From contig NZ_CP061038.1 in the NCBI RefSeq assembly GCF_014490665.1, forward strand, positions 4,052,501-4,116,500: 64,000 nucleotides of DNA. The letters run 5' to 3'. Below, piece after piece: positions 1 through 64,000 of the stretch (positions are counted from its first letter, which is position 1; every line of letters begins with the position of its first letter). Below the pieces are notes generated by a model that worked only from the letters and a program-made list of their open reading frames with translations, was not told where the DNA came from and made no database searches. The stretch is from Sphingomonas alpina (GTDB lineage: Bacteria > Pseudomonadota > Alphaproteobacteria > Sphingomonadales > Sphingomonadaceae). A program made the position numbers and the translations under genes.

Positions 1-30
1 TTTAAAGGCTTTGCTGCTACCTCCAAAATC

Positions 31-1515
31 ATGGAAACGACCGCCCCAGCCCCGAATCAGTCCCCCGAATCGCTCGGGAATCAGGTCAGAAGTGCCGTAA
101 TCTGGCGTTCCGGCAGCCAGATCGTCGCTCAGCTCGTCATGTGGGCCGCGACATTCCTGGTGATTCGGATTCTCGACCCGCATGATTACGGCCTGTTCGC
201 GATGACCGGCGTGATCATGGTCTTCCTCAACATGCTCAACGGCTATGGCCTGGCCAGCGGGCTGATCCAGCAGGCCGAGATCGGCAAGCGCGAGATTCGT
301 CAGCTGTTCGGCATGTTGATCCTGCTGAATTTCGGTCTTGGCCTCGCGCAGTTCCTGCTCGCCCCGCTCGCTGCCGCCTATTACCGCCAGGACATTGTCG
401 CGCACCTGCTGCGCGTGCAGGCACTGCTCTATCTCACCACCCCATTCATTGCGCTCCCCTATGCGTTGCTGTCGCGCTCGATGGAGTTCCGGCTTCAGGC
501 ACGGGTCAACATCATCGCCTCGGTCGCCAGTGCGGTCGCTGCGCTCGGTGGTGCGCTTGCGGGCTGGGGCGTCTGGACCCTGGTGTTCGCGCCGATCGTG
601 CTGTTCACGGTGCGTGCGGTCGGCATGACCATCGCGGCGAACTCATTGGTCTGGCCGAGCTTCGACTTTCGCGGTGCGGGCGGCCTGGCACGCTATGGCG
701 GCGTGATGGCGGCGAGCCAGCTCTTCTGGTTCGCACAGAGCCAGGCGGACGTGTTCATCGCCGGCCGGCATTTCAGCCCGCACATGCTCGGCATCTATAC
801 CACCAGCCTGTTCCTGACGCAGATCTTCGTATCGAAGTTCGTGCCGCCGCTGAACGAGATCGCTTTCTCCGCCTATGCCCGGATCCAGCATGACGGCGCA
901 GCCGTGGCGAATGCCTTTGCGCGCAGCGTGCGAATCATCATGGTCGCGGCCCTGCCCTTCTATTTCGGTCTTGCCGTCACCAGTGAGCCGCTGGTGCTGA
1001 CCGTCCTGGGCGAGAAATGGGCCGAGGCGGTTCCGGTCGTCCATCTGCTGGCGCTCGCGATGCCATTCATGACCTTGCAGATCCTGTTCTCGCCGGCCTG
1101 CGACGCACTCGGCAAGCCCGGGATCGGGGTCAGCAACGGCGCGGTCGGCGCAGTGTTGCTGTCGATCGCCTTCATGATCGGCGTGCGCTGGGGCGCGACC
1201 GGAATCGCCTGGGCCTGGATCGCCGCCTATCCGCTCTATCTCGCAATCAGCCTGTGGCGATCCCTTCCGGTGATCGGCACCTCGATTCGCGCCCTGGCCG
1301 ATGCCATCGCTCCGGCCTTGTTCGCGGCGATCGGCATGGCGCTCGCCGTCCGTCTGGTCGATGCAGCCCTGCCGCCGATGGGCCCGTTACCGCGCCTCGC
1401 GATTCTCGTGACGGCCGGCGCGGCCGTCTATGGCGCCTGGCTGATGGTCTTCGCACGCCAGGTGGTTCGCGAACTGATCGCGGTGGTACGCAAACAGCCG
1501 CTTCAGGCAGACTGA
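31..1515 (+). CDS. Polysaccharide flippase (Wzx-like, MOP superfamily)
   Basis: An integral inner-membrane protein of 494 residues with about 12-14 hydrophobic segments spread along its whole length, the usual size and layout of Wzx/RfbX-type lipopolysaccharide or exopolysaccharide flippases. The segment near residue 16 (LGNQVRSAVIWRSGSQIVAQ) is typical of the family's first helix, and a long central loop near residues 205-240 separates two halves. Family members move undecaprenyl-linked oligosaccharide repeat units to the periplasmic face. It is the only polysaccharide-export gene at this edge; its cluster, if any, lies left of the window. The start is the first ATG after a weak AAAGG. The family call is good; the transported glycan cannot be told from sequence. 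Confidence 0.85.
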   Translation: METTAPAPNQSPESLGNQVRSAVIWRSGSQIVAQLVMWAATFLVIRILDPHDYGLFAMTGVIMVFLNMLNGYGLASGLIQQAEIGKREIRQLFGMLILLNFGLGLAQFLLAPLAAAYYRQDIVAHLLRVQALLYLTTPFIALPYALLSRSMEFRLQARVNIIASVASAVAALGGALAGWGVWTLVFAPIVLFTVRAVGMTIAANSLVWPSFDFRGAGGLARYGGVMAASQLFWFAQSQADVFIAGRHFSPHMLGIYTTSLFLTQIFVSKFVPPLNEIAFSAYARIQHDGAAVANAFARSVRIIMVAALPFYFGLAVTSEPLVLTVLGEKWAEAVPVVHLLALAMPFMTLQILFSPACDALGKPGIGVSNGAVGAVLLSIAFMIGVRWGATGIAWAWIAAYPLYLAISLWRSLPVIGTSIRALADAIAPALFAAIGMALAVRLVDAALPPMGPLPRLAILVTAGAAVYGAWLMVFARQVVRELIAVVRKQPLQAD

Positions 1516-1931
1516 ATATAGCTGCGCATCGCTTCCGCATCGGCCTCGATCCGGTCAATGCGATATTTGACGAGGTCGCCGATCGACACCACCCCGACCA
1601 CCTGGCCGTCCTGGACCACCGGCAAATGGCGAATCCGCCGCCGCGTCATCAGCGACAATGCGCCGATCACGGCTTCGGATAGCCCGACGGTGATCGCCGG
1701 AGAGGTCATGACATCACCGACCCTGGCGTCGAGTGCGGCGGCGCCATGCGCCTCCAGCCCATGGATCACGTCGCGTTCGGAAAAGATGCCAACGACATTG
1801 GCCCCGTCCATCACCGGCACCGCACCGATCCGTCGCTGCGCCAGCAGGGCAACCGCTTCACGCACGCTTTGCTGCGTCGTCACCGATATGACTTCCCGGC
1901 CCTTGCCGCCCAGGATCGCCGCGATCGTCAT
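1503..1931 (-). CDS. Twin CBS-domain protein
   Basis: A soluble protein of 142 residues made almost entirely of two CBS domains, roughly residues 5-65 and 70-130. Each shows the family pattern: a REAVALLAQRRIGAVPVMD-like helix and strand, then GIFSERDVIHGL in the first and GVVSIGDLVKYRI in the second. CBS pairs bind adenine nucleotides or related ligands and act as regulatory modules. This stand-alone form has no attached enzyme, so its target is unknown. The start at 1931 is chosen because it is preceded by GAGGAGACGAACC, a good ribosome binding site. Its 3' end overlaps the convergent flippase gene by 13 bp. Confidence 0.88.
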   Translation of the reverse strand: MTIAAILGGKGREVISVTTQQSVREAVALLAQRRIGAVPVMDGANVVGIFSERDVIHGLEAHGAAALDARVGDVMTSPAITVGLSEAVIGALSLMTRRRIRHLPVVQDGQVVGVVSIGDLVKYRIDRIEADAEAMRSYIQSA

Positions 1932-2015
1932 GGTTCGTCTCCTCTTTGCCCAGCCCGTTTTTCCCGAGTCTTCGAGGCGGTTGAGGATTCCACCTTTGCG
2001 GGGCAAAGCGCAAGC

Positions 2016-2291
2016 ATGAGCACGCCCACCGGACTCGATGATCCCGATTATGCCGCCTTCGCCTGGCGGCGGTTCCGCCGTATCCTGGCATGGATGGGGC
2101 TCGCCACGGCGATCGTCATCGCTGTCGCGATCGTCGGGCTCGATCATTTTTATGGCCCGCTGTCGTGGATCGCGATCCTGGCGACGATCGGCGGCGTCGG
2201 CGGCTCGGTCATGCTTGCCGCCGCACTGATGGGATTGGCATTCCTCAGCTCGGGCACCGGCCATGACGAATCGGTCAAGGATATCGACTAG
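2016..2291 (+). CDS. Small conserved membrane protein
   Basis: Encodes 91 residues with two hydrophobic helices, about residues 24-43 and 50-77, and a short charged N-terminus containing AFAWRRFRRIL. It begins about 85 bp from the divergent CBS-protein start. There is no domain I recognise. It resembles small two-helix hypothetical proteins common in sphingomonads. The function is unknown; the reading frame, the hydrophobic pattern and the divergent placement are what support it as a real gene. Confidence 0.65.
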   Translation: MSTPTGLDDPDYAAFAWRRFRRILAWMGLATAIVIAVAIVGLDHFYGPLSWIAILATIGGVGGSVMLAAALMGLAFLSSGTGHDESVKDID

Positions 2292-2298
2292 GCCGGGA

Positions 2299-2318
2299 AC
2301 CGGGCGCTACCGCCCGGT
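2299..2318. terminator. Hairpin between convergent genes
   Basis: ACCGGGCG and CGCCCGGT form a perfect 8-bp stem with a CTAC loop, sitting exactly between the convergent ends of the small membrane protein gene and the DUF4139 operon. It includes the stop codon of the latter. There is no T-run on either side, so an intrinsic terminator role is only possible. Confidence 0.35.
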
Positions 2319-3907
2319 CTCCAGCTTCAACGCGAAATCGAGCGTCGCCTCGCCATTGGCCGGGACTGTGACGCGCCAGGCCTTTTGCCCCTTGCGCTCG
2401 ACCAGCTTGGCGCTGGCATTTGCCAGCTTGTAGGGAATGATCAGTTCGAACGTTTCCGGCGTCGACCGTGCATTGGTAACGCTGAGGCGATAGGGTTTGC
2501 GCCGCTCGGATGGGCGCTTGGCGACGATCCGGTAGCGTACATCGCTGCTCTCGCCGGTGCCGAATTCCACCTCGTCGCCGATCGCGCGGTCGGCCAGGTC
2601 GCTCTCGCCGACCAGCAGCGAGTCGCCGCCGGCCCGTTCGAACACCGCAACTCCGCCCGCGGGCAGTGGCAGGCCCAGGCCCTTGGCCTCGAGATTCTCG
2701 GTGCGCAGGACTCGCGTTGCCGCTTCGCTTTCGGGCCCGTCGCCATCCGCGTCATAGTCGAATGCCTCGAACGTGCCGGTATAGACACGGTCGAACCGAA
2801 CCTTTTGCGATCGATCATCGCCACCTGCTTGCGGCTCATCGCCGCGACCGTGACGGGTTCAGGGATGCGGTAGAGTTTGAGGTCGCCGAGTTCCTCCTGC
2901 TTGGCCATTATAACAGTGACCGGCACAGCCGATTCGGCCATCAAGCCGCTTCTCCGTTGGGCGGTTACGATGATGTCCGCGCCATAGGCCATCATCGCCA
3001 CCGGCACCGGCTCCGGCCGGGCTGGAGGATCGATCCCCCAGCCCGGATGCGTGCTGGTATTGTCCATCGGCCAGCAGCTCAGATGAAGCGCCGGCTCGGG
3101 GCCCTTGGGCAAGGGCTGATTGGCTTCCTTGTTCGGCGCGCCCGCCACCGCGTTGGTATTGGCGGCGGCGAAGCCCTGGCTGCCGCCATTCACCACCGTC
3201 AGCCAGGCGAACAGGTCGAGCGTGTCCCCGTCATCGGCGACGCGCGCGACATAATGCGCCGACCAGTCAAAGCCCTGTGCGAGATAGGAGAGCTGGATCG
3301 TCGCCGTCGCTGCGGTCACCGTATCGGTCACGACCGACAGGGTCGGCTTGGCCGCAAGATCCTCGGGTACGCCGGGATAGGACAAGGCTTCGGGCAGGCC
3401 CGAACAACCCAGCGCTTCGATCCCTTCGGCGGTGGTCAGGACCACGCCGCGATTCGGCCCGGCCTGGATCACCGCCTCGCCGATCGTCGTCTTGCCGGTG
3501 GCGCGGTCGGTGCGGCGGATCGTCACGCGGCGCTTGAGATAGGCATCGACCAACGTTGCCGGCCCAAGCAGTCGCGCATCGCGATTCTTCTCGTTCACCC
3601 GGCGCGGCAGGCCGGTGACGATCGCGGTTTCCGGCATCATGCCTTCGGAAACCCCTTCGAAGCGGATCGTCGAGCGGCCGGCGGGAAGCGTGATGGTGCG
3701 GGTTTCGGTGATCAGCGCATAGCCCCCGGGCCAATTGCCGTCGGCCGCGCCCTGACTGCGGCCGGGATCACGGTAAAGCGTGACGGAGATCGCATCGATC
3801 TTCTCCGACTGGACCAGCATTTGCGCACTGGCCGGCAGCGCCGCAACCAGCAGGGTCAGCGCCGGCGCGAAAGCGACCCGGACGAGCAGAGGAGCGATGC
3901 GCCGCAC
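2307..3907 (-). pseudogene. DUF4139-family protein, frameshifted
   Basis: Third and last gene of a DUF4139 paralogue operon. The proposed start is a GTG at 3907, one base after the stop of the preceding paralogue, giving a clean signal peptide (RRIAPLLVRV..LLVAALPASAQ). The protein then follows the neighbouring paralogue closely, with shared blocks such as VTGLPRRVNEKNRDARLLGP and LYRIPEPVTVAA. At about 2798-2806 the paralogue reads MIDRKGVRFDR, whereas here one base is missing next to an A4 run, so the frame is lost after MIDRK. The remaining C-terminal coding sequence continues intact in the other frame to 2307 (FERAGGDSLLVGES to the end). It is therefore a one-base lesion, either a recent pseudogene or a sequencing indel. 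Confidence 0.8.
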
Positions 3908-3908
3908 C

Positions 3909-5507
3909 TCAGCCGCGCCGATCGAATGCCAGGTCGAGTGATACACTCCCATTGGCGGGCACCATGACTCGCCAGGCCTTGCGCCCCTTGCGCTGAATCA
4001 GCTTGTCGCTGGCCGAATCGACCTTGGCCGGTAAGGCGAGCTCGAACGTCTCGGGTGTCGCTCGTGCATTGGTCACCCGCACCTTGAAAGCGGCGCGCTG
4101 CTTCGTCGCAGGCAGTGCCACCGTTACGAAACGAATATCGTTGCTTGCGCCGGCGCCGAATTCGACCTCTTCACCGATCGCGCGATCCGCCAGGCTGCTC
4201 TCAGCGACCAGCATCGGCGCATTACGGGCGGATTCGAACACCGCCACCCGGCCCGCGGGCAAAGGCAAGCCGAGGCCCTTGGTATCGAGATTCTCGGTGC
4301 GCAGGACCAGGCTCGCCGCAATCGGCGGCGTTTCGCCGGCCGAGCGATAGCGCCAATTGCCAAAGTCGCCGGTATAGATGCGGTCGAAGCGCACCCCCTT
4401 GCGATCGATCATCGCCACCTGCTTGCGGCTCAGGGCGGCAACAGTGACCGGCTCTGGAATACGATACAGCTTCAGGTCGCCCAGCTCCTCCTGCTGCGCC
4501 ATCACTACCGGCGCTGGCGGCGGAGGGGGAGGCGGCGGCGGCGGCGGTGCCATTGCCCGCATCATCATCCTCTCGCGGCGCGACCCGGTCACGACAAGAT
4601 CTTCGCTCTCTTCGTCCATGCGCGGCGGCGGCGCCCGCTCGATGCTCCATTTCGGATAGGTGCTGGTGATGTCCATCGGCCAGCATTTCAGATGCAGCTG
4701 CGGCGCCGGTCCTTTCGGCAGCCGCGCCGCCGCTTCGCGGTGAAGGCCGCCCGCAACCGCCTGGGTATCGGCATCGGCAAAACCCTGGCTGCCGCCATTG
4801 GCGGCGGTCAGCCAGGCGAACAGGTCGAGCGTCTCTCCGTCATCGCCGATCCGCGCGACATAATTGGCCGACCAGTCAAACCCTTGCGCCAGATAGGAAA
4901 GCTGCACCGTCGCCGTCGCCGCCACGGCATTGTCGGTCGTGACCGACAGTGTCGGCTTGGCGGCCAGGTCACCGGGCACGCCGGGATAGGACAGCGATTC
5001 GGGCAAGCCCGAACAGGATAATGCCTCTGCGCCGGCAGCCGTGGTGATCACCACGCCGCCAGCCGGCCCGGACTGGATCACAGCCTCCTCGGTGGTGGTC
5101 TTGCCGGTGGCGCGACTGGTGCGGCGGATCGTCACGCTGCGCTTCAGATAGGCATCGACCAATGTCGCCGGCCCGAGCAGCCGCGCATCGCGATTCTTCT
5201 CGTTCACCCGGCGCGGCAAGCCGGTGACGATCGCGGTTTCCGGCATCATGCCTTCGGAAACCCCGGCGAAGCGGATCGTCGAGCGGCCGGCAGGAAGCGT
5301 GATCGTACGCGTCTCGGTGATCAGCGCATAGCCGCCCGGCCAGCCTGGGCCGATCGCCCGCTCGCCGCGACCCGGCTCACGATACAGCGTGACCGAGATC
5401 TTATCGACGCGCTCGGAATTGACGATGGCTTGCGAAGCGACGGGCGTCTGCGCCGCAGCCGGCGCCGCGGTTAGAAAAAGCGCGGAAAGGACGGCGATGC
5501 GGTGCAT
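3909..5507 (-). CDS. DUF4139 domain-containing secreted protein
   Basis: A 532-residue protein with an N-terminal signal peptide (MHRIAVLSALFLTAAPAAAQ), so probably periplasmic. Its body matches the DUF4139 type: an N-terminal beta-rich segment with VTLYREPGRG, a central region ending in YLAQGFDWSANYVARI, and a C-terminal segment with NARATPETFELALP. A run of about ten prolines lies near residue 325 between two conserved halves, preceded by a Met-rich stretch. DUF4139 proteins have no established biochemical role. It lies 4 bp downstream of a more distant paralogue and 1 bp upstream of a close one, so the three are likely co-transcribed. The start codon is supported by the signal peptide directly behind it. 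Confidence 0.85.
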   Translation of the reverse strand: MHRIAVLSALFLTAAPAAAQTPVASQAIVNSERVDKISVTLYREPGRGERAIGPGWPGGYALITETRTITLPAGRSTIRFAGVSEGMMPETAIVTGLPRRVNEKNRDARLLGPATLVDAYLKRSVTIRRTSRATGKTTTEEAVIQSGPAGGVVITTAAGAEALSCSGLPESLSYPGVPGDLAAKPTLSVTTDNAVAATATVQLSYLAQGFDWSANYVARIGDDGETLDLFAWLTAANGGSQGFADADTQAVAGGLHREAAARLPKGPAPQLHLKCWPMDITSTYPKWSIERAPPPRMDEESEDLVVTGSRRERMMMRAMAPPPPPPPPPPPAPVVMAQQEELGDLKLYRIPEPVTVAALSRKQVAMIDRKGVRFDRIYTGDFGNWRYRSAGETPPIAASLVLRTENLDTKGLGLPLPAGRVAVFESARNAPMLVAESSLADRAIGEEVEFGAGASNDIRFVTVALPATKQRAAFKVRVTNARATPETFELALPAKVDSASDKLIQRKGRKAWRVMVPANGSVSLDLAFDRRG

Positions 5508-5511
5508 CGGA

Positions 5512-6924
5512 TCAATAGCGCGTGTCGAACACCACGGTCACCGACGCCTTGCCATTGCCCGGAACCGGCACCTTCCATTCCATCCGGTCGGCCGAGACGC
5601 GCTCGCCGGTGATGCTCTGATCGATGACGCGGACATCGCCCCACAGGCCGTTCTGCGCCAGGTCGATGGTCACCGCATCCGGTCGGGCGTTGGAGAAATC
5701 ATAGCGCATTGATGTGCGCCAGCGCGACGACGACAGGCGCTTGCGCTCGACCACCACTGCCGCGCCCTTCACGTCGAACGCCTCGCCGGTGCGGATCGAC
5801 ATTTGCGACCCCATCGGCGCGGCGGCGACGCGGCTCTCGCCGATGAACTGCGGATCGCCGCGCTTGTCGCGCATATAGACGCGGATCGTGCCCGCCGGCA
5901 GCTGATCGCCGAGCCCGCCCGTGCGCGAGGTGGAGAATTTGAGTACCGTCGCGGCGCTGCGCGGCTCGGCCTGGGTTTCGAGCCAGCCATTGGTCCATTC
6001 ATAGGTCTTGCGCGCGGCGACGCCCTTCACATCCAGGAAGCTGACCTGCTTCTGCTGTGCGTTGGCGATCGTCGTGCGCTCGCCCAGCGGATAGAGATAA
6101 TAGTCGCCGAGCTTTTCGCGCGGCCCCGTCTCGGTGCCGGCCACCTCGAGCGTCGCATCACCAAGCTGCGAGAAACCACCCGCGCCGCGATTGGGATTGC
6201 CCGCGACAAGCAGCACATCGGCATTGCGATAGGTGGTGCCGGTGCTGTTGGTCAGCGTGACCCAGCCCTGCACATCGATCGCGCCCTTCGCTTCGTCGAA
6301 CAGCATGACATAGTCGCTGGTCCAGCCGAGGCCCGGCGTCAGATAGGTGAGCGTCGCCGGCACCCGGCCCGCCTTCGCCACCTGCAGCGTGACCGACAAA
6401 GTCGGGCGGGCGCGGAGATTCTCCGGCACCTTGTCGAAGATCACGCGGACCGGCAGGCCGTCGTCGCGCAATACTTCGATCCGGCTCCCGATCTGCAGCA
6501 CGATGCCGCCATTGGCCGCCAGCACGCGCGCCTGTTCGCGCGTCTCCGCACCGGTTGCCGGGTTGGTGCGCACGATCGTCACGACCGAGCCGACCGCTTT
6601 CTCCATCAATTTATCGGGCGAGAGCAGGTCGTAATCGAAATTCTGTTCGACGATACCGATGCCGGGCCCGCCAAGCGTCACCGTCTCGGAACGGATCTGC
6701 GCCGAGACGTCGGGGAAATCCTGCCGCGTCCGGCCGGCGTCGAGATCGAGCTGCCGGACATCCTGCACCAGCGACTGGCCGTTCTGATAGATCGTGACCG
6801 CGACATCGCCCTGAGCATTGGCCGCCAGCGGATTGGCGGTCTGCGGGGCGGCGGTCTGCGCCTGAGCCGGAGCCTGAGCGATCAGGGGTAGCGCCAGTGC
6901 CGCCGTGCCGATCCAGTACCGCAT
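5512..6924 (-). CDS. DUF4139 domain-containing secreted protein (first of operon)
   Basis: A 470-residue protein starting with a signal peptide (MRYWIGTAALALPLIAQAPAQAQ). It shares the DUF4139 architecture with its two downstream neighbours: VAVTIYQNGQSLVQDVRQ at the start of the mature protein, YLTPGLGWTSDYVMLFDE in the centre, then QKQVSFLDVKGV and a beta-rich C-terminus. It is the most divergent of the three and lacks the polyproline linker. The start at 6924 is preceded by GGGGAGAGTGGGA and gives the signal peptide; upstream codons would only add an unlikely extension. It heads an operon that is separated from the DUF4167 gene by a strong terminator. Confidence 0.85.
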   Translation of the reverse strand: MRYWIGTAALALPLIAQAPAQAQTAAPQTANPLAANAQGDVAVTIYQNGQSLVQDVRQLDLDAGRTRQDFPDVSAQIRSETVTLGGPGIGIVEQNFDYDLLSPDKLMEKAVGSVVTIVRTNPATGAETREQARVLAANGGIVLQIGSRIEVLRDDGLPVRVIFDKVPENLRARPTLSVTLQVAKAGRVPATLTYLTPGLGWTSDYVMLFDEAKGAIDVQGWVTLTNSTGTTYRNADVLLVAGNPNRGAGGFSQLGDATLEVAGTETGPREKLGDYYLYPLGERTTIANAQQKQVSFLDVKGVAARKTYEWTNGWLETQAEPRSAATVLKFSTSRTGGLGDQLPAGTIRVYMRDKRGDPQFIGESRVAAAPMGSQMSIRTGEAFDVKGAAVVVERKRLSSSRWRTSMRYDFSNARPDAVTIDLAQNGLWGDVRVIDQSITGERVSADRMEWKVPVPGNGKASVTVVFDTRY

Positions 6925-7008
6925 TCCCACTCTCCCCGATCGCTTCTCGGGGGCCATGCTAGAGGGCAATGGTGACAGGTCAACGGCAAGTCGCAGGGTA
7001 TAAAAGGA

Positions 7009-7042
7009 AAAGGCCGGCCCAGCGGATGCCGGGCCGGCCTTT
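7009..7042 (-). terminator. Rho-independent terminator of the DUF4167 gene
   Basis: AAAGGCCGGCCC and GGGCCGGCCTTT form a perfect 12-bp stem with a 10-base loop. On the minus strand it is followed by TTCCTTTT. It lies 24 bp downstream of the DUF4167 stop codon and upstream of the DUF4139 operon, so it separates the two transcripts. Confidence 0.85.
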
Positions 7043-7065
7043 GCCGGTTCATTGTCGTCGGCCAA

Positions 7066-8118
7066 TTACTCGACGGCGGTCGACTCGTCAGTCGTCGCTG
7101 CACGCGTGCGGCGTGCCCGGGGCTTCTTCTCGGGCACTGGCTCGGCGTCGGGCACGATCGCCGAGATGCCGAGCGACGGCGGCAGCCGATCCGGCTCGAA
7201 CATCGGCGCCTCTTCCCGGACTACGGCCGGCGCAGCATCGCGCCGCGGGCGGCCGCGCCGCCGTGGTTCCTCCTGAATCGGAGCCGCTTCGGGCTGCGGC
7301 GCAGTCTCTTGACGCGGGGCCTCGTCCTGGCGTGGTGCGCGGTCCACACGCGGAGCGCGGGTTTCGCGACGCGCCGGGGCGACGTCCTGCTCGTCCTGTG
7401 CGTAGGGTGCGCGATTCACGCGCTCATTGCCGTTGCGGTCGCCGCGATCGGTGTTCGCGTTCCGGTCGTTGCGCTCGTAGCGGTCGCCCCGGTCGTTGGA
7501 TTGACGCTGCGGCCGGTCGCCATTCTGGCGATCGTTATTGGGCCGGTCGTTGTTGGGCCGGTCATCGCCGCGATCGTCGCGGACATAGCGATCGGCACGA
7601 TCGGCGCGATCATTGTCGCCGCCATTGCCCCCGCCGTTACCCCCGCCATTACCATTGCCGCGCGCCGGACGACGATCATCGTCATACTGGCCGTTGCCGT
7701 TCTGACCACCATTGCCCTGATAGCCCTGGTTCTGGCCACCCTGGTTACGGTCGTGCGGACGCTGCTGCGGCTCGACGCGGGCGATCGGCTCGCCGTCCTC
7801 GTCATATTCCTGCTCGTCCTCTTCGAACGCCGCGCCGCCATTCTGGCGCCGGTTGTCCTCGAAGCGCGACCGGGTTTCCGCGAGCACGCGGAAATAATGG
7901 TCCGCGAACTGCAGATAATATTCGGTGTTGACGCGGTCGCCCTGCATCTGTGCGTCGCGCGCCAGCGTCTTGTATTTCTCGAGCAGCTGGCTCGCGTTGC
8001 CGCGCGCCCGGTTGTCGATACGGTTGCCATTATCCGGGCGGCCCGAATTACCCTGCGGGCGCTGTTGCTGCCCGCCACGACCGCGACGGCGGCCGGCCTG
8101 ACGATTATTGTTAATCAA
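7066..8118 (-). CDS. DUF4167 domain-containing protein
   Basis: Begins with INNNRQAGRRRGRGG and continues into a conserved block at about residues 30-80 with LLEKYKTLARDAQMQGD and YYLQFADHYFRVLAE, the signature of the alphaproteobacterial DUF4167 family. The rest (to residue 350) is low-complexity: Asn/Gly/Asp/Arg-rich repeats, then a Pro/Ala/Glu/Arg-rich tail with RRRGRPRRD and KKPRARRTRAA. The basic, disordered ends suggest nucleic-acid binding, but the function is not established. The start is a TTG at 8118, chosen because the family N-terminus begins there; GAAGGACAGGA lies upstream. It is likely a single-gene transcript, ended by the hairpin at 7009-7042. Confidence 0.85.
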   Translation of the reverse strand: MINNNRQAGRRRGRGGQQQRPQGNSGRPDNGNRIDNRARGNASQLLEKYKTLARDAQMQGDRVNTEYYLQFADHYFRVLAETRSRFEDNRRQNGGAAFEEDEQEYDEDGEPIARVEPQQRPHDRNQGGQNQGYQGNGGQNGNGQYDDDRRPARGNGNGGGNGGGNGGDNDRADRADRYVRDDRGDDRPNNDRPNNDRQNGDRPQRQSNDRGDRYERNDRNANTDRGDRNGNERVNRAPYAQDEQDVAPARRETRAPRVDRAPRQDEAPRQETAPQPEAAPIQEEPRRRGRPRRDAAPAVVREEAPMFEPDRLPPSLGISAIVPDAEPVPEKKPRARRTRAATTDESTAVE

Positions 8119-8390
8119 GTGCTGTTGTCCTGTCCTTCGAAACCAACCGGCTAGTGCTCCGCAACAATGTGGATGCAATGCTCCTTGGCCTGTGTTCGCC
8201 GACCTTCGGCGAAACGAGCCTGCCACGACCGCCGGACTGCAGCGGTGCCATGACGAAGGAGATGGGCAACAGCCCGTTTTCAACCAGTTATGGTGAAAGC
8301 GCGTGCCCCTGTCCGTTCAATAGCGGCTGGCGCGCCAATCTCCAAGCGGAAATATGTTACCGCGTGGGGACAAGTTCAAGGAACTCGCTT

Positions 8391-9920
8391 TCAGGAGGCG
8401 TGGCTGGTGTGCACCGTGATATAGGCGCTCGACAGGGGCGCCGCATCGGCCGGAATTCCGACGAGGTCGGGATGCATCCAGTCGGGCGGATACGGCCCAT
8501 CGACCGTTTGGTGCGCCGCGCCCTCGTTGATCCACTCGCTCCCATAAGCACCGACATAGGGCATCATGCCGATCGTCTTGGTGACCAAGGGCTGCCAGCC
8601 CGGTGGCGCAAGGAACACCGCCGTAGCCCGCGTCTCGCTGTACGGACACGCCGCAAAGGTGGACATGTTCCAGCGCGTATCCTTGAAGCTCGAATAATCC
8701 GCCATGTGCCGCGTGCCGCCGGTCATGCCCTGCTGCTGCCACCCCTCGAGCTGGATATACGCGTTGTAATCGCCCCCATCGGTCGCGTCCGGCACGGTCT
8801 TTCCGGTCATGAAGGCATTGAGTATGCCCGCCGGCCCGATCGCCTCATCGACATAATCATAGGCGACCGTCGCCGGCATGGTCTCGCCAGTGATGTTCAG
8901 ATAATAGCGCGCCGTGTTGGTGGTACTAAGCGGCGAACAATAATGCGACGTACCGCCATCCGGACGGCCCCAGGCACTGGAACCATTGAACCAGGCATAG
9001 AAGTCACGGTTGCGATTATAGCCTCCAACATCGTTCGTCGCGCAGATCGTGACGATATGGGCGCCGGCGACCAGCAATGTCAGGAAAGTGTCGACCGCGG
9101 TCTGGTTCCAGTTCCCGCCATCGAAGAATGACAGGCCGGCATAACCGCTCAGCGTGAAGACCGCAGCTTTTCCCTTCGTCGCGGCATAATCGATTTCGGG
9201 AATCCACAACATCGGCGGGCTGGGTGTCGCGCTGATAAAGCCTTTCAGCAAGCCGATCAGATAGGCGTCGGGCGCGGCACATTTGGTAGCGTCGCCGGTC
9301 ATCCAGCAACTGCTCAACATCGCGACCATGGTCTTGAGCTGCCCGCCGGTCAGGTCGTAATAATGGATCGCCGGCGGCATGCCCGCCCCGACCGAGCTCG
9401 TGATATGGGTGGATACCGTCGCAATGCCATCGACATTGCGCACCCCGGTGTTGAACATCGCGTTGGTGAGGTCAGCAAAGACATACGAGAAAGCGTTGGC
9501 AATCGTCATCGGCGTCGCGGTCAGCGACATGATCATGATCGTCGACCCTTCCCGCTGCGGCCGCCCGTCATAAAGCGTGATATTGGCCACGACCGAACTG
9601 GCGCCGATCGTCTCGCTCGAGATCGAGGCGGCGAAGGCGGCGATCGGTGTGATCGACAGGCTGGTATTGTCGGCCTGCGACGACGCGCAATACGCGACCG
9701 TCAGGCATTCCAGACCCTGATAATTATTCTGATGGAATGCGAGCGTTCCGGACATCGCCTCGGACGTGTTGCTGCCAGTAAAGCTCTGATGCTTCATCGG
9801 CGCGATATTCTGGTTGGTCGCGGACAGCGCCGTGCCACTGGTAAAATCGTTGATCGAACAGATGTTCAGATGTGCGGCGTTCGAAACCTGAATGTTGATC
9901 GAGCGCGTGACGTTGGACAT
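8391..9920 (-). CDS. Unrecognised 509-aa protein
   Basis: I do not recognise this protein. It has no signal peptide or membrane helix, only nine lysines in 509 residues, eight cysteines (21, 72, 78, 205, 214, 293, 328, 425), and is rich in Ser, Thr, Asn, Ala and aromatic residues. The first ~130 residues (RSINIQVSNAAHLNICSIND onward) alternate short hydrophobic strands with polar turns and look like a beta-sandwich. The rest has aromatic and Gly-rich segments such as GYAGLSFFDGGNWNQTAVD and FYAWFNGSSAWGRPDGG. The composition recalls secreted or self-assembling proteins. It stands alone between prmC and the DUF4167 gene. The start at 9920 is preceded by GGGGGAGAAGTC. The frame is long and coherent, so it is a real gene of unknown role. 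Confidence 0.75.
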   Translation of the reverse strand: MSNVTRSINIQVSNAAHLNICSINDFTSGTALSATNQNIAPMKHQSFTGSNTSEAMSGTLAFHQNNYQGLECLTVAYCASSQADNTSLSITPIAAFAASISSETIGASSVVANITLYDGRPQREGSTIMIMSLTATPMTIANAFSYVFADLTNAMFNTGVRNVDGIATVSTHITSSVGAGMPPAIHYYDLTGGQLKTMVAMLSSCWMTGDATKCAAPDAYLIGLLKGFISATPSPPMLWIPEIDYAATKGKAAVFTLSGYAGLSFFDGGNWNQTAVDTFLTLLVAGAHIVTICATNDVGGYNRNRDFYAWFNGSSAWGRPDGGTSHYCSPLSTTNTARYYLNITGETMPATVAYDYVDEAIGPAGILNAFMTGKTVPDATDGGDYNAYIQLEGWQQQGMTGGTRHMADYSSFKDTRWNMSTFAACPYSETRATAVFLAPPGWQPLVTKTIGMMPYVGAYGSEWINEGAAHQTVDGPYPPDWMHPDLVGIPADAAPLSSAYITVHTSHAS

Positions 9921-10043
9921 GACTTCTCCCCCGGCGGACCGGTTCGAAACCCGGCATTAGCAGGGGCCTGAGTTTTCCAATCGAAGCTTGAGATCAGATT
10001 CCATTTCGGCTGCGTTCCATACGCGGGCGATATGCCTCCCCGT

Positions 10044-10913
10044 TCAGGAGAGGCGAGCGGTCACGCAGCGCTCGATTCCACCCAGATCGGATCGAATTCC
10101 CGTCGCCAGCCCCTGCGCACCAAGCAATTCGGCCACTGCCGCCGCCTGCCCGGCACCGACCTCGATACAGGCGACCCCATCCGGTGCGAGCAAGGCGGGA
10201 AGCTGCGGCGCGATGATGCGGTAATCGTCGAGCCCGTCCGCGCCGGCAAACAGCGCCCCGGCCGGCTCATGATCGCGCACTTCGGCGGGGAGCGTGTCGC
10301 CGGTCGCGATATAGGGTGGATTGGCAAGAATCAGGTCGAATTCGCCCTCCAGACCCTTGGCCCAATTGCCGAACCTGAAGGACACACGATCGCCCATCTC
10401 TAGATTGCGCGCATTGATCGCGGCATAGCCAAGCGCCTTGTCAGATGCATCGATGCCGAGCCCATTCGCCCCGGGCCATTGCGACAGGGCGGCGAGCAGC
10501 AGCGTGCCAGGCCCTGTCCCCAGATCGAGGATCCGGCTCGGGGCGCGATCGCCGAAATGCGCGACCGCCGCCTCGATCAGCGTCTCGCTATCGGCGCGCG
10601 GCACCAGTGCGCCGGGGCCGACGGCGAGGTCGATCGTCCAGAAGGCGCGGCTGCCGGTGATATAGGCGATCGGCTCATGCGCGAGGCGGCGCGCGACCAG
10701 CGCGGCAAAGGCTTCCGGCACGGCGGCGTCTAGATGGTTGAGCAGGAGCTTCTCGCGCGACATGCCAAGGGCATGGGCCATCAGCAGCTCGGCATCGAGG
10801 CGCGGCGTTTGCGAACTGGCGGCGAAGACAGTCGCCGCCTTGGCGAGCGCCGCCCTGACTCCTCTCCCGCCTGCGAAAGGGGTCGGGGGAGGGCCTGTCA
10901 CAGGCGCCACCAT
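10044..10913 (-). CDS. prmC: Release factor glutamine methyltransferase
   Basis: PrmC (HemK) methylates the glutamine of the GGQ motif in peptide release factors using S-adenosylmethionine. The 289-residue product has an N-terminal helical substrate domain, the SAM-binding DLGTGPGTLLL near 130-140, and the catalytic NPPY at 198-201. It lies directly downstream of prfA, which encodes its substrate. The first ~18 residues (VAPVTGPPPTPFAGGRG) are not family-like: they and the ATG at 10913 are encoded by a palindromic repeat (10887-10957). The conserved part starts at VRAALAKAATVF, so either the repeat supplies the start or a non-standard start is used. Alternative GTG codons in frame lie at 10910 and 10901. 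Confidence 0.93.
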   Translation of the reverse strand: MVAPVTGPPPTPFAGGRGVRAALAKAATVFAASSQTPRLDAELLMAHALGMSREKLLLNHLDAAVPEAFAALVARRLAHEPIAYITGSRAFWTIDLAVGPGALVPRADSETLIEAAVAHFGDRAPSRILDLGTGPGTLLLAALSQWPGANGLGIDASDKALGYAAINARNLEMGDRVSFRFGNWAKGLEGEFDLILANPPYIATGDTLPAEVRDHEPAGALFAGADGLDDYRIIAPQLPALLAPDGVACIEVGAGQAAAVAELLGAQGLATGIRSDLGGIERCVTARLS

Positions 10914-10957
10914 GGGCGGGACAGGCCCTCCCTAGCCCCTCCCGCAAGCGGGAGGGG
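10887..10957. repeat. Composite palindromic (REP-like) element
   Basis: Two nested inverted repeats occupy the prfA-prmC junction. GGGAGGGCCTGTC (10887-10899) pairs with GACAGGCCCTCCC (10920-10932), both 13 bp and perfect. CCCCTCCCG (10936-10944) pairs with CGGGAGGGG (10949-10957) around CAAG. A related imperfect CTCCCGCCTGCGAAAGGGG sits just left of it. The pattern is that of REP/BIME-type intergenic elements. It contains the prmC start codon and encodes the first codons of prmC. Confidence 0.8.
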
Positions 10958-10966
10958 AATAAGAGA

Positions 10967-12043
10967 TCAGGCCGCATCCAGCGTCGCCAGCCGTTCGGCC
11001 TCGTCCTCGGCGATCAGCGCGCTGACCAGCTCGTCCATCTCGCCCTCAAGAATCTCGGGCAGGCGGTGCAGGGTCAGGTTGATGCGGTGGTCGGTCACGC
11101 GGCCTTGCGGGAAATTATAGGTGCGGATCCGCTCCGAGCGGTCACCCGATCCGACCATCGATTTGCGCGCGCCGGCGCGCTCATTGTGCAGCCGCTCGCG
11201 CTCTGCCTCATAAAGTCGGGTGCGCAGGACCTTCAGCGCCTTGGCCTTGTTCTTGTGCTGCGATTTTTCGTCCTGCTGGATCACCACCAGCCCGGTCGGG
11301 ATATGCACGATGCGCACCGCGGAATCGGTAGTGTTGACCGATTGCCCGCCGGGACCCGACGATCGGTACACGTCGATGCGCAGATCCTTGTCGTCGATCT
11401 TGACGTCGACCTCTTCCGCCTCGGGCAGCACCGCCACCGTCGCCGCGGAGGTATGGATCCGCCCCTGCGCTTCGGTCGCGGGGACGCGCTGCACGCGGTG
11501 CACGCCGCTTTCGAACTTCAGCCGCGCGAACACGCCCTTGCCCTCGACCGAGGCGATCGCCTCGCGAAACCCGCCGGATTCGGAGCTTGAGGCGGAGATC
11601 AGCTCGACCCGCCAGCCCTGGCGCTCGGCATAGCGCTGATACATGCGGAACAGGTCGCCCGCGAACAACGCCGCCTCGTCACCACCGGTCCCGGCGCGGA
11701 TTTCGAGCATTGCCGCACGCTCATCGGCGGCATCGCGCGGCAGCAGCGACAGTGCCAACGCCCGCTCGGCGGCGGGCAGGGTCGCGCGGATCGCCTCGAT
11801 CTCCTCGCGCGCCATCTGCTTGATCTCGGGATCGCTGTCATTCTCCATGCCTGCAAGCACTTCGAGCTCGGCGCGCAACCGCCGCACTTCGCCCGCCGCC
11901 CGCGCGACCGGTTCGAGTTCGGCATATTCCTTCGACACCGCGACGAAGCGGTCGGAGGGCAAGTCGCCAGTCGCCATCTGCGCCTGCAACTCGTCGCGCC
12001 GCGCCTCGATCTGCGCGATCCGTGCTGCGGAGATGCCGGTCAT
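10967..12043 (-). CDS. prfA: Peptide chain release factor 1
   Basis: RF1 reads UAA and UAG stop codons and triggers hydrolysis of peptidyl-tRNA on the ribosome. The 358-residue protein has the stop-codon recognition tripeptide PAT at 188-190 and the universally conserved GGQ at 232-234 within [16 protein letters not shown], with the usual helical N-terminal domain. Length and motif spacing are normal for RF1. It lies 22 bp downstream of hisS and upstream of prmC, whose product would methylate Gln234. The three genes probably form one translation operon. Confidence 0.97.
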
Positions 12044-12065
12044 GCGGCCGGCCGGCCTTCAATCG

Positions 12066-13310
12066 TCAACGCAGCGCCTCCGCCAGGGCGTCGAGCGCCA
12101 CTTCTTTCTGCGTACCGGGGCCCAGTTCCTTGACGGCGGCGACGCCCTTTTCGAGCTCATTGTCGCCAAGGATAACGGCAAAGCGCGCACCCTGCGCATC
12201 CGCTTTCGCCATCCGCCGCTTCATGTTGCCGCGATACGCCATGTCGACGGCGACCCCGGCCCGACGCAAATCGGCAACGATAGCCAGCGCTCGCGCTTCC
12301 GCGGCGGCACCCATTGGAACGATCACTGCGTCGACCTTCTCGACCGCCGGCTCGTCCAGCAGCATCGCCAGCCGTTCGATCCCCGCCGCCCAGCCGATCC
12401 CCGGCGTCTCAGGCCCGCCTAGCGAACCGATCAGCCCGTCATAACGCCCGCCGGCAAGCACCGTGCCCTGTGCGCCGAGCCGGTCGGTGACGAATTCGAA
12501 CGCGGTGTGGCGATAATAATCGAGGCCCCGCACCAGCCGCGAATTGCGCGTCCAGGCGACGCCGGCCGCATCCAGACCCTTGGCCACGCTTTCGAAGAAC
12601 GCGCCCGCCTCGGGCGTCAGATAGGCGTCGATATCGGGGGCGGCCTCGGCGATCGGTCGGTCCTTCGGATCCTTGCTGTCGAGGATGCGTAACGGATTGC
12701 GGGTTAGCCGGTCCTTGCTGTCCTGCGACAGATCGCCTTCGTGCTGCTCAAAATGGGTAACCAGCGCCGCGCGCCAGGCATCGCGCGTCTCGGCATCGCC
12801 CAGCGTGTTGAGCTGCAGGGTCACACCGTCATCGATCTTGAGCTCGCGCAGCAGCTGATCGGCCAAGACCAGCAACTCGACATCCGCCGCCGCTTCGGGC
12901 GCGCCGATGATCTCGGCGTCGATCTGGTGGAACTGGCGGTAACGGCCCTTTTGCGGGCGTTCGTAGCGGAACACCGGCCCATGCGCGACGAGCTTCAGCG
13001 GCGCATATTGCTGCCAGCCCTCGGTCAGATAGGCGCGCGCGATGCCGGCGGTGAATTCGGGCCGCAGGGTGAGCGAATCGCCGCCGCGATCCTCGAAACT
13101 GTACATCTCCTTCGACACGACATCGGTCGTTTCGCCGAGCGAGCGCGCGAACACGGCGGTCGATTCGAAGATCGGCACCTCGACGCGCTGGAAACAATAA
13201 AGTCGCCGCACCCGCTCGAACGTGTCGATGACCTGCGCGAAGCGGCGCTGCTCCTCGCCGAAGATGTCCTGGGTGCCGCGAATGCGCTTGGGGGTTTCGA
13301 TACGTGCCAT
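12066..13310 (-). CDS. hisS: Histidyl-tRNA synthetase
   Basis: Class II aminoacyl-tRNA synthetase that charges tRNA-His. The 414-residue protein shows motif 2 ([21 protein letters not shown]), the histidine-specific [13 protein letters not shown], and motif 3 ([15 protein letters not shown]), followed by a C-terminal anticodon-binding domain with [16 protein letters not shown]. Length is normal. It is the first gene of the hisS-prfA-prmC run and is divergent from a DUF1345 gene that starts about 50 bp away, so both promoters must lie in that short gap. Confidence 0.97.
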
Positions 13311-13359
13311 TTGCGGCTGCTCTCTATGCGAGCGCGGGAAGGAGCGCTAGACCTTCGGC

Positions 13360-14007
13360 ATGGCAGCGAAAAACTCGGGTCTGCAGCTCGGCAACAGGAT
13401 CGCACCGCCGCGCTTCCTTGCCTTTGCTATCCTGTTCGTCATCGGCCTCGCCATTTTGATCCCGCCACTGGGCAAGGGATTGGGCACGATGGCGGCATTC
13501 GATATCGCCGCCGCCGCGTTCCTGGCCCTGGTCACGCCGCTGCTGGGAAGCAAGGCCGACGCGATGCGCGCCCATACCAAGGACAATGACGCCAACCGCG
13601 CCTTGCTGCTTGCCATCACCGCCACGGTGACGATCGTGATCCTGGTTTCGGTCGTGAGCGAGATGATGGGCGGCAAGAGCACCAGCTTTGGCACCGCATT
13701 GATCGTCGTCACGCTGATCCTCGCCTGGCTGTTCTCCAACACAATCTATGCGCTGCACTATGCGCACCTCTTCTACCTCGACAACGGCACCGGCAAGGAC
13801 AGCGGCGGGGTCGATATCCCCAAATGCTCCGAGCCCGACTATTGGGACTTCGTATATTTCAGCTTCACCCTCGGCATGACTTTCCAGACCTCGGACGTAG
13901 AGATCACCGCACCGCGCATCCGCCGCGTGGTGATCGGCCATTGCCTTGCCGCCTTCGTGTTCAACATCGGGGTGCTTGCCTTCACCATCAACGTGCTGGG
14001 CGGCTGA
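13360..14007 (+). CDS. DUF1345 integral membrane protein
   Basis: A 215-residue protein with five to six hydrophobic helices. The C-terminal half carries the DUF1345 signature: NTIYALHYAHLFY, then SEPDYWDFVYFSFTLGMTFQTSDVEI, and a final VFNIGVLAFTINVL. The SFTLGMTFQTSD segment is reminiscent of a K+ channel pore loop, but no channel function is established. The start is the first ATG after GGAGCG. It is followed by the M61 peptidase gene in the same direction after about 120 bp. Confidence 0.88.
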   Translation: MAAKNSGLQLGNRIAPPRFLAFAILFVIGLAILIPPLGKGLGTMAAFDIAAAAFLALVTPLLGSKADAMRAHTKDNDANRALLLAITATVTIVILVSVVSEMMGGKSTSFGTALIVVTLILAWLFSNTIYALHYAHLFYLDNGTGKDSGGVDIPKCSEPDYWDFVYFSFTLGMTFQTSDVEITAPRIRRVVIGHCLAAFVFNIGVLAFTINVLGG

Positions 14008-14128
14008 GGTATCTCCCGTTCGCACGACCGGATCAAACGGCACTTGAGCGGCTGAAGGGGTGGACGCCCGCTGCCTCGGGGGCTTAAGCCACGCACAACC
14101 TCCCCTTTGCCGAAAGGCCCCGCTCCTG

Positions 14129-16036
14129 ATGATCCGTCCGCTTATCACCGCCGCGATGCTCGCCTCCGCCGCCACCCCCGCGCTCGCCGAGAATTCGAAG
14201 CCGCAGCCGGTGCCCTTTGTCGATACCATCCCGGCGGCGCGCGACATCGCCTATCCCGGCACGATCACGCTCGACGTCGATGCCACCGATACCAGGCGCG
14301 GCATCTTCACGGTCAGGGAAAGCATCCCGGTCAAGGAAGCCGGCCCGATGGTGCTGCTCTATCCGAAATGGCTCCCCGGCGCGCACAGCCCGCGCGGCGA
14401 GATCGAGAAGCTCGCCGGCCTGTTCATCACCGCGAACGGCAAGCCGGTGCCGTGGAAGCGCGACCCGGTCGATGTCTTCGCTTTCCATATCGACGTGCCG
14501 AAGGGCGCGAAAGCGCTCGATATCAGCCTGAAATTCCTGTCGGCGACCAAGACGGATCAGGGCCGCATCGTCATGACGCCGAAGATGCTCAGCCTGCAGT
14601 TCAACTCGATGAGCCTGTATCCGGCGGGCTATTTCACACGCCAGATTCCGATCAAGGCGACGGTGAAATATCCCGATGGCTGGACCGCCGCGTCGGCCCT
14701 GACGGCCAAGGCGGTCGGATCGACCTATGCCTATGAAAAGACCAATTACGAGGTGCTGGTCGATTCCCCCGTTTTGGCCGGGCGCTATTACAAGCGCTGG
14801 GCGCTCAGTCCGCGCGTCAATCTGAACGTGGTCGCCGACACGCCCGAGGAACTGGTCGCGACCCCCGAACAGATCGATGCGCACAAGAAGCTGGTCGAGC
14901 AGGCGGTGAAGAATTTCGGCGCGCAGCATTACGACAATTATGAATTCCTGCTCTCGATCACCGACGAACTGGGCGGGATCGGGCTTGAGCATCACCGCTC
15001 GTCCGAAAACGGGGTGAAGCCGGGCTATTTCACTAAATGGAAGGACGGCCCGGGGTCGCGCAATCTGTTGCCGCACGAATTCACCCATAGCTGGGACGGC
15101 AAGTTCCGCCGCGGCGCCGACCTGTGGACGCCCGACTTCCGCACGCCGATGCGCGGCAGCCTGTTATGGGTCTATGAAGGCCAGACGCAATTCTGGGGCT
15201 ATGTGCTGCAGGCGCGCTCCGGCATCGTGTCGAAACAGGATACGCTCGACATGTACGCCTCGATCCTGGCCAGCCTCGACAATCGCCCGGCGCGCGACTG
15301 GCGGCCGATGGTCGACACGACCAACGATCCAGTGATGTCGCAGCGCAAGCCCAAGGGCTGGACCAGCTATCAGCGCTCCGAGGATTATTACAATGAGGGC
15401 CTGCTGATCTGGATGGAGGTCGATTCGATCCTGCGCAAACAGTCCGGCGGGACCAAATCGATCGACGATTTCGCGAAGGCGTTTTTCGGGATCAACGACG
15501 GCGACTGGGGCCAGGTGACCTATACTTTCGACGACGTGGTTGCGACGCTCAATGCCATCCAGCCCTATGACTGGAACGGCTTCCTCGGCACCCGGATCAA
15601 CGAAACCGGCGCACCCGCGCCACTCGGCGGGTTCGTCGCGAACGGCTACAAGCTGATCTATACCGATGAGCCGACGCTGGCGTTCAAGAACAGCGAAATG
15701 ACCGGAAAGAAGACCGACCTGACCTATTCACTGGGGCTGGTGATCGACAAGGATGCGGAAATCACCGCGGTCGGCTGGGACAGCCCGGCCTATAAAGCGG
15801 GCCTCGACATCGGCATCAAGGTGCTGGCAGTCAACGACCTCGCCTATAGCGACACCATCCTCAAGGCGGCGATCGTCACGGCAAAGACGGCGAAGGACCC
15901 GATCCGGCTGCTGGTCAAGAATGGCGAACGGATCGACACCATCGCCATCGACTATCATGGCGGGCCGCGCTATCCGCGCCTGGAAAAAATCGGCTCCGGA
16001 GAGGGTGGCCTGGATAAGCTTCTGATGCCGCGGTGA
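14129..16036 (+). CDS. M61 family glycyl aminopeptidase-like metallopeptidase
   Basis: A secreted zinc peptidase of 635 residues. It starts with a signal peptide (MIRPLITAAMLASAATPALAE). The M61 catalytic motif HEFTH is at residues 316-320, followed by the downstream glutamate in WVYEGQTQFWG. An N-terminal beta-rich domain precedes the catalytic domain and a PDZ-like domain lies at the C-terminus (SLGLVIDKDAEITAVGWDSPAYKAGL). Members of M61 remove N-terminal residues, with preference for Gly or Ala in the characterised Sphingomonas enzyme. The start at 14129 is chosen for the signal peptide; an in-frame extension upstream is not signal-like. Confidence 0.93.
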   Translation: MIRPLITAAMLASAATPALAENSKPQPVPFVDTIPAARDIAYPGTITLDVDATDTRRGIFTVRESIPVKEAGPMVLLYPKWLPGAHSPRGEIEKLAGLFITANGKPVPWKRDPVDVFAFHIDVPKGAKALDISLKFLSATKTDQGRIVMTPKMLSLQFNSMSLYPAGYFTRQIPIKATVKYPDGWTAASALTAKAVGSTYAYEKTNYEVLVDSPVLAGRYYKRWALSPRVNLNVVADTPEELVATPEQIDAHKKLVEQAVKNFGAQHYDNYEFLLSITDELGGIGLEHHRSSENGVKPGYFTKWKDGPGSRNLLPHEFTHSWDGKFRRGADLWTPDFRTPMRGSLLWVYEGQTQFWGYVLQARSGIVSKQDTLDMYASILASLDNRPARDWRPMVDTTNDPVMSQRKPKGWTSYQRSEDYYNEGLLIWMEVDSILRKQSGGTKSIDDFAKAFFGINDGDWGQVTYTFDDVVATLNAIQPYDWNGFLGTRINETGAPAPLGGFVANGYKLIYTDEPTLAFKNSEMTGKKTDLTYSLGLVIDKDAEITAVGWDSPAYKAGLDIGIKVLAVNDLAYSDTILKAAIVTAKTAKDPIRLLVKNGERIDTIAIDYHGGPRYPRLEKIGSGEGGLDKLLMPR

Positions 16037-16067
16037 CGCGGCGAACGACGATTTCCAAAGGAATGAT

Positions 16068-16616
16068 ATGCGTATCGACATGATTCCGGTCGGCGACGAT
16101 CCGCCGAACAGCCTCAACGTCATCATCGAGGTGCCGGTCGGCGGCGAGCCGGTGAAATATGAATTCGACAAGAAATCGGGCGCGCTGTTCGTCGACCGCA
16201 TTCTGCATACGCCGATGCGCTACCCGGCCAATTACGGCTTCGTACCGCACACTTTGTCGCCCGATGGCGATCCGCTCGACGCGCTGGTCATCGCCCGCTC
16301 GCCCTTCATTCCGGGCAGCGTCGTGCGCGTCCGGCCGATTGGCGTGCTTAAGCTCGAAGACGAAGCCGGCGGCGATGAAAAGCTGATCACCGTGCCGGTC
16401 GACACGACCTTCCCCTATTACACCGATGTCGGCGAGCGCGGCGATCTGCCCTCGATCGTCCTCGCCCAGATCGAGCATTTCTTCACCCACTATAAGGATC
16501 TGGAGCCGCAGAAATGGGTCCGGATCGGCAGCTGGGGCGATGCCGAGGAAGCGCGCCGCATCGTGGTCGAGGCGATCGAGGCAGCCAAGGTGGCCAAGGC
16601 CGCGGAACCGGCTTGA
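16068..16616 (+). CDS. ppa: Inorganic pyrophosphatase
   Basis: A cytoplasmic family I pyrophosphatase of 182 residues that hydrolyses PPi to two phosphates. Active-site segments are all present: the KYEFDKKSG type block near residue 30, RYPANYGFVPHTL, and the metal-binding DGDPLDALV, with the later basic KHYKDLEPQKW block represented as THYKDLEPQKW. AAAGGAATGAT gives a good ribosome binding site. It overlaps the next gene by a TTGA junction, so the two are translationally coupled. Confidence 0.96.
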   Translation: MRIDMIPVGDDPPNSLNVIIEVPVGGEPVKYEFDKKSGALFVDRILHTPMRYPANYGFVPHTLSPDGDPLDALVIARSPFIPGSVVRVRPIGVLKLEDEAGGDEKLITVPVDTTFPYYTDVGERGDLPSIVLAQIEHFFTHYKDLEPQKWVRIGSWGDAEEARRIVVEAIEAAKVAKAAEPA

Positions 16617-17299
16617 GCAACCGGGCAGCCTGGCGGTGGTGCGCGGCGGCAGGTGTCGTCGCATTCCTCTGTTCCTGGCTGTTCGGTCAAATCCCCGGTC
16701 TGGTCGCGTGCGGTCCGATCGGGGACCTCACCCCGATCATCGCGTTCGAATTCGTGCGCACACCGGCCGAGGTGGCGCTGCTGTTCGGCAGCGACCCCTG
16801 CCGGTCGGCGCTGGTCGCAGCGCAAAAGACCGGCCTGCTGCTCGACGAATTCGGCTTCATCCCCGCCTATACGGCCTTCCTGATTCTCGGTGCGCTGGCG
16901 ACGGGCAAGCGCGGCATGCTGCGCACGCTGACCATCGCCGCACTGGCGATTGCCGGACTCAGTGACGAGATCGAAGGCGTACTGCTCTACACAATCCTGC
17001 GCGACCTGCCCGGCACCCAGGCGCTGCTCGATCCCTTGTGGTGGGCGGTGCATGTCAAATTCGCGTTTCTGGCACTCGGCACGGCGGGCATCGGCGTGGC
17101 GCTGATCACAGGCCGCAAATGGCTCGCCGTTGTCTTTGGGCTGATCCTGCTCGGTGGTGGGCTGTACGCACTGTACGGCCTGACCATCTTCCCGATAGGC
17201 GGCATGATGAGCGCTTTCGCACTCGCCTGGGTCGCGCTGCTGATCGCCGCGCTTATCGCGTCGTTCGCGCCCCGGCTTTTTTCACGCCGCTCTTTTTAG
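16613..17299 (+). CDS. Hypothetical six-helix membrane protein
   Basis: Encodes 228 residues with about six hydrophobic helices and no domain I recognise. The start is a TTG whose last two bases are the first two of the ppa stop codon, a tight overlap implying translational coupling to pyrophosphatase. Two cysteines near residues 32 and 62 lie in a loop that may be periplasmic. Its last 47 bp overlap the convergent TfoX-like gene. The function is unknown. Confidence 0.65.
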   Translation: MSNRAAWRWCAAAGVVAFLCSWLFGQIPGLVACGPIGDLTPIIAFEFVRTPAEVALLFGSDPCRSALVAAQKTGLLLDEFGFIPAYTAFLILGALATGKRGMLRTLTIAALAIAGLSDEIEGVLLYTILRDLPGTQALLDPLWWAVHVKFAFLALGTAGIGVALITGRKWLAVVFGLILLGGGLYALYGLTIFPIGGMMSAFALAWVALLIAALIASFAPRLFSRRSF

Positions 17300-17642
17300 C
17301 TTTGGCTTTCTTGGGCGGCGCGCGCAGCCCAGCCGCCACCGCCAGCCCGCCCCATTCCCTGAGCGCATCGGCATCGTCATAGACATCGTCGGGCGCACGC
17401 CGATAATTCATCGACTTGAGCTCGCCGTTCATCTCGACGGTGAAGCGCGCACAACCCGCCGCATCCCAGGCCGCGTCGCTTTCCGCATCCGCCTTGAACC
17501 ACAGCGCCTCCCGGCCAACGATCGCGAACACTATGCCGTCGAGATAGAGCGTCGCACCGCCCATCATGCGGCGCATCGTCACCGTACCGACCGGCGCCAT
17601 CGCCTCGGTGACCCAATCGACCAGTCCGGTATCCAATGCCAT
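17253..17642 (-). CDS. TfoX N-terminal domain protein
   Basis: A 129-residue soluble protein whose first ~100 residues match the TfoX/Sxy N-terminal domain: VTMRRMMGGATLYLDGIVFAIV, then LWFKADAESDAAWDAAG and MNYRRAPDDVYDDADAL. The domain is named after a competence regulator, but stand-alone versions are widespread and mostly uncharacterised. The C-terminus is a short Lys/Arg-rich tail (KKAKAKKSGVKKAGARTTR), which could bind nucleic acid. It is the last gene of a minus-strand group with SMR, GNAT and DMT genes. Confidence 0.88.
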   Translation of the reverse strand: MALDTGLVDWVTEAMAPVGTVTMRRMMGGATLYLDGIVFAIVGREALWFKADAESDAAWDAAGCARFTVEMNGELKSMNYRRAPDDVYDDADALREWGGLAVAAGLRAPPKKAKAKKSGVKKAGARTTR

Positions 17643-17654
17643 CCAGTCCTCCTC

Positions 17655-17975
17655 TCAATGCCCCGATGTCAGCTTGAGCCCGGCAATGCACAGGACCACG
17701 CCGAGGATCAGCAGCAGCCGCGGCAGCGTCGCCGGCTCGCCGAACCAGGCGATCCCGACCAGCACCGTGCCAAGCGCGCCGATTCCGCCCCAGACGGCAT
17801 AGGCCGTCCCCATCGGAATGGTTCGCGACGCGACTTCGAGCAGCCCCATCGACAAGGTGACCGAGACGAGAAAGCCGGCGGTCCAGGGCAGATTGCGAAA
17901 GCCATCGACATAGCGAAGGCAGGTGGTGAAGCCGATCTCGAAACAGCCGCCGATGATCAGCAGGATCCAGGCCAT
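17655..17975 (-). CDS. sugE: SMR family transporter, SugE/Gdx type
   Basis: A 106-residue small multidrug resistance protein with four transmembrane helices. It has the essential membrane glutamate at position 13 (GGCFEIG), the conserved AYAVWGGIGALGTVLVGI block, and the length of the family. The Trp-Gly-Gly pattern and MAWILLI start point to the SugE/Gdx subgroup, whose studied members export guanidinium, rather than EmrE. The start ATG overlaps the stop of the upstream acetyltransferase gene (TGATG), and the TfoX-like gene follows after 12 bp. No guanidine riboswitch is visible upstream. Confidence 0.88.
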   Translation of the reverse strand: MAWILLIIGGCFEIGFTTCLRYVDGFRNLPWTAGFLVSVTLSMGLLEVASRTIPMGTAYAVWGGIGALGTVLVGIAWFGEPATLPRLLLILGVVLCIAGLKLTSGH

Positions 17976-18457
17976 CAACTGCGCCCGGCCAGCTTGACGA
18001 GTGCGTTGCCGGAGACGCGTTGCGTGGTCCATTCCTCCATCGCCTCGGCGCCCATCGCGCGGTAGAAATCGATCGCGCGGACGTTCCAGTCGAGCACCGC
18101 CCATTCGAACCGCGCACAGCCGCGGTCGACCGCCAGTCCGGCGAGATGAACCAGCAATGCCTTGCCAGCGCCCGATCCGCGCGCGGCCGGCGTGACATAG
18201 AGATCCTCGAGCCAGATTCCGCGCACCCCGGTCCAGGTCGAGAAATTATGGAAGAACACCGCCATGCCGACCGGCACGCCGTCCTGCTCGGCGATGATCG
18301 CTTCGGCCGCCGGAGGCGAATTGAACAGCGCGTCGTGCAGATGCGGCTCGGTCGCGGTCACCGCATCGGGTTCGCGCTCGAACTCGGCGAGTTCGCGCAC
18401 GAACCCCAGGATCGTGGCGATATCGGTGGGAACGGCAGGACGGATCGTGATGCTCAT
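17975..18457 (-). CDS. GNAT family N-acetyltransferase
   Basis: A 160-residue acetyltransferase with the GNAT fold: TIRPAVPTDIATILGFVREL at the N-terminus, the acetyl-CoA binding loop in DLYVTPAARGSGAGKALL near residues 92-108, and a C-terminal NVRAIDFYRAMGAEAMEEW. This pattern is closest to the diamine/thialysine N-acetyltransferase branch. The substrate is not certain. The gene overlaps its upstream neighbour by ATGA and its downstream neighbour by TGATG, so all three are likely co-translated. Confidence 0.9.
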   Translation of the reverse strand: MSITIRPAVPTDIATILGFVRELAEFEREPDAVTATEPHLHDALFNSPPAAEAIIAEQDGVPVGMAVFFHNFSTWTGVRGIWLEDLYVTPAARGSGAGKALLVHLAGLAVDRGCARFEWAVLDWNVRAIDFYRAMGAEAMEEWTTQRVSGNALVKLAGRS

Positions 18458-19341
18458 AGCGCAGCCTCCACATTGGATATGGGAACGGGACGGCGCCGCG
18501 CTGCGATCACGCAGCCAATGATGATCAATGCGGCGCCGGCCAGCGTGAACAGCGAAACGGTTTCGCCGAAGACGAGCCAGCCGAGCAATGCGGCCCACAA
18601 GAACGAGGTATATTCGGTCGGTGCGAGATAGCTCGCTTCGCCGCGCGCATAGGCCCAGCTGAGCAACAGCAGCGAGCCGACCGCAAGCAGCGCAGCGCCT
18701 GCGATCGCCGGTACATGTTCGAGCGCCGGCACCACGGCGAGCCAGGGCGACGCCAGTGCCAGGATCACCGCAACGATCACGCTCTGGAAAAAGGCGATCT
18801 CGATCGGCCCGGCAAGCTGGGCCTGCTGCCGCATCAGGATGATATTGTATGCGTAGCACACCGCCGAGATCAGGATGGAGATGGTGCCGAGCAGCGCCTC
18901 ATGCCCAAGCTCGGCGCGGGCCTGGCCAGCCAGGATGATGCCCACGCCCGCGATCGCCAGCAGCGAAGCGATGATCGCGGTCCGCCCGACATGTTCCTTG
19001 AGCAGTACCGCGGCGAGGAACAGCGCGATCAGCGGTGCGATAAAGGCCAGCGCCACGGCCTGCGCCATCGGCACCCGCGCCAGCCCCCAGAAGAAGGTCA
19101 CTGCCATGACCGCCGACACGCTGCCGCGAATCAGATGGACGCGCATCACCGCCTTTGCCGGCCAGGCGGTCCGCGTCGCCAGAAACAGCACGCCGCTGAT
19201 CGCCACCCCCGCCAGGCTGCGCCACAGCAAGGTGTTGTAGGCGCCGATCGCCAGCGTCAGCCCCTTCATCAGCGCGTCCATGCACGAGTACAGGGCGATG
19301 CCCAGTGTCGCGATCGCGAAGGCGGTGGTGCTTGGCTTCAT
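18454..19341 (-). CDS. DMT superfamily (EamA) transporter
   Basis: A 295-residue inner-membrane protein with ten predicted helices in two repeats of five, the EamA domain duplication. Typical segments are LLWRSLAGVAISGVLFL, VALAFIAPLIALFLAAVLL and a second-repeat YTSFLWAALLGWLVFGE. Members export amino acids, nucleobases or drugs; the substrate here is unknown. Its stop overlaps the start of the GNAT gene by ATGA. The 370-bp region upstream carries the repeated AACAGGGGT motif. Confidence 0.9.
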   Translation of the reverse strand: MKPSTTAFAIATLGIALYSCMDALMKGLTLAIGAYNTLLWRSLAGVAISGVLFLATRTAWPAKAVMRVHLIRGSVSAVMAVTFFWGLARVPMAQAVALAFIAPLIALFLAAVLLKEHVGRTAIIASLLAIAGVGIILAGQARAELGHEALLGTISILISAVCYAYNIILMRQQAQLAGPIEIAFFQSVIVAVILALASPWLAVVPALEHVPAIAGAALLAVGSLLLLSWAYARGEASYLAPTEYTSFLWAALLGWLVFGETVSLFTLAGAALIIIGCVIAARRRPVPISNVEAAL

Positions 19342-19490
19342 ACCCGATGCGATAGCGGCGCGGAATCGTCACGTCACCACAACGAATGCCGATCCGGCGG
19401 ACCACTTGGCGATTCAATCGCTGATCCACTTGTGACAGCGTGCCGGCGAACGGGATGCTTCCGGCATGCCGGCGCGCTATTTCTCATCGT

Positions 19491-19670
19491 TGGACATCCT
19501 GGACATCCGGCACCCCTGTTCCGGCACCTGCGACCCCTGTTCCGCCGCTGTTCCACCGCTGTTACGGATAACAGGGGTCATGAAGCTCAAGTCCTTGAAA
19601 ACGAGCCGATAAATCTCACCCGAAATCCAACATAACAGGGGTGACGTTTTTTTCGGCGGATAACAGGGGG
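19491..19670. repeat. Cluster of AACAGGGGT/ACCCCTGTT motifs
   Basis: This lies in the 374-bp gene-free stretch 19342-19715. Five copies of a 9-bp motif occur within 160 bp: ACCCCTGTT at 19512-19520 and 19533-19541, then AACAGGGGT in the opposite orientation at 19570-19578 and 19634-19642, and AACAGGGGG at 19662-19670. A tandem TGGACATCC pair (19491-19499, 19500-19508) and a CCGGCATGCCGG palindrome (19461-19472) lie beside it. No ORF with coding character was seen. It could be a multi-site operator or a decayed mobile repeat. Confidence 0.7.
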
Positions 19671-19715
19671 AAACGCCTGTCGCGGGCACATACTGCCCGG
19701 TCCTGCCGGTTCGGA

Positions 19716-20057
19716 TCAGGCCGCTTCCTGCCGCCCGGATTTCCACGTCTCGTGATATTTTCCCCATGCCGACATCGCGGTGACGGCTTCGTTCAGGCTC
19801 AGGCCGAGCGGCGTGATCGAATAATCCACGCGCGGCGGCACCTCGCCATGGTCGCAGCGGCTGACCAGTCCGTCGGCTTCCATCTGCCGCAATTGCTGAG
19901 CGAGCATCTTTTCGCTGACGCCGCCCAAGGACCGGCGCAGTTCGGCAAACCGGTGCGGGCGCAAATGCAGCTCCCACAGGATTGAGGTTTTCCACTTGCC
20001 GCCAATTGCTTCCAAGGCGGCAGCGAAGCCGCAGCTGTCCGGTTCCTTCCGCCTCAT
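19716..20057 (-). CDS. HxlR-family transcriptional regulator
   Basis: A 113-residue winged-helix DNA-binding protein. The HxlR signature is complete: Cys9 in SCGFAAALEAIGGKWKTSILWEL, RFAELRRSLGGVSEKMLAQQLRQMEADGLVSR as the recognition region, and the wing PPRVDYSITPLGLSL. Some members sense quinones, aldehydes or oxidants through the N-terminal cysteine. It is divergent from the oxidoreductase gene at 20201, with a perfect inverted repeat between them, so it likely controls that gene and itself. Confidence 0.93.
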   Translation of the reverse strand: MRRKEPDSCGFAAALEAIGGKWKTSILWELHLRPHRFAELRRSLGGVSEKMLAQQLRQMEADGLVSRCDHGEVPPRVDYSITPLGLSLNEAVTAMSAWGKYHETWKSGRQEAA

Positions 20058-20092
20058 TGTCAGATCCCTTTCTTTCGATTTTGGGCGCTTAC

Positions 20093-20119
20093 CTGAAGGT
20101 GCGTACTTCTCACCTTCAG
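20093..20119. promoter_or_regulatory. Probable HxlR operator
   Basis: CTGAAGGTG (20093-20101) and CACCTTCAG (20111-20119) are a perfect 9-bp inverted repeat with a 9-base spacer. It sits in the 143-bp divergent region between the HxlR regulator and the oxidoreductase gene. The 18-bp centre-to-centre distance fits a dimeric winged-helix protein. Confidence 0.65.
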
Positions 20120-20200
20120 CGAAATTTATATCTTCTCACTCAGCGCGGCAAACGCTCTCGACCGTATCGTGACAGGCGGCCGCCCATGGAGAGATGACAA

Positions 20201-21103
20201 ATGAAATCGACTGTCTGCGTTCTCGGCGCGGGCCGGATGGGCTCGTCCATCGTCCGGACATTGCTCGCCGGCGGCCATCCCGTACAGGTGTGGAATCGGA
20301 CCCGGCAAAAATGCGCACCGCTGGTCGAACTCGGGGCGACACTGGCCGCGAGCGTGGAGGACGGGGTCCGCGCCGCGGATGTCGTGATCGTGAATGTCCT
20401 GGATCACACCGCCAGCGATGCGCTGCTGAAACAGGACGTGGTGGCGGCGACACTGCGCGGAAAAACCGTGGTGCAGCTCACCTCCGGCTCGCCGCGCCTG
20501 GCGCGCGACGAGGCGCACTGGGTCGAGCAGCAGGGCGGCAGCTATCTCGACGGGGCGATCATGGCCACGCCGGATTTCATCGGCAAGCCGGACACGTCGT
20601 TGCTCTATTCGGGTCGCCCGGAGGTCTATGAACGGCACAAGGACCTGCTCCTGGCGCTCGGCGGCAATACGCAATTTGTCGGTGAGGCGCCGGGCCAGGC
20701 GTCGGCGCTCGACACCGCCTTGCTGACTCAGATGTGGGGCGGGTTGTTCGGAGCGCTGCAGGGCATGGCGGTCGCTGCGGCGGAGGGCCTCGACCTGCGG
20801 GCGTTCGAGAGTCATTTCACTGCCTTCAAGCCGGTTGTCGATGCAGCGCTCTACGATGTGATCGGCCGGACACACGCCCGCCGCTTTGCCGGCGACGACG
20901 AAACGCTGGCGTCGCTGGGTGCCCATTATGGTGCGTTTCAGCACTTGCTCGAAGCATGCGAAGAGCGTGGCTTGAATGCCGCGATACCGGACGCGATGGA
21001 TACGCTCTTCCGCCGGGCGCTTGCGACCGGGAGCGCGGAGGACGACTTCGCATCCCTCGCCCCCCTGCTGCACGGCAGTGCGGCACAGGCCGGCTCGGGC
21101 TAG
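20201..21103 (+). CDS. NAD(P)-dependent oxidoreductase, imine-reductase-like
   Basis: A 300-residue enzyme of the 6-phosphogluconate/beta-hydroxyacid dehydrogenase superfamily. Residues 5-12 (CVLGAGRMGSS) form the Rossmann dinucleotide loop, and WNRTRQK (about 30-36) suggests NADPH preference. The C-terminal helical domain begins with SALDTALLTQMWGGLFGALQGMAVAAAEG, which resembles imine reductases, where this helix carries a catalytic or substrate-binding residue. The Lys of beta-hydroxyacid dehydrogenases is not seen at the expected place, which also favours the imine reductase branch. It is divergent from an HxlR regulator. Substrate unknown. Confidence 0.82.
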   Translation: MKSTVCVLGAGRMGSSIVRTLLAGGHPVQVWNRTRQKCAPLVELGATLAASVEDGVRAADVVIVNVLDHTASDALLKQDVVAATLRGKTVVQLTSGSPRLARDEAHWVEQQGGSYLDGAIMATPDFIGKPDTSLLYSGRPEVYERHKDLLLALGGNTQFVGEAPGQASALDTALLTQMWGGLFGALQGMAVAAAEGLDLRAFESHFTAFKPVVDAALYDVIGRTHARRFAGDDETLASLGAHYGAFQHLLEACEERGLNAAIPDAMDTLFRRALATGSAEDDFASLAPLLHGSAAQAGSG

Positions 21104-21591
21104 CGCAGAGTCATCTTGTCGTTGCTGATCTGCACATTTTTCAGGCGACGCAGATAGGTGTGGCCGAGCAGCGACATGTCGCTTCCCTCCAGCACCACGG
21201 CGCGGACATCGGTCGCGCGCTTGCCGTCGAGCACGATGTCGGCGATCCGCACTTCCTGCCCGCGCACGTCGCCCGAAGCGCCCCGGCCGACGACCTGGAA
21301 TTGCGACGGGTCGAACACGATATGCGCGCGCTTGGCATCCTCCACCGTCAGCGCGACGGTGTCGGCGCCGGTATCGACCACGAAGCGGATCGGCTCGTCA
21401 TTGACGTCGGCGATCGCCACGAAGGACCCACTCGGGCTGCGGTCGAGCACCGTCTCGACCGGCACGTCCCTGACCGGCACGGCGCCCTCCGGCTGCGCAG
21501 CCGGAGCGGCCGCGACCTTGGGCTTGGCGGTCGGGACGGCCAGGCCGATGGCGATGCCCGTCACGGCCATGATGGCAAGCGCGATCTTCAT
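21100..21591 (-). CDS. Retropepsin-like aspartic protease
   Basis: A 163-residue protein with an N-terminal membrane anchor or signal (MKIALAIMAVTGIAIGLAVP), a Pro/Ala-rich linker, then a single aspartic-protease domain. The catalytic motif is FVVDTGADTVALT at about residues 70-82; the Ile-Val-Leu-rich hydrophobic segment and final LLGHTYLRRLKNVQI match the bacterial clan AA (TIGR02281-type) family, which acts as a dimer in the periplasm. It overlaps the convergent oxidoreductase gene by 4 bp. The physiological substrate is unknown. Confidence 0.9.
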   Translation of the reverse strand: MKIALAIMAVTGIAIGLAVPTAKPKVAAAPAAQPEGAVPVRDVPVETVLDRSPSGSFVAIADVNDEPIRFVVDTGADTVALTVEDAKRAHIVFDPSQFQVVGRGASGDVRGQEVRIADIVLDGKRATDVRAVVLEGSDMSLLGHTYLRRLKNVQISNDKMTLR

Positions 21592-21670
21592 GCCGCCCGC
21601 TGTAGCCGCCAGGCGTTAGGCCGGGGCTAAGAGCGATGGCAAATAATGTCCTAATGGCAATCCTAAGTGC

Positions 21671-21692
21671 TTCCCCGGTGAAGGCCGGGGAA
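21671..21692. repeat. Short palindromic repeat (CCCCGG type)
   Basis: TTCCCCGG (21671-21678) and CCGGGGAA (21685-21692) flank a TGAAGG loop in the gap between ispG and the protease gene. A near copy lies at 41920-41946, after ubiG. They appear to be members of one small intergenic hairpin family; this one could also act in ending the ispG transcript, but no T-run follows. Confidence 0.55.
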
Positions 21693-21718
21693 ACAGCATT
21701 CAAATACTATCTAAAGCC

Positions 21719-22837
21719 TCAGGCCGCCGCGCGCGCTTCGTCCGCCGCGTCGATCTCCGCCGCCTTGGCCTCGACCAGCTTGACGATATGTTCGAGCATG
21801 TCGGCACTCGACACAGTATGGTCGGTGACGCCCGACAGATAGACCATATGCTTGCCGTTGCCGCCGCCGGTCAGGCCGATATCGGTTTCGCGCGCTTCGC
21901 CGGGGCCATTGACCACGCAGCCGAGCACCGACAGCGACATCGGCGTGCGGATATGCTGGAGCCGCTCCTCCAGCGCCTGGACGGTGCGGATCACGTCGAA
22001 GCCCTGGCGCGCACAGCTCGGACAGGAGATGACGCGCACGCCGCGGTTGCGAATCCCGAGGCTCTTGAGGATCTCGAAGCCGACGCGCACTTCCTCTTCC
22101 GGCTCGGCCGAAAGCGAGACGCGGATCGTGTCGCCGATGCCGTACCAGAGCAGGCTGCCCATGCCGATCGCGCTCTTCACCGTGCCGCCGACGAACCCGC
22201 CCGCCTCGGTGATGCCGAGATGCAGCGGGCAATCGACCACTTCGGCGAGCTGCTGGTACGCGGCGACCGCCAGGAACAGGTCGGATGCCTTCACCGCGAC
22301 CTTGAATTGGTGGAAATCATGGTCCTGCAGCAATTTGATGTGATCGAGCGCCGATTCGACCAAAGCCTCGGGGCAGGGCTCGCCATATTTTTCGAGCAGG
22401 TCCTTTTCCAGGCTGCCGGCATTGACGCCGATGCGGATCGCGCAACCATTGGCCTTGGCCGCATTGACGACCTCGCGCACCCGGTCCGACGAGCCGATAT
22501 TGCCGGGGTTGATGCGCAGGCAGGCGGCGCCCGCATCGGCCGCCTCGAGCGCGCGCTTATAATGGAAATGGATATCGGCAACGATCGGCACGCGGCTCGC
22601 GCGGACGATCTGCTTCAGGGCCGCAGTGCTCTCCACATCGGGGCAGGACACGCGGATGATATCGACCCCGGCCTCCTCGCAGCGGCGGATCTGGGCGATC
22701 GTCGCCTTCGCGTCGGAGGTCAGCGTATTGGTCATCGTCTGCACGGTGACCGGCGCGTCGCCGCCGACGGGGACGTTGCCGACCATGATCTGGCGGCTCT
22801 GGCGGCGCGTGATGTCACGCCACGGACGAAGGGACAT
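21719..22837 (-). CDS. ispG: 4-hydroxy-3-methylbut-2-enyl diphosphate synthase
   Basis: IspG (GcpE) reduces and opens MEcPP to HMBPP in the non-mevalonate isoprenoid pathway using a 4Fe-4S cluster. The 372-residue protein has the TIM-barrel N-terminal domain ([20 protein letters not shown] at the start) and the C-terminal cluster ligands in [11 protein letters not shown] and [10 protein letters not shown], in the expected order. The start at 22837 is preceded by GAGGAATCC; an in-frame upstream extension is not conserved. It stands alone on the minus strand. Confidence 0.96.
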
Positions 22838-22895
22838 GAGGATTCCTCGGGGTATATTCCCGCTCCCTATAGCGCGACCGCGTGGGCGGCGGAAC

Positions 22896-24011
22896 CTATT
22901 GCTTCCAGAACGCGCCCAGCCGCACCCAGGCATTCTCACGCAGGTTCATATAGGCGACATTGTAATCGACATTATGGAAGTTGCCGAACGGGATCATCAG
23001 GTCGGTATAGGCTTTGCCCGGCGGCGATATGTACAGCGCGCCGTCGCGCATCCGCCCGGAGACCAGCCCGGGTACGGCAGCGGCTGGGGCAGCGCCCGTG
23101 CCGTACAGCCAGCCGCCCTTGTTCATCGCCTTGGGCGCCATCGCGTCGCCGGTGCTCCAGCTGTACGGATTGATCCCGGCATAGGGCCGGATCTTCGTCT
23201 CGGGCGCGTATTTAGACTGTCGCCCGATATTCACCCGCTGCAGCGACGCATTGCGTCCCTGCGCATAGGTCGACCAGGTCACGACGCAGCCGGTGTCATA
23301 GGCCTGGGCGCAGGCGCGCACGTCGCGCAGGCGGCTGAACCAGTCCTTCTCGATCCAGGTGCCGATCAGATAGGCCGCGATCATCCGCCGCGCGACCGGC
23401 TTGCCGTCGATCTCGCGCTCGATCAGCAGCCGGCCTAGCCGCGATCCCTGGCTGTGCCCGGCGATGATGAACGGCCGGCCCTTGTTGTGATTGGCAAGGA
23501 AATAGCGAAAGGCGCGCGCGACATCGCCATAGGCCAGCTCGGTCGCCGCTTCGCTGTTGGCCGACCATTTGATGTAACCGCCGAGTGTCATCTGGCGGTA
23601 GCGCGGCGCATAGATCGCGCAGCAACCATTGAACACGCTGGCCTGGGCGCGGATCGTCGTCTCCTCGATCTTGCGATTGAGTGCTGCGTCGCCGACATCG
23701 GCATTCCATTGCGTGCGGCTCATCAGCACGGTCGGATAGATGAAGAAGACATCGGCGTCGGCACTACGCTGGTCGATCGCGGTCACGCCGCGCGGCGTCA
23801 CATCAGCCTCGTCGCGCGTCGTGGGCAGTGCGGCCCAGTTCGAGGCTCTTGCATAATCCGGCGCCGGCGGCGCCTTGCGCGGGTCGAACGGGAAGGGCGG
23901 CGGCTGGTTGTTGCGCGCGATCTTCAGCGCCTGGCCGATCTGCGGCACCGCCGGTGTCGTCGCCCCCGCGACAAGCAAGCCCCCCAATCCGATCCAGCCG
24001 CCGATCCGCAT
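22896..24011 (-). CDS. DUF3089 alpha/beta-hydrolase-like protein
   Basis: Encodes 371 residues with an N-terminal hydrophobic signal ([20 protein letters not shown]). The core matches DUF3089: [34 protein letters not shown], and the nucleophile elbow [19 protein letters not shown], where Ser in GHSQG is the likely nucleophile. The family is assigned to the lipase-like alpha/beta hydrolases, probably periplasmic here. The substrate is unknown. The start at 24011 is supported by AGGTTAGGACGG. It is divergent from the acyltransferase gene at 24084. Confidence 0.88.
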
Positions 24012-24083
24012 CGTCCGTCCTAACCTTTTGGTGATTGGACCGCCGCTATAACAGAATGACGGACTCTTACGAAGCTGGACCAT

Positions 24084-25265
24084 TTGACACAGAGCAGTCG
24101 CCATTTCGGCCTTGATTGGCTGCGCATCGCCGCGTTCGGCCTGCTGATCCTGTACCATATCGCCATGGTCTTCGCCCCGTGGGACTGGGTGGTGAAATCC
24201 GCCCATACCTATCCCGGGCTGGTCGCGCCGATGGCCGCGCTGACACCGTGGCGCTTGCCGTTGCTGTTCGCGGTGTCGGGCTATGCCTCGCGCAAATTGT
24301 TCGAGAAATCGCCCTCGGTTCAGGGCTTTGTACGTTCGCGCTGTGCACGGCTGCTGATCCCTTGGGCCTTCGCGATGGCCGTCATCGTGCCGCCCGAAAT
24401 GTGGGTGCGGGTATTGGAAAAGGGTTATCCGTTCGGCCTGCTGCACTTCTGGATCAATGATTACTGGCGCATCGGCACCTTTTACGGGCGCAGCTTCCCC
24501 AGCGTCGAGCATCTTTGGTTCGTCGAATATCTCTGGGCCTACACCATGCTGCTGGCGGCGTTCCTCGGCTGGGCGGGCGGCGCGGCACGGCTGGAGCGCG
24601 GGGTCGAATGGCTGGCAAGCGGCAGCCGGATCCTGTGGGCGCCGCTTGGCCTGCTCATCGCGGCGAAGCTCGCGCTGCTGTTCGTCGTACCCGAACAACA
24701 GGGCCTGTTCACCGACTGGGCGGGACACGCGCTGTATGTTCCGGTCTTCCTGTTCGGCTTCGCGCTTGGTGGGTCACGACTGCTTTGGCCGTGCATCGCC
24801 CGCCACTGGCGGATGGCCGGGCTGCTTGCGCTGATCAGCGGCGTCTTCGTCATCGCTTTCGAGCTGACCTATCAAGGCGATCACGTCCCGCCCCACCTGC
24901 AGATGGCGGTCGACCGGTCGGCCCGGGTCGTGATGGCGTGGAGCATGATCGTCATGCTGCTGCATATCGCCGAGACCTGGTGGAACCGCGATCATCCCTG
25001 GCGCGCGACCTTGGGCGAGGCGGTCTTTCCCTTCTATATCATCCATCATCCGGTGATTGTGGTGACGGCTTGGTTCACGCTGCCGCTCGGCCTTACACCC
25101 TGGACCGAGTTCGCCCTGCTGTTCGCCGCCACCGCCACGGCATGCATGGCCTTTTACCTGATCGGACGCGAGATCAACTGGCTGCGGCCGCTGATCGGCC
25201 TGCGTGCCCGGCCCCGGCTCAGGCCTGCAGCGCGGCCCGATAGCGTCGGCTCCCCCGCACACTGA
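24084..25265 (+). CDS. Acyltransferase 3 family membrane protein (first copy)
   Basis: A 393-residue integral membrane protein of the acyltransferase 3 (OafA/MdoC) type with about ten helices. It starts with HFGLDWLRIAAFGLLILYHIAM, where the conserved His of the family lies in the first helix, followed by WRLPLLFAVSGYASRKL. Members transfer acyl groups such as acetyl or succinyl to cell-surface glycans. The start is a TTG, since no suitable ATG is present. It is a paralogue of the gene at 26157 and its end overlaps the convergent LytTR gene by 47 bp. Confidence 0.88.
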   Translation: MTQSSRHFGLDWLRIAAFGLLILYHIAMVFAPWDWVVKSAHTYPGLVAPMAALTPWRLPLLFAVSGYASRKLFEKSPSVQGFVRSRCARLLIPWAFAMAVIVPPEMWVRVLEKGYPFGLLHFWINDYWRIGTFYGRSFPSVEHLWFVEYLWAYTMLLAAFLGWAGGAARLERGVEWLASGSRILWAPLGLLIAAKLALLFVVPEQQGLFTDWAGHALYVPVFLFGFALGGSRLLWPCIARHWRMAGLLALISGVFVIAFELTYQGDHVPPHLQMAVDRSARVVMAWSMIVMLLHIAETWWNRDHPWRATLGEAVFPFYIIHHPVIVVTAWFTLPLGLTPWTEFALLFAATATACMAFYLIGREINWLRPLIGLRARPRLRPAARPDSVGSPAH

Positions 25266-26076
25266 CGCCGTTCGCCAGGTCGACGGTGAAGTCGCCGCTG
25301 CGGTCGGTCTCGACCCGGCGGATCGCGGCGCGGCGAACGATACGGCTGCGATGGATGCGCACGAAATCGCCCCCCAGTTCCGCCTCGACCATGGCAAGCG
25401 TCGCGCGGTGCAGCAGGGTGCGCGTACCCCAGGCGATCTCGACATAGTTTCCCGCTGCGACGACCTGATCGATCTCCACCGCCGGCACCTGGTGCGTGAC
25501 CGCGCCGTCCAGCACCGCAAGGAAGGCCGCGCCCGTCTGCTGCCGTGACGGCGTCGCCGCGCCGGCAGTGGCGAGCAGCCATTGCGCGATCGTCGCCATG
25601 CCGGCCCATTGCAGGTAGGTGCCGACATCCTTGCGATATTCGTAGAGCAGTGGGTTCTTCAGCGGCCCGAAAAAGTGATACGCCTGTCCTTCAAAGGCAT
25701 AGAAGATCTTGCGCAGCACGATCATCAATCCGATGTGCCAGGCCGATGCCGGCACGGTCGCAAGCACCAGGATCAGCGCGACCTGGACCCAGGTGAAGCG
25801 CGGTGGACGAACCTTTGCGATCATGTACCAGATCGGCGGCGCCAGACTGAGCCAGGCGATGACGCTCGACACCTCCCATACCCAGACATGAGTGCGGGTC
25901 ACCGGCACGCCCGCCGCGGCGAAGTCGCTCATCATCGATTCGGCATCGGCGACCATGATCGCAGTCAGGATCACTGCAAAGCCGGCGCCAAGCAACAGCG
26001 CCAGCCGCCGCCGCGCGCCGTTCGTCCCGCCATCCCCGCCGCTGGTCCCGCTGCCCGTCACTCTCGTCCCCTGCAT
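25219..26076 (-). CDS. Membrane-bound LytTR-domain regulator
   Basis: Encodes 285 residues: a cytoplasmic N-terminus, four hydrophobic helices (about residues 25-44, 62-85, 95-120 and 150-172), and a C-terminal LytTR DNA-binding domain from about residue 190 (VPAVEIDQVVAAGNYVEIAW, HRATLAMVEAELGGDFVRIHRSRIVRRAAI). The membrane-LytTR arrangement suggests a one-component sensor. It lies between two paralogous acyltransferase genes and converges on the first with overlap, so these are its most likely targets; this is inference. Confidence 0.87.
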   Translation of the reverse strand: MQGTRVTGSGTSGGDGGTNGARRRLALLLGAGFAVILTAIMVADAESMMSDFAAAGVPVTRTHVWVWEVSSVIAWLSLAPPIWYMIAKVRPPRFTWVQVALILVLATVPASAWHIGLMIVLRKIFYAFEGQAYHFFGPLKNPLLYEYRKDVGTYLQWAGMATIAQWLLATAGAATPSRQQTGAAFLAVLDGAVTHQVPAVEIDQVVAAGNYVEIAWGTRTLLHRATLAMVEAELGGDFVRIHRSRIVRRAAIRRVETDRSGDFTVDLANGVSVRGSRRYRAALQA

Positions 26077-26156
26077 GCCGCCGCCGGCCCCTCGCCGATA
26101 CCGGGCGGACGCGCTGCTCGCTAGCCAGCGGCCTCTTACTTGCTAAAGGGACTGCG

Positions 26157-27317
26157 ATGGAACGGCATTTCGGACTGGACTGGCTTCGGATCGGCGCTTT
26201 CGGGCTGCTGATCTTCTACCATATCGGCATGGTCTTCGTGCCGTGGGATTTCCATGTGAAGACCGCTCATCCGCTGGAATGGGTGGCGATCCCGATGCTC
26301 GCGACCAACAGCTGGCGCTTGCTGCTGCTGTTCGTGGTGTCGGGCTATGCCAGCCGCGCGCTGTTGATGAAGGGGGGCGGGGCTGGCGCATTTGCCGGAT
26401 CGCGCAGCAAGCGCCTGCTGATCCCGCTGCTGTTCGGCGTGATCGTGGTCATCCCGCTCCAGCCCTGGGTCGAGGTGACGACCAAGTTCGGCTATGCCGG
26501 AAGCCTGTGGACCTTCTGGCTGCACGACTATTTCCGCTTCGGCACGCTTGCCGGGATCATCCTGCCGACCTGGCAGCATCTGTGGTTCGTGGTCTATCTG
26601 TGGGTCTATACCATGGCGTTGGCGATCGGCATCGCGCTGCTCCACCGGCTGCCGCTACAGACGCTCTTCGACCGGCTGTTCGGCAATGTCACTGTCTGGC
26701 TGATCCCGGTAATCTGGCTGATCCTGGTCGCGGCATGGCTGTTCCCCGGCGCGCGCGAAACCCACGCCCTGTTCGGTGACTGGGTCGCACATGCCCAATA
26801 TCTTCCGGGGTTCCTGTTCGGCTTCGCACTGGCCGGGTCCAAGCCCGCCTTTGCGGCAATCGGGCGCTGGTGGCGCCCGGCAGCGATCGTAGCGGTGGTG
26901 AGCTATGCCGTGGTCGCGACGATCGAGTGGAACTGGCCCGGCAGCGCCATGCCCTGGCCCTATGGTCAGGCCTTTTCCTGGGCGCGAGCGGTGCAGGGCT
27001 GGAGCACGATCGTCGCGCTGATCGGCTTTGCCGATACGCACTGGAACCGCGACCATCCATGGCGCGCGATGCTCACCGAAGCCGTGTTCCCGTTCTACAT
27101 CATCCATCAGACGATCATCGTCGGGGTCGAATATCTGCTGCTGCCATTCGGCCTGCCGGCGGGCGTCGAGTTCGCCATCCTGGTCGTGACGACGGTCGCC
27201 GGATGCTGGGCCTTCTATTTGATCGGGCGCGAAGTCGGATGGCTGCGGCCGCTGATCGGATTGCGGGCAAGGGTGGCACCGCCGGTATCATCTGATACCA
27301 GACCCGCGATTATCTGA
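26157..27317 (+). CDS. Acyltransferase 3 family membrane protein (second copy)
   Basis: A 386-residue paralogue of the acyltransferase at 24084. The N-terminus (HFGLDWLRIGAFGLLIFYHIGM), the VSGYASRAL block and the C-terminal HPWRAMLTEAVFPFYIIHQ and FYLIGREVGWLRPLIGLRAR are nearly identical between the two, with lower similarity in the middle. It probably modifies a surface glycan. The start is preceded by AAAGGGACTGCG. It is divergent from the LytTR regulator with about 80 bp between them. Confidence 0.88.
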   Translation: MERHFGLDWLRIGAFGLLIFYHIGMVFVPWDFHVKTAHPLEWVAIPMLATNSWRLLLLFVVSGYASRALLMKGGGAGAFAGSRSKRLLIPLLFGVIVVIPLQPWVEVTTKFGYAGSLWTFWLHDYFRFGTLAGIILPTWQHLWFVVYLWVYTMALAIGIALLHRLPLQTLFDRLFGNVTVWLIPVIWLILVAAWLFPGARETHALFGDWVAHAQYLPGFLFGFALAGSKPAFAAIGRWWRPAAIVAVVSYAVVATIEWNWPGSAMPWPYGQAFSWARAVQGWSTIVALIGFADTHWNRDHPWRAMLTEAVFPFYIIHQTIIVGVEYLLLPFGLPAGVEFAILVVTTVAGCWAFYLIGREVGWLRPLIGLRARVAPPVSSDTRPAII

Positions 27318-27340
27318 GCCCCCCGACTGGAGCCCTGTCC

Positions 27341-28279
27341 ATGCCTGACCCCGTTTCCGATTCGCGCTGGACGCTGATGATCCATGGCGGGGCGGGCATG
27401 ATGACACGCGACCGCCTGACACCGGAGCAGGATGCCGGCACCCGCGCCGGGCTGGCCGCTGCGCTGGACGCCGGGTCGGCAGTGCTCGACGGCGGCGGAT
27501 CGGCGCTCGACGCAGTCGCCGCGGCAGTGCGCGTGCTCGAGGATGACCCGCATTTCAATGCCGGGCGCGGCGCAGCGCTCAGCTTCGACGGGGTGGCCGA
27601 GCTCGACGCGGCGATCATGGACGGACGCGACCGGCGTGCGGGCGCGGTGGCGGGCATCACCGCGACGCGTCACCCGGTCGATCTGGCGCAAGCGGTGATG
27701 GCGGACGGACGGCACGTGCTGCTGTCGGGCGCGGGCGCCGATGCCTTTTCGGTCGACGCGGAACTGGAACAGGCGGGCCAGGACTGGTTCGCCTTGCCCG
27801 AGCGGCGCCGGCAGCTGGACGAGCTCAAGTCGCATGGCGGCGGCGCATTCGATGTGGACATGAAATACGGCACGGTCGGCGCCGTGGCCTGTGACGTGCA
27901 CGGCCATGTCGCGGCAGCAACCTCCACCGGCGGTGTGACCGGCAAGCGCTGGGGGCGAGTCGGCGATTCGCCGCTGATTGGTGCTGGCACCTATGCCGAC
28001 GACCGCGCCTGCGCGGTGTCGGCAACCGGCGCGGGCGAATTCTTCATCCGTGCCGGCGTCGCCCACGAGATCTGCGCCCGCGTCCGGCTGAGCGGCGCGA
28101 CCGTACAAGAGGCAGCGGACGCGGTGCTTGCCGACGTCCGCTCGCTGGGCGGCACCGGCGGGGTGATCGTCGCCGCGCCGAACGGCGACCTGGCGTGGAG
28201 CTTCATCACCGCAGGGATGAACCGCGCGCGCACAACCTCCGATGGCGCACGATCGATCGCGATCTACGCCGACGAATAA
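27341..28279 (+). CDS. Isoaspartyl peptidase / L-asparaginase
   Basis: An N-terminal nucleophile hydrolase of 312 residues that cleaves isoaspartyl dipeptides and often asparagine. The autoprocessing site is Gly177-Thr178 in MKYGTVGAVACD, where Thr178 becomes the catalytic nucleophile of the beta subunit. Other conserved parts are WTLMIHGGAGMM, FNAGRGAALSFDG, ATSTGGVTGKRWGRVGDSPLIGAGTYAD and TGAGEFFIRAGVA. No signal peptide. It follows the acyltransferase by 23 bp. Confidence 0.94.
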   Translation: MPDPVSDSRWTLMIHGGAGMMTRDRLTPEQDAGTRAGLAAALDAGSAVLDGGGSALDAVAAAVRVLEDDPHFNAGRGAALSFDGVAELDAAIMDGRDRRAGAVAGITATRHPVDLAQAVMADGRHVLLSGAGADAFSVDAELEQAGQDWFALPERRRQLDELKSHGGGAFDVDMKYGTVGAVACDVHGHVAAATSTGGVTGKRWGRVGDSPLIGAGTYADDRACAVSATGAGEFFIRAGVAHEICARVRLSGATVQEAADAVLADVRSLGGTGGVIVAAPNGDLAWSFITAGMNRARTTSDGARSIAIYADE

Positions 28280-28332
28280 GGGAGGACACCTCTCGCTCTT
28301 GTCCGGGAAAGCAAGAGGAGTAGAGCGGGGCC

Positions 28333-29193
28333 ATGAGTCGCATCCTCCCCGCCCTGCTCGCCCCCGTCCTGTTCGCCTTGTTCGCGGCCACCATCGCCGC
28401 TCCGGCTTCCGCCTATTGGGAATATGGCCATGAGACGGTCGCCACGATCGGCTATCGCAATGCCAAGCCGGAAACGCGAATTGCGATCGACCGCATCCTG
28501 CATCATGCGCAACTGCTCGAGACGCCGACCTGCCCCGCCAGGACGATCGAGCAGGCCAGCGTCTGGGCCGACTGCATCAAGACGCTGGGACCGCGCTTCA
28601 GCTACACCTCCAACTGGCATTACCAGAATGTCGATGTGTGCAAGCCGTTCGACCTGAAATCGGCATGCCGCGACGGCAATTGCGTGTCGGCGCAGATCGA
28701 GCGTGACCTGAAGCTGCTCAAGGACAAGACCCTGCCGATGCGCGAGCGCGTCCAGGCGCTTGCCTTTCTGGTCCATTTCATGGGGGATCTGCACCAGCCG
28801 CTCCATGCCGGCGATCGGGGCGATCTCGGCGGCAACAAGGTGACCGCGGCCTACGGCGCCTATGCACCCGAACGGCTCAACCTGCATGCGATCTGGGACG
28901 GCTATCTCGCCGAGCGGTCGATCTCCACGCCGCCATCGCTGGTGCGGCGCTATTCGCCAGAAGAAAAGGCAGCGATTCAGGCAGGCAGCGTCGAGGATTG
29001 GAGCCGGGAGAGCTGGCAGGTCGCGCACGACGCGACCTATGCCACCGCGCTCGGTGGCGATGCGTGCGGCCCGGTGCCGGCGCGTGCCAGGCTCGATCAG
29101 GCGACGATCGAGAAACTGGTGCCCACCGCGCGGCTCGAGATCGAGCGCGGTGGATTGCGGCTGGCACGACTGCTCGACGAAGCACTAGGCTAG
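28333..29193 (+). CDS. S1/P1 family nuclease
   Basis: A secreted zinc nuclease of 286 residues. After a signal peptide (residues 1-22, ending SAPASA), the mature protein should begin YWEYGHETVATIGY, where the conserved N-terminal Trp and His are zinc ligands of the S1/P1 family. HFMGDLHQPLHAGDRGDLGGN and NLHAIWDGYL supply further ligands. The family degrades single-stranded DNA and RNA and removes 3'-phosphates. The start is preceded by AAGAGGAGTAGAG. It overlaps the convergent hydrolase gene by 4 bp. Confidence 0.92.
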   Translation: MSRILPALLAPVLFALFAATIAAPASAYWEYGHETVATIGYRNAKPETRIAIDRILHHAQLLETPTCPARTIEQASVWADCIKTLGPRFSYTSNWHYQNVDVCKPFDLKSACRDGNCVSAQIERDLKLLKDKTLPMRERVQALAFLVHFMGDLHQPLHAGDRGDLGGNKVTAAYGAYAPERLNLHAIWDGYLAERSISTPPSLVRRYSPEEKAAIQAGSVEDWSRESWQVAHDATYATALGGDACGPVPARARLDQATIEKLVPTARLEIERGGLRLARLLDEALG

Positions 29194-30161
29194 CGCGTCA
29201 TCGTTACAAAGGCGGCGACCGTATCGATCACTGCTGGCGCGATCGGCAGCGTCGGATCGCCATAGGTCGCCCGATTCGCCGCGCGATCATCGGTGGCGAC
29301 CAGCTTCAGCACATGGTTGACGCCAGGGAGTAGCGCCAGCGTCGCACGCGGCGCGGCGACCGCCAGCGCACGGGCATCCTCGACGCCGACCTGTGTGTCG
29401 CGCTCGCCCTGCACGATCAGGATCGGCAGCCGCACCGATGCCGCCAGCTTCGCCGGATCGTAGGAAAGCAGGTCGATCATATAGGGCTGCACTGCGGCCG
29501 GGAACATCTTGTCGAGTGGCGGCGGCAGTGTTGCCGGATCGACCTGCCGGCCCGCCTCGATGGCATCGAGCATGGCGAGCGCGGCATCGAGGATCGCCGC
29601 GTTCGCGGGATTTGCCCTGAACTGGCCGCGCATCACCGTGCCGAGCGGCCGGCCGGGCGCAGCCACCAGGATGATGCCGCATAGACCCGACGGATCTTGT
29701 GCGGCACGCAGCGCGATAAGCCCGCCCTCGCTGTGGCCAAGCAGCCAGACGCATCGCCGCCCCGTACGCTCGGCGATAAGCTTCGCCCAGGCATGGGCAT
29801 CTCCGGCATAATCGGCGATCGTTACCGCCGACGGGTCGGCCATGGCGGCCTTGCTGGCGCCCAGCCCGCGTTTGTCGGCGCGCAGTGTCGCTATGCCGCG
29901 CGCAGCGAGCGCTTCCGCAAGCATGCGATACGACGCAGCCTTGACGCCGAGCGGGTTGTTGCCGTCGCGGTCGGTCGGCCCGGACCCCGGGATGATGACG
30001 ATCGCCGGGCCTTTGCCGTCGGGGTCGACCAGGGTTCCCGCGACCGGCCCCTGCGGACCGGGCACCGTCAGTTCGGTCGTTACCAAGGGTGTGGGTGCGG
30101 CAGCAGCGGACACCGCGACGATCGCCAGGATGGCGAATCCCGGTACCTTCATCATGGCCAT
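29190..30161 (-). CDS. Secreted alpha/beta hydrolase
   Basis: A 323-residue serine hydrolase with an N-terminal signal (FAILAIVAVSAAAA). It has the oxyanion loop IIPGSGPTDRDGNN, the nucleophile elbow LLGHSEGGLIALRAA, an acid in ILIVQGERDTQV, and the His in LLPGVNHVLKL, the full triad of the family. These features match bacterial esterases or peptidase-like hydrolases with N-terminal extension. It is the last gene of the SPFH operon; its ATG overlaps the stop of the 88-aa membrane protein (TGATG). Confidence 0.88.
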   Translation of the reverse strand: MAMMKVPGFAILAIVAVSAAAAPTPLVTTELTVPGPQGPVAGTLVDPDGKGPAIVIIPGSGPTDRDGNNPLGVKAASYRMLAEALAARGIATLRADKRGLGASKAAMADPSAVTIADYAGDAHAWAKLIAERTGRRCVWLLGHSEGGLIALRAAQDPSGLCGIILVAAPGRPLGTVMRGQFRANPANAAILDAALAMLDAIEAGRQVDPATLPPPLDKMFPAAVQPYMIDLLSYDPAKLAASVRLPILIVQGERDTQVGVEDARALAVAAPRATLALLPGVNHVLKLVATDDRAANRATYGDPTLPIAPAVIDTVAAFVTMTR

Positions 30162-30427
30162 CACTTTCCGCCCCAGCGCCAATGCCAGCCACCTTCGGTC
30201 TTGCGCGCGGCAATGCTCACATAGGCAGCTGTCAGGGCAAGGCAGACGATGATGCGTGGCACGAGACCCGGCAGGAGACGCAGCGTCGCGAGCATCGCTG
30301 CCGAATAAGCCAAGGTCAGCACCCAGCCCTGCCAGGTCGCCGGCGTCGCGCCCAGGCCGAACAATTTGGGAGCAAACCAATACCCCTCGCGGACTTGATA
30401 GGCGCGCTTGATCGAGTCGATATCCAT
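30161..30427 (-). CDS. Small hypothetical membrane protein
   Basis: Encodes 88 residues with two hydrophobic helices (about 35-52 and 56-75) and a conserved-looking N-terminus, IDSIKRAYQVREGYWFAPKLFG. I do not recognise a domain. It lies between a 34-residue one-helix protein and a hydrolase in a tightly spaced operon headed by an SPFH-domain protein. Real gene status rests on the overlap at both ends and on the hydrophobic pattern. Confidence 0.65.
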   Translation of the reverse strand: MDIDSIKRAYQVREGYWFAPKLFGLGATPATWQGWVLTLAYSAAMLATLRLLPGLVPRIIVCLALTAAYVSIAARKTEGGWHWRWGGK

Positions 30428-30432
30428 GGTCG

Positions 30433-30537
30433 TCACTTCCGCCACGCCAGCTGGATCAGCAGGCCAAGCCCCAGCACGATCAGCGAGACGGCGAGCGGCC
30501 ATGGTCGGCGCGCCTTGGAGGTAAAGAGTCCGAGCAT
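30433..30537 (-). CDS. 34-aa single-helix membrane peptide
   Basis: A 34-residue ORF with a short basic N-terminus (MLGLFTSKARRPWP) and one hydrophobic helix (LAVSLIVLGLGLLIQLAW). GAAGGAGAATGAC lies immediately upstream, an excellent ribosome binding site, and the ORF starts one base after the stop of the ribbon-helix-helix gene. Position, spacing and helix support it as a real small protein of the operon. The function is unknown. Confidence 0.6.
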   Translation of the reverse strand: MLGLFTSKARRPWPLAVSLIVLGLGLLIQLAWRK

Positions 30538-30538
30538 G

Positions 30539-30748
30539 TCATTCTCCTTCGGTTGATTTCGGCGGCCGGCCACGACGCGCAGCGACCGGCGCCTCCAGTT
30601 TAACCCCCCGCTTCGCCAGCGCCTCGCGCAGCAGGCATTCGACCTGTGCGTTGACGCTGCGCAGGTCGCTCGCCGCGGTGCGCTCGATCGCCGCATAGAG
30701 TGCGGGGTCGAGGCGCAACGGGAACGCCTTTTTGGAAGGAGCGGTCAT
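30539..30748 (-). CDS. Arc-like ribbon-helix-helix protein
   Basis: Encodes 69 residues with a ribbon-helix-helix core: strand KAFPLRLDPALYAAIERTAASD, then SVNAQVECLLREALAKRG, typical of Arc/MetJ-type DNA-binding dimers. The C-terminus ends in an AT-hook-like RRGRPPK. It is the second gene of the SPFH operon; a palindrome near the operon promoter is a plausible autoregulatory target. There is no adjacent toxin, so an antitoxin role is unlikely. Confidence 0.82.
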   Translation of the reverse strand: MTAPSKKAFPLRLDPALYAAIERTAASDLRSVNAQVECLLREALAKRGVKLEAPVAARRGRPPKSTEGE

Positions 30749-30757
30749 GCCACGCGC

Positions 30758-31660
30758 CTATTGATACAGACTGCCCGTGTTCACCACCGGCTGCGTATCG
30801 CGTTCACCGCACAGCACGACCATCAGGTTCGAGACCATAGCCGCACGGCGTTCATCGTCGAGATGGACCACATTCTTCTCGCTGAGCAGCTCGAGCGCCA
30901 TCTCGACCATGCCGACCGCGCCCTCGACCAGGGTCTTGCGCGCCGCGACCACCGCTTGGGCCTGTTGGCGGCGGAGCATGGCGCCGGCGATCTCCTGCGC
31001 ATAGGCAAGGTGGGTGAAGCCGCATTCATCAACCGTGATCCCGGCCACGACGAGACGCGCGATCAGTTCCTGGCGCAGTTCGACCGCGACCTGATCGTGA
31101 TTGCCGCGCAGCGTGACCTCCTGGTGCTCGAAATCGTCATAGGGATAGCGCGCGCCGATCGTGCGCACCGCAGCCTCGATCTGGACGATGACGAACGCCT
31201 TGTAATCGTCGATGTCGAACAGTGCCTGCGCCGTGTCGGTGACGCGCCACACCACTTGTGCCGCAATCTCGATCGGGTTGCCGCGCAGGTCATTCACCTT
31301 CAACCGTTCGGAGATCATGTTGTTGGCGCGCAGCGACACCTTCTTGCGGCCGAGCCACGGCATCAGCCAGCGCAGACCGGTATTGCGGTCCGTGCCTTTA
31401 TAGGCGCCGAACAAGGTAATCGCCGTCGCCTGGTTGGGCTGCTGCATATAGAAGCCGCACAGGATGAAAGCGAAAGCCAGAATCGCGGCGGTGATGATCG
31501 AACCGCCCGTGCCAGGCCTGTCCTGCATAATCGACGCGCCGAACACGCCGACCACGATCATGAAGAGCATGACCAGCAACATCACATAACCGCTCGACGT
31601 GACTGCCGGCCGCTCGCGCGACAGCGTGAGCGCAGTGTTGGTCGTACCCGAATCCGACAT
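30758..31660 (-). CDS. SPFH/band-7 domain protein
   Basis: A 300-residue membrane protein with two N-terminal transmembrane helices (about 25-47 and 55-72) and an SPFH (stomatin/prohibitin) domain from about residue 75 to 235. Typical segments are [43 protein letters not shown] and [29 protein letters not shown] proteins form membrane scaffolds and often regulate proteases. It heads a five-gene operon with a ribbon-helix-helix protein, two small membrane proteins and a hydrolase. GGGAGGTTCCA precedes the ATG. Confidence 0.9.
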
Positions 31661-31674
31661 TGGAACCTCCCATT

Positions 31675-31715
31675 AATATGATATCATATTTATATCCAGT
31701 ATTCCCGCGGCGCAA
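31675..31715 (-). promoter_or_regulatory. SPFH operon promoter with palindromic operator
   Basis: On the minus strand TTGCGC (31715-31710) and TATAAA (31694-31689) are spaced by 15 bases and may be the -35 and -10. A perfect 16-bp palindrome, AATATGATATCATATT (31675-31690), overlaps the -10 and the expected start of transcription, 15 bp upstream of the SPFH start codon. Its position suggests a repressor site. Confidence 0.6.
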
Positions 31716-31746
31716 GAGGATTCGGATCGGGCGGGAGAGCACGCAG

Positions 31747-31779
31747 AAACGCCGCCGGACCCGGGATCCGGCGGCGTTT
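31747..31779 (-). terminator. Rho-independent terminator of tol-pal
   Basis: AAACGCCGCCGGA and TCCGGCGGCGTTT form a perfect 13-bp stem with a 7-base loop, 49 bp downstream of the pal stop codon and upstream of the SPFH promoter. The A-start and T-end make it able to work in both directions. Confidence 0.85.
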
Positions 31780-31827
31780 CGCATCGTATCGAGCGGCAGG
31801 CCGCCCGGTATCAGTTGAGGACGCCAA

Positions 31828-32334
31828 TCAGTTGAGGACGATCGTCACCGCGCGGCGATTCTGCGCCCAGCTCGCTTCGTCCGATCCCAGCGCGATCGGG
31901 CGTTCCTTGCCATAGCTGATCGTCGAGATGCGCGCCGGATTCACGCCGCGACCGGCAAGATAATTCTTCGCCGCATTGGCGCGGCGGTCACCGAGCGCGA
32001 GGTTATATTCGCGCGTGCCGCGTTCGTCGGCATGTCCCTCCAGGCTGACCGGCACATTGGGCCATTTGGCGAGCCAGGCCGCCTGGCTGTCGAGGATTTC
32101 GCGGGCGCGCGCATCGATATCGTAGCGGTCGAGCGCGAAATTGACCGTGTTGCTGGTGACCGAGCGCTCGAAATCGGCGCGCGAGCCGGGCACGACATTG
32201 TCGCCCTGAACCGGGCCCGGGCCGGTCTGCTCTTCACCCGGCCCCGGCGGGAGCGTTGCAGGGCGCTTCTTGCTGCAGGCAGCAGTAGCAAGCAATGCCG
32301 TCGCAATGAGGATCGTGGTTGTCAGTCTGGCCAT
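31828..32334 (-). CDS. pal: Peptidoglycan-associated lipoprotein
   Basis: An outer-membrane lipoprotein of 168 residues that links the outer membrane to peptidoglycan as part of Tol-Pal. The signal ends in a lipobox-like LLATAAC (Cys about residue 20). The OmpA-like domain carries VNFALDRYDID and the peptidoglycan-binding LEGHADERGTREYNLALGDRRANA, with the conserved Asp and Arg. The start at 32334 is preceded by GAAGGAGAAATC. It is the last gene of the ybgC-tolQRAB-pal operon. Confidence 0.95.
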   Translation of the reverse strand: MARLTTTILIATALLATAACSKKRPATLPPGPGEEQTGPGPVQGDNVVPGSRADFERSVTSNTVNFALDRYDIDARAREILDSQAAWLAKWPNVPVSLEGHADERGTREYNLALGDRRANAAKNYLAGRGVNPARISTISYGKERPIALGSDEASWAQNRRAVTIVLN

Positions 32335-32439
32335 CTGATTTCTCCTTCGGTCAGTGGTCGTGTCGATATCGAGGCGTTTGAAACGGATCGGGCATCGACG
32401 GGTGGTACGCAAAAAATACAGGTCGAGGGTGTAACGTTC

Positions 32440-33828
32440 CTACGGCCGCAACGGTCCCCAGCCCGGATCGGATCCATCAAGCGGGGTCGGCACGCGGCGT
32501 TCGTTGACCCCGGTCAGGTCGACCGACCAGAGATCGGCCTTGCCCGCGCCGCCGCGGCCCTGACGATAGAACATCAGCACGCGGCCATTGGGCGACCAGC
32601 TCGGCCCTTCATCCTGCCAGTCGTCGGTCAGCAGCTTTTCGCCACCGCCCGACGGGCTCATGATCCCGATGCGGAAATTGCCGGCGATCTTGGTGAAGGC
32701 GATCAGGTCGCCGCGCGGGCTCCAGACCGGGGTCGCGTAGCGTCCGCTGCCGAACGAGATGCGCTGCTGGTTCGATCCGTCGGCATTCATGACATAGATT
32801 TGCTGCGCGCCCGAGCGGTCGCTTTCGAACGCGATCCGCCGGCCATCGGGCGAAAAGCTCGGTGCGGTGTCGATCCCCGGTGCGTCGGTCAGGCGCTGCG
32901 GCGAGCCGCCCGACGTCGCCACCTTGTAGAGATCGGTATTGCCGGCAACCGCCATCGAGAAGACGACGGAGCGGCCGTCGGGCGACACGCGCGGAGAGAA
33001 GGTCAGGCTGGGGTTGTTGACCAGCAGGCGCTGCTTGCCGGTGCCGATATCATAGACATAGATCGCCGGGCGATCGTTGAGATAGCTCATATAGACGATG
33101 GTCTGCTGATTGGGCGCGAAGCGCGGGGTCAGCACGATCGACTGGCCATTGGTCAGGAAGCGGTGATTGGCGCCGTCCTGGTCCATGATCGACAGGCGCT
33201 TGATGCGCTTGCCCTTGGGCCCGGTTTCCGAGACGTAGATCACGCGGCTGTCGAAATAGGGACCTTCGCCAGTCAACTTCGCATAGACCATGTCGGCGCA
33301 TTTATGGCCGGCGCGGCGCCAATCGCCGGGCGGCACGACAAAGCCCTGCCGCACCAGCTCGTTGCGCGAAAACACGTCATAGAGATAGCAGCCGACGGTG
33401 AGCGTCCCATCGCCATTGGCGCGGATGAAGCCCTGCACCAGCGCCGATGCGTTCGCTCCGCCCCAATAATCGAACGCCGGCGCAGTCACTTCGGAAAAGG
33501 CGACGCTCTTCAGCCCGTTCGCCGCGATCGGCTTGAACAGCCCGCTGTTGCGCAGATCATTGGTGATGATCCCGGCAAGCTGGCGGCCAAGTTCGTCGGT
33601 GCGGCCGGCCGGCGTGTCGACCGGGGACGATGTCGGCATGACCGGAATGGCGATGCCGAGCGGCGCGGAAATGCCGCCGACGACATCGACGACCAGTTCG
33701 TCTGGCTGGCCGGGAGCAGCTTGGCCCGGCTGCGGTGCGGGCTGAACCGGCGGCGCGGTCTGCGCCAGCGCAGCGGTCGATCCGGAAAGCGCCAGCGCGA
33801 GCGCCAGTAATTTACTGTGGTGCATCAT
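32440..33828 (-). CDS. tolB: Tol-Pal periplasmic beta-propeller protein
   Basis: TolB connects Pal to the inner-membrane TolA. The 462-residue protein has a signal peptide ending AALAQ, an N-terminal alpha/beta domain, and a C-terminal six-bladed beta-propeller with repeated blades such as VSPDGRSVVFSMAVAGNTDL, FSPDGRRIAFESDRSGAQQI and WSPNGRVLMFYRQ. Length and order are normal. It lies between tolA (9 bp away) and pal. Confidence 0.96.
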   Translation of the reverse strand: MMHHSKLLALALALSGSTAALAQTAPPVQPAPQPGQAAPGQPDELVVDVVGGISAPLGIAIPVMPTSSPVDTPAGRTDELGRQLAGIITNDLRNSGLFKPIAANGLKSVAFSEVTAPAFDYWGGANASALVQGFIRANGDGTLTVGCYLYDVFSRNELVRQGFVVPPGDWRRAGHKCADMVYAKLTGEGPYFDSRVIYVSETGPKGKRIKRLSIMDQDGANHRFLTNGQSIVLTPRFAPNQQTIVYMSYLNDRPAIYVYDIGTGKQRLLVNNPSLTFSPRVSPDGRSVVFSMAVAGNTDLYKVATSGGSPQRLTDAPGIDTAPSFSPDGRRIAFESDRSGAQQIYVMNADGSNQQRISFGSGRYATPVWSPRGDLIAFTKIAGNFRIGIMSPSGGGEKLLTDDWQDEGPSWSPNGRVLMFYRQGRGGAGKADLWSVDLTGVNERRVPTPLDGSDPGWGPLRP

Positions 33829-33837
33829 CGTCTTTCC

Positions 33838-34716
33838 TCACCCGGGTAGATTATAACGTAGGCTGAACGTCTTCCAGCCGCGAGGCACGTCGTATAGCTC
33901 GGCTGGCAGTCCGCGCAGCGGCGAACAGCCCATGAATGTGGCGATCGCGCTGCGGTCGACTGCATCGACATAACGGCCATTTTCATCATCGACGCCACTA
34001 TGCGCCGTGATCGCCGGCCGCGCGGCGAGCGATCCGTCCTTGTTGAGCTGCAAACGAATCGTGACGCGAATACGCGATGCCCCCGGTCCCGGATTGACCT
34101 GGCGATCAGCGCACGGCTGTACTTGGCGTTTGATGGCGGAACCGATATCGGCAGCCGCCTGGGCGTTCATAGTCGCACCCGGCGGTGTTTCAGCCTTCGA
34201 CGTCGACTTTGTCGCGGACAGCCCCTTGAGCGTTTCCTCCGATAAAGCGAAGCCACCCGGATTACGCCGGACGGCGTTCGGCTTGGTGCCGGTCGCTTTG
34301 ACGGGACTGGGCGGCTTGACCGCCGCGGTGCTGGTCTTGGCCGGTGGGGTCTTGGCCTTGTCCGGCTTAGCCACCGGCTCCTTCTTGGGCGGCGGCGGGG
34401 CCTTGGGTGCCGGCTTGGGGGCCGGCGCAGGCTCAGGCTGCTTGGCCGGCGGCGTTGGCGCAGGCTCGGCCTCAGCCGCCTCGGGCGGTGCCGCTTCTTC
34501 GGGTGGCCCTTCTTCCGGTGCCTGCGACTGAGCCGGCGCTTCGGTCGCCGGCGGCGCCTGCGACTGCAATGCGACATCGTCGACCAGTGAAATGTCGATC
34601 GGCGTCACTTTGGGCGGCGATTTTGCCGGCCATAGCCAGCTGAGCGACAGCGCACCGAACAGCACGACATGCCCCAGGGCCGCGACGCCCAATCCGATTT
34701 TTTCGGTCCGTTCCAT
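33838..34716 (-). CDS. tolA: TolA-like cell envelope protein
   Basis: A 292-residue inner-membrane protein: one N-terminal helix (GLGVAALGHVVLFGALSLSW), a long Pro/Ala/Glu/Lys-rich linker spanning about residues 50-150 that would cross the periplasm, and a C-terminal TonB/TolA-like domain with IGSAIKRQVQPCADRQV and LNKDGSLAARPAIT. It transmits proton-motive force from TolQR to TolB-Pal. The sequence of the linker is low complexity, so identity comes from the ends and the operon position. Confidence 0.9.
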   Translation of the reverse strand: MERTEKIGLGVAALGHVVLFGALSLSWLWPAKSPPKVTPIDISLVDDVALQSQAPPATEAPAQSQAPEEGPPEEAAPPEAAEAEPAPTPPAKQPEPAPAPKPAPKAPPPPKKEPVAKPDKAKTPPAKTSTAAVKPPSPVKATGTKPNAVRRNPGGFALSEETLKGLSATKSTSKAETPPGATMNAQAAADIGSAIKRQVQPCADRQVNPGPGASRIRVTIRLQLNKDGSLAARPAITAHSGVDDENGRYVDAVDRSAIATFMGCSPLRGLPAELYDVPRGWKTFSLRYNLPG

Positions 34717-34732
34717 CAGGCCGTCCGTCCGG

Positions 34733-35170
34733 TCACTTGGTATCGTCGCCCACCGTCACCAGCGCGACGCGATTGAGCCCCGCCCGGTTGAGCTCCCCCA
34801 TCACGCGCATGATGCGGCCATAGTTCAGCGTCTTGTCGGCGCGCAGGAAGACCTGTGGCGGTTGACCGGCTTCGGCCTTTTTGGCGATCTGCTGCAGCAC
34901 ATCGGGCAGGATCGCGTCGCTGATCTCGTCGTCATCGACGAACAGCTTGCCCTTGTCGTCGAGCGAGATCTGCACCGGCTTCTGGTCCTGCTCGAGCGGC
35001 TTGGCACGGCTGTCGGGCAGATTGACCGGCACGCCGGCCGTGAGCAGCGGAGCAGTGACCATGAAGATGATCAGGAGCACGAGCATCACATCGACCAATG
35101 GCGTGACGTTGATGTCCGCCATCGGAGCCCGCCGGCCACGACCGCGTTGCGAAGGGAGGTTGATCGACAT
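34733..35170 (-). CDS. tolR: Tol-Pal protein TolR (ExbD family)
   Basis: A 145-residue inner-membrane protein with one transmembrane helix carrying the essential aspartate in INVTPLVDVMLVLLIIFMVTAP (Asp near residue 27). The periplasmic part includes a conserved VFLRADKTLNYGRIMRVMGEL. TolR forms the proton channel with TolQ. It follows tolQ by 3 bp. Confidence 0.95.
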   Translation of the reverse strand: MSINLPSQRGRGRRAPMADINVTPLVDVMLVLLIIFMVTAPLLTAGVPVNLPDSRAKPLEQDQKPVQISLDDKGKLFVDDDEISDAILPDVLQQIAKKAEAGQPPQVFLRADKTLNYGRIMRVMGELNRAGLNRVALVTVGDDTK

Positions 35171-35173
35171 CGC

Positions 35174-35872
35174 CTAGCGCCGCGCCTCGGTCTCGAGCTG
35201 GCGGCTCAGAGTCGCGTGGAAGCCGTCGGCAAAGCGGTTGAGCCGCGCCTCGATGCGGTTGATGCCATGGCTGAAGCGGTTGTACGCGATCACCGCGGGA
35301 ATCGCCGCAAACAGGCCGATCGCGGTGGCGAACAACGCCTCGGCAATGCCCGGCGCGACCACCGCAAGCGACGTGCTTTGCTGCTGCGCGATGCCGGTGA
35401 AGCTGCGCATGATGCCCCACACCGTGCCGAACAGTCCGACGAACGGCGCGACCGAGCCGACTGTCGCGAGGATGTTGAGCCGATCGGACAATTTGTCGAT
35501 CTCATGCGCCACCGACGCGCCCATCGCCGTCGCGAGCCGCTCGCGCGTGCCGCCGCGATCGACTGCACCGCTGGCGGTGGAGCGGCGCCATTCCGCCACG
35601 CCGCTGGAGAAGACCTTGGCGATCGGCAGGTCGCTATCGCCTTCGATGCGGTGAAAGGCATCGATATCTTCGGCCTTCCAGAAATCGCGCTCGAAGCGGT
35701 CGATCTTGGTGCGGGTTCGGCCGAGTTTCAGCGCGAAGCTGACGATGATGGTCCAGGTCCAGATGCTCGCGGCGAGCAGGCCGAGCATGACGAACTTCAC
35801 CACCAGATCGGCCTGCAGGAACAGGGCGACGGGCGACATGGTCGCGGCGTCGGTATTTAAGAGTACGCTCAT
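35174..35872 (-). CDS. tolQ: Tol-Pal protein TolQ
   Basis: A 232-residue MotA/TolQ/ExbB family proton channel. It has three hydrophobic helices; the conserved cytoplasmic-loop end and third helix appear as LNILATVGSVAPFVGLFGTVWGIMRSF and APGIAEALFATAIGLFAAIPAVIAYN. The start at 35872 overlaps the ybgC stop (TAATG). A second in-frame Met lies 10 residues later, but the overlap favours the first. Confidence 0.96.
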   Translation of the reverse strand: MSVLLNTDAATMSPVALFLQADLVVKFVMLGLLAASIWTWTIIVSFALKLGRTRTKIDRFERDFWKAEDIDAFHRIEGDSDLPIAKVFSSGVAEWRRSTASGAVDRGGTRERLATAMGASVAHEIDKLSDRLNILATVGSVAPFVGLFGTVWGIMRSFTGIAQQQSTSLAVVAPGIAEALFATAIGLFAAIPAVIAYNRFSHGINRIEARLNRFADGFHATLSRQLETEARR

Positions 35873-36396
35873 TATTTTCCTTCGTCCCCCGATTGAACCC
35901 AGACCAAGCGTTCGAACGCCTCGATCCATTGTTTCGGTTGCCGGCGCGGCCGCCCCGATGCCCCCACCAAAGCCGCCGTCACCTCTGCTGTGGTGAGTAT
36001 CTCGGCACCGCGCATGACTCGTTGCTGAATATCCACCGATGCCGCGCGCACTTTTGCCACGCGCGATACAACGACCAGCGCGTCGTCGAGTTTCGCCGGC
36101 GCCTTGTAGCGGATGGCGAGTTCGGTGATCGCATATGCGCCCTCGCCAGCGTCATGCGCGCCGCGCTGATCGACTCCGACAAGGCGCAGCATGTCCGACC
36201 GGGCGCGTTCCATGAAGCGCAGATAGTTGGCGTGATAGACCACGCCAGACAGATCGGTGTCCTCGAAATAGACGCGGATCGGGAAGCGGTGCTCGGAACC
36301 GTCAAAGCGGCCGCCCACGGGCTGGTCGGCAATAGGCCGATCGGGGGGCCAATCGGGCGGCCGATCGGGCGGCTGGTCGGGATCATGCTCGGCCAT
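35872..36396 (-). CDS. ybgC: Acyl-CoA thioesterase of the Tol operon
   Basis: A 174-residue hotdog-fold thioesterase of the YbgC/4-hydroxybenzoyl-CoA thioesterase type, identified by VYFEDTDLSGVVYHANYLRFMERARSDML, which includes the catalytic Asp, and by RYKAPAKLDDALVV. It begins the tol-pal operon, the usual position of ybgC. The first ~30 residues are an unusual extension of repeated Pro-Asp/Arg/Trp units encoded by a 12-bp tandem repeat; the hotdog domain begins only at about residue 37. The start at 36396 keeps this extension; an unrecognised internal start remains possible. Confidence 0.9.
   Translation of the reverse strand: MAEHDPDQPPDRPPDWPPDRPIADQPVGGRFDGSEHRFPIRVYFEDTDLSGVVYHANYLRFMERARSDMLRLVGVDQRGAHDAGEGAYAITELAIRYKAPAKLDDALVVVSRVAKVRAASVDIQQRVMRGAEILTTAEVTAALVGASGRPRRQPKQWIEAFERLVWVQSGDEGK
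36335..36382. repeat. Four 12-bp tandem repeats inside ybgC
   Basis: Units GGCCGATCGGGG, GGCCAATCGGGC, GGCCGATCGGGC and GGCTGGTCGGGA run head to tail at 36335-36346, 36347-36358, 36359-36370 and 36371-36382. The 12-bp length keeps the reading frame and encodes repeated four-residue Pro-Asp-X-Pro units. Copy number could vary by slippage without breaking the gene. Confidence 0.85.
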
Positions 36397-36535
36397 CGCC
36401 CCGGTCGTAGCGAAGGGGAGCCGGGGAAGGAACCCCGTTTGCCCCGTCAAACGCTCCTTTTGCCCCTGCCCTGATCTCCGCCTGCAATCCATAGGGTCGC
36501 AGGACCAGCCGGCAGCGAGGATCGGCAGGTAGAAG

Positions 36536-37246
36536 CTAGGGCAGCCGGAAGATCGCGGGGTCGATCTCGATCCGGGGCGGCAGCCGCGTCGTAGTGCTGG
36601 AGGCGATGGCAATGATCGGGGCGAAGGCCTGGCGCTGATTCCGCCACGCATCATAGGCGCGGTAGAAATCGGTGAAGCTGGCGTCGAGTTCGGGCAGGCG
36701 TGCCGCAGCAAAGGCGGTGAAATCCGCAGACGGCACCGTTGCCGCCTCGGCCAGCAACCGCTCAGCCGTCGTGCATAAAGCAGGCTTGGCCGGCGCCAGG
36801 GCATAGTAATTGTAGAGCCGGGTCATCGCATCGTCATAGGAGTCGCGCCACGTCGCGCCGCCCGAGGCACGATATTCCGCTGCCAGCGACCGCTCCGCCT
36901 GGGCCAGGACCGTTTTCTGGCCGTTCAGCATCGCATTATAGCCGGCGATGATCGCGCCTTCCTCCGGGCCGCGACAGGCAAGTGCGGCGAAGTTCAGCCC
37001 GGCGCGCAAATGCCAGATGCTGGCGGCGGGCGAGAGGCCCTGATTGGGGGTGGGGTAACTGCCGTCGGACCGCATGACGGGGATCAGCATGCCGGGATGT
37101 GCACCGGCCGGCATTGCGATGCTCGAGGCCGGCGGCACCAGCGCTATCGGCGGCGGTGGCGGCGCCACTGCGACTTGCCGGCGCGCACAGCCCGACATCG
37201 CGGCGATCGCAAGCGGCAGCAACAGGACGCGGCACAGGCGTGTCAT
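36536..37246 (-). CDS. Hypothetical lipoprotein
   Basis: Encodes 236 residues with a lipoprotein signal: RVLLLPLAIAAMSGC places the lipid-attached Cys at about residue 20, followed by a Pro-rich linker (VAPPPPPIALVPP). The mature part is helical and Ala-rich, with IWHLRAGLNFAALACRGPEEGAIIAGYNAML, a pattern I have seen in hypothetical sphingomonad lipoproteins. Function unknown. About 240 bp upstream is a perfect inverted repeat (37484-37515) that could control it. Confidence 0.72.
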   Translation of the reverse strand: MTRLCRVLLLPLAIAAMSGCARRQVAVAPPPPPIALVPPASSIAMPAGAHPGMLIPVMRSDGSYPTPNQGLSPAASIWHLRAGLNFAALACRGPEEGAIIAGYNAMLNGQKTVLAQAERSLAAEYRASGGATWRDSYDDAMTRLYNYYALAPAKPALCTTAERLLAEAATVPSADFTAFAAARLPELDASFTDFYRAYDAWRNQRQAFAPIIAIASSTTTRLPPRIEIDPAIFRLP

Positions 37247-37597
37247 ACAGGCTCTCCGTTGCCCCCCGGCCGGACAGCCATCGCCCGAAGATGGTTAAGA
37301 TCGGGTTATCCTCATCGGACGTAAGGCATCACGGCGCGGGTCATGCGCGAGCCCGTCGCGCTAGCGGCGCAGTAGCCATGCGGTTTCGACACTGAGAAGG
37401 AGCGCGCCGGTATTGGTCCGGCAAGGGATGGCATGCCCGATCCTGTGTGATGGTAGAATCGCCGACAACGAGGAGGCGGCGGGGAGATATGTTACACCGG
37501 AATGTAACATATCTTTCCGGCGCGCGTCAATGAGATGTCCGTATAATTCACTATATATCAGGTACTTGATCGAAAACAGGCGCTGTCGGACGCAGAG
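37247..37597. other. 351-bp intergenic region with operator-like palindrome
   Basis: No ORF with coding character and no tRNA-like fold was seen here. AGATATGTTACA (37485-37496) and TGTAACATATCT (37503-37514) form a perfect 12-bp inverted repeat with a 6-base spacer, far more AT-rich than its surroundings. On the minus strand a TTGACG (37530-37525) lies 17 bases before TTACAT within the right-to-left reading of this palindrome, so it may cover a promoter for the lipoprotein gene. A plus-strand TATAAT is at 37542-37547 without a convincing -35. Confidence 0.6.
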
Positions 37598-38188
37598 TTA
37601 CCGCTTCCCATGCAGCGTTTCGCCGCGCAGGCACATGCCGACGAACTTCGCGATCCTGGCGGTGCGGGTCTCGGGCTTCTTCGCCTCATGGATGCGATAC
37701 AATATGGCGTAGCGGTTCGCGCCGGTCAGCGTGTCGAAAAAGGCGCGCGCCTGTGGTTCGGCATCCAGCACCGCAGCGAGGTCGTCGGGCACCTCGATCG
37801 TGCTTTGCGGTGCATAGGCCTTGTCCCAGCGGCCATCCGCTTTGGCCGCATCGAGCTCACGCTGTCCCGCCGGCGCAATCCGACCCGCGGCGATCAGCTC
37901 GGTTGCGCGGATGCAGTTCTTCTCCGACCATTTGCTCCGCGGCTTTCGCGGGGTGAAGCGGATCAGCCACCAGTCGGCGTCGAACGGGTTAAGCTGCCCA
38001 TCGATCCAGCCATGGATCAGCGCACCGTCGATCGCCTGCGCCTTGCTGACGGAGGGAACGCCGCTGCTCGCCTTGGCGAATTTGAGCCACACGCCTTTCG
38101 ATGTGCGCGGCTGCGCGCCAAGCCATGCCTCCCATGCCGCAGCATCGGCGAAAGGAAGGATCGGCAGGCCGGCGCGCTCGGTCTCCAT
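37598..38188 (-). CDS. YdeI/OmpD-associated family protein
   Basis: A 196-residue soluble protein of the YdeI family: FADAAAWEAWLGAQP, GVWLKFAKASSG, EAIDGALIHGWIDGQ-like (seen as QAIDGALIHGWIDGQ), IRFTPRKPRSKWSEKNCIRATELIAAGR, and a C-terminal helical part with LTGANRYAILYRIHEAKKPETRTARIAKF. The family has links to bacteriocin protection and stress but no firm biochemical role. The start ATG follows directly on the stop codon of the nitronate monooxygenase gene, so the two are co-transcribed. Confidence 0.9.
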   Translation of the reverse strand: METERAGLPILPFADAAAWEAWLGAQPRTSKGVWLKFAKASSGVPSVSKAQAIDGALIHGWIDGQLNPFDADWWLIRFTPRKPRSKWSEKNCIRATELIAAGRIAPAGQRELDAAKADGRWDKAYAPQSTIEVPDDLAAVLDAEPQARAFFDTLTGANRYAILYRIHEAKKPETRTARIAKFVGMCLRGETLHGKR

Positions 38189-39219
38189 TCAGGCTGCCCG
38201 CTTCTCCAGCGCATGCGCCGCCTCGGCCATCAAGGTCGCGATGATCTCGGCGACCGGTTCTTCCTTCGTCACCATGCCGACCGACTGGCCGGCCATCATC
38301 GAGCCATGCTCGACATCGCCATCGATCACCGCGCGGCGCAGCGCCCCGGCCCAATAATGCTCGATCTGCAGCTGCGCCTCGCCCATCGCGACCGCGCCTT
38401 CGTCGAGCAATTGCGCGACTTCGCGCTGCTTGGCGGTGAACAGTTCGCTCGAGGCGTTCTTCAGCGCGCGCACCGGGATCACCGGCAAGCGCGGGTCGAT
38501 CTGCACGCTGGCGATCGCATCGCGCGCCGAGGCACGGATAAAGGCTTTCTTGAAATTGGCGTGGGCGATGCTTTCAGTGGCGCAGACGAAGCGCGTGCCA
38601 AGCTGCACCCCGGCTGCACCCATATCGAGATAGGCGGCGATCGCTTCCCCCGACCGATGCCGCCGGCGACGAACACCGGCACCTGCTCGGCGACCTCGGG
38701 CAGAATCTCCTGCGCCAGCACGCTGGTCGAGACCGGGCCGATATGCCCGCCCGCTTCCATACCCTCGACGACCAGCGCATCGACGCCCGAGCGGATCAGC
38801 TTCTTCGCAAGGCTGAGCGCGGGGGCGAAGCAGATCAGCTTTGCGCCATTCTGCTTGATCGCATCGATGCTGCCGGTCGGCGGCAAACCGCCGGCGAGCA
38901 CGACATGGCTGACCCTGTGGTTGTTGCAGACCTCGATCAGGTCGAACAGGCCGGGATGCATGGTGATCAGGTTTACGCCGAACGGCTTGTCGGTCAGCGC
39001 CTTGGTGCCGGCAATCTCAGCATCGAGCAGTTCGGGGGTCATCGCGCCGCACGCGATCAGCCCGAAGCCGCCGGCATTGGACATGGCGGAGACGAGATTA
39101 CGCTCGCTCACCCAGGACATGGCACCGCACAGGATCGCGACCTCGCTGCCCAGGAAGGCGGCGCCCCGCGCCATGCGCCGCTGCAGGCGCTCAGCGCCGA
39201 TCGAAGTTATCTGATTCAT
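38189..39219 (-). pseudogene. Nitronate monooxygenase, frameshifted
   Basis: A flavoprotein of the nitronate monooxygenase/2-nitropropane dioxygenase family. The N-terminal part shows GAMSWVSERNLVSAMSNAGGFGLIACGAM, VEGMEAGGHIGPVSTSVL and VPVFVAGGIGRG, which are FMN-binding and substrate segments. Immediately after GGIGRG the frame is lost: the sequence at 38647-38651 has five G on the coding strand where six would restore the family continuation into EAIAAYLDMGAAGVQLGTRFV, which is intact in the other frame to 38189. The lesion is thus one base in a homopolymer: a recent pseudogene or a sequencing error. Corrected, the protein would be about 343 residues. Confidence 0.85.
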
Positions 39220-39415
39220 GGCGGGGGCTTAGGGTCCGTCGCCAATTATCGCAACTCGGGGCGATGATCGGGGATGAAGCAATGCCTAGAGTCTTGGTTC
39301 GTTCGATCCTGAGGTCGTGCCGGAAAAGGGCTCACGCACAACCGATAGTCTGTTCTTTCGTGACGGCATATCCGGTTGTGGTGGAACGCAATTATTTGGA
39401 GGATAGCATACGGTC

Positions 39416-39685
39416 ATGAATGACCGACATGTGAAGACAGCCGCATTTGAGCCAATTAATGACGGTTATGTCTATTACGAGAGCGCGTGGGCCAAAGGTA
39501 TCCGAGTCACCGCCGATGAACGCGAGCTATACCTGTCCGGCGCACATATCGACTGGCTGCGGGCGATCGTGGGTCGAGACAAGTCGAGGCCCCGGCGGCC
39601 TTATTGGCGGGGCGTGAAGCGAATGGCACTCGCGATGTTGCTGGGATTTGATCCCGACGAAAGAAGAGCCTCCGCTGGCAATTAA
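39416..39685 (+). CDS. Small hypothetical protein
   Basis: Encodes 89 residues with no domain I recognise, with aromatic-rich GYVYYESAWAKGIRV and a basic RPRRPYWRGVKRMA near the end. It is less GC-rich than its neighbours, with codons such as ATT, AAT, TTT and GGT in the first part, which hints at different origin. TTGGAGGATAG lies upstream, at a somewhat long distance. It is the only plus-strand gene in this stretch. Moderately supported. Confidence 0.45.
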   Translation: MNDRHVKTAAFEPINDGYVYYESAWAKGIRVTADERELYLSGAHIDWLRAIVGRDKSRPRRPYWRGVKRMALAMLLGFDPDERRASAGN

Positions 39686-39762
39686 TAGCCATTTGAACGT
39701 CCGAATGGGTCGGAAACCTTCAAAGATGAGCCAAGCGCGCGACCGCTACATTCTGAATCAGG

Positions 39763-41034
39763 TCAGGCCGCGTCCTCGGCGTCGAGCCCGTACGCCGTGT
39801 GCAGCACGCGCACCGCTAGTTCGGTATAATCCTCCTCGATCAACACGCTGACCTTGATCTCCGAGGTGGTGATCGCCTGGATATTGATGCCGCGCTCGCC
39901 CAGTGTCTTGAACATGGTCGAGGCGACGCCCGCATGACTGCGCATGCCCACGCCGACAACCGAGATCTTGGCGACGCGCGTGTCATGGACCAGCTGCACA
40001 TAGCCGATATCGCCCTGCGCCTTGCCCAGCACGTCGAGCGACTTGGCGAGGTCGGCCGAAGGGACGGTGAAGGTCACGTCGGTCGACCCGGTCGAATGCG
40101 CGACGTTCTGCACGATCATGTCGACATTGATATTGGCGTCGGCAAGCGGCGAGAAGATCGACGCGACCGAGCCGGGCCGGTCGGGCACCGCGGTCAGCGT
40201 GATCTTCGCTTCGTTCTTGTCGTGCGCGATACCGGTGATGAGCTGCCGTTCCATGGTTCCCAATTCCTCTTCACTGACGATCAGCGTGCCAGGCTCCGCG
40301 CTGCCGAGCGGCGCGTCGTCGTCGACGAACGACGACAGTACCTGCACACGGACATTTTCCTTCATCGCCAGACCGACCGAGCGCGTCTGCAGCACTTTCG
40401 CGCCGACGCTCGCCAGTTCCAGCATCTCCTCATAGGTCACGCGCTTCAGTTTCCGCGCGCGCGGTACGATCCTTGGGTCGGTCGTGTAAACGCCATCGAC
40501 ATCGGTATAGATGTCGCAGCGATCCGCGCCCATCGCCGCCGCCATCGCCACTGCCGAGGTATCCGATCCGCCGCGGCCAAGCGTGGTCACGCGCTCGCCC
40601 GCCGCGACACCCTGGAAGCCGGGGATCACCGCGACTTCACCGCGCGCGAGCGATTCGTTGAGCCGGCTCGTCTCGATCTCGCCGATGCGCGCCGAGGCAT
40701 GGCCGTCCGAGGTGCGGATCGGCAATTGCCAGCCAAGCCAGCTGCGCGCCGGCACGCCGATCGCCTGCAGCGCGATCGCCAGCAGCCCGCTGGTCACCTG
40801 TTCGCCCGACGAAACGACCACATCATATTCATGCGGATCGTACAGCGACGAGGCCTCGCGGCAGAAATTGACCAGCCGGTCGGTCTCCCCCGCCATCGCC
40901 GAGACGACCACGGCAACCTGGTTACCGGCCTCGACCTCGCGCTTGATGCGTGCGGCGACGGTGCGGATGCGTTCGATACCGGCCATCGAGGTGCCGCCGA
41001 ATTTCATCACGATACGAGGTGAGTGATCGGACAT
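39763..41034 (-). CDS. lysC: Aspartokinase
   Basis: Phosphorylates aspartate in the first step of lysine, threonine and methionine synthesis. The 423-residue protein has the N-terminal kinase motif VMKFGGTSMAG, the nucleotide segment VTTLGRGGSDTSAVAMAAAM, and two C-terminal ACT domains from about residue 265 (TLTAVPDRPGSVASIFSPLADANINVDMIVQN) that normally bind the inhibitory amino acid. Length is that of monofunctional class II enzymes. The start at 41034 is immediately followed by the kinase motif. It is divergent from ubiG with 51 bp between them. Confidence 0.95.
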   Translation of the reverse strand: MSDHSPRIVMKFGGTSMAGIERIRTVAARIKREVEAGNQVAVVVSAMAGETDRLVNFCREASSLYDPHEYDVVVSSGEQVTSGLLAIALQAIGVPARSWLGWQLPIRTSDGHASARIGEIETSRLNESLARGEVAVIPGFQGVAAGERVTTLGRGGSDTSAVAMAAAMGADRCDIYTDVDGVYTTDPRIVPRARKLKRVTYEEMLELASVGAKVLQTRSVGLAMKENVRVQVLSSFVDDDAPLGSAEPGTLIVSEEELGTMERQLITGIAHDKNEAKITLTAVPDRPGSVASIFSPLADANINVDMIVQNVAHSTGSTDVTFTVPSADLAKSLDVLGKAQGDIGYVQLVHDTRVAKISVVGVGMRSHAGVASTMFKTLGERGINIQAITTSEIKVSVLIEEDYTELAVRVLHTAYGLDAEDAA

Positions 41035-41085
41035 GGAAGGTCGGGAAGTCCTTGGGCTGCGGAGGGGTGCTGATAGGAACCAGCC

Positions 41086-41847
41086 ATGGCAAACGCAAGC
41101 GCACCCGTAACGACGCCCGCAAACATCTATGCAGTGACGATCGACCCGGCCGAAGCCGCGCATTTCGGCGCAATGGCAGCGGAATGGTGGGACCCCAAGG
41201 GATCGTCGGCGATGCTGCACAAGCTCAACCCGGTACGGCTCGGCTATCTGCGCGAGCAGGTGAACCGGCACTGGCAGATCGACGAGGCCAGCTTCACCCC
41301 GCTCGCCGGCAAGCGCGCGCTCGATGTCGGATGCGGCGCGGGGCTGCTGTGCGAGCCGCTTGCGCGGCTCGGCGCGGCGGTCACCGGGCTCGATGCCGCA
41401 CCCGAGAATATCGCCGCCGCCGCCGCTCATGCGGCGCTGTCGGGGTTGGCGATCGACTATCGCGCCGGCAGCGTCGAATCGTTGCAGGGCGAACGATTCG
41501 ACCTGGTCACCTCGCTTGAGGTGATCGAGCATGTCAGCGATCCGGCCGGCTTCGTTGCCGGCCTGGCCCGCGCACTGGCGCCGGGCGGGCTGCTGATCCT
41601 GTCGACCCCCAACCGCACCGCGCTATCGCGTCTCGCCATGATCACGGTGGCGGAGGGCATGGGGCAAATCCCGCGCGGCACGCATGACTGGAACAAGTTC
41701 CTGACCCCGGACGAGCTGACCGCCCTGGTCGAGGCGGCCGGCTTGACGCTGGTCGATACGCGGGGCTTGAGCTTCTCGGTCGCCAAGGGCTTCGTGCTCA
41801 GCGACGACCGGAAGCTGGATTATTTCGTAACCGCAGTGCGGGCCTGA
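41086..41847 (+). CDS. ubiG: Ubiquinone O-methyltransferase
   Basis: Carries out both O-methylations in ubiquinone synthesis. The 253-residue protein has the UbiG-type N-terminus (EAAHFGAMAAEWWDPKGSSAMLHKLNPVR), SAM-binding ALDVGCGAGLLCEPLARLG and LDAAPENI, and the C-terminal GTHDWNKFLTPDELTALVEAAGL. Length is typical. AGGAACC precedes the start. Confidence 0.95.
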   Translation: MANASAPVTTPANIYAVTIDPAEAAHFGAMAAEWWDPKGSSAMLHKLNPVRLGYLREQVNRHWQIDEASFTPLAGKRALDVGCGAGLLCEPLARLGAAVTGLDAAPENIAAAAAHAALSGLAIDYRAGSVESLQGERFDLVTSLEVIEHVSDPAGFVAGLARALAPGGLLILSTPNRTALSRLAMITVAEGMGQIPRGTHDWNKFLTPDELTALVEAAGLTLVDTRGLSFSVAKGFVLSDDRKLDYFVTAVRA

Positions 41848-41919
41848 TCCTTCCCGCCGCGACGAGAAGGATCCGGTCGCCCTATACCAGATCGCATTGA
41901 TCCTGACCCTATCCCTGCC

Positions 41920-41946
41920 GCTTCCCCGGCTTTCGCCGGGGGAAGC
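41920..41946. repeat. Short palindromic repeat (CCCCGG type)
   Basis: GCTTCCCCGGC (41920-41930) and GCCGGGGGAAGC (41935-41946) flank a TTTC loop with one bulged G, between the convergent ends of ubiG and the lipoprotein gene. It resembles the hairpin at 21671-21692. A second weaker pair, GATCCTTC/GAAGGATC (41846-41853, 41866-41873), begins at the ubiG stop codon. Confidence 0.55.
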
Positions 41947-41990
41947 CAATCGAAAATGAGTCTCGATCAACGCGCTTTGGTATTGGCGGC

Positions 41991-42968
41991 TCAATTATCC
42001 TCCAGCTCGCAGCTCGACACTTCGCCGACACCGTCGTTGAACGCCTCGATAAAGTCCTTCGCGTCATCGGCCACGTCAGCGGGCTTGCTCTTGAGCGTCT
42101 GCGCAAAGGTCCGGCCCGTGCCGATCATCGAATTGACCTTGTCGACATAGCGCTGGCAGTCGGACGACAGCGACCCGGCACCGGTTTTCGGGGCCTTGCC
42201 GACGAAGCCCGCCAGCGATGCATTGACCTCGCCGAGCCTGGTCAGGCTCGCGGTGAAGGCGCTGGTATCGTCGCCCGGCGCATTGATCTTGTCGAATTCG
42301 CGTGTCGCCCCGCGCGCGGCCAGGGTGACGGTCAGCTTGTGGAACTGCAACGAGTCCGGCTTGGCTTTGGCCAGCGCCGCCTGATCGCGCTGCAGTTCAT
42401 AGGCTGCGGTCGTATCGGCGAATTGCTGCTGCGCATCGCGTGCCGCGGCCAGCGCCGCCAGATAGCGCGGCGCGATCTCCCGCCCTTTCTTGCCGCCATC
42501 GACCGTATATTCCTTGGCCGACACATAGGTGTTCAGTTCCGTGTTGACCGTATCGAGCTGAGTCAGCACCGGGATGAGCGCCTTGGCCTTTTCATCCACG
42601 CCGGGAATGGTGGCGTTCATCTTCTGCGCTTCGTCCAGCCGGCTGATGATATGATCGACGCCGATATTCATCATGTACATTTCAGTGAGCGGGGCGCTGT
42701 TCTTCAGTTGCGGATTGAGGCGTTCGAAATAGGCGATGCGCTCCTCGAACTTGCCCGAATCGATCAGCATGTTCATCGCCTTGACATAGGTGTTGAACTT
42801 CTTCTGAGCCTCCTGGTCGCCGAGCTGTTTTCCGCCGGCATCACCGGCCTGCATCGCCTGATTGCCACCGCTGCTCTTGTCGTTGCAGGCGGCCGTCGCG
42901 AGCAGCGCCATGCCGGCCAGACCGCCACAAAGACCTTTGTAGAACACACCTTGTTTCTGAATACCCAC
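41991..42968 (-). CDS. DUF3829 lipoprotein (YiiG-like)
   Basis: A 325-residue lipoprotein with signal GGLAGMALLATAAC, lipid-attached Cys near residue 28, then a Gly/Ser/Ala/Asn-rich linker. The remainder is helical and contains KKFNTYVKAMNMLIDSGKF, FNTLNPQL-like segments and a VSAKEYTVDGGKKGREIAPRYLAA block near residue 150, consistent with the DUF3829 (YiiG) family. The start is taken as the GTG at 42968, because GGGAG lies 4 bases ahead of it; a TTG at 42974 is an alternative. Function unknown. Confidence 0.78.
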   Translation of the reverse strand: MGIQKQGVFYKGLCGGLAGMALLATAACNDKSSGGNQAMQAGDAGGKQLGDQEAQKKFNTYVKAMNMLIDSGKFEERIAYFERLNPQLKNSAPLTEMYMMNIGVDHIISRLDEAQKMNATIPGVDEKAKALIPVLTQLDTVNTELNTYVSAKEYTVDGGKKGREIAPRYLAALAAARDAQQQFADTTAAYELQRDQAALAKAKPDSLQFHKLTVTLAARGATREFDKINAPGDDTSAFTASLTRLGEVNASLAGFVGKAPKTGAGSLSSDCQRYVDKVNSMIGTGRTFAQTLKSKPADVADDAKDFIEAFNDGVGEVSSCELEDN

Positions 42969-43104
42969 ACGCAACTCCCGTCACCGTTGAAAGCCGGCCG
43001 CACCCGCGCGGATCGAGTCATCTCGATCGGCGTCGGGTGAGACCGTCTCCCTCAACGCACATTACGGCAAACGGGTGCAAGAGGATGGCAGATGCCTGGA
43101 ACGA

Positions 43105-44730
43105 TCACGCCATCACGTTCCGGCCGCGCGTCACCGTCGTGCTGTGGCCGACCACGCCGCCGGCCGATTTGGTCTTCACGCTGTCGACCATCACCCAGTC
43201 ATTGCTCACCCGATCGGGTGTCAGCGTCATCGCCATATAGCCGCGCCGCGAGGTGTCGCACCATTTCAGCTCGCGATTGGCCCTGACCAGCCCCGCCGCG
43301 ACGATCTTCGGATCGGCGGTCAGTGCGGATTCATAGCCGCCCGAGGTGACCGAATGCCCGGCGAACTCCACGCCCGCAGGCTTGCCGTCCTGCGCCAGGT
43401 CGAATGCCCAGGCATTATGGCTGTCGCCGGAAATGACCACCAGGTTCGCGCCAGCGCCTTGCGCGCCCTTCAGGAAGCGCGCACGCGCCGCCGGATAACC
43501 GCCCCAATTATCGAGGTTGGACGGCAGGCCGGCCTTTGCCGCCGCCAGGCCTTCATTGATATAGCCGCGCACATAGGACGGCGCGTCCGGCGAGAGCCAG
43601 TCGAGTGCATCGGGCGGCGTCATCGTCTCGCCCATGATCGTGCCGAAGCCGACCACTTGCCATTTCTGCCCTGTCTTGACCGACTGGCGCACACCGTGAT
43701 CGAGCCAATATTCCTGTTGCGTGCCCATCATCGTCGCACCCGGATCCATCCACGCCCCGTTGCGGAAATCGACCAGCGCCCGGGCCGGGTCCGCCCCCTT
43801 CAGCAACGGTTCGAGATCGGGCTGTTTGGTGCGTCCCAGCAACCGCGTTTCGGTGCGGAACAGAGTCGCCAGCGTGCCGATGTCATAGGCTTTCCACGGC
43901 TCGTCGGAGACCGGCATCCATTCGCGATAGGCCTGGATCGATGCGGCGCGGCGGTCGTTCCAGTCGCCTTCGCCCGGCTGATGATTCTGTGCCCCGCCTT
44001 CCCAGCTGTCATTGGCGGATTCATGATCGTCCCATTGCACGATCATCGGATGCTTCGCGTGGAGTGCCTGCAGATCGGGATCGGCACGGTAGCTGCCATA
44101 GCGCAGCCGATAGTCGGCGAGATGGAGGATTTCGCTTGCCGGGAGGGGCAGGCGGTTGCCGACCGTGTCCTTGAGCGAGGGATAATCGCCCGGCTTATAT
44201 TCATAGAAATAGTCGCCGAGATGGATGGTGAGATCGAGATCGTCACGCGCCACGGCATGGGCGTACGCGTTGAAATAGCCGAATGCGAGGTTCGAGCAGG
44301 AGAAGATCGCCGCGCGGAACCGTGCCACCTGGCCCTCGGGCAGGGTCTTGGTGCGGCCGACCGGCGAGATGCCGCCGTCAGGCGCAACGAAGCGGTAGTG
44401 ATAGGCGGTGCCGGGCTTCAGTCCCGCAACGGTGATCTTTGCGGTATGGTCCCGCCACGGACCGGTGATCTGTACCCCACCGCTCACCACCTTTGCGAAA
44501 TCCGCCGTGGTCGACACCTCCGCCTTGAGTTCGACCGCGCCGCCATCGGCGGGGACATAGCGCGTCCAGAGCAGCATCGAATCGCTTGCCGGCTCGCCGC
44601 TCGCGACCGAATGGGTGAAGCCGCGCGCGGTGGCGAGCGCCGCAGTCTGGGCAAAGCCCGGAATCGCATAAGCGCCCAGCCCCAATGCGCCCGTCAGGAC
44701 CAGTGAACGGCGATCGATCGTGAATTCCAT
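43105..44730 (-). CDS. phoD: PhoD-family alkaline phosphatase
   Basis: A Tat-exported phosphodiesterase/phosphatase of 541 residues. The twin-arginine signal is DRRSLVLTGALGLGAYAIPG. The mature enzyme has the PhoD N-terminal domain (FTHSVASGEPASDSMLLWTRYVP) and metal-binding IHLGDYFYEYKPGDYPS, QWDDHESANDSWEGGAQNH and VVISGDSHNAWAFDL. Such enzymes need Fe and Ca and release phosphate from organic esters in the periplasm. No Pho box was identified. It is divergent from the membrane protein at 44863. Confidence 0.93.
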   Translation of the reverse strand: MEFTIDRRSLVLTGALGLGAYAIPGFAQTAALATARGFTHSVASGEPASDSMLLWTRYVPADGGAVELKAEVSTTADFAKVVSGGVQITGPWRDHTAKITVAGLKPGTAYHYRFVAPDGGISPVGRTKTLPEGQVARFRAAIFSCSNLAFGYFNAYAHAVARDDLDLTIHLGDYFYEYKPGDYPSLKDTVGNRLPLPASEILHLADYRLRYGSYRADPDLQALHAKHPMIVQWDDHESANDSWEGGAQNHQPGEGDWNDRRAASIQAYREWMPVSDEPWKAYDIGTLATLFRTETRLLGRTKQPDLEPLLKGADPARALVDFRNGAWMDPGATMMGTQQEYWLDHGVRQSVKTGQKWQVVGFGTIMGETMTPPDALDWLSPDAPSYVRGYINEGLAAAKAGLPSNLDNWGGYPAARARFLKGAQGAGANLVVISGDSHNAWAFDLAQDGKPAGVEFAGHSVTSGGYESALTADPKIVAAGLVRANRELKWCDTSRRGYMAMTLTPDRVSNDWVMVDSVKTKSAGGVVGHSTTVTRGRNVMA

Positions 44731-44862
44731 GGCGACCCTCTTCTCTTTGCCGGCGTCTGATGCGCCGCGGATATGGCGGGTTCGTGACAGTCCGGGCCTT
44801 TCCGTGACAGGCCGCCCCGCGCTGGGTAAGGCTGCGCCAGTCCACTCTGAAACGAAAGAGCC

Positions 44863-46347
44863 ATGCCTCCCAGTCCGGTTTCACCCCTGATGTCCGCGCG
44901 CGCATGGCTTGGCGCGGCGGCGCTGATCCTCGTGCTGCTGGCGCTGGCGCGGCCGCTCGATCACGACGAGAGCCAATATGTCGCCGCGGCGGTGCTGACC
45001 GCGCACGGCAATCTTCCCTATCGCGACTTCGCCTATCTGCAGGTGCCGTTGCAGCCGATGCTGTTTGCGCCGCTCGCCTGGCTGTTGGGAGACTGGGCCT
45101 GGCCTGGCCTGCGGGTCGTCAATGCGTTGCTCGGCACAGCCGCGATCGCCTTTGTCTATCGCGCCGCGCGCGAGGGCGGCGCGGCGGCCGGCCCGGCGTT
45201 GCTGGGCGCCGGCCTGTTCGCCTGCACCGACATCCTGTTGTTCAGCATCGGCACTGCGCGCAACGATGCGCTGCCGGTCGCCCTGCTCGCCGCCGCCTTG
45301 CCGCTGGTGATTCGCACTGCCAACGATCGCGGCACATGCTGGAGCGCCTTGCTCGCCGGAGCGCTGCTGGCGGCGGCCGCGGCGGCAAAGATCTCCTATG
45401 CGCTGCCGGCAGCCGCTTATGGCATCTATGTGCTTTTCGATCGCCGTCATCGCCCACTCTGGGTTGCGGCGGGTTCCCTGCCGATCATCCTGTTCGTGGC
45501 GGCCAGTTTCAGCTGGAATCCGCACGGCTTCATGTTCGGCGTGTTCGAATTCCCCGCTTTTGCCCCAGGCGATTATTATCGCGACCGGCCGTGGAAGATG
45601 TCCTGGCTGGCCAAGCTGCTCGACACGCTCAAATTCCTCGCGCTCGGCCCGGCACTGATCGGATTGCTGCTGACCAGCCGGGTGCGCTGGAGAGGGAAAT
45701 GGGGGCGCGCGCGATCGGGGCGGGCGATCGACTGGATGCTCTGGGCGGGGATCATCGCCGCGCTTCTTCCCTTCCCGACCTGGCGGCAATATCTGCTGCC
45801 GATCCTGCCGCCATTGTTCGTGCGCCTCGCGATCGGCTGGCACGCCAGCCCGCCCGGACGACGGACGCGGATCGCGCTGGTGGTATTCGCCTGTGCCGGT
45901 CTTGCCCCGTCGGTCGAGGCGCTTGCCCGCGCGGTACTGGGCGTGCCGATGATCGAGGCGATACGGCAGGGCAAGGCAATTCGCGCGGCAATGGATACGG
46001 GCGCGGTGACCGGCCCGGTCGCGACGCTCTCACCGCAATTCCTGCCGGCGACGGGGCGGCTGCCCGACACGCGCTTTGCCACGGGTCCTTTCTATTTCCG
46101 CAGCCGTCATCTGCTTGGCCTGAAGATCGAAGCGGTGGATCGATTCATTTCGCGCGACACGCTGGCTGCGCATTTCGCTCGCCCACCCGCGGCCATCCTG
46201 ATCGGCGGCGAGAGCAAATGGACCAGCGGCGACGCCGTACTGGATCAGGCGCTTGAAGATTGGGCAAAGCGCAATGGCTGGCGGTCGATTCCTGTGACAG
46301 GTGGCCGCTTCCGGCTCTACATACCGCCTTCTCTCCATTCGCCCTGA
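44863..46347 (+). CDS. GT-C-like integral membrane protein
   Basis: Encodes 494 residues with about 9-11 hydrophobic helices in the first 370 residues and a soluble C-terminal part. The first loop after helix 1 contains DHDESQYVAAAVLTAHGNLPYRDFAYLQVP, which matches the acidic loop of dolichyl/undecaprenyl-phosphate-dependent GT-C glycosyltransferases (GT39/ArnT-like), where the Asp-Asp/Glu pair is catalytic. It may add a sugar to a lipid or glycan; donor and acceptor are unknown. Its last codons and stop lie in a palindromic repeat. Confidence 0.72.
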   Translation: MPPSPVSPLMSARAWLGAAALILVLLALARPLDHDESQYVAAAVLTAHGNLPYRDFAYLQVPLQPMLFAPLAWLLGDWAWPGLRVVNALLGTAAIAFVYRAAREGGAAAGPALLGAGLFACTDILLFSIGTARNDALPVALLAAALPLVIRTANDRGTCWSALLAGALLAAAAAAKISYALPAAAYGIYVLFDRRHRPLWVAAGSLPIILFVAASFSWNPHGFMFGVFEFPAFAPGDYYRDRPWKMSWLAKLLDTLKFLALGPALIGLLLTSRVRWRGKWGRARSGRAIDWMLWAGIIAALLPFPTWRQYLLPILPPLFVRLAIGWHASPPGRRTRIALVVFACAGLAPSVEALARAVLGVPMIEAIRQGKAIRAAMDTGAVTGPVATLSPQFLPATGRLPDTRFATGPFYFRSRHLLGLKIEAVDRFISRDTLAAHFARPPAAILIGGESKWTSGDAVLDQALEDWAKRNGWRSIPVTGGRFRLYIPPSLHSP

Positions 46348-46410
46348 GCCTGTCGAAGGGCCGTCCTTGTTGCGACGAAAGAGAGAACGGTGCTTCGACA
46401 AGCTCAGCAC
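46342..46410. repeat. REP-like palindromic element
   Basis: CCCTGAGCCTGTCGAAGGG (46342-46360) and GTGCTTCGACAAGCTCAGCAC (46390-46410) form an imperfect inverted pair (GAGCCTGTCGAAG against CTTCGACAAGCTC differs at one base). This is the CTGAGC-TGTCGAAG repeat that is frequent in sphingomonad intergenic DNA. It overlaps the stop codon of the membrane protein gene and sits between two convergent genes. Confidence 0.8.
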
Positions 46411-46424
46411 GAACGGAAGCTGAG

Positions 46425-47627
46425 TCAGGCGGCCTTGAGGATACCGCCTGCGCGCTTGGCCGCGACCAGCCCGGCATAATAGGCCATCAGTTCCTCAGTA
46501 TGCTCGCGGTCGCTGCGCACCTTGCCGGCCGCCACCACCGCCGCGCGGCGCACCAGCTTGCGGTCGCGCGCATAGAAACGCTCGATCGCCGCAGCACAGG
46601 CCGCCGCGTCGCGCGCGGTGTAGAGTTCCGACGCCAGCGGATCGGCGATCTCGGCACAGCCGCCGGTGTCGGGCGCGATCAGCGGCAGGCCGGCGGCCAT
46701 CGCCTCCGACGCGACCAGCCCGAACGGTTCGGCCTCCGATCCATGGACCAGCGCATCACAGCTCGCCATGATCCGGGCGAGCCGCTCGCGATCATAGACC
46801 GGGCGGAACATGCGGATATGCGGGCTGCCCGCAATGGTCTTTTCGATCTTGCGGCTGGCAACGCCAGTGCCGAGCAGGATCATGCCGACCGGAATGTTCG
46901 ATCCCGCGCGCGCGACCGCGTCGGCGACCAATTGCCAGCGCTTTTCCGGGTGATGCCGGCCGAGCCCGAGCAGCAGCAATCCTTCGGGCGGCAGATCGCA
47001 CTGCGCGAGCAAGGCACGACGCAGCTTCTCGTCACGGAAATCGGGGGAGAAGTGGCTGCGCTCGATCCCGAGCGGCATCGCGGCATCGATCCGTACCCCG
47101 CGCGCCTTCAAGCGCTTTTCGAGTGCCGGCCCGTTGGTGACGACCGCATCATAATTGTCGAGAAAGCGGCTCATGTAACGACTGTACCAGGCAAAGGCGC
47201 GCTCGATCCGGTCGTGCGGCGCGAGGCCCTCGAACCAGCGCAGCGCATAGGCCGCGACATTATCGTTATGCATGAAGAACACCTTGGCGGCGTCATGCCC
47301 GGGCTGGGGCTGCCACTGACCGACGATCCAGGCCGGACGCCAGGGCGACGACGCCTCGACCAGATCGGGCTTTAACTCGTCGAGCAGCCGGAGGATCGGA
47401 TCGGCATCCCAGAACAGCCCGTAATTGCTGTCGAACGGCAGGCGCGATGCCTTGACGTAGATAATCTTGCCGCCGCCGGGGCGCTCCTCGACGAGGTTTT
47501 CGCGGCCCGCGGCAATGACGATCAGTTCATGGCCCAGATCGGCCATGATGCCCATCTTGCGGTCGATATAGGTGCGCACCCCGCCGCCGGTCGGCGAGTA
47601 GAACTCGTTGACGTCGACGATGCGCAT
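46425..47627 (-). CDS. Family 4 glycosyltransferase
   Basis: A 400-residue GT-B fold enzyme. The N-terminal half has VDVNEFYSPTGGGVRTYIDRKM, with the Gly-rich loop of GT4; the C-terminal half has LLLLGLGRHHPEKRWQLVADA and the retaining-type EAEPFGLVASEAMAAGLPLIAPDTGGCAE (E-x7-E). It should transfer a nucleotide-activated sugar to a cell-envelope acceptor. The DUF2141 and MprF-like genes upstream are co-directional with 4 bp and overlap, forming an operon that may build a surface glycolipid. Confidence 0.9.
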   Translation of the reverse strand: MRIVDVNEFYSPTGGGVRTYIDRKMGIMADLGHELIVIAAGRENLVEERPGGGKIIYVKASRLPFDSNYGLFWDADPILRLLDELKPDLVEASSPWRPAWIVGQWQPQPGHDAAKVFFMHNDNVAAYALRWFEGLAPHDRIERAFAWYSRYMSRFLDNYDAVVTNGPALEKRLKARGVRIDAAMPLGIERSHFSPDFRDEKLRRALLAQCDLPPEGLLLLGLGRHHPEKRWQLVADAVARAGSNIPVGMILLGTGVASRKIEKTIAGSPHIRMFRPVYDRERLARIMASCDALVHGSEAEPFGLVASEAMAAGLPLIAPDTGGCAEIADPLASELYTARDAAACAAAIERFYARDRKLVRRAAVVAAGKVRSDREHTEELMAYYAGLVAAKRAGGILKAA

Positions 47628-47631
47628 CGGC

Positions 47632-48174
47632 TCAATCGCCCTTCATTGGCGCAAAACCACCGAGGCCGCGCAGGTATTGCGCGCGAATCTCGGTCGTCAC
47701 CACGCCGTTGGGCACGTTGATCACCGCCTGTGGCAGTTTCGGGCGCGACCGGCCGAGCTTCTGGTTGCTCGGAAAGCCCGCTCCGTCGGACCAGAAGTCG
47801 AACTTGTTCTTGCCGTCGCGATTATGCGTGAAGAGCAGGGCGTAGCGGCCCGGGCGCGGCGCCCTGATGCACACCGACACCGCACCCGATTGCGGTGTCG
47901 CCACGCGCACGCGGCGAAAGAACTTGCCCTGCTTGATCAGGTCGCGATCGTCCTTGAGGAAATCCTCCTCCGTCGCGGGATAGAGTTCGAGCTTGAGCTC
48001 GCCGATGCGATCCTTGAGACCGATGATATTGGCGCGAATCGCCGGACCGCCGCCGGCGATACAAGCCGCGGCATCGCTGCCGATCACGCTCGCCTGCGCA
48101 TCCGCGTCGATCGCCGGAAAGGCGGCCGCTGCCACGCCGAGCGCGGTCAATACGACTGCCAGTTGCGACTTCAT
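47632..48174 (-). CDS. DUF2141 secreted protein
   Basis: A 180-residue protein with a signal peptide (VVLTALGVAAAAFPAIDADA). The core resembles DUF2141: IGELKLELYPATEEDFLKDD, KFFRRVRVATPQSGAVSVCIRAPRPGRYALLFTHNRDGKNKFDFWSDGAGFPSNQ, a beta-sandwich pattern of periplasmic or outer-membrane-associated proteins. Function not established. The start overlaps the upstream membrane-protein gene by ATGA and the GT4 gene follows after 4 bp. Confidence 0.82.
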   Translation of the reverse strand: MKSQLAVVLTALGVAAAAFPAIDADAQASVIGSDAAACIAGGGPAIRANIIGLKDRIGELKLELYPATEEDFLKDDRDLIKQGKFFRRVRVATPQSGAVSVCIRAPRPGRYALLFTHNRDGKNKFDFWSDGAGFPSNQKLGRSRPKLPQAVINVPNGVVTTEIRAQYLRGLGGFAPMKGD

Positions 48175-49097
48175 ATCTTCTTCCTCACCAGGCCGTACAA
48201 GCCGAACGATCCGATCAGAACGACATGGATCAGCAGGGTCAACGCCGCGCTGAATGCCACCAGTTCCGACAGGGCCTGATCCTGGCCGATGAATATGATC
48301 GCGAAGTTGGCGAAAAGAAGGTCTTTGTTCGGCACCAGTGGCAGGCGCGACACCAGCAGGCGAGCGGCGGCGAGGAACAGCCACATCCAGATCGATACCG
48401 TCGGCAGGGCGAAATGCCAGGCCAGCGCGATCAGGACCGAGCCCGCGGTCAAGCGGAGGCAATGGATCATGAAGACCCACCACAGGGTCTTGCGCGGCAG
48501 CGAAAAGACTTTTTTGGAAAAGATCAGGAAGGGCAGCGAAATTGCGAATACGACCGCCGCCGAGCCGCCCAGCGTCTGCAGTTGCGCTTCGCTGAGCAGA
48601 TTGATGCCGAGCGGCAGGGCCAGCGCGATCATCAGCAAGGTGATGCCGTTGCCGGCGATCGCCGACAGGATGGTGACGTCCTTCACCGCACCGAACGGCG
48701 CTGCAATCATCTGCGCACGCTGCCGCGCCCAGGTATAGAAATAGGCATCGCCAGAATAGCCGATCACCACTTCGTTCGCGATCCGCTTCTTGAGCAGTGC
48801 GGCATAGCCTTGCCCGATCGGAATCCCCCATAATTTGCGGAAGATGATCAGATCGCCGGTCGGCGGCGACATGTAGAGCAAGCCGAAAAACAGATAGAAT
48901 AAGGGGCTCGCGGGGACCATCCGGCTCAGCCCGGCCAGCCCGGACCCGAACAGTTCGTGACCCAGGCCGATGACCATTGCCACCGTCAGTATCGCGCCGA
49001 TGATCGTCGGCCAGCGGCTCTTGATCGTCTGAAGCGGCTCAAGCCCCGCAAGGTCGGGGGCAAGCGGCAGGGAAGCCTCGGCGATGCTCGTGCTCAT
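48171..49097 (-). CDS. MprF/UPF0104-like integral membrane protein
   Basis: A 308-residue protein with about eight hydrophobic helices, of the kind found in UPF0104 or the flippase part of lysylphosphatidylglycerol synthases. Conserved-looking parts are KKRIANEVVIGYSGDAYFY and LPLVPNKDLLFANFAI. It probably handles lipid substrates, which is inference. The start at 49097 is chosen over an in-frame Met 9 residues earlier because GTGGAGCTTCC precedes it. It heads the operon with DUF2141 and GT4 genes. Confidence 0.7.
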   Translation of the reverse strand: MSTSIAEASLPLAPDLAGLEPLQTIKSRWPTIIGAILTVAMVIGLGHELFGSGLAGLSRMVPASPLFYLFFGLLYMSPPTGDLIIFRKLWGIPIGQGYAALLKKRIANEVVIGYSGDAYFYTWARQRAQMIAAPFGAVKDVTILSAIAGNGITLLMIALALPLGINLLSEAQLQTLGGSAAVVFAISLPFLIFSKKVFSLPRKTLWWVFMIHCLRLTAGSVLIALAWHFALPTVSIWMWLFLAAARLLVSRLPLVPNKDLLFANFAIIFIGQDQALSELVAFSAALTLLIHVVLIGSFGLYGLVRKKI

Positions 49098-49289
49098 GGA
49101 AGCTCCACTGGTGGGGATGGTCACTGAGGAAAACGTCCGCTGTTATCGCACAGTTCCAAGACGGAGCACTGCGCGCATAGCCGTATAATTGCCGCACCGC
49201 AACATGGGATGCGGCAGAGCGAAATCAAGCAGGGGTCCAATGGGGATTTCCTTTGACGCCCGGCAGCGTCTCGGGAAGTGTCCCGGTTC

Positions 49290-50378
49290 ATGCCCGTCTC
49301 CTCGTCCGCCACCGCCCGACACATATTGACCTATGCCCAGTCCTGGCGCGGCGGCGGCGTGGAGCGCGTGCAATTACGACTGCTGCGCGATTGGATCGCG
49401 GCGGGACGACGCGTGACATTGCTGATCGGCGATCCGAGCGGCCCGCTCGCCGCCGAGGTACCGGACGGGGTCGAGACGATCGCACTCGGATCGGCCAGAT
49501 ATCGACATCTGTTGGCCGCCGTGCCGCACCAGGTTGCGCGGTTGCGGCCCGACCTGATCTTTTGCCCCGGCAATCATTATACCAGCATCGCCGCCGCGAC
49601 CCGGCTGCGGCTCGGCCGTGCTTGCCCGGCGATCGTCGCAAAAGTCTCGAATGCACTGGTCCGGCCGGACCAGCATTTCCCCGTCGCGCAAGGCTATCGT
49701 GCGTGGCTGCGGCTGCATCCCCGCTTCATCACCCATGTCGTGGCGATGACATCGGCAATGGCCGGCGAAGCTGCCGTCGCGATGGGCATGCCCGCCGGCC
49801 GGATCAGCGTCATCCCCAACCCTCCGGCCCGCGCGATACCGGGCGCGGTCATGCCTGGCTTGCCCGACGGCCGCTTCCTGCTCGGCGTCGGCCGGCTCGA
49901 GCCTCAAAAGCGTTGGGAGCGGTTGATCGACGCCATGCCGCACTTGGCCGACCCGGCGATTGCGCTCGTCATTCTTGGCGAAGGCGGTCAGCGGCCGGCG
50001 CTGGAGGCACGGATCGCGGCGCTTGGCCTGGGCGATCGCATCAGCCTGCCCGGCCATGCCGCCGATCCGCTCCCCGTCATCGCGCGCGCGACGGTGGCGG
50101 CGTTGGTCTCGGATTTCGAAGGCGTGCCGGGCGTGCTGCGTGAGGCGCTGGCGCTGGGCACACCGGTCGTCACGACCGACTCGACCGTCGCTGTGCACGA
50201 AATCGTGACCGGCCCGACGCTTGGCACGATCGTACCGGCGGGCGATGCGGCGGCGTTGATTGCGGCGCTCGACCACTGGCTCGCGCCGGGCCGCGCCCGC
50301 CCCGCTCCGGTGCCGCAGCCGGGAGAGGCTGCCGGTGAAGAGTATCTGGCACTGTTCGACGGGCTGGTCGGACGATAG
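49290..50378 (+). CDS. Family 4 glycosyltransferase
   Basis: A 362-residue GT-B enzyme, GT4 type. The N-terminal half has HILTYAQSWRGGGVERVQLRLL with the family's Gly-rich loop; the C-terminal half has RFLLGVGRLEPQKRWERLIDAMPHL and a DFEGVPGVLREALALGTPVVTTDS motif equivalent to E-x7-E. It probably adds a hexose during polysaccharide assembly. The start is taken as ATG 49290, with GGGAAG upstream; an in-frame GTG at 49278 is possible. It is on the opposite strand from the surrounding operons. Confidence 0.88.
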   Translation: MPVSSSATARHILTYAQSWRGGGVERVQLRLLRDWIAAGRRVTLLIGDPSGPLAAEVPDGVETIALGSARYRHLLAAVPHQVARLRPDLIFCPGNHYTSIAAATRLRLGRACPAIVAKVSNALVRPDQHFPVAQGYRAWLRLHPRFITHVVAMTSAMAGEAAVAMGMPAGRISVIPNPPARAIPGAVMPGLPDGRFLLGVGRLEPQKRWERLIDAMPHLADPAIALVILGEGGQRPALEARIAALGLGDRISLPGHAADPLPVIARATVAALVSDFEGVPGVLREALALGTPVVTTDSTVAVHEIVTGPTLGTIVPAGDAAALIAALDHWLAPGRARPAPVPQPGEAAGEEYLALFDGLVGR

Positions 50379-50381
50379 TCC

Positions 50382-51011
50382 TCAGGCGGTCGGCCTGACC
50401 CGATCCGGATGCGCCGCCGCGATCTCCGGCACGGCCGCTGCCGCCGCATCCGCCGCGACCAGTTTCGGATAGACTGCAAGATCCATCTCCAGCCGCCGCG
50501 CATTGTACATCTGCGGCACCAGGCAGATATCGGCGAGATTGGGCGCCTCGCCACCGAGGAACGGCCCGTCCCCTGCCATCCGTTCGAGCGCGTCGAATCC
50601 CTCGTAAATCCAGTGTCGGTACCAGTCGTCGCGCGCGGCCTGGTCGGCGCCGAACTGGCTTTGCAGCCGCTTCATCACGCGCAGATTGTCGACCGGATGA
50701 ATATCGGCGGCGATGACCAGCGCCTGGGCCAGCACATGCGACCGCGCCAGCGGGTCGCGCGGCACCAGCGGCGGATCGGGCCGGGTCGCGTCGAGATAGT
50801 CGATGATCGCAAGACTTTGCGTCAGCACTGCGCCGTCGATTTCCAGCGTCGGGACGAACCCTTGCGGGTTGCGCGCGAGATGCTCGGGCGCCCGTTGCAG
50901 CCCTTCGAGCAGGGCGATGTCGTGGCGCTCATAGGCGATCTGCTTCAGTTCGAGCGCGATGCGCACCCGATAGGAGGCAGAGGACCGCCAATAATCGTGC
51001 AGCAGGATCAT
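50382..51011 (-). CDS. maiA: Maleylacetoacetate isomerase (zeta GST)
   Basis: A 209-residue glutathione-dependent isomerase of tyrosine catabolism. The thioredoxin-like N-terminal domain has LHDYWRSSASYRVRIALELK, where the Ser-Ser-Ala/Cys motif binds glutathione, followed by NPQGFVPTLEIDGAVLTQSLAIIDYLD. The C-terminal helical domain has GEAPNLADICLVPQMYNARR. It overlaps the upstream AI-2E gene by ATGA. Its placement at the end of a pyrE-to-lepB operon is unusual; other zeta-type GST roles remain possible. Confidence 0.9.
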   Translation of the reverse strand: MILLHDYWRSSASYRVRIALELKQIAYERHDIALLEGLQRAPEHLARNPQGFVPTLEIDGAVLTQSLAIIDYLDATRPDPPLVPRDPLARSHVLAQALVIAADIHPVDNLRVMKRLQSQFGADQAARDDWYRHWIYEGFDALERMAGDGPFLGGEAPNLADICLVPQMYNARRLEMDLAVYPKLVAADAAAAAVPEIAAAHPDRVRPTA

Positions 51012-52102
51012 GCCACTGTCGCTCCTGCCGCCTCCGCATCCTCCTCGTCGGAGCGCTCGGAGCTGCGTTCGAGCGCGACCTTGATCATCGCCGTCATCGG
51101 ATCGGCCAGCGCCAGCCCCATCACGCCAAACAGCGCGCTGGCGAGGATCTGTGCACCCAGCGTCAGTGCCGGCGGCAGGTCGACGGTGCGCTTGGCAACC
51201 ATCGGAATGACGACATAGCCATCGAAGGTCTGTACCGCGAAATAGGTGAAGATCGCCCACAGCCCGGTATCCACCCCGGCGCTGAAGCCGACCGAGACCA
51301 TCAGCACGCCGCTGACGAACGCGCCGATATTGGGGATGAAGGCAAGAATGCCGGTGATGATGCCGAGCAGCATCGCCATCGGCACGCCGCCGAGCGCCAG
51401 CACGATCCAGGTCAGCACGCCTTCGAACGCCATGCCGGCGAGCCGCCCGGCAAGCAGGCGGCGCATCGTCACGCCCATGCGCTGCAGCGTGATGGCGAAC
51501 TCGCGGCGACTGTCCATCGGGATCATCCACTGCACGCCGCGTTCATAGACTCTCGGGTCCATCGCCAGAAACAGGCCAATGATCAGCACCATGAACAGGC
51601 TGGTCAGTGCGCCCGCCGCCGTGCCGACAAAGGATGTGAGCCGGCCGACCGACCCCATCGCCTGTTGCAGGATGCTATTGAGGTCGGAACGCCCGGGCAT
51701 GATGCCCATTTCCGACAGCCAATGGGTGACGCGATTAAACTGTTCGATCAGAGTCGATTGCAGCTGCGTGACTTGCTGCACGACCTGCACGCCGGTCAGG
51801 TAGAATGTCCCGCCGAGAAAGGCGACGGTCAGCACGACGACGATCATCAACCGCCAGCCGCGCCCGATCTTGAGCACCCGGCCGAGCAAGCGCACACCGC
51901 CATCGAGCATCGACGCGAACACCAGCCCGGCGAAGATGATCAGCAAGGGCTGAATCAGCAGGACGACCAGCGCCATCGCCGCGGCAAGACTCAACCAGAC
52001 GGTCGCACGCTTCAGTTCCGCGCGGATGATCGGATCGCGCACCTCATGCGGGCTGGCACCGGTGACGAGTTCGATGCCGTCACGAGGGCGCTGATCGGTC
52101 AT
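51008..52102 (-). CDS. AI-2E family transporter (PerM-like)
   Basis: A 364-residue integral membrane protein with eight predicted helices. It matches the PerM/YdiK family: LLIIFAGLVFASMLDGGVRLL near the start and IPNIGAFVSGVLMVSVGF, VDTGLWAIFTYFAVQTFDGYVVIPMVAKRTV later. Family members are permeases of uncertain substrate; autoinducer-2 export is only one suggestion. The start at 52102 overlaps the lepB stop by ATGA. Confidence 0.9.
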   Translation of the reverse strand: MTDQRPRDGIELVTGASPHEVRDPIIRAELKRATVWLSLAAAMALVVLLIQPLLIIFAGLVFASMLDGGVRLLGRVLKIGRGWRLMIVVVLTVAFLGGTFYLTGVQVVQQVTQLQSTLIEQFNRVTHWLSEMGIMPGRSDLNSILQQAMGSVGRLTSFVGTAAGALTSLFMVLIIGLFLAMDPRVYERGVQWMIPMDSRREFAITLQRMGVTMRRLLAGRLAGMAFEGVLTWIVLALGGVPMAMLLGIITGILAFIPNIGAFVSGVLMVSVGFSAGVDTGLWAIFTYFAVQTFDGYVVIPMVAKRTVDLPPALTLGAQILASALFGVMGLALADPMTAMIKVALERSSERSDEEDAEAAGATVA

Positions 52103-53001
52103 TTCTTTTCTTCCCGCGGATGCAGCGACGTGCCGGCGCGGCCCGACCGCAGCGACCCCCACCAGGTCAGGGGGTTCCAGGTCGCCGCGCCATCGAGCGA
52201 GAAGGTGATGAATTCGGCACGACCGCCGACATATTCCCACGGCACCGGGCCGCCGAGACCGAGGTCGGGCTCGCCGAGCCGGAAGCGGCTGTCCGAACTA
52301 CGGTCGCGATTGTCGCCCATCAGGAAGACATGTTTGTCGGGGATGGTGATCGGGCCGTAATTGTCCCCCGGGCTGTCGGGCTGCAGGTCGACCGTCTCAT
52401 AGCTGCGGCCATTGGGCAAAGTCTCGGTGACAAGCGGCAGACGGCAGAAGCTCGTGCCGTCCTTGTCGGTCTCGAGCGCGCCAGGATATTGGCCCGGGTC
52501 GCAGGTCGCGTTGGGATCGACCGGAATGCGCGCCTCATGCAGCGGCCCGCGCTTGATCGCGACGCCGTTCAGAAACACCACGCCGCCACGCACCTGCAGC
52601 CGGTCGCCGGGCAGACCGATGATGCGCTTGATATAGTCGGTCTTGGTTCCCGGCGGCGTGACGATGACGACATCGCCACGCTCCGGCATGCGACCGAACA
52701 GCCGGCCATGGAAAAAGGGCAGCAAATGAAAGGTCGGCGACACGAACGACCAGCCATAGGGATATTTGGTCACTACCAGCCGGTCGCCGACGAGCAGGCC
52801 CGGCAGCATCGATTCGGACGGGATATAGAAGGGTTTGGCGATGAAGCTGTGAAAGCCGAGCACCGCCAGCACCAGCCAGACAATGCCCTTGGCCTCATCC
52901 CACCAGCTGGTACGCGGCTTGCCGGCCTTTGACGGCGGCTCCGTTCCGGCCTCTTCCGCTATCGGCTGGTTTGCGTCCAACGCCAAATCCTCGGCCGCCA
53001 T
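52099..53001 (-). CDS. lepB: Signal peptidase I
   Basis: Cleaves signal peptides from exported proteins at the periplasmic face of the inner membrane. The 300-residue enzyme has one N-terminal transmembrane helix (GIVWLVLAVLGFHSFI), the catalytic Ser64 in IPSESMLPGLLVGDRLVV, the general base Lys125 in DYIKRIIGLPGDRLQV, and the C-terminal box LMGDNRDRSSDSRF. It overlaps acpS upstream (TAATG) and the AI-2E gene downstream. Confidence 0.96.
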   Translation of the reverse strand: MAAEDLALDANQPIAEEAGTEPPSKAGKPRTSWWDEAKGIVWLVLAVLGFHSFIAKPFYIPSESMLPGLLVGDRLVVTKYPYGWSFVSPTFHLLPFFHGRLFGRMPERGDVVIVTPPGTKTDYIKRIIGLPGDRLQVRGGVVFLNGVAIKRGPLHEARIPVDPNATCDPGQYPGALETDKDGTSFCRLPLVTETLPNGRSYETVDLQPDSPGDNYGPITIPDKHVFLMGDNRDRSSDSRFRLGEPDLGLGGPVPWEYVGGRAEFITFSLDGAATWNPLTWWGSLRSGRAGTSLHPREEKK

Positions 53002-53426
53002 TACTCTTCCTTGCCATTATCGTGTTTGATCGCAATGGCCTCGATGATCACAAAGGCCTGCGCCCAGGGATGATCGTCGGTCATCGTCAAATGTACTGCC
53101 GCGACGTGGCCCGCAGGGGTTAACGCGTCAAGTCTCGCCTTGGCCCCGCCGGTCAGCGCGAGCGTCGGCGCGCCCGACCGCGCGTTGACCACGCCGATAT
53201 CCTTCATGAACACCCCGGCCTTGAAGCCGGTACCGACCGCCTTGGAAAAGGCCTCCTTGGCGGCGAAGCGCTTGGCCAGCGTTCCGGCCTTGGTGAAGGG
53301 ACGGCGCGCTGCTTTGGCCCGCTCGACCTCCGTGAACACGCGCAATTCGAAGCGCTCGCCGAACCGGTCGAGCGACGCCTGGATCCGCTCGATGCTGCAC
53401 AGGTCGGAACCAAGACCGATGATCAT
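53001..53426 (-). CDS. acpS: Holo-[acyl-carrier-protein] synthase
   Basis: Transfers 4'-phosphopantetheine from CoA to the serine of acyl carrier protein. The 141-residue protein has [15 protein letters not shown] with the Mg-binding Asp8 and [15 protein letters not shown] with the conserved Glu, both normal for AcpS. The stop overlaps the lepB start. It lies 43 bp downstream of pdxJ. Confidence 0.95.
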
Positions 53427-53469
53427 CCTCTTGTTCCTCTTCGGGACGAGGGAGGATCGAGCAGGCCGC

Positions 53470-54198
53470 TCACCGGGCCACGTCCATCGCCGCGCGCATG
53501 GTGCGGACCGCCTCGCCCAGCCCGACGAACATCGCCTCGCCGACCAGGAAATGGCCGATATTCAGTTCGCGCACCTGCCGGATCGCGGCGATCGGGGCGA
53601 CATTGTCATAGGTCAGGCCGTGGCCGGCATGAACCTCGATCCCATTCTTCGCCGCCAGCGCAGCGGCGTCCGCCAGGCGGCGCAATTCCTCGGTCTGCGC
53701 TTCCCCGCTCAGTTCGGCATAGCGCCCGGTGTGCAACTCGACGACCGGCGCGCCGAGCTTGAGCGCGGCGTCGATCTGCCGCGCATCTGGTTCGATGAAC
53801 AGGCTGACCCGGATGTTCGCGTTTCTGAGGCTCGCGACCAGCGGCGCAAGATGATTGTGCTGGCCGGCCGCGTCGAGCCCGCCTTCGGTGGTGCGCTCCT
53901 CGCGCTTTTCAGGCACGATGCAGGCGGCATGCGGCCGGTGGCGCAGCGCGATCGCCAGCATCTCGTCGGTCGCGGCCATTTCCAGATTGAGCGGGATGGC
54001 CAGCGCATCGGATAACCGCGCGATATCATCATCGGTGATGTGCCGCCGATCCTCGCGCAGATGCGCCGTGATCCCGTCCGCGCCTGCATCCGCCGCAAGC
54101 AATGCCGCGCGCACCGGATCGGGATAGCCCGCGCCGCGCGCATTCCTGACGGTCGCGACATGGTCGATATTGACCCCCAGACGGAGATGATCGGTCAT
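53470..54198 (-). CDS. pdxJ: Pyridoxine 5'-phosphate synthase
   Basis: Forms pyridoxine 5'-phosphate from 3-amino-1-hydroxyacetone phosphate and 1-deoxyxylulose 5-phosphate. The 242-residue TIM barrel has the N-terminal [16 protein letters not shown] and [13 protein letters not shown], and the C-terminal [18 protein letters not shown], which carry the known active-site residues. The ATG overlaps the pyrE stop by ATGA. Confidence 0.96.
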
Positions 54199-54788
54199 GC
54201 CGCGCGGCTTCCAGGCTTGATCGCCGTGATCGCCGCCAGCTCCGGGGGCAGCGCGTCGGCGGCATAAGTGGGCACCTCGAGCCGGATCAGCGGGAAGAAG
54301 GGCACGCCGAGATCGGCGGCACCATTCGACCGATCGACCAGCGCGGCCGCCGCAACGGTCACGCCGCCGGCCCGGCCGATCGCGGCGATCGCCTCGCGCG
54401 ACGAGAGACCGGTGGTCACCACATCTTCCATCATCAGCACGCGTGTGCCGGGCGCAAGGCGGAATCCGCGGCGCAGTCCGAACACGCCCTCGGGCCGTTC
54501 GAGGAACATCGCCTCGACGCCCAGCGCGCGCGCCATCTCATGACCGGCGATCACCCCGCCCATCGCCGGCGAAACCACCGCTTGAATCGATTCGCGAACA
54601 TCGTCAGGGAGTTGCGCTGCAACCGCTTCGGCCAGTCGCGCGCCGCGCGCCGGATCCATCAGGACGCGCGCGCATTGCAGATAGCGCGATGAACGCAAAC
54701 CCGACGATAAAATGAAGTGCCCCTCGAGCAACGCCTCCGCGGCACGGAATTCTGCGAGAACCTGATCTTCGGTCATGGCTTTGGTCAT
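54195..54788 (-). CDS. pyrE: Orotate phosphoribosyltransferase
   Basis: Converts orotate and PRPP to orotidine 5'-phosphate in pyrimidine synthesis. The 197-residue protein has the type I PRTase PRPP-binding motif [19 protein letters not shown] and the substrate region [22 protein letters not shown]. The start is the ATG at 54788 with AAAGGG upstream; a second in-frame ATG at 54776 is possible. It is the first gene of the pyrE-pdxJ-acpS-lepB-AI-2E-maiA run. Confidence 0.95.
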
Positions 54789-54870
54789 GGCTGGGCCCTT
54801 TCGTCGCAGCTCAAATAGGGGGGTGGGCACCCCAAGCGCAACGTCATGGTCAAAAAAGCCGCTCGCAAGC

Positions 54871-54899
54871 TTGAGACACGCGAGGGTCGCGCGTATAGG
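54871..54899 (+). promoter_or_regulatory. Probable coxBA promoter
   Basis: TTGAGA (54871-54876) and TATAGG (54894-54899) are spaced by 17 bases, a good sigma-70 type match. It lies about 95 bp upstream of the coxB start. A short inverted repeat, GCCCGT/ACGGGC (54899-54904, 54910-54915), spans the expected transcription start and could be a regulatory site. Confidence 0.6.
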
Positions 54900-54993
54900 C
54901 CCGTCATAAACGGGCGTATTCCCGCCCAGCGTCACCTTTCCAGCAGGGGTGACGTGTTCGCGGGGCCAAGATTTTTGGGCCAAGATTTCGGGG

Positions 54994-56130
54994 ATGACGA
55001 CATTGATGCGTATAACGGGGTTGAAATCGATCGTACTGGCGGCAGGCTTGCTGCTGGCAGGGGCTGGCCATGCCGCGCCGCCGGCAGCAACGGCACCAGG
55101 CGCGGCGACCGCGCCGACCGCGACCGCACCAGCCGTCACGGCACCGCAAGCAGCGCCCGCCGCCGCGACTGCCAAGCCGACCGATCCGGCGCTCGCCCAG
55201 GATGGCGCGCCGATCATGGCCCCGACCGCAGGCATCGGCCAGCCGGTCGATGGCCATTTGGGCATCCAGCCGCAGGTCACCAAGAATGGCGATACTGCTC
55301 ATCGGTTCCACGACCATATTCTCGTTCCCGTGATCACGGTGATCTCACTGTTCGTCCTCTTCCTGCTGTTCTGGGTGATGTACCGCTATCGCGCCGCCGC
55401 CAATCCGGTGGCGTCCAGGACTTCGCACAATACCTTTATCGAGATCGTCTGGACGCTTGCGCCGGTGATCATTCTGGTGCTGCTCGCGGTGCCGTCGATC
55501 GGCCTGCTCCAGGCGCAGTACAAGCCGGCCCCGGCCAATGCGATCACGCTGAAGGCGATCGGCAACCAATGGTATTGGTCGTACCAATATCCCGACAATG
55601 GCGGGTTCGAAGTGACCGCCAACATGCTCAAGGAAAAGGCCGACGTCGCCGCCGGTGAGCGTTTCCGCACCGACGCCGACGGCCCCCGTCTGCTCGCCGC
55701 CGACAATCGCGTCGTCCTGCCGGTCGGTGTGCCGATCCGCCTGATCACCACCGCCAATGACGTGATCCACAGCTGGGCGGTACCCGCCTTCTGGATCAAG
55801 CTCGATGCCGTCCCCGGCCGCATCAACGAGACCAGCTTCACCATCGAGAAGCCGGGCGTCTATTTCGGCCAGTGTTCGGAACTGTGCGGCGCGCGCCACG
55901 GCTATATGCCGATCGCGGTCGAGGCGGTGACGCCTGAACAGTTCGCGGCTTGGGTCAAGGCCAAGGGCGGTACGCCCAAGGGCGCGAAGCCGGCCGCTGC
56001 TCCGGCAACCGCAGCACCTGCCGCGGCCGTCGCCAACACCACGGGTCCGGTCGAGAATGCGAGCCTGCCCGCCCCCACCACCACTCAGGGCGCGACGGCT
56101 AACACCGCCGCAGCCGGCACCGGACGCTAA
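54994..56130 (+). CDS. coxB: Cytochrome c oxidase subunit II
   Basis: A 378-residue inner-membrane subunit carrying the CuA centre of aa3-type oxidase. After a signal-like N-terminus and an Ala/Pro/Thr-rich spacer there are two transmembrane helices (about residues 110-130 and 150-170) and a periplasmic cupredoxin domain. CuA ligands are in IHSWAVPAFWIK and GQCSELCGARHGYMPIAVE. The C-terminus is an Ala/Pro-rich extension of about 50 residues. The start at 54994 is preceded by a weak GGGG; an ATG at 55006 is an alternative. coxA follows after 3 bp. Confidence 0.96.
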   Translation: MTTLMRITGLKSIVLAAGLLLAGAGHAAPPAATAPGAATAPTATAPAVTAPQAAPAAATAKPTDPALAQDGAPIMAPTAGIGQPVDGHLGIQPQVTKNGDTAHRFHDHILVPVITVISLFVLFLLFWVMYRYRAAANPVASRTSHNTFIEIVWTLAPVIILVLLAVPSIGLLQAQYKPAPANAITLKAIGNQWYWSYQYPDNGGFEVTANMLKEKADVAAGERFRTDADGPRLLAADNRVVLPVGVPIRLITTANDVIHSWAVPAFWIKLDAVPGRINETSFTIEKPGVYFGQCSELCGARHGYMPIAVEAVTPEQFAAWVKAKGGTPKGAKPAAAPATAAPAAAVANTTGPVENASLPAPTTTQGATANTAAAGTGR

Positions 56131-56133
56131 GAC

Positions 56134-57816
56134 ATGACCGATACCGCCATTCATTCGTCCGCGTTCGACGCGCATGCCCATGGTCACGATCACGCGCATG
56201 ACGGGGATCACAAGCCCGGTTTCTTCGCGCGCTGGTTCATGTCGACCAACCACAAGGATATCGGCACGCTCTATTTGATCTTCGCGATTACCGCGGGGAT
56301 CATCGGCGGTTCGATTTCCGGCCTGATGCGCGCCGAACTGATGCATCCCGGCATCCAGTATCTCAACACCTGGGTGCATTATCTGCCCGGCGGCGAAGCG
56401 GGTCTCGATCACTCGCTGCATCTGTGGAACGTTCTCGTCACCGCGCACGGCCTGATCATGGTGTTCTTCATGGTCATGCCGGCGATGATCGGCGGCTTCG
56501 GCAACTGGTTCGTGCCGATCATGATCGGCGCGCCGGACATGGCGTTTCCGCGCATGAACAACATCTCGTTCTGGCTGCTGGTGCCCGCCTTCACGCTGCT
56601 GCTCGCGTCGCCGTTCTTCGGCGGCGCGGGCAATGGCTGGACGCTCTACGCGCCGCTTTCCACCTATGGCGAGCCCGGGCCGTCGACCGACATGGCGATC
56701 CTGTCGCTCCACCTCGCCGGCGCCAGCTCGATCCTCGGCGCGATCAACTTCATCACCACCATCTTCAACATGCGCGCGCCGGGCATGACCCTGCACAAGA
56801 TGCCGCTCTTCGTATGGTCGGTGCTGGTCACCGCCTTCCTCCTGCTGCTCGCGCTGCCGGTGCTCGCGGCCGCCATCACCATGCTGCTGACCGACCGCAA
56901 TTTCGGCACGACCTTCTTCGATCCGGCTGGCGGCGGCGACCCGATCCTGTACCAGCATCTGTTCTGGTTCTTCGGTCACCCCGAAGTGTACATCATGATC
57001 CTGCCGGGCTTCGGCATCGTCAGCCAGATCATCGCCACCTTCTCGAAAAAGCCGGTCTTCGGCTATCTCGGCATGGCCTATGCGATGGTCGCGATCGGCG
57101 TGGTCGGCTTCGTCGTGTGGGCGCACCACATGTTCACCACCGGCCTCAGCGTGAACACCAAGATGTACTTCACCGCCGCGACGATGGTTATCGCGGTGCC
57201 GACCGGCATCAAGATCTTCTCCTGGATCGCGACGATGTGGGGCGGTTCGCTGACCTTCAAGACGCCGATGCTGTGGGCGATCGGCTTCATCTTCATGTTC
57301 ACCGTAGGTGGCGTGACCGGCGTCGTGCTCGCCAATGGCGGCGTCGACGATTACATGCAGGACACCTATTATGTTGTGGCGCATTTCCACTATGTGCTGA
57401 GCCTCGGCGCGGTGTTCAGCCTGTTCGCGGGCTTCTACTACTGGTTCGCGAAAATGTCGGGGAAGAACTATAACGAGTTCCTCGGCCAGCTGCACTTCTG
57501 GGTGTTCTTCGTCGGCGTGAACGTGATGTTCTTCCCGATGCACTTCCTCGGCCTGCAGGGCATGCCGCGCCGCATGCCCGACTATACTGACGGCCTCGCG
57601 CACTGGAACTATATCGCGACCGTCGGCTACATGATCATGGGCGCGTCGATGATCATCTTCTTCGTCAATCTGTTCTGGTCTCTGGCCAAGGGCAGCAAGG
57701 CGGTCGACAACACCTGGGGTGAAGGCGCGACGACGCTGGAATGGACGCTGTCCAGCCCGCCGCCCTATCACCAGTTCGAGACGCTCCCGGTGATCGACGA
57801 CGGCGATCATCACTGA
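56134..57816 (+). CDS. coxA: Cytochrome c oxidase subunit I
   Basis: The catalytic subunit of aa3-type cytochrome c oxidase: reduces O2 to water and pumps protons. The 560-residue protein has twelve hydrophobic helices, the family segments [57 protein letters not shown] with the cross-linked His-Tyr pair, WAHHMFTTG with CuB histidines, and [12 protein letters not shown] with haem ligands. It is directly followed by a strong terminator; genes for assembly factors (ctaB, ctaG) and subunit III are not found downstream. Confidence 0.98.
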
Positions 57817-57840
57817 GACCGACGGGTCCCTAAAGCAACG

Positions 57841-57870
57841 AAACGCCCCGGTGATGAGCCGGGGCGTTTT
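57841..57870 (+). terminator. Rho-independent terminator after coxA
   Basis: AAACGCCCCGG (57841-57851) and CCGGGGCGTTT (57859-57869) form a perfect 11-bp stem with a 7-base loop, ending in TTTT. It lies 25 bp downstream of the coxA stop codon and ends the coxBA transcript. Confidence 0.9.
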
Positions 57871-57917
57871 GCTTATGGAGCGTTGCGAAGACCGGGCGGA
57901 TAGCTACGGTGGGCGGG

Positions 57918-58943
57918 ATGATCCCGTCGCCGCCAGTCCCAAGCCGGATGCTGTTCATTCGCAGCGTACGGCGGCCGACTGGCGGCAACATCAAGGTCCG
58001 CGATTATTTCACGCACGCGGCGGCGCATCCCGGCATCGACGCGACGATCTGGTTTCCGCCCTGCTCGAATCACCAGTCGAACGACATCTGGGCCGAGTTG
58101 CCGGCCGATCGTCTTGCCACAACGCCGACGATGGACGGCATCCGCTTCGTCTGTATCAACGGCAAGGACTGGTCGCTGCTGCCCGACGACACCGCCGCCG
58201 CGGAGATCATCCATTTCGTCCAGCACCCCGGCTATCTCGCCGACCCTGTGCTACGCGGCTATCTCGAACGGCCGGCGCGGCGCATCTGCACCACTCCGGC
58301 CCTAGCAGACCAGATCGCGCCGGTGGCGAACGGGCCGATCCATGTCGTGCCGATCGGCATCGACCCCGCCTGTTTCGCGCCGCGCCATCCGTGCAAGCGC
58401 CACCGCATCACCATTCTGGCCGCGAAACAGCCCGAGTTCGCGGCCCGATTGGACGAACAGTTGCGCGCGCGCGGTCACGAACCGGAGCTGCTCGACGGTC
58501 GCTGGCGCCCTCATGCCGAGCAGGTCGGCATCATTCGCGCCACCGATGTGCTGGTCGCGCTGCCCAGCCGGGTCGAAGGCTTCTATCTGCCGGCGCTTGA
58601 GGGGATGGCAGCCGGATGCATCGTTGTCTGCAGCGACGTCGCCGGCACGCACGGCCATTGCATTGCGCAGGAGACCTGCCTTCAGCCGCCGTTCGGCGAT
58701 CTCGATGCGCATGTCGGGGCGGTCCTGTGCGCGATCGAGGATCAGGACCTGCGCGCTCGCCTGGTGCGGAACGGCCGCAAGATGGCGTCAGGTCATGGCA
58801 TGCCAGCCGAGCGGCGCGCCTTCCATGCCGTGCTCGATCTGATACTCTCCGCCTCAGGCGACAAGCGCCGCGGCGGCGCTGAAAAATCCATGCTTGGTGT
58901 GCGTGCTGGGCGTGAGGCGCCGACCCAGCGCGCTCTGCCTTAG
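57918..58943 (+). CDS. GT4-like glycosyltransferase
   Basis: Encodes 341 residues with a GT-B-like layout. The N-terminal part has MLFIRSVRRPTGGNIKVRDYFTHAAAHPG, the middle HVVPIGIDPACFAP, and the C-terminal SRVEGFYLPALEGMAAGCIVVCSDVAGTHGHC, equivalent to the family E-x7-E region. It has no visible partner on the same strand. The start is taken at the ATG at 57918; an ATG at 57948 is an alternative. The last 90 bp overlap the convergent CYTH-like gene, so the true end of both proteins is in the same DNA. Confidence 0.75.
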   Translation: MIPSPPVPSRMLFIRSVRRPTGGNIKVRDYFTHAAAHPGIDATIWFPPCSNHQSNDIWAELPADRLATTPTMDGIRFVCINGKDWSLLPDDTAAAEIIHFVQHPGYLADPVLRGYLERPARRICTTPALADQIAPVANGPIHVVPIGIDPACFAPRHPCKRHRITILAAKQPEFAARLDEQLRARGHEPELLDGRWRPHAEQVGIIRATDVLVALPSRVEGFYLPALEGMAAGCIVVCSDVAGTHGHCIAQETCLQPPFGDLDAHVGAVLCAIEDQDLRARLVRNGRKMASGHGMPAERRAFHAVLDLILSASGDKRRGGAEKSMLGVRAGREAPTQRALP

Positions 58944-60143
58944 CCGCCACCCAAGATCCTCAAGCTCCGCAACCACCACTGCCGGATCGACCGGCGCTCC
59001 ATCCACCGACCCGATGAATTCGAGCTCGACCTGATCCAGCGTCCGCCCATCGGACGCGAAACATTGATCGATGCTGATTAGATAAGCACGGCCGCCAGGC
59101 AGCGCGAAGGGCAGCTTGGTCTGAGTCTTTTCGAACATGGCGAGGCATGTCCAGCCACGCTCGGCGAGGAAGGACGCGATCGGCACCGCTGCGCCGTCGC
59201 GGTCGGTCGTGCGCGAGGCCGATGTATCGCGCAGCAATACGGCACCGAGCGCCCGGCTGTTGCGCTTGCGCTTTTCGGACAGTCGCCCGCACGGTGTTTC
59301 GACCACGGTGCAGGCATCGCTGCCCGGGCGGTCACGGCAGAGATGATAACGGCGCATCCGCTCGATCCGGTGCGGCGGCGGCAGGAGCGGCCGCACATCG
59401 CCAAGCGCCCGCATGGCATCGTCGACCAGCGCGTCATCGATCCCGCCCTGCAGGTCGAATTTAAGCTCGACTTCGGGGAACCCACCAGGTGCGGGAACGA
59501 CCTTGTCGCGTAGCATATCCTGGAACAGCAGTTCGAGCGCGCGATTGGGTCGGCGCCTGACCAGATGGTCGGCAGCGACCGCGAGGCGCACATCATCGAC
59601 CCAGGCCTGTGTCGGCCCCTTGAACTCGATCCGCGGCCCCAATTGCCCGACCAGCCTGACTTCCCCATCTGTAGCGAGCCGGAACAGATGCCGATCGAGA
59701 TCGACCGTCACGCGTCGCGCCTCGGCCTCCGGGCCGGACGATGCGGCATCGGCCAGGCTGTGATGGATGCGATCCGATACCCGCACCGACAGTGGCCGAT
59801 AGAGCGTGCCCGCGACCAATATCTCGCCGTCCGGCCAGCGCAGCGTTGCGAACCCGAGCGAGCACATCTCCCCTGATTGCGCCTTGCGTTGCAGCTTGCC
59901 GTGCAGCCCATCTCGCAACAGCACCGCGATCGCCTCGGCCGAGACAATCGCCAGGTCGTGATAGGCGCGAAGGCGGATGATCGCGCCGAGATCGATCTCA
60001 TCGTCACGCGAGGGATGCAGAAATATGGTGATGGTGTGCCTGAACGGGCGCGCGATGACCGGAAAACGGGCCAGGCCGGCCCGCGCAGCGGCCAGGTCAG
60101 TCGCGAACAGGTCGCCGCGCCACTCGACCCGCATGTCACTCAT
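58854..60143 (-). CDS. Tandem CYTH/VTC-like domain protein of the lanthipeptide locus
   Basis: Encodes 429 residues that read as two triphosphate-tunnel-like domains. The second half (about 220-400) has the CYTH hallmark E224-V-E226-L-K228 (ExExK), then basic segments MRRYHLCRDR and RLSEKRKR and an acidic strand VELEF at 372-376. The first half (about 5-200) has the same order of elements: IIRLRAYHD, GKLQRKAQSGE, RRVTVDLD and RIEFK at 171-175, as in VTC polyphosphate polymerase domains. Known members hydrolyse or make triphosphates or polyphosphate; what this one does is unknown. The start overlaps the stop of the preceding 331-aa gene by ATGA. No signal peptide. The domain assignment is from pattern and needs a profile search. 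Confidence 0.6.
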   Translation of the reverse strand: MSDMRVEWRGDLFATDLAAARAGLARFPVIARPFRHTITIFLHPSRDDEIDLGAIIRLRAYHDLAIVSAEAIAVLLRDGLHGKLQRKAQSGEMCSLGFATLRWPDGEILVAGTLYRPLSVRVSDRIHHSLADAASSGPEAEARRVTVDLDRHLFRLATDGEVRLVGQLGPRIEFKGPTQAWVDDVRLAVAADHLVRRRPNRALELLFQDMLRDKVVPAPGGFPEVELKFDLQGGIDDALVDDAMRALGDVRPLLPPPHRIERMRRYHLCRDRPGSDACTVVETPCGRLSEKRKRNSRALGAVLLRDTSASRTTDRDGAAVPIASFLAERGWTCLAMFEKTQTKLPFALPGGRAYLISIDQCFASDGRTLDQVELEFIGSVDGAPVDPAVVVAELEDLGWRLRQSALGRRLTPSTHTKHGFFSAAAALVA

Positions 60144-61135
60144 GCCTGTCGTACCGCTCGCGGATCGCCGCGCACATAGAATGCCGCGAGATACGCCTTT
60201 GCCCGCACGTCGCCCTCGGGTTCGGCGACCAGCTTGAGATGTGCGACCGACCGCATCGCCCGCCCCTGCTCGGCCGGGCCGAGCAGCGCGTCGAGACTGC
60301 GCAGCGGTTCCGGCCAGGGTGGTCCATCCGCGTCCGTTTCGTCGGTCCAGGCGAGGATCGCGATGGCTTCGGCGGCGCTGCACAATTCATGCGTCTCGAG
60401 GCGGTGAAGCAACGCCGCCACCGCCTGTTCGGGCGGCGGCATATAGAGCTCGACTCCGATACGCGGCGACAGCGCGATGCCGAATTCCAGCGCGAGGATC
60501 AGCGATAATGGGAGGCCATCGACGATCGACAACAGACGATCGAGCGCGGCCAGCGGCCCGGCCCGACATCCCGCCGCCGCTGCATAACGGCGCAGCGGTG
60601 CGGCGGCCGATGCGCCGATATTGATCCGGATCGGCCGGCCGTCCCGGCCCAGCATCGCGCCGACATGGGTGATCCAGCTTTCGTCCGGCACCTGTGCCGC
60701 CGCGGCACCCATGAGCCAGTCGCGCATCGGCGCCGGCACTTGCCCAAGCAGGCCGGTCGCCAACGCAACCAGTGCCATATCCGCCAGCGCCGGGCTGGGC
60801 GACACCGTATAAAACAGAGCAGGTGCCGGCATATCACCGTGCAGATCATATTCCAGGCACAGCGCGCCCGGCGCGGCAGGTATCGCCGTCAGATCGAGCC
60901 CCGCGGGCAGATGGGCAGGGTGGCCGATGCTCAGATCGACGCGCCCGGCCTCATCACCCAGATGGCGTTCGAACAGCAGGAAGCGCGCCGGCGGCAGGCG
61001 CTTCGACACGGCGTGCAACCGGTCGAGCGCGACCGAACCGAACAGCGGCGGCACCAGCGCCGGCGCCAGGCGGTTGAGCATGGTCCCGACCGTCGGCGTC
61101 ACGCCGGGAATCAATTCGCCCGGACTCAATTCCAT
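60140..61135 (-). CDS. Unrecognised protein of the lanthipeptide locus
   Basis: Encodes 331 residues between the LanM gene and the CYTH-like gene, overlapping lanM by 10 bp and the CYTH gene by ATGA. I do not recognise the family. The sequence shows pairs of beta strands separated by helices: ALCLEYDLHG near 95, RPIRINIGAS near 170, LALEFGI and RIGVELYM near 218-231, and HLKLVAEPEGDVRAKAYL at 299-316. This layout and the Lys-X-Tyr-like end are reminiscent of ABBA-fold prenyltransferases, some of which modify peptides, but the similarity is weak and unverified. No signal peptide or membrane helix. Tight coupling suggests it acts with LanM. Confidence 0.6.
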   Translation of the reverse strand: MELSPGELIPGVTPTVGTMLNRLAPALVPPLFGSVALDRLHAVSKRLPPARFLLFERHLGDEAGRVDLSIGHPAHLPAGLDLTAIPAAPGALCLEYDLHGDMPAPALFYTVSPSPALADMALVALATGLLGQVPAPMRDWLMGAAAAQVPDESWITHVGAMLGRDGRPIRINIGASAAAPLRRYAAAAGCRAGPLAALDRLLSIVDGLPLSLILALEFGIALSPRIGVELYMPPPEQAVAALLHRLETHELCSAAEAIAILAWTDETDADGPPWPEPLRSLDALLGPAEQGRAMRSVAHLKLVAEPEGDVRAKAYLAAFYVRGDPRAVRQA

Positions 61136-63966
61136 GTCAGGACCGTGGGCAGCCGTCCCGGCACAGCGAGGCGCAGCAGACTATAGCCGATCCCGGCCAG
61201 ACCGCTGAACAATCCCGGCTTCAGCGCATCGGGTGCATCGTTGACGTCGAGCGCGAACGATCCGGTGTCACGCCAGCGCGCAAGGCGAGCCAGTGCGATC
61301 GCGGATGCCTGGGCCTGGAGCATGGGTCGATCGAGCACGCGTCCCGCCTCGGCCAGGAAATCGAGCCGCCCGAAATTGCCGCAGCACAGATGATCGATCG
61401 GACCGACACCATTACCCAAGGTCGCCGCGATCGCGGCGTCGACCTCCTCCAGAAACTGCGGATCGGCATGGAGGTCCAGCATGGCAAGGCGCGCCACGCC
61501 AATGCCCGGCGCGCCGTGGCACCACATCATCGAGCAGGGCGGCCGGCCGGTCTCCGGCTCTGGCGGGAAGCGCAGGTCCGGCCAGTTGCCCGCCGCCGTA
61601 TCGAACAGGCTGCGCTCGAACGCGATCGCCTCGCCGGCGGTGCGTCCGAACGCCGCATTGCCGGTCGCATGGGAGAGTCGCGCCAGCGCGAGGGCAAAAC
61701 CGGCAGCACCGTGCGACATGCCCGGCGCGCGCGACACTTCGGTCCATTGCTGCGTCAGGCGCCGGCCGGCGGCGACGGCCCGATCGATCAAGTCCGGCGC
61801 ACCAGTACGCTGATGCAGCGTGAGCAGCGAGACGATTGCGCCGGCCGTGCCGTACAGGATGTCGGCATGAGTGTCGGCGGCGATCGCCGCATCGTCGATC
61901 GCGCCGGCGATCCGCGTCGCATCGTCGAGCAGCGAGTCGTCGCCAAGCAGATCGGCGCAGCGGGTCAGCGCATACACTAGTGAGCCGAGACCGGCGCCAG
62001 CACCAATCCCGGTAATCCGCCCGGCCGCCGCATCCGGCCCATGCGGATCGAATGCACGGACCGGGGCCAGTGCCGCATGCGCTGCGTCGCGCAGGTCATC
62101 GCGCCGGCCGAGCCCCGCAGCGGCGGCGAGGAACAGCGCAATCCCGGCATTGCCCTCATAAAGCCCATGGCCCAGGCGCTGCGGTGCGTAGCAATCGGCC
62201 GCCTTGTAATAGTGCAGCCCGATCCACTGCGCGTTTCCCCGATCGAGGCCATGAGCGCTGGCGACGATCCGGTCGGCGATATCCAGCGCAGCCTGTGTCA
62301 GCTCATCCGACCGATCGCCCGGCTCCGGAATCGGCACCAGCGTGCGATCGCCATCGACGGTCCCGCGCCGGGTTTGCGTCGCCGCGACGCTCGCACCGAT
62401 CAGCGCGATCTGCCGCGCAAGATCGGGCGTGCCGAGCCGGTCGAACCGTTCCAGCATATCGGGATAGGCGCGGCGCAACCCGGATGCGTCGACCGTTGCG
62501 CCGTCGCATGCAGTCACCGTCACACCCGAGGTATCGACCGCGAAATACGGGATGTCGCGCCGCTCCAGCGCGGCAATCTCGGCCTCGCGCAGCCGGGCCC
62601 AATGCGGATCGGTAGCATCGACCAGCACGGGCAGCTGTTCGAAATGCGCGCGGTAAGCAGCGAAGCTTTCCAGGCAATGCGGTACCAGGCTCTTCTGCAG
62701 CATGGTTCCGTACTGCATCGTCCCGCGCAGCACGAACCGCGCCCGCGCCGCGCCCAGCGCGCGAAGTTCGTCCGATTCCTTCAACGCGCCGCGCCGCTCG
62801 ACCAGATTCCGGTACATCGCGGCAAAGCCATCGCTCAACGCGTCGAGATCGATCGCGGGACTGTCGGAAGCCTCGGCATCGGGCATCACCGGCTCACTCG
62901 CCAGCGTCATCGCGTCGGTATTGAGGGCGCGCCAGCGCTGACGCGCGAAATTGCCGCGCACCGCGCCGCGCCACCCAAGCGCGCTGACATCGCAGGCCCC
63001 GTCGCCTTCGGGTGCATGGATCCAATAGGGCAGCAGACCCGGGCGGACGACGCTGTCCCATTCCCAGGGATCGCCGAGATGGGCGCGATCGACCGGCTGG
63101 CCGGATAGCGCCGGGTGCAATGCGGTCTCCGCATCGATCATCACCAGCTCGCCGCCGCGGACGATGAAATTCTCGAAATGGCAATCGGTCGCGCCGAGCA
63201 GATACAGCACCGCCAGCAACCGCCCCGACGCTGTGTCGAGCTCTCGCTGTTCCGCAGGCGTGGCGGGCGCGACCGGCTCGATCGCCTGCATCCAGCCATA
63301 GTCGCCGCGCAGCAGAAAGGCCGGTCGGGTCGCGGATGGTTCGCAGCGCTGCCAAAAGGCGTGAAATGCGGCATCAAGCGCCAGATCGCGCGGCTTGTAG
63401 ACGATCGACAGGCCGGATTCGAACGCGAAAATCATCACCGAACGGCCATGGCGATGCGGATCGGACAGGGTCAGATGGAGCGACCGGATCGCACCCGGAT
63501 CGCCTTCGCCGCCCAGTATGCGGACGATCGCAGGAAGATCGGCGAACAGGCGCCCCGCCGCCTCGACCAGATGATCGTGGAAATGGCCCGTCTCGGTATC
63601 GAGGACATGAGCGAAGACCGGATGGCTGAGCCGCAGTCGCTCGAACCCGCCGGCGAGCATGTCCGCGACGAAGCCGTCATAGCGGACCCGCGACGCGCCT
63701 TCCTCGGGATTGGCCGCCCGAACCTCGCCATCGAGGAAGCGCGACAACAGGGTGAATCCCGGCGGGCGGCAGTCGTTGAACGCGCCCAGCAGCATCGGCA
63801 CGCTGCACGACACCAGACGGTGGAGCAGCGAGCGCTCGATCATCCCGATCGCCGCGGGCGCCAGCCGCTCGGCAAAGGCGGGATGCGCCTGCCCGAGCGT
63901 CGCCAGCAATGCATCCACCGTCCGGCCGACCAGCGGCGCCAGGACTTGCTCGAACGGCAATGGCAT
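61126..63966 (-). CDS. lanM: Class II lanthipeptide synthetase LanM
   Basis: A bifunctional enzyme of 946 residues that phosphorylates and dehydrates Ser/Thr in a precursor peptide and then forms thioether rings. The N-terminal dehydratase (DUF4135) has K191 in IVYKPRDL, D261-x-H263-xx-N266 in GATDCHFENF, DAET, and RGTMQYGTM, equivalent to the catalytic residues known from CylM. The C-terminal LanC-like cyclase from about residue 590 has the alpha-toroid Gly motifs and zinc ligands Cys816 (WCHG) and Cys861-Cys862 (HLCCGNFG). The third ligand is Cys, as in ProcM, rather than the usual His. The ATG at 63966 fits the family start, but the frame is open to the window edge, so it may begin further upstream. 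No precursor peptide or transporter is inside the window. Confidence 0.92.
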   Translation of the reverse strand: MPLPFEQVLAPLVGRTVDALLATLGQAHPAFAERLAPAAIGMIERSLLHRLVSCSVPMLLGAFNDCRPPGFTLLSRFLDGEVRAANPEEGASRVRYDGFVADMLAGGFERLRLSHPVFAHVLDTETGHFHDHLVEAAGRLFADLPAIVRILGGEGDPGAIRSLHLTLSDPHRHGRSVMIFAFESGLSIVYKPRDLALDAAFHAFWQRCEPSATRPAFLLRGDYGWMQAIEPVAPATPAEQRELDTASGRLLAVLYLLGATDCHFENFIVRGGELVMIDAETALHPALSGQPVDRAHLGDPWEWDSVVRPGLLPYWIHAPEGDGACDVSALGWRGAVRGNFARQRWRALNTDAMTLASEPVMPDAEASDSPAIDLDALSDGFAAMYRNLVERRGALKESDELRALGAARARFVLRGTMQYGTMLQKSLVPHCLESFAAYRAHFEQLPVLVDATDPHWARLREAEIAALERRDIPYFAVDTSGVTVTACDGATVDASGLRRAYPDMLERFDRLGTPDLARQIALIGASVAATQTRRGTVDGDRTLVPIPEPGDRSDELTQAALDIADRIVASAHGLDRGNAQWIGLHYYKAADCYAPQRLGHGLYEGNAGIALFLAAAAGLGRRDDLRDAAHAALAPVRAFDPHGPDAAAGRITGIGAGAGLGSLVYALTRCADLLGDDSLLDDATRIAGAIDDAAIAADTHADILYGTAGAIVSLLTLHQRTGAPDLIDRAVAAGRRLTQQWTEVSRAPGMSHGAAGFALALARLSHATGNAAFGRTAGEAIAFERSLFDTAAGNWPDLRFPPEPETGRPPCSMMWCHGAPGIGVARLAMLDLHADPQFLEEVDAAIAATLGNGVGPIDHLCCGNFGRLDFLAEAGRVLDRPMLQAQASAIALARLARWRDTGSFALDVNDAPDALKPGLFSGLAGIGYSLLRLAVPGRLPTVLTWN

Positions 63967-64000
63967 GGCTGGATCGACGCCCGGCAAGATGCTTGCCGGG

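Follow-up and report, generated by a model that had tools for sequence, protein, structure and literature searches.

A predicted tandem triphosphate-tunnel protein encoded with a lanthionine synthetase and a putative ABBA prenyltransferase in Sphingomonas alpina

The terminal gene of a three-gene run in Sphingomonas alpina encodes a 429-aa protein that very likely has a tandem triphosphate-tunnel (TTM) fold, VTC-like first and then CYTH-like, as judged from a predicted model. It almost certainly belongs to the RiPP pathway of the two genes ahead of it, which encode a class II lanthionine synthetase (LanM) and a predicted ABBA prenyltransferase, and the operon content suggests that a prenylated lanthipeptide is made. 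A two-barrel TTM protein dedicated to this class II lanthipeptide pathway, together with LanM and the ABBA prenyltransferase, is, tentatively, the best explanation of the data. The window is the whole 64,000-nucleotide stretch that was analysed, and its features are as follows (window positions, except where locus L002 is named).

58854..60143, minus strand: tandem TTM protein, 429 aa (ORF, AF2 model and fold matches)
59490..60143, minus strand: N-terminal half, residues 1-218, VTC-like tunnel by predicted fold, boundary approximate
60117..60131, minus strand: RxEx[RK] on the first strand of the N half, residues 5-9
59619..59627, minus strand: ExK of the N half, residues 173-175
58857..59489, minus strand: C-terminal half, residues 219-429, CYTH-type tunnel by predicted fold
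59460..59474, minus strand: ExExK motif, residues 224-228 (PEVELK)
59019..59027, minus strand: second acidic pair ExE of the C half, residues 373-375
60140..61135, minus strand: ABBA-fold prenyltransferase by predicted fold, 331 aa, overlapping the TTM gene by ATGA
61126..63999, minus strand: class II lanthionine synthetase LanM, start about 47 bases past the window end (L002 12548)
L002 13037..12618 and 13591..13175, LanM strand: two precursor genes upstream of LanM

The initial annotation had placed the TTM gene on the minus strand, from an ATG at 60143 to a stop at 58854 (429 aa), and the ORF list agrees. An alternative ORF in the same frame starts with GTG (60383..58854, 509 aa). Since the near-full-length homologues begin equivalently to the ATG, a few residues ahead of EWRGD/EWKGD, the ATG is the likely start and the GTG ORF is probably not the gene. 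The annotation was also right about the ATGA overlap, by which the ATG shares bases with the stop codon of the gene ahead, and about the terminal place of the gene in the LanM operon. The co-directional run consists of LanM, prenyltransferase gene and TTM gene. LanM and the middle gene overlap too (61126-61135). The homologue search returned 23 proteins, one of them the window's own, with identities down to 41%, and orthologues with 37-38% identity are encoded in Mucilaginibacter and in one genome of the same order; therefore the ORF is not a chance one. No homologue was found in viral contigs and plasmids.

The LanM of the window matches TIGR03897 with 621 bits (cut-off 304) as well as Pfam DUF4135 and LANC_like. 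Four distinct genomes were found to carry the TTM gene, namely the window's own, Sphingomonas sp. ERG5 of the same genus (L004; G455 and G910, taken to be one strain), Mucilaginibacter terrigena (L005; G456), whose LanM reaches 888.9 bits against TIGR03897, and another genome from the order of M. terrigena (L014; G525). The gene stands beside LanM in 4/4 of them, which bears out the proposed coupling of the two genes. In all four loci the prenyltransferase gene lies directly upstream of the TTM gene and overlaps it, LanM is within 2 kb, and the order LanM, prenyltransferase, TTM is the same. The precursors are ahead of LanM in the two Sphingomonas loci (the window's and L004), and a precursor gene lies between LanM and the prenyltransferase gene in the two Mucilaginibacter-type loci (L005 and L014). 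Seven precursors were found across the four loci, each with four Cys in the presumed core and with one Tyr close to the C-terminal end, set in N-P-(S)-Y (7/7); their Nif11 matches, where present, are under the cut-offs. When the distant loci are compared, the TTM protein is the best kept of the three (37-38% identity), above LanM (31-33%) and the prenyltransferase (26-31%, the L005 match spanning residues 92-320 only).

The TTM gene is rare. It was present in 1 of 61 relatives, 1 of 397 genomes of the family, 2 of 295 of the genus, 1 of 398 of the phylum and 2 of 350 in the order of Mucilaginibacter, sets that overlap, four of them including the window's own genome. Across 84,980 species genomes, scanning gave at least two TTM loci, L004 and L005. 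This number is a lower bound, because no more than two peptide patterns and 80 candidate stretches went into the scan. The window's genome also carries a second, partial LanM/LanC-like ORF of 437 aa (G000:C1:816620-817807; L010, L015), which scores 239.9 bits against TIGR03897, below the cut-off.

The middle gene encodes a 331-aa protein that matches the DMATS/ABBA fold across nearly its whole length in the fold search. No significant match to a named prenyltransferase family was obtained with Pfam, NCBIfam or further profile comparisons. From the predicted fold, the gene can be taken with high confidence as an ABBA prenyltransferase, and the enzyme would transfer a prenyl group to the peptide. 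The initial annotation had looked to the use of ATP by LanM for the role of the TTM protein; the directly overlapping ABBA gene is more likely to be its functional neighbour. At residue 225 of this protein (window 60140-61135), the four prenyltransferases whose linkage to a TTM gene was verified at the locus have Arg (R225), and His stands at the equivalent place in the prenyltransferase of the TTM-less genome G1049 and in its relatives P0039-P0046. Judged from the aligned residues, this difference may mark different donors or acceptors. For 5 of the 23 TTM proteins, the longest contig is equal in size to that of a prenyltransferase (7664, 9364, 16874, 33137 and 2818, with 7664 being the window's own cluster), an agreement that does not prove a shared contig, and the pairs were left uncounted. 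The 2818 pair, if real, would link a TTM protein with a G1049-type prenyltransferase, contrary to the Arg/His idea.

LanM was above the cut-off in 4 of 151 genomes of the window's genus, including the window's own. In G1049, a prenyltransferase gene lies about 5 kb from LanM and no TTM match was found. G1052 and G944, the latter with its LanM cut by the contig end, gave neither a prenyltransferase match nor a TTM match. By handle number, the three genomes are among the 295 that were searched for TTM, and the G1049 locus (L037) was also checked with tblastn. The idea that lanthipeptide prenylation always requires a TTM helper was rejected on the evidence of G1049, where LanM and the prenyltransferase occur and no TTM match was found. 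The G1049 cluster (L037 437..11171) differs from that of the window and shares its prenyltransferase type. Recognised there by eye were cupins, several proteins resembling oxygenases, one resembling arginase and a repeat protein resembling terpene cyclases.

The AF2 model of the 429-aa protein has a pLDDT of 88.9 and a pTM of 0.87. VTC is the closest tunnel barrel to the N half in the fold matches, which extend past this half, to residues 259-265 in 7/8 VTC rows and to residue 344 in 1/8. The C half consists of eight long strands plus a short four-residue one, and it also has the tunnel barrel fold in both the model and the fold matches. Structure prediction thus agrees with the proposal of two triphosphate-tunnel domains, and it makes the N half VTC-like and the C half CYTH-like. 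When the model was searched with Foldseek, no VTC chain was among the matches listed, which is why the tandem fold is rated as very likely and no higher; the second Foldseek row is an unrelated aromatase/cyclase.

Sequence searches gave a different result. No family was found for the TTM protein in Pfam (E up to 10) or NCBIfam. Nine Pfam families were listed for the 23 A1 members, all unrelated (best E 0.015), and PF01928 (CYTH) and PF09359 (VTC) are absent from them. Against the PDB, phmmer returned three chance-level rows only (E 0.48 and above) and hmmsearch returned no match. For hhalign, 8 VTC and 7 CYTH sequences were taken from genomes. Because PF09359 was found in 0/41 genomes of the order of Mucilaginibacter, the VTC search was widened to a phylum sample (7/200 genomes); nine places were found, and L029, below the cut-off, was left out. 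The two halves of the TTM protein compared with the VTC and CYTH sets at 0.1-1.2% probability, not above the unrelated control with the prenyltransferase alignment (1.2% for the N half and 0.3% for the C half). Aligned with each other, the two halves reached 13.3%. For reference, the known VTC sequences scored 25.7% with one known CYTH set and 0.4% with the other, and the two known CYTH sets gave 81.8% against each other. Since the sequence comparisons gave no support, the CYTH/VTC kinship rests on fold and residue pattern. The parallel between the halves that the initial annotation had drawn therefore holds by fold and fails by sequence search. The same is true of its CYTH/VTC assignment, which stands by predicted fold and falls if sequence alone is counted.

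The residues of the presumed tunnels were examined in alignment A3, which has 23 rows (the fragment P0022 and the window's own record P0002 were left out, the Mucilaginibacter protein was added, and the lowest identity is 37%). ExExK is present at residues 224-228 as first noticed, on the first strand of the C half (224-231), and is kept in 23/23. The residues of the C half found in 23/23 rows are E224, E226, K228, R262, R264, K291, K293, R305, K339, K343, D359, E373 and E375. In the N half these are R5, E7, R57, R59, K87, R121, R125, R144, D148, R151, E173 and K175, and residue 9 is R in 22 rows and K in one. The VTC motifs Rx[ED]xK, RxRxY, RxTxD and ExK are ordered as in the N half. ExK and RxRxY are present in 8/8 bacterial VTC sequences, RxTxD in 6/8, and Rx[ED]xK in 6/6 of those reaching the start. 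The catalytic Lys-458 of Vtc4 lacks an obvious counterpart in the aligned residues of the N half, where no Lys between residues 176 and 222 is invariant and R201 is kept in 22/23.

In hydrolytic TTMs, an acidic patch to which both Glu of ExExK and one C-terminal Glu belong provides for a second metal, and this metal activates water, whereas Vtc4 has basic residues at this position and the first metal site only; passages of PMC4641920 describe this acidic versus basic contrast for AtTTM3/YgiF versus Vtc4. By analogy with those passages, the C half has what would be a hydrolase-type pattern (ExExK plus ExE), its metal role being assigned by residue pattern. The N half, on the same analogy and as a matter of residue pattern only, would be of the Vtc4 type, with a single-metal Glu and basic surroundings (RxEx[RK], ExK). 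Two further classes were considered for the C half. Class IV adenylyl cyclases have the motif HFxxxxExExK and thiamine triphosphatases have WxRxR, according to sections of PMC8233210. Under these rules the C half is not a class IV adenylyl cyclase (CyaB), because residues 218-219 are A-P and not H-F, nor a thiamine triphosphatase, because residues 260-264 are I-E-R-M-R and not WxRxR. It is therefore left in the TTM phosphatase class, without cyclase or thiamine triphosphatase motif, as those sections of PMC8233210 define the classes.

It is reasonably likely that both tunnels are catalytic. In the proposed mechanism, LanM would install the thioether rings on the precursor and the ABBA enzyme would prenylate the core, perhaps at its only Tyr, while the tandem TTM protein would carry out phosphoanhydride chemistry in service of the prenyl step. 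The N tunnel could add phosphate, driven by ATP, to a phosphorylated substrate, for example converting a prenyl phosphate to the diphosphate donor, and the bond would be of the type that VTC forms in making polyphosphate from ATP, where a phosphate is passed to a phosphate acceptor. The C tunnel could hydrolyse the pyro- or triphosphate by-product and so pull the reaction forward. This division of labour, with donor synthesis in the N tunnel and by-product hydrolysis in the C tunnel, is possible and still doubtful. Equally doubtful is the wider form, in which the VTC-like tunnel forms a phosphoanhydride (a prenyl diphosphate, or a phosphate placed onto the lanthipeptide) and the CYTH-like tunnel destroys pyro- or triphosphate, giving a self-driven cassette in which the LanM product is modified by the ABBA prenyltransferase.

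Direct modification of the peptide stands close behind the donor-synthesis model and is by itself rather unlikely. An NTP would supply the phosphate or nucleotide that is placed on the core with its rings, the single Tyr being one candidate site; one tunnel would act as the transferase, and the second would either hydrolyse or recognise the leader. The cassette occurs with precursor and LanM in 4/4 loci, the lone Tyr near the C terminus of 7/7 precursors makes a residue-specific modification conceivable, and class IV cyclases among the CYTH enzymes cyclise nucleotides (in the sections of PMC8233210 on this class). However, the Tyr is equally accounted for as a prenylation site, and the HF motif of the adenylyl cyclases is absent. 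A peptide acceptor inside a TTM tunnel would, to our knowledge, be new, which counts against direct tailoring as well.

A non-catalytic scaffold is improbable. Here the double barrel would bind leader, enzyme or phosphates and organise a LanM-prenyltransferase complex; the same fold occurs in the Mediator subunits Med18/Med20 and the gene overlaps suggest co-assembly, but a scaffold would be expected to keep its surface, whereas it is the Glu, Arg and Lys residues of both halves that are kept in 23/23. General phosphate housekeeping, namely turnover of polyphosphate or tripolyphosphate for ATP supply with no specific peptide role, would suit the known place of VTC and CYTH proteins in polyphosphate and triphosphate metabolism (described in parts of PMC4641920 and PMC8233210), yet a gene present in only 2/295 genomes of the genus and 2/350 of the order of Mucilaginibacter, and only in the cassette (4/4), makes this very unlikely. 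Self-protection or regulation, in which the protein would render the final product inactive or act as a sensor of nucleotide status, is given the same very low likelihood; it draws on the ORFs beside the cluster, among which no immunity gene or transporter was recognised by eye. Immunity proteins are usually membrane-bound or transporters, and we know of no immunity design with two invariant tunnels, both of which count against it. Least likely of all is an artefact in which the fold assignment is wrong, to which the lack of sequence-profile support and the unrelated aromatase/cyclase in the second Foldseek row would point.

The C half resembles the CYTH/TTM triphosphatases (E. coli YgiF, PDB 5a60; SaTTM, PDB 7nsf; AtTTM3) in its tunnel of eight long strands, first-strand ExExK, C-terminal ExE and many invariant Arg/Lys. 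It is unlike them in lying behind a second barrel, in having no Pfam CYTH match and in being encoded in a RiPP operon. In YgiF the tunnel precedes a CHAD domain, whereas the C half of the window protein follows another TTM barrel; in Arabidopsis TTM1 (PDB 7z67) the second domain is a kinase, whereas here it is another TTM. The N half has the ExK (one Glu, then Lys) of VTC proteins. Compared with the VTC polymerases (yeast Vtc4, PDB 3g3r; bacterial PF09359), it lacks SPX, a clear SKY-type lysine and a profile match, and it is fused to a CYTH-like barrel. The 331-aa protein has its fold in common with DMATS/ABBA prenyltransferases (MpnD, 4yla; CymD; FgaPT2; cyanobactin PagF, 5tu6/6pgn), at 7-15% identity and without a named-family profile match.

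The nearest known pathway is mpp of Moorena, in which MppM (a LanM) and then MppC (ABBA) act on the Nif11-type precursor MppE, as the available text of PMC12715784 describes. Like the window cassette, mpp combines LanM, an ABBA-fold prenyltransferase and a long-leader precursor; unlike it, a TTM protein is unmentioned in that text, and MppC is likened here by its description (PMC12715784). Neither a TTM protein in a RiPP pathway nor a tandem TTM/CYTH protein was found among the matches listed from the open-access literature, and the available main text of a 2020 lanthipeptide mining paper (PMC7268733) does not mention CYTH, triphosph or prenyl. As far as these searches reach, the prenylated class II lanthipeptide pathway is known in kind and the TTM accessory protein is its new part; if the assignment is true, TTM proteins would gain their first member with a place in a peptide natural product pathway. 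A phosphate-handling enzyme class would then join lanthipeptide biosynthesis, a prenylated lanthipeptide would be expected from Sphingomonas and Mucilaginibacter, and polymerase-type and hydrolase-type tunnels could be compared within one natural chain. RiPP mining works by domain recognition, and both the TTM protein and its prenyltransferase neighbour are invisible to sequence profiles.

Several other genes lie around the cassette. A 414-aa protein is encoded beside the precursors, just past the window (L002 13683..14927, plus strand), with an orthologue in ERG5 (L004 4373..3114, minus strand). It has no significant Pfam or NCBIfam match and no tblastn match in the Mucilaginibacter-type loci, and a DFG-like motif and kinase-like features (SelO-like?) were seen by eye. 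In the Mucilaginibacter-type loci, the gene ahead of LanM in L005 (4377..5168) matches the MPAB_Lcp_cat oxygenase family (PF09995, 7.4e-13), and an ORF ahead of LanM in L014 (12354..11560) is similar to it by eye. A glycosyltransferase-like gene (PF00534; window 57909..58943, plus strand) converges on the TTM gene with a 90-base overlap of its 3' end, and a comparable glycosyltransferase/TTM overlap is present in ERG5 (L004 12217..11198). Cytochrome c oxidase-like genes, recognised by eye as a coxA side and a ctaB side (window 56134-58943 and L002 16000-16893), flank the cassette; such flanks are present in both the window's genome and L004, which suggests that the cassette was inserted into a cox locus.
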